IMG/VR virus record: IMGVR_UViG_3300032105_000097
Span: 1-20,530 of that record
DNA length: 20,530 nt
Reading direction: 5' to 3' (one strand)
From: a virus
Positions 1-20,530 of the stretch are shown in pieces (position 1 is the stretch's first letter; the number at the start of each line of letters is the position of its first letter). Position numbers and translations under genes: made by a program. The notes under the pieces were generated by a model. The model made no database searches, was not told the DNA's origin, and worked only from the letters and a program-made list of their open reading frames with translations.

Positions 1-1
1 C

Positions 2-31
2 GGCGTCAAGCGCCCGCGCGCCCCGGAGTAA
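2..31 (+). CDS. 3' end of an upstream gene (partial)
   Basis: The reading frame beginning at base 2 runs nine codons (GVKRPRAPE) to a TAA at 29-31, eight bases before the next start. Its tight spacing to the small terminase suits the last codons of an operon neighbour. In Mu-like phages a small gene usually precedes gp27, but too little is present to identify this one, and it could be chance. Confidence 0.3.
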   Translation, partial: GVKRPRAPE

Positions 32-38
32 GGGCGGC

Positions 39-593
39 ATGGCGCGGCTCAGCAAGATCGCGCGCCTGCCCGCGTCCTTGCGCGACCTGATCGGCCGGCT
101 GCGCGAGCAGGGCCACACCATCGACGAGATCCGCGAGCATCTCTCCAGCCTCGACGTCGAGGTCGCGCGCGCCACCCTCGGCCGCCACGTCCAGCGCATC
201 GACGCGATCGCGAGCCGCGTGCGCGAGAGCCGGGCCGCGGCCGAGGCGATCGTCTCGCGCCTGGGCACCGGCGACGAGACGCGCACCGCGCGGCTCAACA
301 TCGAGCTCATGCACGCGAGCGTGATGCAGCTGCTCGCCGGCGAGGAGGGCCAGGCAATCGTGCTCGACCCCGAAAACGCCATGCTGCTGGCGCGCACCCT
401 GCGCGACCTCTCGACGGCGGCGCGTCACGACACCGAGCGCGAGATCAAGGTCCGGCGCGAGGTGGCGAAGCAGGCCGCCAAGGCGGCGGGCGGGGCGGCG
501 CGCAAGGCCGGGCTCTCGCCGGACACCATCGCGCGGATCGAGCGCGAGGTGCTCGGCATCGCGCCGCCCGCGCCGCAACTCATAGTGCAATGA
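39..593 (+). CDS. Mu gp27-like small terminase subunit
   Basis: The 184-residue product starts with the typical Mu gp27/DUF3486 opening (MARLSKIARLPASLRDLIGR). A helix-turn-helix-like segment follows at about residues 14-52 (LREQGHTIDEIREHL, then RATLGRHV). The rest is largely helical and charged. Mu gp27-type proteins are thought to be the DNA-recognition (small) subunit of the packaging terminase, recruiting phage DNA to the large subunit. The start at 39 has a weak AGGG ribosome site just upstream and is the first ATG of a frame covering the family's usual length. The stop overlaps the start of the gp28-like large subunit by four bases (ATGATTAA), which fits co-translation of the two subunits. 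The family call is from remembered motifs; the terminase role is family knowledge rather than visible catalysis. Confidence 0.85.
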   Translation: MARLSKIARLPASLRDLIGRLREQGHTIDEIREHLSSLDVEVARATLGRHVQRIDAIASRVRESRAAAEAIVSRLGTGDETRTARLNIELMHASVMQLLAGEEGQAIVLDPENAMLLARTLRDLSTAARHDTEREIKVRREVAKQAAKAAGGAARKAGLSPDTIARIEREVLGIAPPAPQLIVQ

Positions 594-1957
594 TTAAACA
601 ACCCTACTTCCTGCCCTACCAGCAGGCCTGGCTCGACGACCGCTCGCGCTTCAAGATCTGGCCCAAGGCGCGGCGCATCGGCGCCACCTACGTGCAGGCT
701 TACGAGGACGTGCGCGACCTGGTCGCCGAGGACGGGCCGCCGGACGTCTGGTTCTCCTCGGCCGACCAGTCGGCGGCGCGGGAATACATCGAGTACTGCG
801 CCAACTGGGCGCGCCTCTTCGACATCGCCGCGCGCGATCTCGGCGAGTTGGTGATCGACCGCGACGACAATCTCAAGGCCTTCGTGGTGGAGCTGGCCAA
901 CGGCCGCCGCCTGATCGGGCTGTCGTCGCGCCCGGCCGCCTTCCGCTCCAAGGGCGGCAAGCTGGTGCTCGACGAGTTCGCCCACCACGCCGACGGGGAC
1001 GCGATGTGGAAGGCGGCGCGGCCGATCGTTCAGTGGGGCTTTCCGGTGCGCGTGATCTCGACCCACAATGGGCGCGGCACCCGCTTCTACCGGATGTGCG
1101 ACGACGCGGCCAAGGGCCAGGGCCCGTTCCGGCCGCACCAGGTGACCATCGTCGACGCGGTCGAACAGGGCCTGGCCGACCGCATCACCGGCCGCAGGCT
1201 CAGCGAGGCCGAGCGCGCCGCCTGGCTGGCCGAGGAGCGCGCCGCCTGCGGCGACGAGGAGACCTGGAGCCAAGAGTATATGTGCGTCGCCGTCGACGAG
1301 GCGACCGCCTGGCTGAGTTGGGAGCTGATCGTCTCGGCCGAGCACCCCCGGGCCGGCGACCCGGGCGCTTACGAAGGCGGGTCGTGCTATGCGGGTATGG
1401 ACATCGCCCGGCGCCGGGACCTGACCATCATCTGGGTCATCGAGCTGGTCGGCGACGTGCTGTGGACGCGCGAGGTGGTGCGTATGAAGAACGCCAGCTT
1501 CGCCGCCCAGGACGCCGAGCTGGCGCGGGTCTTCGCGCGCTACGACGTCCGGCGGATGTGCGCGGACCAGACCGGGATCGGCGAGAAGCCGGTCGAGGAC
1601 GCCCAGCGTCGCCACGGCGCCTACCGGGTCGAGGGCGTGATCTTCACCGCGCTGGTCAAGCAGCACCTGGCGACTATCATCAAGCAGGCCTTTGAAGACC
1701 GGCGCCTGCGCACGCCCGAGGACCGCGCGATCCGCGACGCCCACCACGCGGTGCGCAAGGTGACCACGCTCGCCGGCAATCCGCGCTTCGACGCCGAGCG
1801 CACGCAAGCCGGCCACGCCGACGAGTTCTGGGCCCACGGCCTGGCGCTGCACGCCGCCGAGGGCGCGAACCAGGGCCGATTCCGGCCGCTCGGTATCGAG
1901 GAACTGATTCCGGACCTGCCCGACGACGGCTTCATTCCGGCCGGGGGCTTCGCATGA
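590..1957 (+). CDS. Mu gp28-like large terminase subunit (ATPase-nuclease)
   Basis: This 455-residue protein is the packaging motor that pumps and cuts DNA at the portal. The N-terminal ATPase carries a Walker A-like PKARRIGAT at residues 25-33. This is the relaxed terminase form rather than GxxGxGKT. Walker B is KLVLDEF at 124-130, with D128 and E129, and the STHN segment at 157-160 resembles the coupling motif. The C-terminal RNase H-like nuclease is marked by YAGMDIARRRD (D271), CADQTG (D326) and GHADEFWA (D411), the spaced acidic residues that bind metal. Order and length match Mu gp28-type proteins. The start overlaps the small subunit stop, and the stop (TGA, 1955-1957) overlaps the portal start at 1954 (ATGA). 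The family identification is strong. The exact catalytic residues are assigned by position and are inferred. Confidence 0.92.
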   Translation: MIKQPYFLPYQQAWLDDRSRFKIWPKARRIGATYVQAYEDVRDLVAEDGPPDVWFSSADQSAAREYIEYCANWARLFDIAARDLGELVIDRDDNLKAFVVELANGRRLIGLSSRPAAFRSKGGKLVLDEFAHHADGDAMWKAARPIVQWGFPVRVISTHNGRGTRFYRMCDDAAKGQGPFRPHQVTIVDAVEQGLADRITGRRLSEAERAAWLAEERAACGDEETWSQEYMCVAVDEATAWLSWELIVSAEHPRAGDPGAYEGGSCYAGMDIARRRDLTIIWVIELVGDVLWTREVVRMKNASFAAQDAELARVFARYDVRRMCADQTGIGEKPVEDAQRRHGAYRVEGVIFTALVKQHLATIIKQAFEDRRLRTPEDRAIRDAHHAVRKVTTLAGNPRFDAERTQAGHADEFWAHGLALHAAEGANQGRFRPLGIEELIPDLPDDGFIPAGGFA

Positions 1958-4065
1958 TCGGCTTCCTGCGTAAGGCGCTGAGCGCCATGCGGCACGCCGG
2001 CCGGCCGCCGGTCTTCGCCACCTACCTGGCGCGGACCCGCTTCGACTATGCCAAAGAGGTGGGCGACGGCATCGACGCCTCGGTGGTGATGGCGCCAGTG
2101 CAATGGATCCAGCGCGCCTTCCCCGAGGCCCCGCTGACGGTCTTCCGCGAGGCCGAAGGCGCGCGCGAGGCGCTCGACGATCACCCGCTGACCGAACTGG
2201 TCGCGCGGCCCAACGGGTCCTACAACGGGGTCGCGCTGTGGTCGGCCACCCTGCTCTCCTACCTTACCGCCGGCAACGCCTACTGGCTCAAGGTGTGCAA
2301 CGGCGTCGGCCGCCCCGTCGAGCTGTGGTACCTGCCGCACTGGACGGTCGCGCCCAAGTGGCCCGACGACGGCTCGGAATTCATCTCTCACTACGAGTAC
2401 CGCCCCGGCGGCGTCCCGCCGATCCCTTTGAAAACCGAGGACGTGGTGCACTTCCGCCACGGCATCGACCCGCGGAATCTGCGCCTGGGTCTCGCGCCCC
2501 TGCACGCCACCATCCGCGAGATCTTCATGGATCTCGAAAGCTCCAACTTCGTGGCGGCGCTGCTGCGCAACCTCGGCGTCCCCGGCATGGTGCTGACGCC
2601 GGAGGCCGGCGTGCAGGCGGACCCCGAGGATGTGGCCGCGGTCAAGACCTGGCTGCGCGAGGCTTTCGCCGGCGACCGGCGCGGCCAGCCGCTGGTGCTC
2701 GGCAGCGCGGCGAAGGTCCAGCAATACGGCTTCAACCCGCAGCAGATGGACCTCTCGGTGACCCGCGACGTGGCCGAGGAGCGGGTTTGCGCCTGCCTCG
2801 GCATCCCGGCCGCGGTGGTCGGCTTCGGCGCGGGCTTACAGACCGCCAAGGTCGGCGCGACCATGGGGGAGCTGAGGAAGCTGGCCTGGACCAACGGCGT
2901 CATCCCGCTGCAGCGGAGCCTCGCCGACGAGATCGAGCGCGCGCTGCTGCCCGACTTCGAGGCGGCGCCGCGAGGCTTCGAGCTGGAGTTCGACGCCTCC
3001 GAGCTGGTGGCGCTGGAAGACGACCTGGTCAAGCGCGCGGCGCGCTGGGGCACCATGGTCTCGGGCGGCTATGCGCTGGTCTCCGAGGCGCGCGAGGCCC
3101 TTGGCCTGGACGTGGATCCCACCGATCGCATCTATCTGCGGCCGTTCTCGGCGATCGAGGTGCCGGCGGGGCAGAGGGCAGAGGACAGGGATCAGGGATC
3201 AGAGGAAGGGCAGGCCGCTCTGGAGCAGGCCGCTCTGGACATGCGGGGCCTGCTAGGCAAGGGCGCGAAGCAGCGGCGTGGGCCTGGCCGCGGCGCCGCG
3301 CAGAACGCCTACGTCATCATGCTGGAGCGCATGGCGGGCCGTCTCGCGCGCGCCTTCGAGCCGCACCTCGCGCGCTTCTTCGGCGCCCTCGCGCGCGACG
3401 CGGCCGATGACGCCCGATCTTTGCTCGCCGAATTCGCGGCGGCGGCCGGCAAGAGTACGCCCAGGAAACAGTCCCCCGAGGACACGCTTCTGATCGGACG
3501 GGTCCTGGAACAGCTCGAGCTGCCGCTGCGCCAGGCGGTCTTCCGGCGGCTCTACGAGGTGCACTACCTGACGGTCGCCGAGGAGGTCGGCAAGGCCGCG
3601 GGCTTGATCGGTCTGGCGACCGATCTGCCCGATCCGGTCGCGCGCGCGGTGGTCGCCGCCGGCGGCCGGCGCGCCGGCCTGGTCGATCTCGCCGAGCAAT
3701 CGCGCCGGTCGCTGTTCGCCGCGCTCGAGGAGGGCCGGGCCGCCGGCGAGGGCGTGGATCAATTGACGCTACGCATCCGCGACCAGGTCGGCGGCGGCCC
3801 CTGGCACGACCCGGAGACCCGCGCGCGCACCATCGCGCGCACCGAGACCAAGTACGCCCAGAACGTCTCCACGGTCGCGCGCGCACAGCATGAGGGGATC
3901 GAGCGCTTCGTGGTGTTCGACGGCCGGCTCGGCGAAGGACGCTCGACGCCGTCCCACATCGCGCGCGACGGCACCATCGTCACCGCCGAGGTGGCGGCCC
4001 AGATGGCCGATGAGGAGCATCCCAACGGGACGCTCAGCTTCGCGCCCCACATCGAGGAGGACTGA
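1954..4065 (+). CDS. HK97-type portal fused to MuF-like head morphogenesis domain
   Basis: The product has 703 residues, nearly twice a normal HK97-type portal. Residues 1 to about 400 are a portal. They include YLTAGNAYWLKV, LWYLPHWTVAPKW, DVVHFRHGIDPRN and a clip/crown region ending near IYLRPFSAIEVPAG. Portals form the dodecameric ring through which DNA enters and to which the tail attaches. A low-complexity linker (about 405-440) follows. Residues about 440-703 are helical and contain IARTETKYAQN (T630, E631, T632), the signature of the SPP1 gp7/Mu F minor head family. They end in a family-like region with FDGR, HIARDG, TAEVAAQM and HPNGTLSF. MuF proteins normally are separate minor head proteins that bind portal. 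No stop or frame change separates the parts, so this is a true fusion unless the assembly has an error. There is no extra effector domain after the MuF part. Confidence 0.88.
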   Translation: MIGFLRKALSAMRHAGRPPVFATYLARTRFDYAKEVGDGIDASVVMAPVQWIQRAFPEAPLTVFREAEGAREALDDHPLTELVARPNGSYNGVALWSATLLSYLTAGNAYWLKVCNGVGRPVELWYLPHWTVAPKWPDDGSEFISHYEYRPGGVPPIPLKTEDVVHFRHGIDPRNLRLGLAPLHATIREIFMDLESSNFVAALLRNLGVPGMVLTPEAGVQADPEDVAAVKTWLREAFAGDRRGQPLVLGSAAKVQQYGFNPQQMDLSVTRDVAEERVCACLGIPAAVVGFGAGLQTAKVGATMGELRKLAWTNGVIPLQRSLADEIERALLPDFEAAPRGFELEFDASELVALEDDLVKRAARWGTMVSGGYALVSEAREALGLDVDPTDRIYLRPFSAIEVPAGQRAEDRDQGSEEGQAALEQAALDMRGLLGKGAKQRRGPGRGAAQNAYVIMLERMAGRLARAFEPHLARFFGALARDAADDARSLLAEFAAAAGKSTPRKQSPEDTLLIGRVLEQLELPLRQAVFRRLYEVHYLTVAEEVGKAAGLIGLATDLPDPVARAVVAAGGRRAGLVDLAEQSRRSLFAALEEGRAAGEGVDQLTLRIRDQVGGGPWHDPETRARTIARTETKYAQNVSTVARAQHEGIERFVVFDGRLGEGRSTPSHIARDGTIVTAEVAAQMADEEHPNGTLSFAPHIEED
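3174..3208 (+). repeat. Degenerate heptanucleotide tandem repeat in portal linker
   Basis: Five consecutive 7-bp units can be read: gagggca, gaggaca, gggatca, gggatca, gaggaag. They are purine-rich and unlike the GC-rich flanks. They encode part of the charged linker RAEDRDQGSEEG between the portal and MuF-like domains. Because the unit is not a multiple of three, change by a single copy would break the reading frame. Confidence 0.75.
3210..3239 (+). repeat. Perfect 15-bp tandem duplication in portal linker
   Basis: The 15-mer gcaggccgctctgga occurs twice back to back, directly after the heptanucleotide array. It encodes QAALE followed by QAALD. The unit preserves the reading frame, so copy number could change without disrupting the protein. 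Confidence 0.9.
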
Positions 4066-4066
4066 C

Positions 4067-4441
4067 ATGACGGTTATCTACGCAGCGGCCTTGAAGACCG
4101 CGCGCATGAACGAGGTCCTGGCGGCGATCGACGCCGGGGCGGGCGCGGGCAAGCTCGAGATCGGCACCTCCGGGATGGCACTGGTGCTCGCCACCATCAC
4201 GCTGGCCGACCCGGCGGGCTCGGTCACCGGCGATGCATTGACGCTCACCATGCCGCAGTCCGACCTCAGCGCGGACGCGGGCGGCATCGCCGCCGAGGCG
4301 CGCATTCGGGACTCGAACAACAACAACGTCGTGACCGAGCTCACGGTCGGCACCGCCGGCACCGACATCGTGCTCGACAACGACAACATCGCGGCCGCCC
4401 AGCAGGTCACGATCAACTCCGCGATCATGACGCATGGCTAA
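4067..4441 (+). CDS. Hypothetical phage protein, accessory gene 1 after portal
   Basis: The 124-residue product begins MTVIYAAALKTARMNEV. The start at 4067 follows the portal stop by one base and has a GAGGAGG-type ribosome site, so the longer frame reaching upstream to 3890 is rejected. The sequence resembles a family of small phage proteins with an LEIGTSGMALVLATITL core and a Thr/Val-rich, probably all-beta second half. The pattern ends in DIVLDNDNIAAAQQVTI. No catalytic motif, signal peptide or membrane segment is seen. I recall this type of protein next to virion surface or fibre genes, but no function is known to me. It overlaps the next gene by eight bases, indicating co-translation. 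A role on the outside of the virion is only a guess from the company it keeps. Confidence 0.7.
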   Translation: MTVIYAAALKTARMNEVLAAIDAGAGAGKLEIGTSGMALVLATITLADPAGSVTGDALTLTMPQSDLSADAGGIAAEARIRDSNNNNVVTELTVGTAGTDIVLDNDNIAAAQQVTINSAIMTHG

Positions 4442-5672
4442 CGAGCGCCTCGCGCCCGATTCGATCCTCGCCTCGAGCAACCTCTCGGGGTCCGTCGCCG
4501 ACATCGACGACGATCCGGATTCGCCGGACGCGAGCTGGTTGACCACGACCGAAGGCGGCGCCTCGGATCTCCGGACCTCCTTCCCGACGCCTTCGAGCGA
4601 CTCGGCCGTGGGCGCCGACCTGCAGGAGAACCGCTGGCAGGTCCGGAAGAATGCGGCCGGCGGCAACGACCCGGCCTATTCGGCCGAGCTCTGGGAGAAC
4701 GGCGCGCTCGTCTCGACGCTCGCCTCGGGCCTGACGGTCTCGAGCACCGCGGGAATCATCGGCTCGGCGACGTGGAACGCCAGCCTGCTGGCCGCCGCGA
4801 ACGGTTCGAACGTCGAGCTGCGCCTGGTCCAGACGGGCGGGCACACCGGCAACCCGAACAATAGGCGCTATCTCGAAATTGGGGCTGTCGAGTGGAACGC
4901 TGAGGTCCAGGAGCCTGGGATTACCGGCGACCTCGCAGCGACAGACCCGGCGGATACGGGCGCGGCCTCGGGCAATGTCCCGGTCGCGGGCGATCTAGCT
5001 ACGGGCGATCCTGCAGATTCGGCCGCGGCTTCGGGAGGGGTGCTCGTCAGCGGAGACGTTGCCGCCGCAGAGTCCGCGGATATTGCGGCGCTCGCCGGCG
5101 GCGCGCTGATTGCCGGCGATCTGGCGGGCTCCGATCCAGCGGATGGACCTGCAATAGCCGGCGCGGTCCTGGTTGCCGGCGGGCTCGCATCGACCGAGAT
5201 CGCGGATCTCTTCGTCGGCGCCGGAGGTATCGTGGTCTCCGGCGCGATCGTCGGCGCGGAAAGCCCCGACAGCTTGGCTTTCGCGGGCGCGGTCCCTGTC
5301 TCCGGCGGTCTCGCCGGCTCCGATCCAGCGGATGGACCTGCAATAGCCGGCGCGGTCCTGGTTGTCGGCGGGCTCGCATCGACCGAGATCGCGGATCTCT
5401 TCGTCGGCGCCGGAGGTATCGTGGTCTCCGGCGCGATCGTCGGCGCGGAAAGCCCCGACAGCTTGGCTTTCGCGGGCGCGGTCCTTGTCTCCGGCGGTCT
5501 CGCCGGCTTCGAGGCTGGAGACCTCTTCGCCGCCGGCGCCCTCGTCAGCGTGATCGCAAGCCAGGTCGCGGCGGCGCAGGCGGGTGATCGGGAGCACACA
5601 GCCACCTGGCAAGAGAGGCGATACCAGGCCCCGAAGCGGGCGCGCGTTCATGTCGCGGAGGACGCGCCATGA
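4434..5672 (+). CDS. Virion-type protein with 21-residue repeat array
   Basis: This is a 412-residue protein in two parts. Residues 1 to about 157 form a probable beta-sandwich (DIDDDPDSPDASWL, ENRWQVRKN, YLEIGAVEWNAE) of a kind found in other phage structural proteins. Residues about 162-371 are ten 21-residue repeats. The loose pattern is V-x-G-x-LA-x-x-x-x-AD-x-x-x-x-AG-x-V-x, with alternating small and hydrophobic residues and an acidic position. The final ~40 residues are basic (RRYQAPKRARVHV). Such arrays may form a beta-solenoid or fibrous stalk, which is inference. It lies between accessory gene 1 (8-bp overlap) and a small gene it overlaps by ATGA. There is no signal peptide or enzyme motif. 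Codon use in the repeat part is more AT-tolerant than in the flanks, suggesting separate origin. Likely a fibre-like or decorating surface protein; function is unproven. Confidence 0.75.
   Translation: MANERLAPDSILASSNLSGSVADIDDDPDSPDASWLTTTEGGASDLRTSFPTPSSDSAVGADLQENRWQVRKNAAGGNDPAYSAELWENGALVSTLASGLTVSSTAGIIGSATWNASLLAAANGSNVELRLVQTGGHTGNPNNRRYLEIGAVEWNAEVQEPGITGDLAATDPADTGAASGNVPVAGDLATGDPADSAAASGGVLVSGDVAAAESADIAALAGGALIAGDLAGSDPADGPAIAGAVLVAGGLASTEIADLFVGAGGIVVSGAIVGAESPDSLAFAGAVPVSGGLAGSDPADGPAIAGAVLVVGGLASTEIADLFVGAGGIVVSGAIVGAESPDSLAFAGAVLVSGGLAGFEAGDLFAAGALVSVIASQVAAAQAGDREHTATWQERRYQAPKRARVHVAEDAP
5127..5504 (+). repeat. 189-bp tandem duplication inside the repeat protein
   Basis: Two copies of 189 bp lie back to back (5127-5315 and 5316-5504). 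Reading across them I see only two substitutions, one near the GTTG(C/T)CGG position and one at GTCC(C/T)TGT. The unit equals three of the 21-residue (63-bp) protein repeats, so it keeps frame. A diverged continuation begins at 5505. The near identity compared with the diverged neighbouring repeats points to a recent expansion. Confidence 0.93.
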
Positions 5673-5989
5673 GCCTCAACAAGCACCGGGACGAATCGGA
5701 AGTCTTCACCATCGACTTCGCCGCGCGCCTCGGTCAGGCCGAGACTCTCTTAAGCGTGGTCGCGCTCAGGCTGCACAAGGCGGCGGGGGCCGAGGTCTCG
5801 GCCGAGTTCGGCGCGCCGGCCGGCGCGGTCAACGGCGCCATGGTGAGTTACACGCTGGCGGCCGCCGCGGGCCCGACCGAGCAGGCTGCCGGGATCTACA
5901 TCATTTACTGCGAGGTCACGACCTCGGACGGGGAGATCCTGGTCGAGACGCCCAGTCTTACGGTCACCGACACCGCGAGCATCACGTGA
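5669..5989 (+). CDS. Small beta-sandwich phage protein, accessory gene 3
   Basis: The 106-residue product begins MSLNKHRDESEVFTIDFAAR and continues with alternating strand-like segments (AGIYIIYCEVTTSDGEILVET). The pattern resembles small Ig-like or BppU/Gp77-like adaptor proteins that connect fibres to the virion. The resemblance is of overall pattern only. Its ATG overlaps the preceding stop (ATGA), which suggests it is made together with the repeat protein and may work with it. There are no membrane segments or catalytic motifs. The stop lies 11 bases before the protease start. Confidence 0.7.
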   Translation: MSLNKHRDESEVFTIDFAARLGQAETLLSVVALRLHKAAGAEVSAEFGAPAGAVNGAMVSYTLAAAAGPTEQAAGIYIIYCEVTTSDGEILVETPSLTVTDTASIT

Positions 5990-6000
5990 GGAGACAAGCC

Positions 6001-6810
6001 ATGGAGCCCGACGACAGCGACATCGAGGTCAAGAGCGGGATCACGATCAAGCGGCTCGACGCCGAGGGCGCCGGGCTGGCGCGCATCGCGACCCTGAGCG
6101 CGGTCGACCAGGACGGCGACACCTACGCGCCCGGCGCCTTCGGCGAGCAGACGGTCAAGATACTGGCCGCGCACAACTGGAGCGTGGTGCCGATCGGCAA
6201 GGCGCGCGTGTTCGAGGAGGGCGACGAGGCGCTGGCCGAGTTCCAGCTCAACCTGGACAGCCCCACGGCCGCCGAGTGGCACGCGGCGCTCAAGTTCGAC
6301 CTGGACGCCGAGCGCTCGGGTGGCCGGCCGCTGCAGGAATGGTCCTACGGCTTCAAGATCGTCGACGCCGAGCCCGAGACCCGCGAGGGCGAGCGGGTCC
6401 GCGTCCTCAAGCGGCTCAAGGTGCACGAGATCTCGCCAGTCGTGCTCGGCGCCGGCGTCGGCACGGCGACGCTGGCGCTCAAGGTCGGCGCGCTCGGCGC
6501 CGGCCGGCCGTTCCGCGAGCAGATCGCCGCCGTCAAGGCGGCGGTCGAGGAGGTCGCCGCGCGCGCGCGCGAGGTAGCGCGCTTGCGCGCCGAGGACGGG
6601 CGCGAGATGTCGGCGGAGCGGCGCAAGCAACTCGACGAGCTCGAAGCGGAGCTGGAGGCGGCATGCGGCGAGCTGGCCGCGGCCAAGGCGGCGATCGGCG
6701 CGCTCGCCCAGAGTCCCGACCCGGGCGAGGCGCGCGGCGCGGCCGGGCGGGCACTCGCCCGCACCGCCCGAATCCTGTCCCGCAGGCACCTGCCGGAAAA
6801 TTCTGTTTAA
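6001..6810 (+). CDS. HK97-type prohead protease with C-terminal coiled coil
   Basis: The 269-residue product is a U35/HK97 family maturation protease, which removes the capsid delta domain inside the procapsid. The family pattern is clear: VDQDGDTYAPGAF (35-47), HNW with catalytic candidate H58, EWSYGF with nucleophile candidate S115, and KVHEISPVVLGAG (140-152) with acidic candidate E143. Residues about 170-235 are charged and heptad-like (LDELEAELEAACGEL), a likely coiled coil that could pack with the capsid delta domain or act as scaffold. The start at 6001 has GAGGAG at 5988-5993. The frame continues upstream to 5584 but only through the neighbouring gene in another frame, so that extension is rejected. 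The last residues (RRHLPENSV) end 15 bases before a 32-bp palindrome. Confidence 0.92.
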   Translation: MEPDDSDIEVKSGITIKRLDAEGAGLARIATLSAVDQDGDTYAPGAFGEQTVKILAAHNWSVVPIGKARVFEEGDEALAEFQLNLDSPTAAEWHAALKFDLDAERSGGRPLQEWSYGFKIVDAEPETREGERVRVLKRLKVHEISPVVLGAGVGTATLALKVGALGAGRPFREQIAAVKAAVEEVAARAREVARLRAEDGREMSAERRKQLDELEAELEAACGELAAAKAAIGALAQSPDPGEARGAAGRALARTARILSRRHLPENSV

Positions 6811-6825
6811 CGGGGGTCGGGGCGA

Positions 6826-6857
6826 GGTCAAATCGGACTCATGAGTCCGATTTGACC
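6826..6857. repeat. Perfect 32-bp palindrome
   Basis: The left arm ggtcaaatcggactca is followed without any spacer by its exact reverse complement tgagtccgatttgacc. It starts 15 bases after the protease stop. No T-run follows, so it is not a classic rho-independent terminator. It could be a protein-binding dyad, a REP-like or MITE-like element, or an RNA hairpin that stabilises the upstream message. Confidence 0.93.
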
Positions 6858-6911
6858 GCCGTTTCGGGGCCCAGGTGGAATCCCGGGGTCTCCTCGGCGC
6901 AGGACTAGCCC

Positions 6912-6931
6912 TTCTAAAGTGGTTTCTAAAG
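6912..6931 (+). repeat. Paired TTCTAAAG direct repeats
   Basis: TTCTAAAG occurs at 6912-6919 and 6924-6931, a 12-bp period. A third TTCTAA appears at 7081-7086. The motifs are AT-rich islands in GC-rich surroundings and could be half-sites of a regulator, but this is only a suggestion. Confidence 0.5.
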
Positions 6932-7169
6932 GCGCCAGTGGGCTGAGTCGGCCTCCGGCGGGTAACCCCCCCATGGTCCGGGCCCGACGCCGCTCCTGGG
7001 GCCCCTGGGCGCAGCAGCGGCCCGTTGGCGCGCGGCCGCCGGCCAACCCCGCTGCAGCGGCTCGCGTGAAAGGTTCAGGGTTCTAATGGCGCCGCGGCGT
7101 TCCTAGCTTGGGGCCGAATTCGGGGCTGCCGCGCGTCCCGACCCCCCACGTTAGCGAGAGGTACGCCCC

Positions 7170-8498
7170 ATGACGCTCAAGGAGCTGCGCGAGAAACTCA
7201 CCGCCAAGCAGGACCAGTTGCACCAGGTCTTCGAGGAAGCCAAGGTCGAGGGCCAGTTGGAGCCCGATTTCACCCGGGTTAAATGCCTCGGCGCCGAAGT
7301 CAAGGGCTCGCTGGCGGTGTCCGAGAAGGTTCGCGCCTTGAACGTCGAGCTCGAATCGCTCGCCGAGGAGTGCGAGTCCGTCGAGGCCGCCAATCAGATC
7401 GCCGACAAAGTCGCCGCGGCCCTGGCCGAACGGGAGAAGGCCGCCAAGCGCCCGCCGTTCCCGGCCGGCGGGCAGGGCCAGCCGGGCGGTTCCGACGAGC
7501 GGGCCTGGGCGACGGTTAAGTCGCTGGGCGAGCTGGTCACCGCCGATGCGACTTTTGAGGCCTGGCTCAAGTCGGGCGCCGCCGGCGGCCACGCCTTGAA
7601 CTTCGACGAGGTCTGGCCCTCGGACCTGCTGGCCAAGGGCGCGGCCTTCCCGACGCTCGGCTCCAAGGCGCTGTTCGCCACCACCGCCGGCTGGGCGCCG
7701 GAGTCCCTGCGTATCCCCGGCGTGGTCGAGGCGGTGACCCGGCCGGTGCAGCTCCTAGACATCATCCCCATGGCCCAGACCGGCGTCGAGCAGGTTGTCT
7801 ACATGGAGGAGACCACCCGCACCCACGCCGCGGCCGAGACCGCCGAGGGCGGCGCCTTCGCTGAATCGACCTTCACCCACACCGAGCAGACCTCGGCTGT
7901 GCGCAAGATCACCGACTCGGTGCCGGTCACCGACGAGCAGCTCGAGGACGTGGCCCAGGTCGGCTCCTACCTCAACGGCCGCCTGATCTTCGGCGTGCGC
8001 CAGCGCCTCGACCTCCAGCTGCTGGTCGGCAACGGCACGCCGCCGAACCTGCGCGGCATCAAGAACACGGTCGGGATCCAGACCCAGGCCAAGGGCCTTG
8101 ATCCGGTGCCCGACGCCTTCTTCAAGGCGATGACCAAGATCCGCATCACCGGCCGGGCGATGCCGACACATCACATTATCCACCCGACCGACTGGGAGGG
8201 CGTGCGGCTGCTGCGCACCGCCGACGGCATCTACATCTGGGGCAACCCGAGCGAGCCGGGTCCGGAGCGTATGTGGGGCCTGCCGGTGGTGCAGAACGAC
8301 GCGGGCTTGAAAGGGACCGGCTACGTCGGCTCCTTCCTGCCGTCCTGGATCTCGCTGTTCGAGCGCCGCGGGGTCGACGTCCAGATCGGCTTCACCGGCA
8401 GCCAGTTTGTCGAGGGTAAGCGCACCATCCGCGCCGACGCGCGCTTCGCCTTCGTGGTGTTCCGGCCGGCGGCCTTCGCCTCGGTCACCGGACTCTAG
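7170..8498 (+). CDS. Major capsid protein, HK97 fold
   Basis: The 442-residue product is the main shell protein. Residues 1 to about 95 are charged and coiled-coil-like (MTLKELREKLTAKQDQLHQV), matching the HK97 delta scaffold domain that the protease upstream removes. A Pro/Gly-rich joint (KRPPFPAGGQGQPGG, about 93-107) is a plausible start of the cleaved region. The mature fold is indicated by DSVPVTDEQLEDV and GNGTPPNLRGI. Also typical are the late HPTDWEGVRLLRTADG, MWGLPVVQND and the final DARFAFVVFRPAAFASVTG. The start follows a GAGAGG ribosome site at eight bases. The gene stands alone after the 359-bp leader, suggesting separately controlled, high expression. The family call is very secure; the cleavage position is inferred. 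Confidence 0.95.
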   Translation: MTLKELREKLTAKQDQLHQVFEEAKVEGQLEPDFTRVKCLGAEVKGSLAVSEKVRALNVELESLAEECESVEAANQIADKVAAALAEREKAAKRPPFPAGGQGQPGGSDERAWATVKSLGELVTADATFEAWLKSGAAGGHALNFDEVWPSDLLAKGAAFPTLGSKALFATTAGWAPESLRIPGVVEAVTRPVQLLDIIPMAQTGVEQVVYMEETTRTHAAAETAEGGAFAESTFTHTEQTSAVRKITDSVPVTDEQLEDVAQVGSYLNGRLIFGVRQRLDLQLLVGNGTPPNLRGIKNTVGIQTQAKGLDPVPDAFFKAMTKIRITGRAMPTHHIIHPTDWEGVRLLRTADGIYIWGNPSEPGPERMWGLPVVQNDAGLKGTGYVGSFLPSWISLFERRGVDVQIGFTGSQFVEGKRTIRADARFAFVVFRPAAFASVTGL

Positions 8499-8509
8499 GG
8501 GGGCGCGCC

Positions 8510-8968
8510 ATGACCTTCGAGCCCGGCGCCGCGATCGCGGGGGCGCAGCTGCGCACCTTCCGCCGCCGCGCCGTCATCACCTCGGCGCAGCTGCTCGCGC
8601 TCAACGCGACGCCGCAGGAGATCGTGCCGGCGCCCGGCGCCGGCCGCGCGCTCGTCTTCGAGGGCGCGCTCATCCAGAAGCCGGCCGGCACCGCCTATGC
8701 CGGCATCGCCGTAGGCGAGGACCTCAGCGTCAAGTACACCGACGCCAGCGGCGCCGAGGTCGCCCAGTGCGAGGCCACCGGCTTCCTCGACCAGGCGGAC
8801 GAGCAGATCCGCTGGGCGCGGGCGCAGGCCGCCGCCTCCGGCCCCTCGGACATCGTGCCGGTCGCCAACGCGGCGCTGGTGCTCCACCTGCTGGTCGGCG
8901 AGATTATCACCGGCGATTCCGATCTCAACATCGAGGTCCACTACCGCATCGTCGATGCGGCGCCGTAG
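8510..8968 (+). CDS. Conserved phage head-region protein of unknown function
   Basis: The 152-residue product has an FRRRAVITSAQLLALNATPQ opening. A strand-rich body follows with EDLSVKYTDASGAEV, CEATGFLDQADEQIR and, near the C-terminus, VPVANAALVLHLLVGEIITG. I recognise this layout from other phages, where it often sits close behind the capsid gene, but I know of no tested role. Position and all-beta look would fit a decoration or head-stabilising protein. There is no signal peptide or membrane helix. The start follows a GGGGGG-rich ribosome site directly after the capsid stop. Confidence 0.75.
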   Translation: MTFEPGAAIAGAQLRTFRRRAVITSAQLLALNATPQEIVPAPGAGRALVFEGALIQKPAGTAYAGIAVGEDLSVKYTDASGAEVAQCEATGFLDQADEQIRWARAQAAASGPSDIVPVANAALVLHLLVGEIITGDSDLNIEVHYRIVDAAP

Positions 8969-8978
8969 AGGAGGCGAC

Positions 8979-9254
8979 ATGAAAAGCAACGAACGCCTGT
9001 GGTTCAACGACGACAAGTCGAAGCTGCTGCCCGAGGGGCACCCCCAAGCCGCGTCGCTCTACGCCGCGATCGGCCATGAGATTCCCGACGAGACGGCCGA
9101 GCGCTTCGGCCTCGAGGACGGCCGCCTGCCGGACAAGAAGGCCGCCGAGGGCGGCGGCAAGCAGGGCGCCGAGGGCGAGGACAAGCAGGGCGCCAAGGGC
9201 GGCAACAAGAAGGGCGGCCTGACCATCAAAAAGGCGCCGCGGCAGGAGGCATAG
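8979..9254 (+). CDS. Small head-region protein with Lys/Gly-rich tail
   Basis: The start at 8979 is chosen because AGAGGAGG precedes it and the protein then begins MKSNERLWFNDDKSKLLPEG, a typical opening of small phage proteins. The upstream part of the frame overlaps the previous gene and is rejected. The 91-residue product has a compact first half (SLYAAIGHEIPDETAERFGL, residues 27-46). Its second half is a flexible, basic Lys/Gly/Gln tail encoded partly by an imperfect 24-bp tandem repeat (12-bp core aagcagggcgcc at 9159-9170 and 9183-9194). No function is known to me. A basic tail could bind DNA or capsid. The stop abuts the next ATG. Confidence 0.7.
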   Translation: MKSNERLWFNDDKSKLLPEGHPQAASLYAAIGHEIPDETAERFGLEDGRLPDKKAAEGGGKQGAEGEDKQGAKGGNKKGGLTIKKAPRQEA

Positions 9255-9596
9255 ATGCCCGACATTCGAATCGATGTCGAGAAGCCGAGCGCGGCGGGGG
9301 CCGCGCCGACGCGCAACGGCTCGCTTTCGGCGTCCGACACCTACCTGGTGCGGAACGACGGCCAGGTCCTGCTGCTGTTCGAAAAGAGCGGCGCCGGCGC
9401 CTGCACGGTGACGGTCCAGACGCCGGTGCAGGTCGGCGGCCTGGCCGTGGCCGAGCGGACCATCAACGTGCCGGCCACCACCGGCGACGTCGCCGCCGGG
9501 CCGTTCCCGGCGTCGATCTACAACGACGGGTCCGGCGATCTGCGCGTGACGCTTTCGGAGATCACCGGCCTCACGATCGCGGCGCTGAGGGTCTAG
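9255..9596 (+). CDS. Small all-beta virion protein, possible capsid decoration
   Basis: The 113-residue product starts immediately after the preceding stop (TAGATG). It consists of strand-like segments (DTYLVRNDGQVLLLFEKSG, CTVTVQTPVQVGGLAVAERT, GDLRVTLSEITGLTIAALRV) and no helices, signal peptide or catalytic motif. Size, fold pattern and place between capsid and connector genes would suit a cement or decoration protein. That is inference from context. The next gene begins three bases after its stop. Confidence 0.65.
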   Translation: MPDIRIDVEKPSAAGAAPTRNGSLSASDTYLVRNDGQVLLLFEKSGAGACTVTVQTPVQVGGLAVAERTINVPATTGDVAAGPFPASIYNDGSGDLRVTLSEITGLTIAALRV

Positions 9597-9599
9597 GCC

Positions 9600-10154
9600 A
9601 TGCTGCTCGACCGGGTCAAGGAACGGATCGAGACGGACCTCTCGGACTCCGAGCTGCAAGCGATGATCGACGAGGTCGCGGCCGAGATCGAGCGCCGCTA
9701 CGGCCCCAACGCCCCCATCACCGTGCACCTCGGCGACGACAGCACGGCTGCCGGCGACCGGCGGTTCCTGACCCTCGCGCGGCCGCTGGATACGGGGCAG
9801 GCGGCGACCGCGGTCGAGATCGCGCCGCCGGGCGCCGGGCAGCCAAGCGCGCGCACCACGCTCGACGCCGCCGACTGGCGGGTGCTGCACGGCGGGCGGA
9901 CCCTCGAGCGCCTGATCGACGGCCCCAACGGGCGCCGGTTCTGGGCGCCGCTGGTCGAGCTCACCTACACCCCGGTCTCGGACGCCAGCCAGCGCGACGA
10001 GGTCGCGATCCAGGTGGTGCAGCTCGAGATCCAGGCCCGCGGGCTCGATTCGGAGCGCGCCGGCGACTGGCAGGCGGCCTATCCGGACCTGGCGCGGACG
10101 CGCGAGGCGCTGTTCGCCGGCCTGGCGCCCCGGCGCGGGCTGGCGGCGGCGTGA
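9600..10154 (+). CDS. Head-tail connector (adaptor), gp6/gp15-like
   Basis: The 184-residue product opens with MLLDRVKERIETDLSDSELQ and then AEIERRYGP, the helical N-terminal pattern of siphovirus adaptor proteins that dock under the portal. A longer strand-rich part (WRVLHGGRTLERLIDGPNG, FWAPLVELTYTPV) leads to helices near the C-terminus. It lies first in a run of connector genes, as in HK97-like and GTA clusters. No enzyme motifs are seen. The call rests on the N-terminal pattern, size and position. Confidence 0.78.
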   Translation: MLLDRVKERIETDLSDSELQAMIDEVAAEIERRYGPNAPITVHLGDDSTAAGDRRFLTLARPLDTGQAATAVEIAPPGAGQPSARTTLDAADWRVLHGGRTLERLIDGPNGRRFWAPLVELTYTPVSDASQRDEVAIQVVQLEIQARGLDSERAGDWQAAYPDLARTREALFAGLAPRRGLAAA

Positions 10155-10172
10155 TGTCCGGAGCCCAAAGCC

Positions 10173-10517
10173 ATGCCCCGCTCGCGGATGACCCAGCGCG
10201 CCGAGGTCGAGCGCAACACCGCGGCCGGGACCGATCCCCACGGCCATCCGGTGGCGCCGGCGTTTGCGGCGCTTGGCACCCTGCCCTGCTTTGTCTGGTC
10301 GAAGCAGAGCCGCGAGGTCGTCGACGGCGACAAGACCGCGGTGATCGAGGACCTGCGCGCGTTGTTCCCGAAAACCGCCGACATCGCCGAGGGCGACGAG
10401 ATCGCCCGGGTCACCGACCGCCGTGGCGTGGTGCTGTTCGCCGGGCGCCTGCGGGTCGACGCGCCGCCGCAACGAAAAGCCGGCCACATCGAGGCCGCCT
10501 TGAAGAGGGTCGCGTGA
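10173..10517 (+). CDS. Head-tail joining protein (head closure/stopper type)
   Basis: The 114-residue product starts at 10173 with a CGGAG ribosome site about ten bases upstream. The pattern is that of small head-closure proteins: RAEVERNTAAGTDPHGHPVAP, then FVWSKQSREVVDGDKTAV, and DEIARVTDRRGVVLFAGRLRVD near the C-terminus, suggesting a compact beta-barrel. Such proteins plug the portal after packaging and receive the tail. Its TGA shares one base with the following ATG (TGATG). The competing frame opening at 10151 runs through the same bases but lacks protein character until 10517. Confidence 0.78.
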   Translation: MPRSRMTQRAEVERNTAAGTDPHGHPVAPAFAALGTLPCFVWSKQSREVVDGDKTAVIEDLRALFPKTADIAEGDEIARVTDRRGVVLFAGRLRVDAPPQRKAGHIEAALKRVA

Positions 10518-10936
10518 TGGCCCTCAAGTGGCTCGGTCCGGCGGTGACGAAACGCCTGGCGAGGGCGCAGATCCAGGGCGTCAACGCGACGCTCGCCGCG
10601 GCGGTGAACCACGCCAAGCGCAATCACGACTGGCAGAACCGGACCGGCACGCTCGAGGGCTCGATCGGGGTCCAGGACTTCGCGAGGGCCGAGGGCCGCG
10701 GCGTGCGCGGCAACTGGGGCTCGCGCGACGCGCGCTACGCGCTGATCCACGAGCTCGGCGGCGTCATCGTGCCGAAGAAGGCCAAGGCGCTGGTCTTCGA
10801 GATCGGCGGCGAGGTCGTGCGGGTCATGAAGGTGGTCATTCCGGCGCGGCCCTACCTCAGGCCCGCCGCGGACGCCACCTATCCCGGGCTCGCCGGCCGC
10901 ATCCGGCGCGCCTACGCAGGAGGAGGACGATCGTGA
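10517..10936 (+). CDS. HK97 gp10-like tail/connector component
   Basis: The product has 139 residues from the ATG coupled to the preceding stop. The family pattern is present: RTGTLEGSIGV (42-52), YALIHELGGVIVPKKAKAL (74-92, the conserved Tyr/His-Glu-x-Gly region) and IPARPYLRPA (109-118). HK97 gp10-type proteins act at the head-tail joint or tail completion. The frame continues upstream to 10151, but only the part from 10517 looks like this family. An AGGAGG near its end serves as the ribosome site of the next gene, whose GTG overlaps this stop. Confidence 0.85.
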   Translation: MALKWLGPAVTKRLARAQIQGVNATLAAAVNHAKRNHDWQNRTGTLEGSIGVQDFARAEGRGVRGNWGSRDARYALIHELGGVIVPKKAKALVFEIGGEVVRVMKVVIPARPYLRPAADATYPGLAGRIRRAYAGGGRS

Positions 10937-11127
10937 TTCCTTATTCGGTTGGTTTGCTCACCATCGGCGTCCTCGTTGCCATCATGGGCGTCTGCTGGAT
11001 ATTCCTGGGCGTGTCGTTCATCAAGGCCAAGACCATGGGCCGGCGCTGGGGCGCCTGCGCGCTGCTGATCGGCGCTGCCTGCTTCGTCCTGGCCGTGGCC
11101 GCGTTTGTGAAGGTGGCGCTGGCATGA
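10933..11127 (+). CDS. Small two-helix membrane protein, GTG start
   Basis: A GTG at 10933 has a strong AGGAGG (10921-10926) six bases upstream and overlaps the preceding stop as GTGA. The 64-residue product has two hydrophobic helices, about residues 4-29 (GLLTIGVLVAIMGVCWIFL) and 41-63 (CALLIGAACFVLAVAAFV), joined by a basic loop KAKTMGRR. By the positive-inside rule the loop would be cytoplasmic. The stop overlaps the next ATG (ATGA). Membrane proteins are unusual between connector genes. It could be a moron such as a superinfection-exclusion protein, or a holin-like protein, but no endolysin is adjacent. The first codons are more AT-rich than the neighbours. Confidence 0.7.
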   Translation: MIPYSVGLLTIGVLVAIMGVCWIFLGVSFIKAKTMGRRWGACALLIGAACFVLAVAAFVKVALA

Positions 11128-11552
11128 TCCCCGCCGATCTCATCGCCGCCCTGATCGCGATCCTCAAGGCCGACGCGCAGGTCGCGGCGCTGGCGGGGAC
11201 ACGGGTCTTCGGGATCGAGCTGCCGAAATCGGAAGCGGCGTCGATGCCGCGCCAGGCCATCGTGCTGCAGCCCTCGGGCGGCGCGACCCTGGTCGGGGGC
11301 TCCTACGTCGAGCACACGGCGCAGCGCGTCGACCTCTTCGCCTACGGCGAGACGCCGTACCAGGCCTACATCCTGGGCCGCGCCGCGGCGGTCGCGCTCA
11401 AGCAGATCCGCCGCCGGGTCGCGGTCGCCGTCCTGGTTCATTGGGTCGACCCGGCCGGCGGCTATATCACCGGCCGCGACCCGGACGCCGACTGGCCGAT
11501 CGTCTTTCAGAGCTTCCAGGCGTTCTACGCCGAGACCGAAATCGCCGCTTGA
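11124..11552 (+). CDS. Tail terminator/completion protein
   Basis: The 142-residue product begins MIPADLIAALIAILKADAQVAALAG, the helical opening common to tail terminator and DUF3168-like proteins. Strands follow (RQAIVLQPSGGATL, AQRVDLFAYGET) and then a helix with AYILGRAAAVALKQI, ending in strand segments (FQSFQAFYAETE). Proteins of this type cap the tail tube and join it to the head. Location directly before the tail tube gene supports this. The start overlaps the membrane-protein stop by four bases. Confidence 0.75.
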   Translation: MIPADLIAALIAILKADAQVAALAGTRVFGIELPKSEAASMPRQAIVLQPSGGATLVGGSYVEHTAQRVDLFAYGETPYQAYILGRAAAVALKQIRRRVAVAVLVHWVDPAGGYITGRDPDADWPIVFQSFQAFYAETEIAA

Positions 11553-11567
11553 AAAGGAGGCATTCAC

Positions 11568-12176
11568 ATGCCCACCAATGTTCAGCCCTACGAGATCATC
11601 CTCGCGCCGTTCACCGCCTACTGGGCGCCGACCGGCGAGGCCTTCCCGGCGATCGACGCGGCGCCGGCCGGCAACTGGCAGCTGATCGGCAAGTCCGGCG
11701 ACCGGAACTATTCGGAAGAAGGCATCACGGTCCGGCATTCCCAGACGGTGGAGCTGATCCGAACCCTGGGCTCGACCGGCCCGCGCAAGGCCTCGCGCAC
11801 CGAGGAGATATTCTCGATCTCCTTCACGCTGTTCGATATGAGACTTGAACAGTACCGCCTGGCGATCAACCTCAACACCGTGGCGGTGACGGCGGCCGGC
11901 ACCGGCACCGCCGGCTTCAAGGAGCTGCCGCTCTACCGCGGCGTCCAGGTCGCCACCCACGCGCTGCTGCTGCGCGGCATTTCGCCGGAAGGCGACGGCT
12001 GGAACGCGCAGTACGAGGTGCCCTATTGCTTCCATTCGGGCTCGCCCGAGCCGGTCTTCCGCAAGGGGCAGCCGGCCGGCCTGGCGCTCGATTTCACGGT
12101 CATCGAAGACCCCAACGCGGCCGCGGCGGCCGAGCGCTTCGGCGCTGGGAAGGTGCAGCACCAGGATCCGCTTTGA
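11568..12176 (+). CDS. Major tail tube protein
   Basis: The 202-residue product has the best ribosome site in the window (AAGGAGG, 11554-11560, seven bases before ATG), as expected for an abundant structural protein. Strand-rich segments such as NWQLIGKSGDRNYSEEGITV and VELIRTLGSTGPRKASRTEE, followed by FSISFTLFDMRLEQYRLAI, fit the siphovirus tube fold. It stacks as hexameric rings to form the non-contractile tail. No sheath gene follows, which supports a siphovirus. The stop shares its last base with the ATG of the small gene at 12176. Confidence 0.85.
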   Translation: MPTNVQPYEIILAPFTAYWAPTGEAFPAIDAAPAGNWQLIGKSGDRNYSEEGITVRHSQTVELIRTLGSTGPRKASRTEEIFSISFTLFDMRLEQYRLAINLNTVAVTAAGTGTAGFKELPLYRGVQVATHALLLRGISPEGDGWNAQYEVPYCFHSGSPEPVFRKGQPAGLALDFTVIEDPNAAAAAERFGAGKVQHQDPL

Positions 12177-12409
12177 TGCACGACCTGGTCACTCAACACC
12201 AGGCGCTGGACGCGCGCGCCCGGCGCCACAAGCGCGAATCGGCGCGGCACCGCACGGCGGCCCGGGACTGCCGCCAGCGCCAGCGCGAGATCGAGGCCGC
12301 CTGCGAGCGCCTCGGCATAACCGTCACCCACGTCCCCCACGTCACCCACATCCGCGGAGAGAACCATCATGGCGGAAGCGAACGAAGCCACCCCCCTTCT
12401 CGATCTTGA
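12176..12409 (+). CDS. Small basic protein between tail tube and chaperone
   Basis: The start is coupled to the tail tube stop as TGATG. Third codon positions are almost all G or C until the frame runs into the chaperone gene, which supports a real gene. The 77-residue product is highly charged and probably helical (ALDARARRHKRESARHRT, RQRQREIEAACERLG), with two Cys (31 and 43) and a His-rich end. I do not recognise a family. The last 41 bases overlap the next gene, and bases 12323-12349 hold a 9-bp triple repeat. It may be a minor tail-assembly factor, which is only a guess. Confidence 0.6.
   Translation: MHDLVTQHQALDARARRHKRESARHRTAARDCRQRQREIEAACERLGITVTHVPHVTHIRGENHHGGSERSHPPSRS
12323..12349 (+). 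repeat. 9-bp tandem repeat, three copies
   Basis: The units gtcacccac, gtcccccac and gtcacccac lie end to end inside the small basic gene. They encode the VTH/VPH/VTH segment, and the unit keeps frame. Confidence 0.85.
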
Positions 12410-12854
12410 GACACTTATCAAGCGGCCGAAGATCGCCATCGACGGCGAGCTTTACGAGATCCTCTCGCCCGACGAGCTCACGGTCGTCGATCATCATCGC
12501 TTCGCGGCCTGGGGCAAGCGCATCGACGCGCTGATGGCCAAGAAGGACCTCACCAAGGCGCAGGAAAAAGAGCTCGGCAAAATCGTGGTCGATCTCGGCG
12601 ACCGGATCATGGTCGGAGTTCCGGAGGCGCTGCGCGCCAAGCTGAGCGATGCGCAACGCATGGCGGTAGCGGAGGTTTTTACGCGGCTCCCGCTGCAGAA
12701 GCGCCTGGCGCGGCTGGCGGGGGCGGAGGCTGTCCTCGGCCAGAACCCGACTGGGGCGAGCTCGTCCCGCGGCTCCAGCATTGCTACGGCGGCGACCCCG
12801 GATGGTGGCTCTTCGGCTGCCCCATCGCCCTCCTCCGCGCCTACGTCGCGATGA
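12369..12854 (+). CDS. Tail assembly chaperone, short (G-like) product
   Basis: The 161-residue zero-frame product has a folded part (LIKRPKIAIDGELYEILSPDEL, then FAAWGKRIDALM and DLGDRIMVGVPEALRAKL) typical of lambda gpG-like chaperones that coat the tape measure protein. From about residue 125 it degenerates to low-complexity Ser/Ala/Pro. This is the appearance of reading the wrong frame of the real downstream coding sequence. The start has GGAGAG seven bases upstream and overlaps the preceding small gene by 41 bases. The short form is probably made most of the time and the frameshifted form occasionally. Confidence 0.8.
   Translation: MAEANEATPLLDLETLIKRPKIAIDGELYEILSPDELTVVDHHRFAAWGKRIDALMAKKDLTKAQEKELGKIVVDLGDRIMVGVPEALRAKLSDAQRMAVAEVFTRLPLQKRLARLAGAEAVLGQNPTGASSSRGSSIATAATPDGGSSAAPSPSSAPTSR
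12674..12680 (+). promoter_or_regulatory. Candidate -1 ribosomal frameshift site GGTTTTT
   Basis: In the chaperone frame this reads G GTT TTT, a heptamer of the G_GUU_UUU type known to support -1 slippage in cardioviruses. It lies upstream of the point where the zero frame loses protein character. A second possible site is the five-G run at 12719-12723 (in frame, G GGG GCG). Which is used cannot be told from sequence alone. Confidence 0.45.
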
Positions 12855-13081
12855 TGCCCCGGCTCCAGGCCGAGGACAGCCTGCGCCGGGCCGAAGCGAC
12901 GGCGCTCGGCTCGGGCGCGCTCGAAGCTTCCGCCGCGCGCCGCCTGGCCTCGGAGCTCCAGCGCCAGGCGCGGGGCGAAGAAGGGCTTGGCGCCGGCCGG
13001 CTAAATCGGGCGGATCCCGCGGCGCTGGCAGCGATCGGCATCGGCGTCACCGTCGTCGAGCCTAGGGCCACCGGGGATTAA
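12680..13081 (+). CDS. Tail assembly chaperone extension (T-like), reached by -1 frameshift
   Basis: The -1 frame is open from the candidate slip site to TAA at 13079-13081 and encodes the T-like part. PDWGELVPRLQHCYGGDPGW leads into a hydrophobic WWLFGCPIALLRAYVAMM, then MPRLQAEDSLRRAEATALG and a small-residue helix. The W/YGGDP/W pattern is typical of T-domain extensions in alphaproteobacterial phages. The first ATG in this frame (12851) lies inside the conserved part, so independent initiation would lose half of the domain. With a slip at 12680 the fusion would have 237 residues (104 zero-frame plus 133). GT-type fusions recruit the tube protein to the tape measure complex. Six bases separate its stop from the tape measure start. 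Confidence 0.78.
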   Translation, partial: YAAPAAEAPGAAGGGGGCPRPEPDWGELVPRLQHCYGGDPGWWLFGCPIALLRAYVAMMPRLQAEDSLRRAEATALGSGALEASAARRLASELQRQARGEEGLGAGRLNRADPAALAAIGIGVTVVEPRATGD

Positions 13082-13087
13082 AAGGTC

Positions 13088-15418
13088 ATGGCCGAACGCC
13101 TCGGCGAAGCCGTCCTCGAGCTGCGCACCGATGACTCGGCGTACCTGCAGGGCGTGGCCAAGGCGCAGGGCCGGGCGCGGGGCCTGGAGAGCGGGCTCCA
13201 GAAGACCGAACGCGCGGCCGAGCGGCTCGGCCGGCGGCTGTCCGATCTCGGCGGCCGCGCCCAGCGCCTCGGCCAGTCGCTCTCGCTCAGGCTGACCGCG
13301 CCGCTCGTTGCCTTGGCCACGGTCGCGGTGCGCGCCTTCGACGTACAGATCCAGGCGGAGCGGCGGCTGGCCGCCGCGATTCGGGCGACCGGCGGCGACG
13401 CCGAGGCGCAGCTCGCGATCTACAAGGAAATCGCCGCGGCGATCCAGCGGCTGACCGTGGTCGGTGACGAGACGACGCTCGCCAACATACAGGTCGCGCG
13501 CTCGATGGGCCTGAGCGCGCAAGCCGCCGCGCGCGCGGCCAAGAACGCCGTCGCCCTCTCCGCCGCCTTCGGCATCAACGCCAACTCGGCGATCCGCTAC
13601 ACCGCGGCGCTCGAAGAGGGCGACACCACGATGCTCAACCGCTACATCCCGACCCTGCGGCTGATCAAGGACGACAGCAAGCGCGCCGCCGAGGCCCAGC
13701 GTATCCTGGCCGCCGGCTTCCTCGTGGCGGTGGCGGCGGCGCAAAGCGGGCTCGGCCCCTTCCGGCAGATGATCAACGACCTCGGCGATCTCCTGGAGCT
13801 CCTGGGCAAGGACCTCATCGACGCCACGCGGCGCACGATAGACAGGATCAAGGAATTCGTGCTGCGGCTTCAGGAACTCTCGCCCGAGGCGCGGCGGACC
13901 GCGCTCGCCATCGGCGCGATCGCCGCGGCGCTCGGCCCGGGCCTGATCGCCCTCGGCCTCTTGGTGCGCGGCCTGGGCTTCGCGCTCGTGGGTGTGGTCG
14001 CGTTCAGCCGCGGGTTCCGGATTGCGATCCGCGTGGTGCTGGTCGAGCTGGCGCTGCTCGCCGCCGCCTTCGCCAGCCCGGTCTTCGCGGCGGCCGCGGC
14101 CGCGACCGCGATCCTGGCCGCCTGGATTCTGTTCAAGGAGACCATCATCGCGACCTCCAAGGCGATCGCCGAGGGCGTCGCTTTCTGGCTGGTGCAGCAG
14201 TTCCGCAACAACGTCGAGCGGCCCTTTCTGGAAGCAATCAACGACCTGATCGAATCGCTGCCCCGGGTCGTGCGCGAGCGCCTCGGCATCGTCAAGATCG
14301 AGATCCCGGTCGAGATCACCGGCGACGCCGGCGAGGTCTTCGCCGAAGGCTTCGCCGAGGCGCGGGCGGCGGCGGCGCGCGAGACGGCGAGGATCGAGGC
14401 CGATTTCGACGCCCTCGTCGCGCGCGTCAAGGCGGCGCTGCCCGAGGGCCTGGCGGAGCTGATCTTCGGTGACTTCGAAGGCGTGCAGCAGGACATCGAG
14501 GCGGCCACGTTCAAGCTGGACGCGATGATCAAACGCCTCACCGGCGCCGCCGCGAAGGCCGGCGGGCTGGGGACGGCCGCGGCGACCGACGTTGAGACCG
14601 ACGCGCTGTTCAATTTCATGGTCGCCCTGGAAAACGAGACCTTCCTGCTGCGCCTCTCCGACGAGGAGCGCGAGGTCCGCACCCGCGTCATCCAGGCCAA
14701 CGCGATCGCGATGCGGGAGGGAAACCTGCTGACCCGGGAGCAGATCGTCCTGATCGAGGCCAACGTGGGGGCGCAGCAGGCCTTGGCCCGGGCGCAGGAG
14801 GAGTCGCGGAAGGCGGAGCGCGAGCGCGCCGCGGCGGCCGCGCAGGCGAACCGCGAGGAAGCGGCCGCGATCCGGCAAATCGCCTTCACGATCGACGGGG
14901 TGCTGGATCAGGCGCTGCGCGGCCACATTCAGTCTTGGAAAGACCTAGGCCGGGTCGCGGTCAGGGCCCTCCAGGACATCCTGAGCAACGCCATCCGCAC
15001 GCAAAGCGTGCTCGGCGGCGGCGGCGGCGGCGGTCTAGGGGGGCTGCTGAGCGGCGCCCTGTCGCTGTTCGGCCTCGGCGGCGGGCCTGGCCTTCTACCG
15101 AATCCTCTCGGCTTCGCGGAGAGCTTCGCCCACGGCGGCTCGCTGATGGTCGGGGGCAGCGGCGGCCCCGACAGCCAGCTGCGCCTGATCCGTGCGTCGC
15201 CCGACGAGCGCATCGACGTTTTGACCCCGGCACAGCAGCGCGGGGGCGGCGGCGTGACCATCACCCAGCACTTCGATTTCCGCGGCGCCGAACCGGGCGT
15301 GTTCGCGCGTGCCCAGGTGTTCAAGGCCGAGATCAAGCGCGAAACCATTGGCGCGGTGACCGAGCTGCTGAATTCCGGCGGCGCCTTCGCCAAGGCCGCC
15401 GGCCGGCGCCGGGGTTGA
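13088..15418 (+). CDS. Tape measure protein
   Basis: The 776-residue product is the longest helical protein here and sits directly after the chaperones, the invariant place of the tail-length ruler. The N-terminus (about 1-90) is helical and charged (LRTDDSAYLQGVAKAQGRA). A central hydrophobic block lies at about 272-360 (ALAIGAIAAALGPGLIALGL, AILAAWILF), which may enter the host membrane. A coiled-coil stretch lies at about 564-600 (ARAQEESRKAERERAAAAAQ). A glycine-rich part near 641-670 includes six GGC codons and GGT at 15014-15034. The end (FAHGGSLMVGGSGGPDSQL, SPDERIDVLTPAQQ) is typical of tape measures. By the rough rule of 0.15 nm per residue the tail would be about 115 nm. Confidence 0.92.
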   Translation: MAERLGEAVLELRTDDSAYLQGVAKAQGRARGLESGLQKTERAAERLGRRLSDLGGRAQRLGQSLSLRLTAPLVALATVAVRAFDVQIQAERRLAAAIRATGGDAEAQLAIYKEIAAAIQRLTVVGDETTLANIQVARSMGLSAQAAARAAKNAVALSAAFGINANSAIRYTAALEEGDTTMLNRYIPTLRLIKDDSKRAAEAQRILAAGFLVAVAAAQSGLGPFRQMINDLGDLLELLGKDLIDATRRTIDRIKEFVLRLQELSPEARRTALAIGAIAAALGPGLIALGLLVRGLGFALVGVVAFSRGFRIAIRVVLVELALLAAAFASPVFAAAAAATAILAAWILFKETIIATSKAIAEGVAFWLVQQFRNNVERPFLEAINDLIESLPRVVRERLGIVKIEIPVEITGDAGEVFAEGFAEARAAAARETARIEADFDALVARVKAALPEGLAELIFGDFEGVQQDIEAATFKLDAMIKRLTGAAAKAGGLGTAAATDVETDALFNFMVALENETFLLRLSDEEREVRTRVIQANAIAMREGNLLTREQIVLIEANVGAQQALARAQEESRKAERERAAAAAQANREEAAAIRQIAFTIDGVLDQALRGHIQSWKDLGRVAVRALQDILSNAIRTQSVLGGGGGGGLGGLLSGALSLFGLGGGPGLLPNPLGFAESFAHGGSLMVGGSGGPDSQLRLIRASPDERIDVLTPAQQRGGGGVTITQHFDFRGAEPGVFARAQVFKAEIKRETIGAVTELLNSGGAFAKAAGRRRG

Positions 15419-15422
15419 CGGC

Positions 15423-16052
15423 ATGCCGATTCTCGCCCTGCCGCCGACGCCGCAATTCGCCGAGGCGAGCTTCCGCCTGGCGTCCAACACGCTCGCCCAC
15501 ACCTCGGCCCTGAACAAGACGACCCAGACCGTGGAATTCCCCGGCGCCCGCTGGCGCCTGGAAGCGGCGCACGCGGCGCTGGAGCGCGCCGAGGCGGAAG
15601 TGTGGCAGGCGTTCCTGGCGGAGCTGGACGGCATGGCCGGGCGCTTCTACGCCGGCGATCCCCTGGGCGGCACGCCCCGCGGCGCCGTCGGCGCCTCGGC
15701 GCCGCGGGTCAACGGTGCCGGTCAGAGCGGCAAGACGCTGATCGCCGACGGCTGGGATACGAGCGTGACGGGCGTCTTTCTGAAGGGCGACTATTTCGCC
15801 ATCGACCTGCCGTCGGGCGGCCGCTCGCTGCACAAGGCGGTCGCCGATCACGACTCCGACGGCGGCGGCAACGCGACGCTCAGCTTCCGCCCGGCGCTGC
15901 GCGAAAGCCCGACCGAGAACGCGCCCCTGATCATCGCAGCCGCCACCTGCGTGATGCGCCTGATCGACGACGACCAGGCCGGCTGGCGGGAAAGCGCGGG
16001 GAATCTCTACGGCATTTCCTTCGCCGCCGTCGAATCCTTCGATACGGGGTAA
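15423..16052 (+). CDS. Distal-tail-like (tail tip) protein
   Basis: The 209-residue product directly follows the tape measure gene, where siphoviruses and GTAs place the distal tail (Dit) protein. It begins with strand-like MPILALPPTPQFAEASFRLA and SNTLAHTSALNKTTQTVEFP, then a helix ERAEAEVWQAFLAELDGM and a second strand-rich half (NATLSFRPALRES). No hydrolase motif or membrane segment is seen. Dit rings bridge the tube to the hub and bind tape measure ends. The call is from order, size and all-beta pattern; I do not recognise a named family with certainty. Confidence 0.62.
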   Translation: MPILALPPTPQFAEASFRLASNTLAHTSALNKTTQTVEFPGARWRLEAAHAALERAEAEVWQAFLAELDGMAGRFYAGDPLGGTPRGAVGASAPRVNGAGQSGKTLIADGWDTSVTGVFLKGDYFAIDLPSGGRSLHKAVADHDSDGGGNATLSFRPALRESPTENAPLIIAAATCVMRLIDDDQAGWRESAGNLYGISFAAVESFDTG

Positions 16053-16055
16053 GCC

Positions 16056-16631
16056 ATGCCGCGCAACCTTCCCGCCGGTGTCGCCGCGGCGTCCCAGGCC
16101 GAGACCGTCCGGCCGATCTACCTGGCCGAGCTCGATTTCGCGAGTGGCTTCGTGCGCGCCACCACGGCGCCGTTCACGGTCGACTTCGATCCCGGCGATG
16201 GCGAAGTGCCGTTCCTCGGCGTCGGCGACCTGGGCGGGGTGTCGGCGATCGAGGAATCGACCGAGGGCCGGGCCCACAAGATCACGCTCACCCTCAGCGG
16301 GATCAAGCGATCGCTGGTCTCGACCGCGCTGGCCGAGTCCTACCAGGGGCGCCCGGGCAAGCTCTGGAAGGCCTACCTGGACGCCGCCGACCAAATCATC
16401 GGCGCGCCGGCGCTGGTGTTCCAGGGCCTGATGGACGTGATGCCGATCAAGCTCGGCGAGACGGCCACGATCTCGGTCGTCATCGTCAGCCGCTTCGCGC
16501 GCTGGGAGCGCCCGGTCAATAACCCGCGCTGGGACGACGTCGACCATCAGGCCCGGCGCCCCGGCGACAAGTTCTTCGAGTTCCTGCCCGAGGTCGTGGC
16601 CGGCAAGGAAATCATCTGGGGGGTGGCATGA
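16056..16631 (+). CDS. Tail hub-like minor tail protein
   Basis: The 191-residue product starts three bases after the previous stop. It opens with VRPIYLAELDFASGFVRATT and continues with strand-rich HKITLTLSGIKRSLVS, GRPGKLWKAYLDAADQIIG and VFQGLMDVMPIKLGETATIS. The layout recalls the first hub component of siphovirus and GTA tails (lambda gpL / RcGTA gp13 position). It ends at an ATGA overlap with the NlpC-like gene, the usual neighbour of such hub proteins. No catalytic motif is visible. The family is inferred mainly from gene order and pattern. Confidence 0.65.
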   Translation: MPRNLPAGVAAASQAETVRPIYLAELDFASGFVRATTAPFTVDFDPGDGEVPFLGVGDLGGVSAIEESTEGRAHKITLTLSGIKRSLVSTALAESYQGRPGKLWKAYLDAADQIIGAPALVFQGLMDVMPIKLGETATISVVIVSRFARWERPVNNPRWDDVDHQARRPGDKFFEFLPEVVAGKEIIWGVA

Positions 16632-17101
16632 GACACACCGATTGGGTGCCCCGGCTGCGCGACGCCATCGAGACGCACGCCGAGGCGCCCTTCGCCTGGG
16701 GAATTTTCGATTGCAGCCTGGCGGCGGGCACCCTCGCCCGCGCCTTGGGCGATCGCGACCCGGCCGCGCCCTTCGCGCCCACGGCGCGCGGGCCGCGCTA
16801 CAAGACGCCCCACGGCGCGCTCGGAATCCAGCGCCGCTACCTGGGCCGGCGCCTGGCCGCCGGCGAATCCCTGCTCGAGGCGGTGGCCGAAAAACGCGCC
16901 GCCGAGCTCGGCCTGGCCGAGGTCGCGCCCGGCTATGCCCAGCGCGGCGACCTGGTGCTCGCGCAAGCCGAGACCGAGGATGGATTCGAGGACGTTCTTG
17001 CCGTCGTCGACCTCTCGGGCCGGGGCCTGATCACGGCGGCGCGCGGCGCCGGCTGGGCGCGCCTCCCGCTCGCGGCCGGGCGCCGCGCCTGGAGGATCTG
17101 A
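16628..17101 (+). CDS. NlpC/P60-like tail-tip protein (DUF6950-like)
   Basis: The 157-residue product carries FAWGIFDCSLAAGTLARALG with a nucleophile-type C29 at the start of a helix, the hallmark of NlpC/P60-related proteins. Later segments (YAQRGDLVLAQAET, LITAARGAGWARLPLAAGRR) match the DUF6950 layout, in which the last strands end in an Arg-Arg-Ala-Trp-Arg tail. I cannot find a clear catalytic His in the usual strand after RGDLV, so peptidoglycan cleavage is uncertain. It may serve structurally in the tail tip. Position before the J-like gene equals that of GTA gp14 and lambda gpK-type peptidases. Confidence 0.8.
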   Translation: MRHTDWVPRLRDAIETHAEAPFAWGIFDCSLAAGTLARALGDRDPAAPFAPTARGPRYKTPHGALGIQRRYLGRRLAAGESLLEAVAEKRAAELGLAEVAPGYAQRGDLVLAQAETEDGFEDVLAVVDLSGRGLITAARGAGWARLPLAAGRRAWRI

Positions 17102-17102
17102 G

Positions 17103-20100
17103 ATGCCCCCGGTCATCGCCGCCGGCGCCGCCGGCGCCCTCGCGTTCGCCAGCGAGATCACCATCCTGGGCTTGAGCGTGGGCCTCTCGGCCGTGGTGAT
17201 CGCCGGCGCCGGCCTGGCGCTGTCGCTCATCAACTCGGCGATCTTTCCCGTCGAGACGCCAGCCTTCCCGGCCTTCAGCGTCGAGGCGCGCGAGCGCACG
17301 CTGCTGGCGCGCACCACGGCCTTGCCGCGCACGCTCATTTTCGGCGAGGCCATGATCGCCGGGCCGCTGCCGCTGTTCGAGTCGACCGGAAGCTCAAAGG
17401 AATTCCTGCACGTCGTGGTGCCCCACGGCGACCACCCGTCCGATGCCATCGTGGCCTGGCTGGTCAACGAGGAGGCGGTCGGGGCGATCGACGGCGGCGG
17501 CAACGTGACCGGCGGGCGCTTCGCCGGCCACCTGCGCCTGACCGCCCATCTCGGCGCCTTCGACCAGGCGGCCGACGGCGACCTGGTCTCCGAGGTCGCC
17601 AACTGGACCGTGGCCCATAAGGGCGGCGGCATCACCTACACCGCCGCGCGCCTGAAATGGAACCTGGACGTCTGGCCCAACTCGTTCTCGAACCTGAAAG
17701 CCCAGGTGCGCGGGGTGCCGCTCCACGATCCGCGGGACGCCGGCGCCACCCTCACCACATCGAACGCCGCCGACCCGGCGGTCTTCAACACCAGCGTCGC
17801 GCACGGCTTCGCGGCCGGCGGTTACGTCTGGATCAAGGGCCACGGCGCCGCGGTGCCGGCGGTCGCCAAGATGCACCAGGTGGCGACCGTGCCGACCACC
17901 ACGACCTTCACGCTGATCGATCAGGACGGCGCCAGCGTGGCGCTGACCACCGGGGGCAGCGGCGGCACGGCCTCGAAGATGCTGTGGTCGGACAACTGGG
18001 CGCTCTGCGTCCGCCACTGGCTGACCCACCGCGACGGCTTCAACCTGGCCGATAGCGAGCTCGACGACACGGCGCTGGGCGCCGCCGCCAACATCTGCGA
18101 CGAGCAGGTGACCCTCGCGGCCGAGGCCGAGACCTTCACCGCCGACACGGTTGCCGACACGCTCGCGCTCGCCAACTCGCGGGCCTGGAAGACCGGCGAC
18201 GTGGTGCGGGTCAGCACCACGGCGAGCCTGCCCAGCCCGCTCGCCGCCGCAACCGACTACTACGCGATCCGCGTCGACAAGGCGACCGTCAAGCTGGCGA
18301 CCACGCTGTCAGGCGCGCGCGCCCGGGCCGCCATCGACATCACCACCGCCGGCAGCGGTACCCATACGGCGACCCGCGACTCGCAACTGCGCTACACCTG
18401 CAACGGGGTGATCACGCTCGGCCAGGGGCCGCTCGCCACCCTGGACAGCCTGATGACCGCGGCCGCCGGCGTGGTCGTCTACAGCGGTGGCACGTTCCAG
18501 GTCTACGCCGGCGCGGCGGTCTCCTCGAGCGCCAACGTCGGCGAGACCGACCTGCGCGCCGGCGATCTCGAGGTGCTGCCGTCCCTGCCGCGCGACCAGG
18601 TGTTCAACGCGGCGCGCGGCACCTTCGTCGACCCGGACAAGTTCTGGACCCGCGGCGACATCGCGCCCGCCACCAACGCGACCTACCAGGCCGAGGACGG
18701 CGAGCGCATCTACCGCGATTTCGAGTTCCCCTTCACCACCGACCCGGTCGCCGGTCAGCGCCTGCTCAAGATCGCGCTCGAGCGCGCGCGCCAGGGCGCG
18801 GCGCTCACCTGGCCGGCCAAGCCGCGCCGCTTCGCGACCGCGGTCTGGGACGTGGAATCGGTGACCCTCGACCACCTGGGTTACGCGGCCAAACAGTTCC
18901 GGGTGCTGGGCTGGAGCGAGAACCAGGACCAGGGCATCGACATCACCTACCGCGAGGAGGCGGCGGAAGTCTGGGACTGGAACCTGGGCGACGAGACGAT
19001 CGTCGACTTCGCCCCCAACAGCAACCTGCCGGACCCGTTCACCGTGGCGCCGCCCGGCGCTCCGGAGCTCAGCGAGGTCACCTACCAGACCCGCGACGGC
19101 GGCGGGGTCAAGGTCAAGGCGGTGCTGAGCTGGGTGGCCAGCGCCGATGCCTTCCTGAAGGCGTATCAGCCCGAATACAAGCTGGCCTCGGCGAGCGAAT
19201 GGACCATCCTGCCGCGCACCCCGGACGCCACCATCGAGATCCTCGATATCGCGCCGGGCTTGTACGACTTCCGGGTCAAGGCGCTGAACGAGCTCGGCGT
19301 CGCATCCGACTATTCGACCACCAGCAACCGCGAAATTTTTGGCCTGCTCGCACCACCGGCGGTGCCTGCCAACCTGACGCTTGTCGCGGTTGGCGGCATG
19401 GCGCTGTTGCGCTGGGATCGTCATCCGGACTTGGACGTTCGGATCGGCGGCAGGATCGCGTTCCGCCATAGCCAGGCTCAGAGCGGCGCCACCTGGCAGA
19501 CCTCGGTCTCGATCGGCGATCCGGTCGACGGCGCCGATACCGTTGTCGTTTTGCCGCTCAAGCCCGGAACCTATCTGGCCAAGGCGATTGACTCCTCTGG
19601 CGTGCCCTCGGCGACCGCCGCGTCTGCTGCCACCAAGGGCGCCCAGGTGCTAGCCTTCGCCAATCTGAACACGATCAACGAACACACGACCTTTGTCGGC
19701 ACGCACAGCAGCACCGTGGCCGACAGCGGCGTTCTCAAGCTGGTCGGCACCGGGTCGTTCGACGCGATCCCGGACCTCGATCTGGTCGTCGACTTGGACG
19801 CCGGCAGCGGCATCGCTTCGAGCGGCACCTACGATTTCGCCGCCGGCATCGATCTGGGCAGCGTCAAGCTCACGCGCCTGCGCAGCAACCTGACCGTAAC
19901 CATCATCAACGTACTGGACAAGATTGACGACCGCACGGGATTGCTCGACGACTGGGAAGATTTTGACGGTTCCGTGGCGGGAAGTGGCGATGCACAAGTA
20001 TGGGCACGCGAGACCGACGACGACCCGGCATCCTCGCCAACTTGGTCGGCCTGGCATCGCCTGGACGCGGCTGAATACCAGGCGCGCGGCTTCGACTTTC

Positions 20101-20180
20101 AGGCCCGGCTCTCGGTCGACGATCCGGCCTACAACATCCAGGTGAGCGCGCTCACCGTAACAGCCGACGAGGTGGTTTAG
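17103..20180 (+). CDS. J-like host-specificity/tail-tip protein with inserted domains
   Basis: The 1025-residue product follows a GGAGG site seven bases upstream. It begins with a hydrophobic stretch (about 5-48) and then RTLLARTTALPRTLIFGEAM, the opening typical of J/GTA gp15-like tip proteins. The conserved core (SDNWALCVRHWLTHRDGFNL, ANICDEQ, RYTCNGVITLGQGPLATLDS, RDFEFPFTTDPVAGQRLLK) is broken by two beta-rich modules at about 212-291 and 340-428. Both are Thr/Ala-rich and of the Ig/fibre-module type. Two FN3-like domains follow near 648-745 and 753-840. The C-terminal part uses more A and T in its codons, suggesting recombination. It ends before the fibre gene, three bases away. It would form the central tip that recognises the receptor. 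Confidence 0.88.
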   Translation: MPPVIAAGAAGALAFASEITILGLSVGLSAVVIAGAGLALSLINSAIFPVETPAFPAFSVEARERTLLARTTALPRTLIFGEAMIAGPLPLFESTGSSKEFLHVVVPHGDHPSDAIVAWLVNEEAVGAIDGGGNVTGGRFAGHLRLTAHLGAFDQAADGDLVSEVANWTVAHKGGGITYTAARLKWNLDVWPNSFSNLKAQVRGVPLHDPRDAGATLTTSNAADPAVFNTSVAHGFAAGGYVWIKGHGAAVPAVAKMHQVATVPTTTTFTLIDQDGASVALTTGGSGGTASKMLWSDNWALCVRHWLTHRDGFNLADSELDDTALGAAANICDEQVTLAAEAETFTADTVADTLALANSRAWKTGDVVRVSTTASLPSPLAAATDYYAIRVDKATVKLATTLSGARARAAIDITTAGSGTHTATRDSQLRYTCNGVITLGQGPLATLDSLMTAAAGVVVYSGGTFQVYAGAAVSSSANVGETDLRAGDLEVLPSLPRDQVFNAARGTFVDPDKFWTRGDIAPATNATYQAEDGERIYRDFEFPFTTDPVAGQRLLKIALERARQGAALTWPAKPRRFATAVWDVESVTLDHLGYAAKQFRVLGWSENQDQGIDITYREEAAEVWDWNLGDETIVDFAPNSNLPDPFTVAPPGAPELSEVTYQTRDGGGVKVKAVLSWVASADAFLKAYQPEYKLASASEWTILPRTPDATIEILDIAPGLYDFRVKALNELGVASDYSTTSNREIFGLLAPPAVPANLTLVAVGGMALLRWDRHPDLDVRIGGRIAFRHSQAQSGATWQTSVSIGDPVDGADTVVVLPLKPGTYLAKAIDSSGVPSATAASAATKGAQVLAFANLNTINEHTTFVGTHSSTVADSGVLKLVGTGSFDAIPDLDLVVDLDAGSGIASSGTYDFAAGIDLGSVKLTRLRSNLTVTIINVLDKIDDRTGLLDDWEDFDGSVAGSGDAQVWARETDDDPASSPTWSAWHRLDAAEYQARGFDFQARLSVDDPAYNIQVSALTVTADEVV

Positions 20181-20183
20181 CAC

Positions 20184-20530
20184 ATGGCCCAACACGACAT
20201 GAACATCGCCAATGCAGACGGCGCCACGGTTCGGGCCGATCTCAATAACGCGCTCGCCGCCCTGGTGGGCCTGTCTAGCGGCACAAGCGAGCCGTCCACC
20301 ACCTTCGCCTATCAGTGGTGGGCCGACACCACCACCGGACTGCTGAAAATCCGCAACGCGGCGGATAACGCCTGGATCACGGTCGGCACTCTCGCCTCGA
20401 TAAACTTAGGGCTTCAAGCCGACCTCGACGTTCCATCCCAGGCCGAAGCCGAGGCGGGCACGGCGACGACCGAACGGGTGTGGACCGCGCAGCGGGTCAA
20501 GCAGGCCATCGTGGCGTTAAAAACCGGCCT
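20184..20530 (+). CDS. Tail fibre protein, N-terminal part (cut by window edge)
   Basis: The start at 20184 lies three bases after the J-like stop. The frame is open to the window end (115 codons visible). It begins MAQHDMNIANADGATVRADL, continues TFAYQWWADTTTGLLKIRN and has AEAEAGTATTERVWTAQRVK, a recurring motif of phage tail fibre or collar-type proteins. The N-terminus normally anchors the fibre to the tail tip, and the missing C-terminus would bind the host surface. Codon use is less GC-rich than in the head genes, in keeping with the 3' end of the J-like gene. Confidence 0.8.
   Translation, partial: MAQHDMNIANADGATVRADLNNALAALVGLSSGTSEPSTTFAYQWWADTTTGLLKIRNAADNAWITVGTLASINLGLQADLDVPSQAEAEAGTATTERVWTAQRVKQAIVALKTG

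What the first reader, a model, noticed from the sequence alone, without database searches (positions are those of the whole stretch)
12660..13081. Probable -1 frameshift producing a G/T-type chaperone fusion
The zero frame becomes low-complexity after about residue 125, while the -1 frame over the same bases encodes a clear T-like domain beginning before any ATG. Candidate slippery sites are GGTTTTT (12674-12680) and the G-run at 12719-12723. If the first is used, it is an unusual, cardiovirus-like heptamer in a bacterial virus.
Basis: partly seen in the sequence, partly recalled or inferred. Interest (0 to 1): 0.65.

Follow-up and report, generated by a model that had tools for sequence, protein, structure and literature searches.

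The report
Phage tail-chaperone ribosomal frameshift signal
This phage very probably makes two tail-building helper proteins from one gene by having some ribosomes slip back one base at a short run of Ts just ahead of an RNA hairpin, a known phage strategy seen here in a large protein family that annotation has missed.

Summary
Gene G (12369-12854, +) lies between the major tail protein and the tape measure gene. The -1 frame over its 3' half is open from 12410 to 13081 and encodes a conserved T domain; its first possible start codon is 12851, inside that domain. Eighty relative loci were collected (68 distinct, 55 below 80% nucleotide identity), and all keep T in the -1 frame of G. In all 55 a slip tetramer T_TT(T/C) sits in phase at the end of the conserved G domain. 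TTT occurs in 50 of 55, against about 10 expected from codon usage. A 10-bp RNA hairpin starts exactly 5 nt downstream, with compensatory changes at 7-10 pairs. A covariance model built without this window finds its hairpin at 12681-12729 (E=1e-7). So the first candidate, G_GTT_TTT (12674-12680), is the slip site. The second, the G-run at 12719-12723, is the hairpin's 3' arm. Most likely product: G1-104 plus 133 T residues (237 aa). The heptamer's 5' half varies (G_GTT, T_GTT, G_GCT, C_CTT), so the signal is tRNA-Phe slippage on U_UUU plus a hairpin. T7 gene 10 already uses a G_GU-type site. New, unannotated member of the lambda-type G/GT kind; no experiment confirms it.

The parts
12369..12854 (+). 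Gene G (tail assembly chaperone, zero frame, 161 aa); residues 1-104 are the conserved domain, the rest is a variable tail
   Evidence: ORF; 53-row alignment; AlphaFold2 model pLDDT 88 whose best viral fold match is named 'Tail assembly chaperone', E=2e-5, TM 0.67/0.69; lies between major tail protein and tape measure protein
12674..12680 (+). Slip heptamer G_GTT_TTT; the conserved core is T_TTT at 12677-12680
   Evidence: In-phase T_TT(T/C) in 55/55 diverged relatives, TTT in 50/55 vs ~10 expected; wobble positions invariant from this point
12681..12685 (+). 5-nt spacer between slip site and hairpin
   Evidence: Hairpin register
12686..12724 (+). Stimulatory RNA hairpin: 5' arm 12686-12695 (GCTCCCGCTG), 3' arm 12715-12724 (TGGCGGGGGC).
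   Evidence: Covariance model built without the window hits 12681-12729, E=1e-7, all 10 pairs formed; covariation in relatives; MFE -27.8 kcal/mol, z -1.39 for the window alone
12680..13081 (+). T part read after the -1 shift (133 aa, YAAPAAEAPGAAGGGGG...DWGELVPRLQ...; conserved domain from about 12746); fusion GT = 104 + 133 = 237 aa
   Evidence: -1 frame open 12410-13081 with no start codon before 12851; 54-row alignment with invariant and near-invariant residues
11568..12176 (+). Major tail protein gene (expected binding partner of the T domain)
   Evidence: PHROG 476/117 major tail protein
13088..15418 (+). Tape measure protein gene (expected client of G and GT)
   Evidence: PHROG 1533/1293 tail length tape measure protein

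Best explanation
The locus is a lambda-type G/GT tail-assembly-chaperone gene expressed by programmed -1 ribosomal frameshifting. Most ribosomes read G to its stop at 12852-12854. A minority pause at the hairpin 12686-12724; tRNA-Phe on UUU (12678-12680) slips back one base onto UUU (12677-12679), and decoding continues UAC (Tyr) into T. The product is GT, 237 aa, in which the first 104 residues are shared with G. By analogy with lambda, G and GT coat the tape measure protein and the T domain recruits the major tail protein. Shown here: frame relation, conserved slip tetramer, covarying hairpin, gene order, conserved protein domains. Inferred: that the shift happens, that only the Phe tRNA must re-pair, the efficiency, and the chaperone role.
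For: Same -1 arrangement in every relative. In-phase T_TT(T/C) in 55/55 vs 11.1 in synonymous re-draws; TTT 50/55 vs 9.98 expected. Hairpin 5 nt downstream: mean folding z -2.82 over 55 loci (offset +3, 40 nt) vs +0.18 upstream; 47/55 form at least 8 of 10 pairs vs 14% of control positions; compensatory changes at 10/12 pairs (40 loci) and 7/10 pairs (34 loci), 0/500 shuffles, slid controls far lower. A model without the window finds it at E=1e-7, next best 0.018. No ATG/GTG/TTG in the T frame before 12851, and none from 60 nt upstream of the slip site to the T motif in 46/55 loci. Position between major tail protein and tape measure genes. G fold match to a protein named tail assembly chaperone.
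Against: No direct evidence of a fused product. The window's own hairpin is only mildly more stable than dinucleotide shuffles of this GC-rich sequence (z -1.39). Five of 55 loci have TTC, and the most distant loci have a weaker or shifted hairpin. The T domain model has no significant fold match, and neither domain has a Pfam or PHROG assignment for the window proteins.
Confidence: 0.93

Rival explanations
1. A single-base sequencing or assembly error split one continuous gene into two frames.
For: A T-homopolymer is a classic site for indel errors.
Against: 68 distinct loci from isolates, bacterial genomes and metagenomes all show the same -1 relation, with different T-run lengths and different heptamers. 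The synonymous T conservation and the covarying hairpin would be unexplained.
Confidence: 0.01
2. The shift occurs at the G-run 12719-12723 (G_GGG_GCG) instead.
For: P-site GGG can re-pair in -1.
Against: Not conserved as a run; relatives have GGCGGGAGC or similar there. The bases form the 3' arm of the conserved hairpin. A-site GCG to GGC mismatches.
Confidence: 0.02
3. RNA polymerase slips on the T run (transcriptional slippage) and a pool of +/- base mRNAs is translated.
For: A T5 run followed by a hairpin; slippage would also give both products.
Against: Many relatives have only TTTT or TTT before another base; reported transcriptional realignment involves A runs above 7 or T runs above 8 (PMC3711429). 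Conservation is codon-phased and the spacer is the ribosomal one.
Confidence: 0.03
4. No fusion: T is a separate protein started inside the -1 frame (annotated that way in StopSmel, Aussie and Mwe-Yong1).
For: GenBank annotation begins T at an internal Met near MLPRL; in the window the ATG at 12851 overlaps G's TGA.
Against: That start lies downstream of most of the conserved T motif (DWGE..PRLQ..YGG.P.WWL...ALVRAY), and most loci have no usable start before the motif. It does not explain the slip tetramer or hairpin. A small amount of internal initiation in addition is not excluded.
Confidence: 0.03

Closest known systems
Phage lambda gpG/gpGT (tail assembly chaperones; Xu, Hendrix and Duda 2004, reviewed in PMC5009743)
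   Same: Gene order major tail protein - G - T - tape measure; low-level -1 shift makes G plus a GT fusion; T has no start of its own
   Different: Lambda's heptamer (recalled from memory) is the canonical tandem-slip G_GGA_AAG; here it is an N_NNU_UUU site plus a covarying hairpin. No sequence family link found; G here keeps a 57-aa zero-frame tail after the slip site
Phage T7 gene 10A/10B frameshift (heptamer GGUUUUC recalled from memory; G_GU-type site cited in PMC5009743)
   Same: Almost the same slip heptamer on bacterial ribosomes; one relative group (L060/L065) has exactly GGTTTTC
   Different: T7's is in the major capsid gene, not a tail chaperone; different proteins
Cardiovirus (EMCV) -1 frameshift, GGUUUUU
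   Same: Identical heptamer
   Different: Eukaryotic ribosomes, with a novel 3' stimulatory element and dependence on viral infection (PMC5009743); here a simple hairpin 5 nt downstream, and the 5' half of the heptamer is not conserved. Convergent at most
PRFect 'twofive' and 'twoonefour' slip motifs in annotated phages (PMC10885494)
   Same: GGTTTTT fits 'two-five' and GGCTTTT fits 'two-one-four' by the meaning of the names (the figure defining them was not readable)
   Different: Those are predicted motifs without the comparative hairpin evidence shown here

Membership tests
Lambda-type G/GT tail assembly chaperone genes | Located between the major tail protein and tape measure genes | tested here: met
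   PHROG matches at 11568-12176 and 13088-15418; same order annotated in three isolates
Lambda-type G/GT tail assembly chaperone genes | Second ORF in the -1 frame overlapping the first, without its own start before its domain | tested here: met
Lambda-type G/GT tail assembly chaperone genes | Conserved slip sequence in phase | tested here: met
   55/55 loci
Lambda-type G/GT tail assembly chaperone genes | Sequence or fold relation of G and T to known tail chaperones | tested here: inconclusive
   G fold best match is named tail assembly chaperone (E=2e-5) and one relative hits PHROG 1442 'tail assembly chaperone' at 0.0076; T has no significant match
Lambda-type G/GT tail assembly chaperone genes | Fusion protein made and needed for tail assembly; G binds tape measure protein, T binds tail tube protein | not testable with these tools
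   Needs mass spectrometry, reporter and mutant phage
Canonical X_XXY_YYZ tandem-slippage sites | Both P- and A-site tRNAs re-pair in the -1 frame | tested here: not met
   A-site UUU to UUU re-pairs fully; P-site GUU to GGU mismatches at position 2 (2 of 3 letters identical), and relatives have U_GUU, C_CUU, G_GCU and others
-1 frameshift cassettes with a 3' stimulatory structure | Stable structure beginning about 5-9 nt after the slip site | tested here: met
   Hairpin starts 5 nt after the UUU codon; covariation; held-out detection
Cardiovirus-type frameshift | Distinct 3' stimulator and infection dependence | tested here: not met
   The stimulator found here is a covarying hairpin 5 nt downstream, the ordinary kind; infection dependence was not testable

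The most novel reading that the evidence does not exclude
A broad, unannotated tail-chaperone family (phages and prophages of Alphaproteobacteria and others) in which the frameshift cassette is one-tRNA slippage on U_UU(U/C) without productive P-site re-pairing, driven by a hairpin 5 nt downstream that is encoded simultaneously in two reading frames.
Probability: 0.6. Interest if true: 0.45.

Novelty: new member of a known kind. Interest (0 to 1): 0.38.

Why it matters
It defines a frameshift signal for a family found in at least 68 distinct loci, where isolate annotations show two 'hypothetical proteins' with a truncated T and where none of the profile libraries tried names the window's proteins. 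The natural variation in the 5' half of the heptamer (G_GUU, U_GUU, G_GCU, C_CUU, and a few others) with a fixed U_UUU and hairpin is a ready-made series for asking whether P-site re-pairing matters in bacterial -1 frameshifting.

Tried and rejected
DNA-level search of phages with the window's G-T region: no match. G alone as a query in viral contigs: none. T alone in genome contigs: none until an alignment was used. Pfam/PHROG for the window's G and T: only a sub-threshold DUF3375 match on G, dismissed. Rfam: nothing. Shine-Dalgarno-like stimulator upstream: a GA-rich stretch abuts the slip site in 14/55 loci but sits immediately next to it rather than about 10 nt away, so not claimed. G fold against PDB: no hit. 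T fold against viral models: nothing significant. The covariance model recovers few of the most distant held-out loci, so the hairpin is claimed for the main group, not for every relative. Internal start of T, sequencing error, transcriptional slippage and the G-run slip site were considered and rejected.

Full report
What is there. The window carries a siphovirus-like head-tail module. The major tail protein (11568-12176) and tape measure protein (13088-15418) are recognised by PHROGs. Between them lies ORF G, 12369-12854, 161 aa. The -1 frame is open from 12410 to 13081, and its first ATG/GTG/TTG is 12851.

Relatives. The T region as a query gave three viral contigs and three isolates: Microcystis phage Mwe-Yong1 and Sinorhizobium phages StopSmel and Aussie. 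An alignment of these reached 68 viral loci (some found before) and 8 bacterial genome loci, among them Stappia, Sphingomonas, Phyllobacterium and Sphingobium. After removing duplicates there are 68 distinct loci, 55 of them below 80% nucleotide identity to one another. One of the 68, L048, has no assigned slip position and is not among the 55. In all of them T is in the -1 frame of G. The isolates' records annotate G and T as two hypothetical proteins, with T begun at an internal methionine that cuts off most of the conserved motif DWGE..PRLQ..YGG.P.WWL...ALVRAY.

The slip site. At the end of the conserved G domain (...VEVF) all 55 loci have an in-frame T followed by TTT (50) or TTC (5). Codon use in these mostly 63-70% GC loci predicts about 10 TTT, and about 6 T at the preceding wobble position where 55 are seen. 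Re-drawing synonymous codons gives 11.1 +/- 2.8 loci with any T_TT(T/C) in the same interval and 3.4 +/- 1.6 with T_TTT. I chose the site by this pattern, so the re-draw, which has the same freedom, is the fair control. In 29 closely comparable loci the wobble positions rise from about 0.3-0.7 identity upstream to 1.0 exactly at the GTT and TTT codons. The first half of the heptamer is not fixed: G_GTT 18, T_GTT 10, G_GCT 8, C_CTT 4 with TTT, and others. Only the Phe tRNA can re-pair cleanly in every member, hence the one-tRNA reading. This is an inference; the sequence does not show which tRNA moves.

The hairpin. Folding the 40 nt that begin 3 nt after TTT gives a mean z of -2.82 over 55 loci, against +0.18 for a stretch upstream. 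Individual folds share one helix that begins 5 nt after TTT. Ten fixed pair positions are at least 8/10 paired in 47/55 loci, against 14% at random positions (the partner offset was optimised in both). Forty aligned loci show changes on both sides at 10 of 12 pairs, above all 500 shuffles and all slid registers. Thirty-four ungapped loci give 96.8% paired cells and 7 of 10 pairs with double changes. A covariance model from those 34, without the window, finds 12681-12729 as the best hit in the window at E=1e-7 with all ten pairs, next best 0.018. The window's hairpin alone is unremarkable for its composition (z -1.39); the case rests on comparison. The model fails on most of the distant loci left out of it.

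Proteins. G residues 1-104 align across 53 loci. The AlphaFold2 model (pLDDT 88) has as best viral fold match a protein named tail assembly chaperone (E=2e-5, TM 0.67/0.69). T has no significant match. Neither window protein has a Pfam or PHROG family of its own. The chaperone role is therefore inferred from gene order, the recoding architecture and the G fold.

Mechanism. The review by Atkins and colleagues (PMC5009743) describes lambda gpG/gpGT, the low-level -1 shift and the binding of G to the tape measure protein and T to the tail protein. It gives Z_ZZN as the minimal -1 slip element and lists phage T7 gene 10 and cardioviruses as G_GU-type intermediates. Reported tail-chaperone shift efficiencies in another family were 6-7% (PMC3711429). 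By analogy I expect a minority of ribosomes to make GT (237 aa) here.

Verdict. A -1 frameshift making a G/T fusion is strongly supported and ordinary in kind. What is new is the family, unnamed in the libraries searched, its U-tetramer-plus-hairpin signal, and the variable P-site codon. No experiment was possible.

Noticed in passing
window 12176-12409 (+): Small ORF whose ATG overlaps the major tail protein stop (TGATG) and which overlaps the start of G in another frame. Homologous ORFs lie at the same place in 31 of 68 distinct loci, including StopSmel and Aussie, where no gene is annotated there.
   Followed up: partly
window 12672-12674 and the equivalent codon in relatives: The codon before the slip codons: Asp before GTT is GAT in 10 of 10 loci, and Asp before CTT is GAC in 4 of 4, although GAT is 34% of Asp codons overall. 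Might be shared ancestry or a constraint on the base before the P-site codon; unexplained.
   Followed up: no
window 5113-5512 within ORF 4434-5672: 189-bp tandem repeat, 2.1 copies, 97% identical, in a glycine/alanine-rich repetitive protein of the head module.
   Followed up: no
L005, L006, L007 (Mwe-Yong1, StopSmel, Aussie): Annotated T genes begin at an internal Met after most of the conserved T motif, and no joined G-T product is annotated: probable misannotation.
   Followed up: yes
L013 in-frame -110 relative to the T anchor: A second in-frame G_GTT_TTT about 45 nt upstream of the conserved slip site; not shared by relatives.
   Followed up: no
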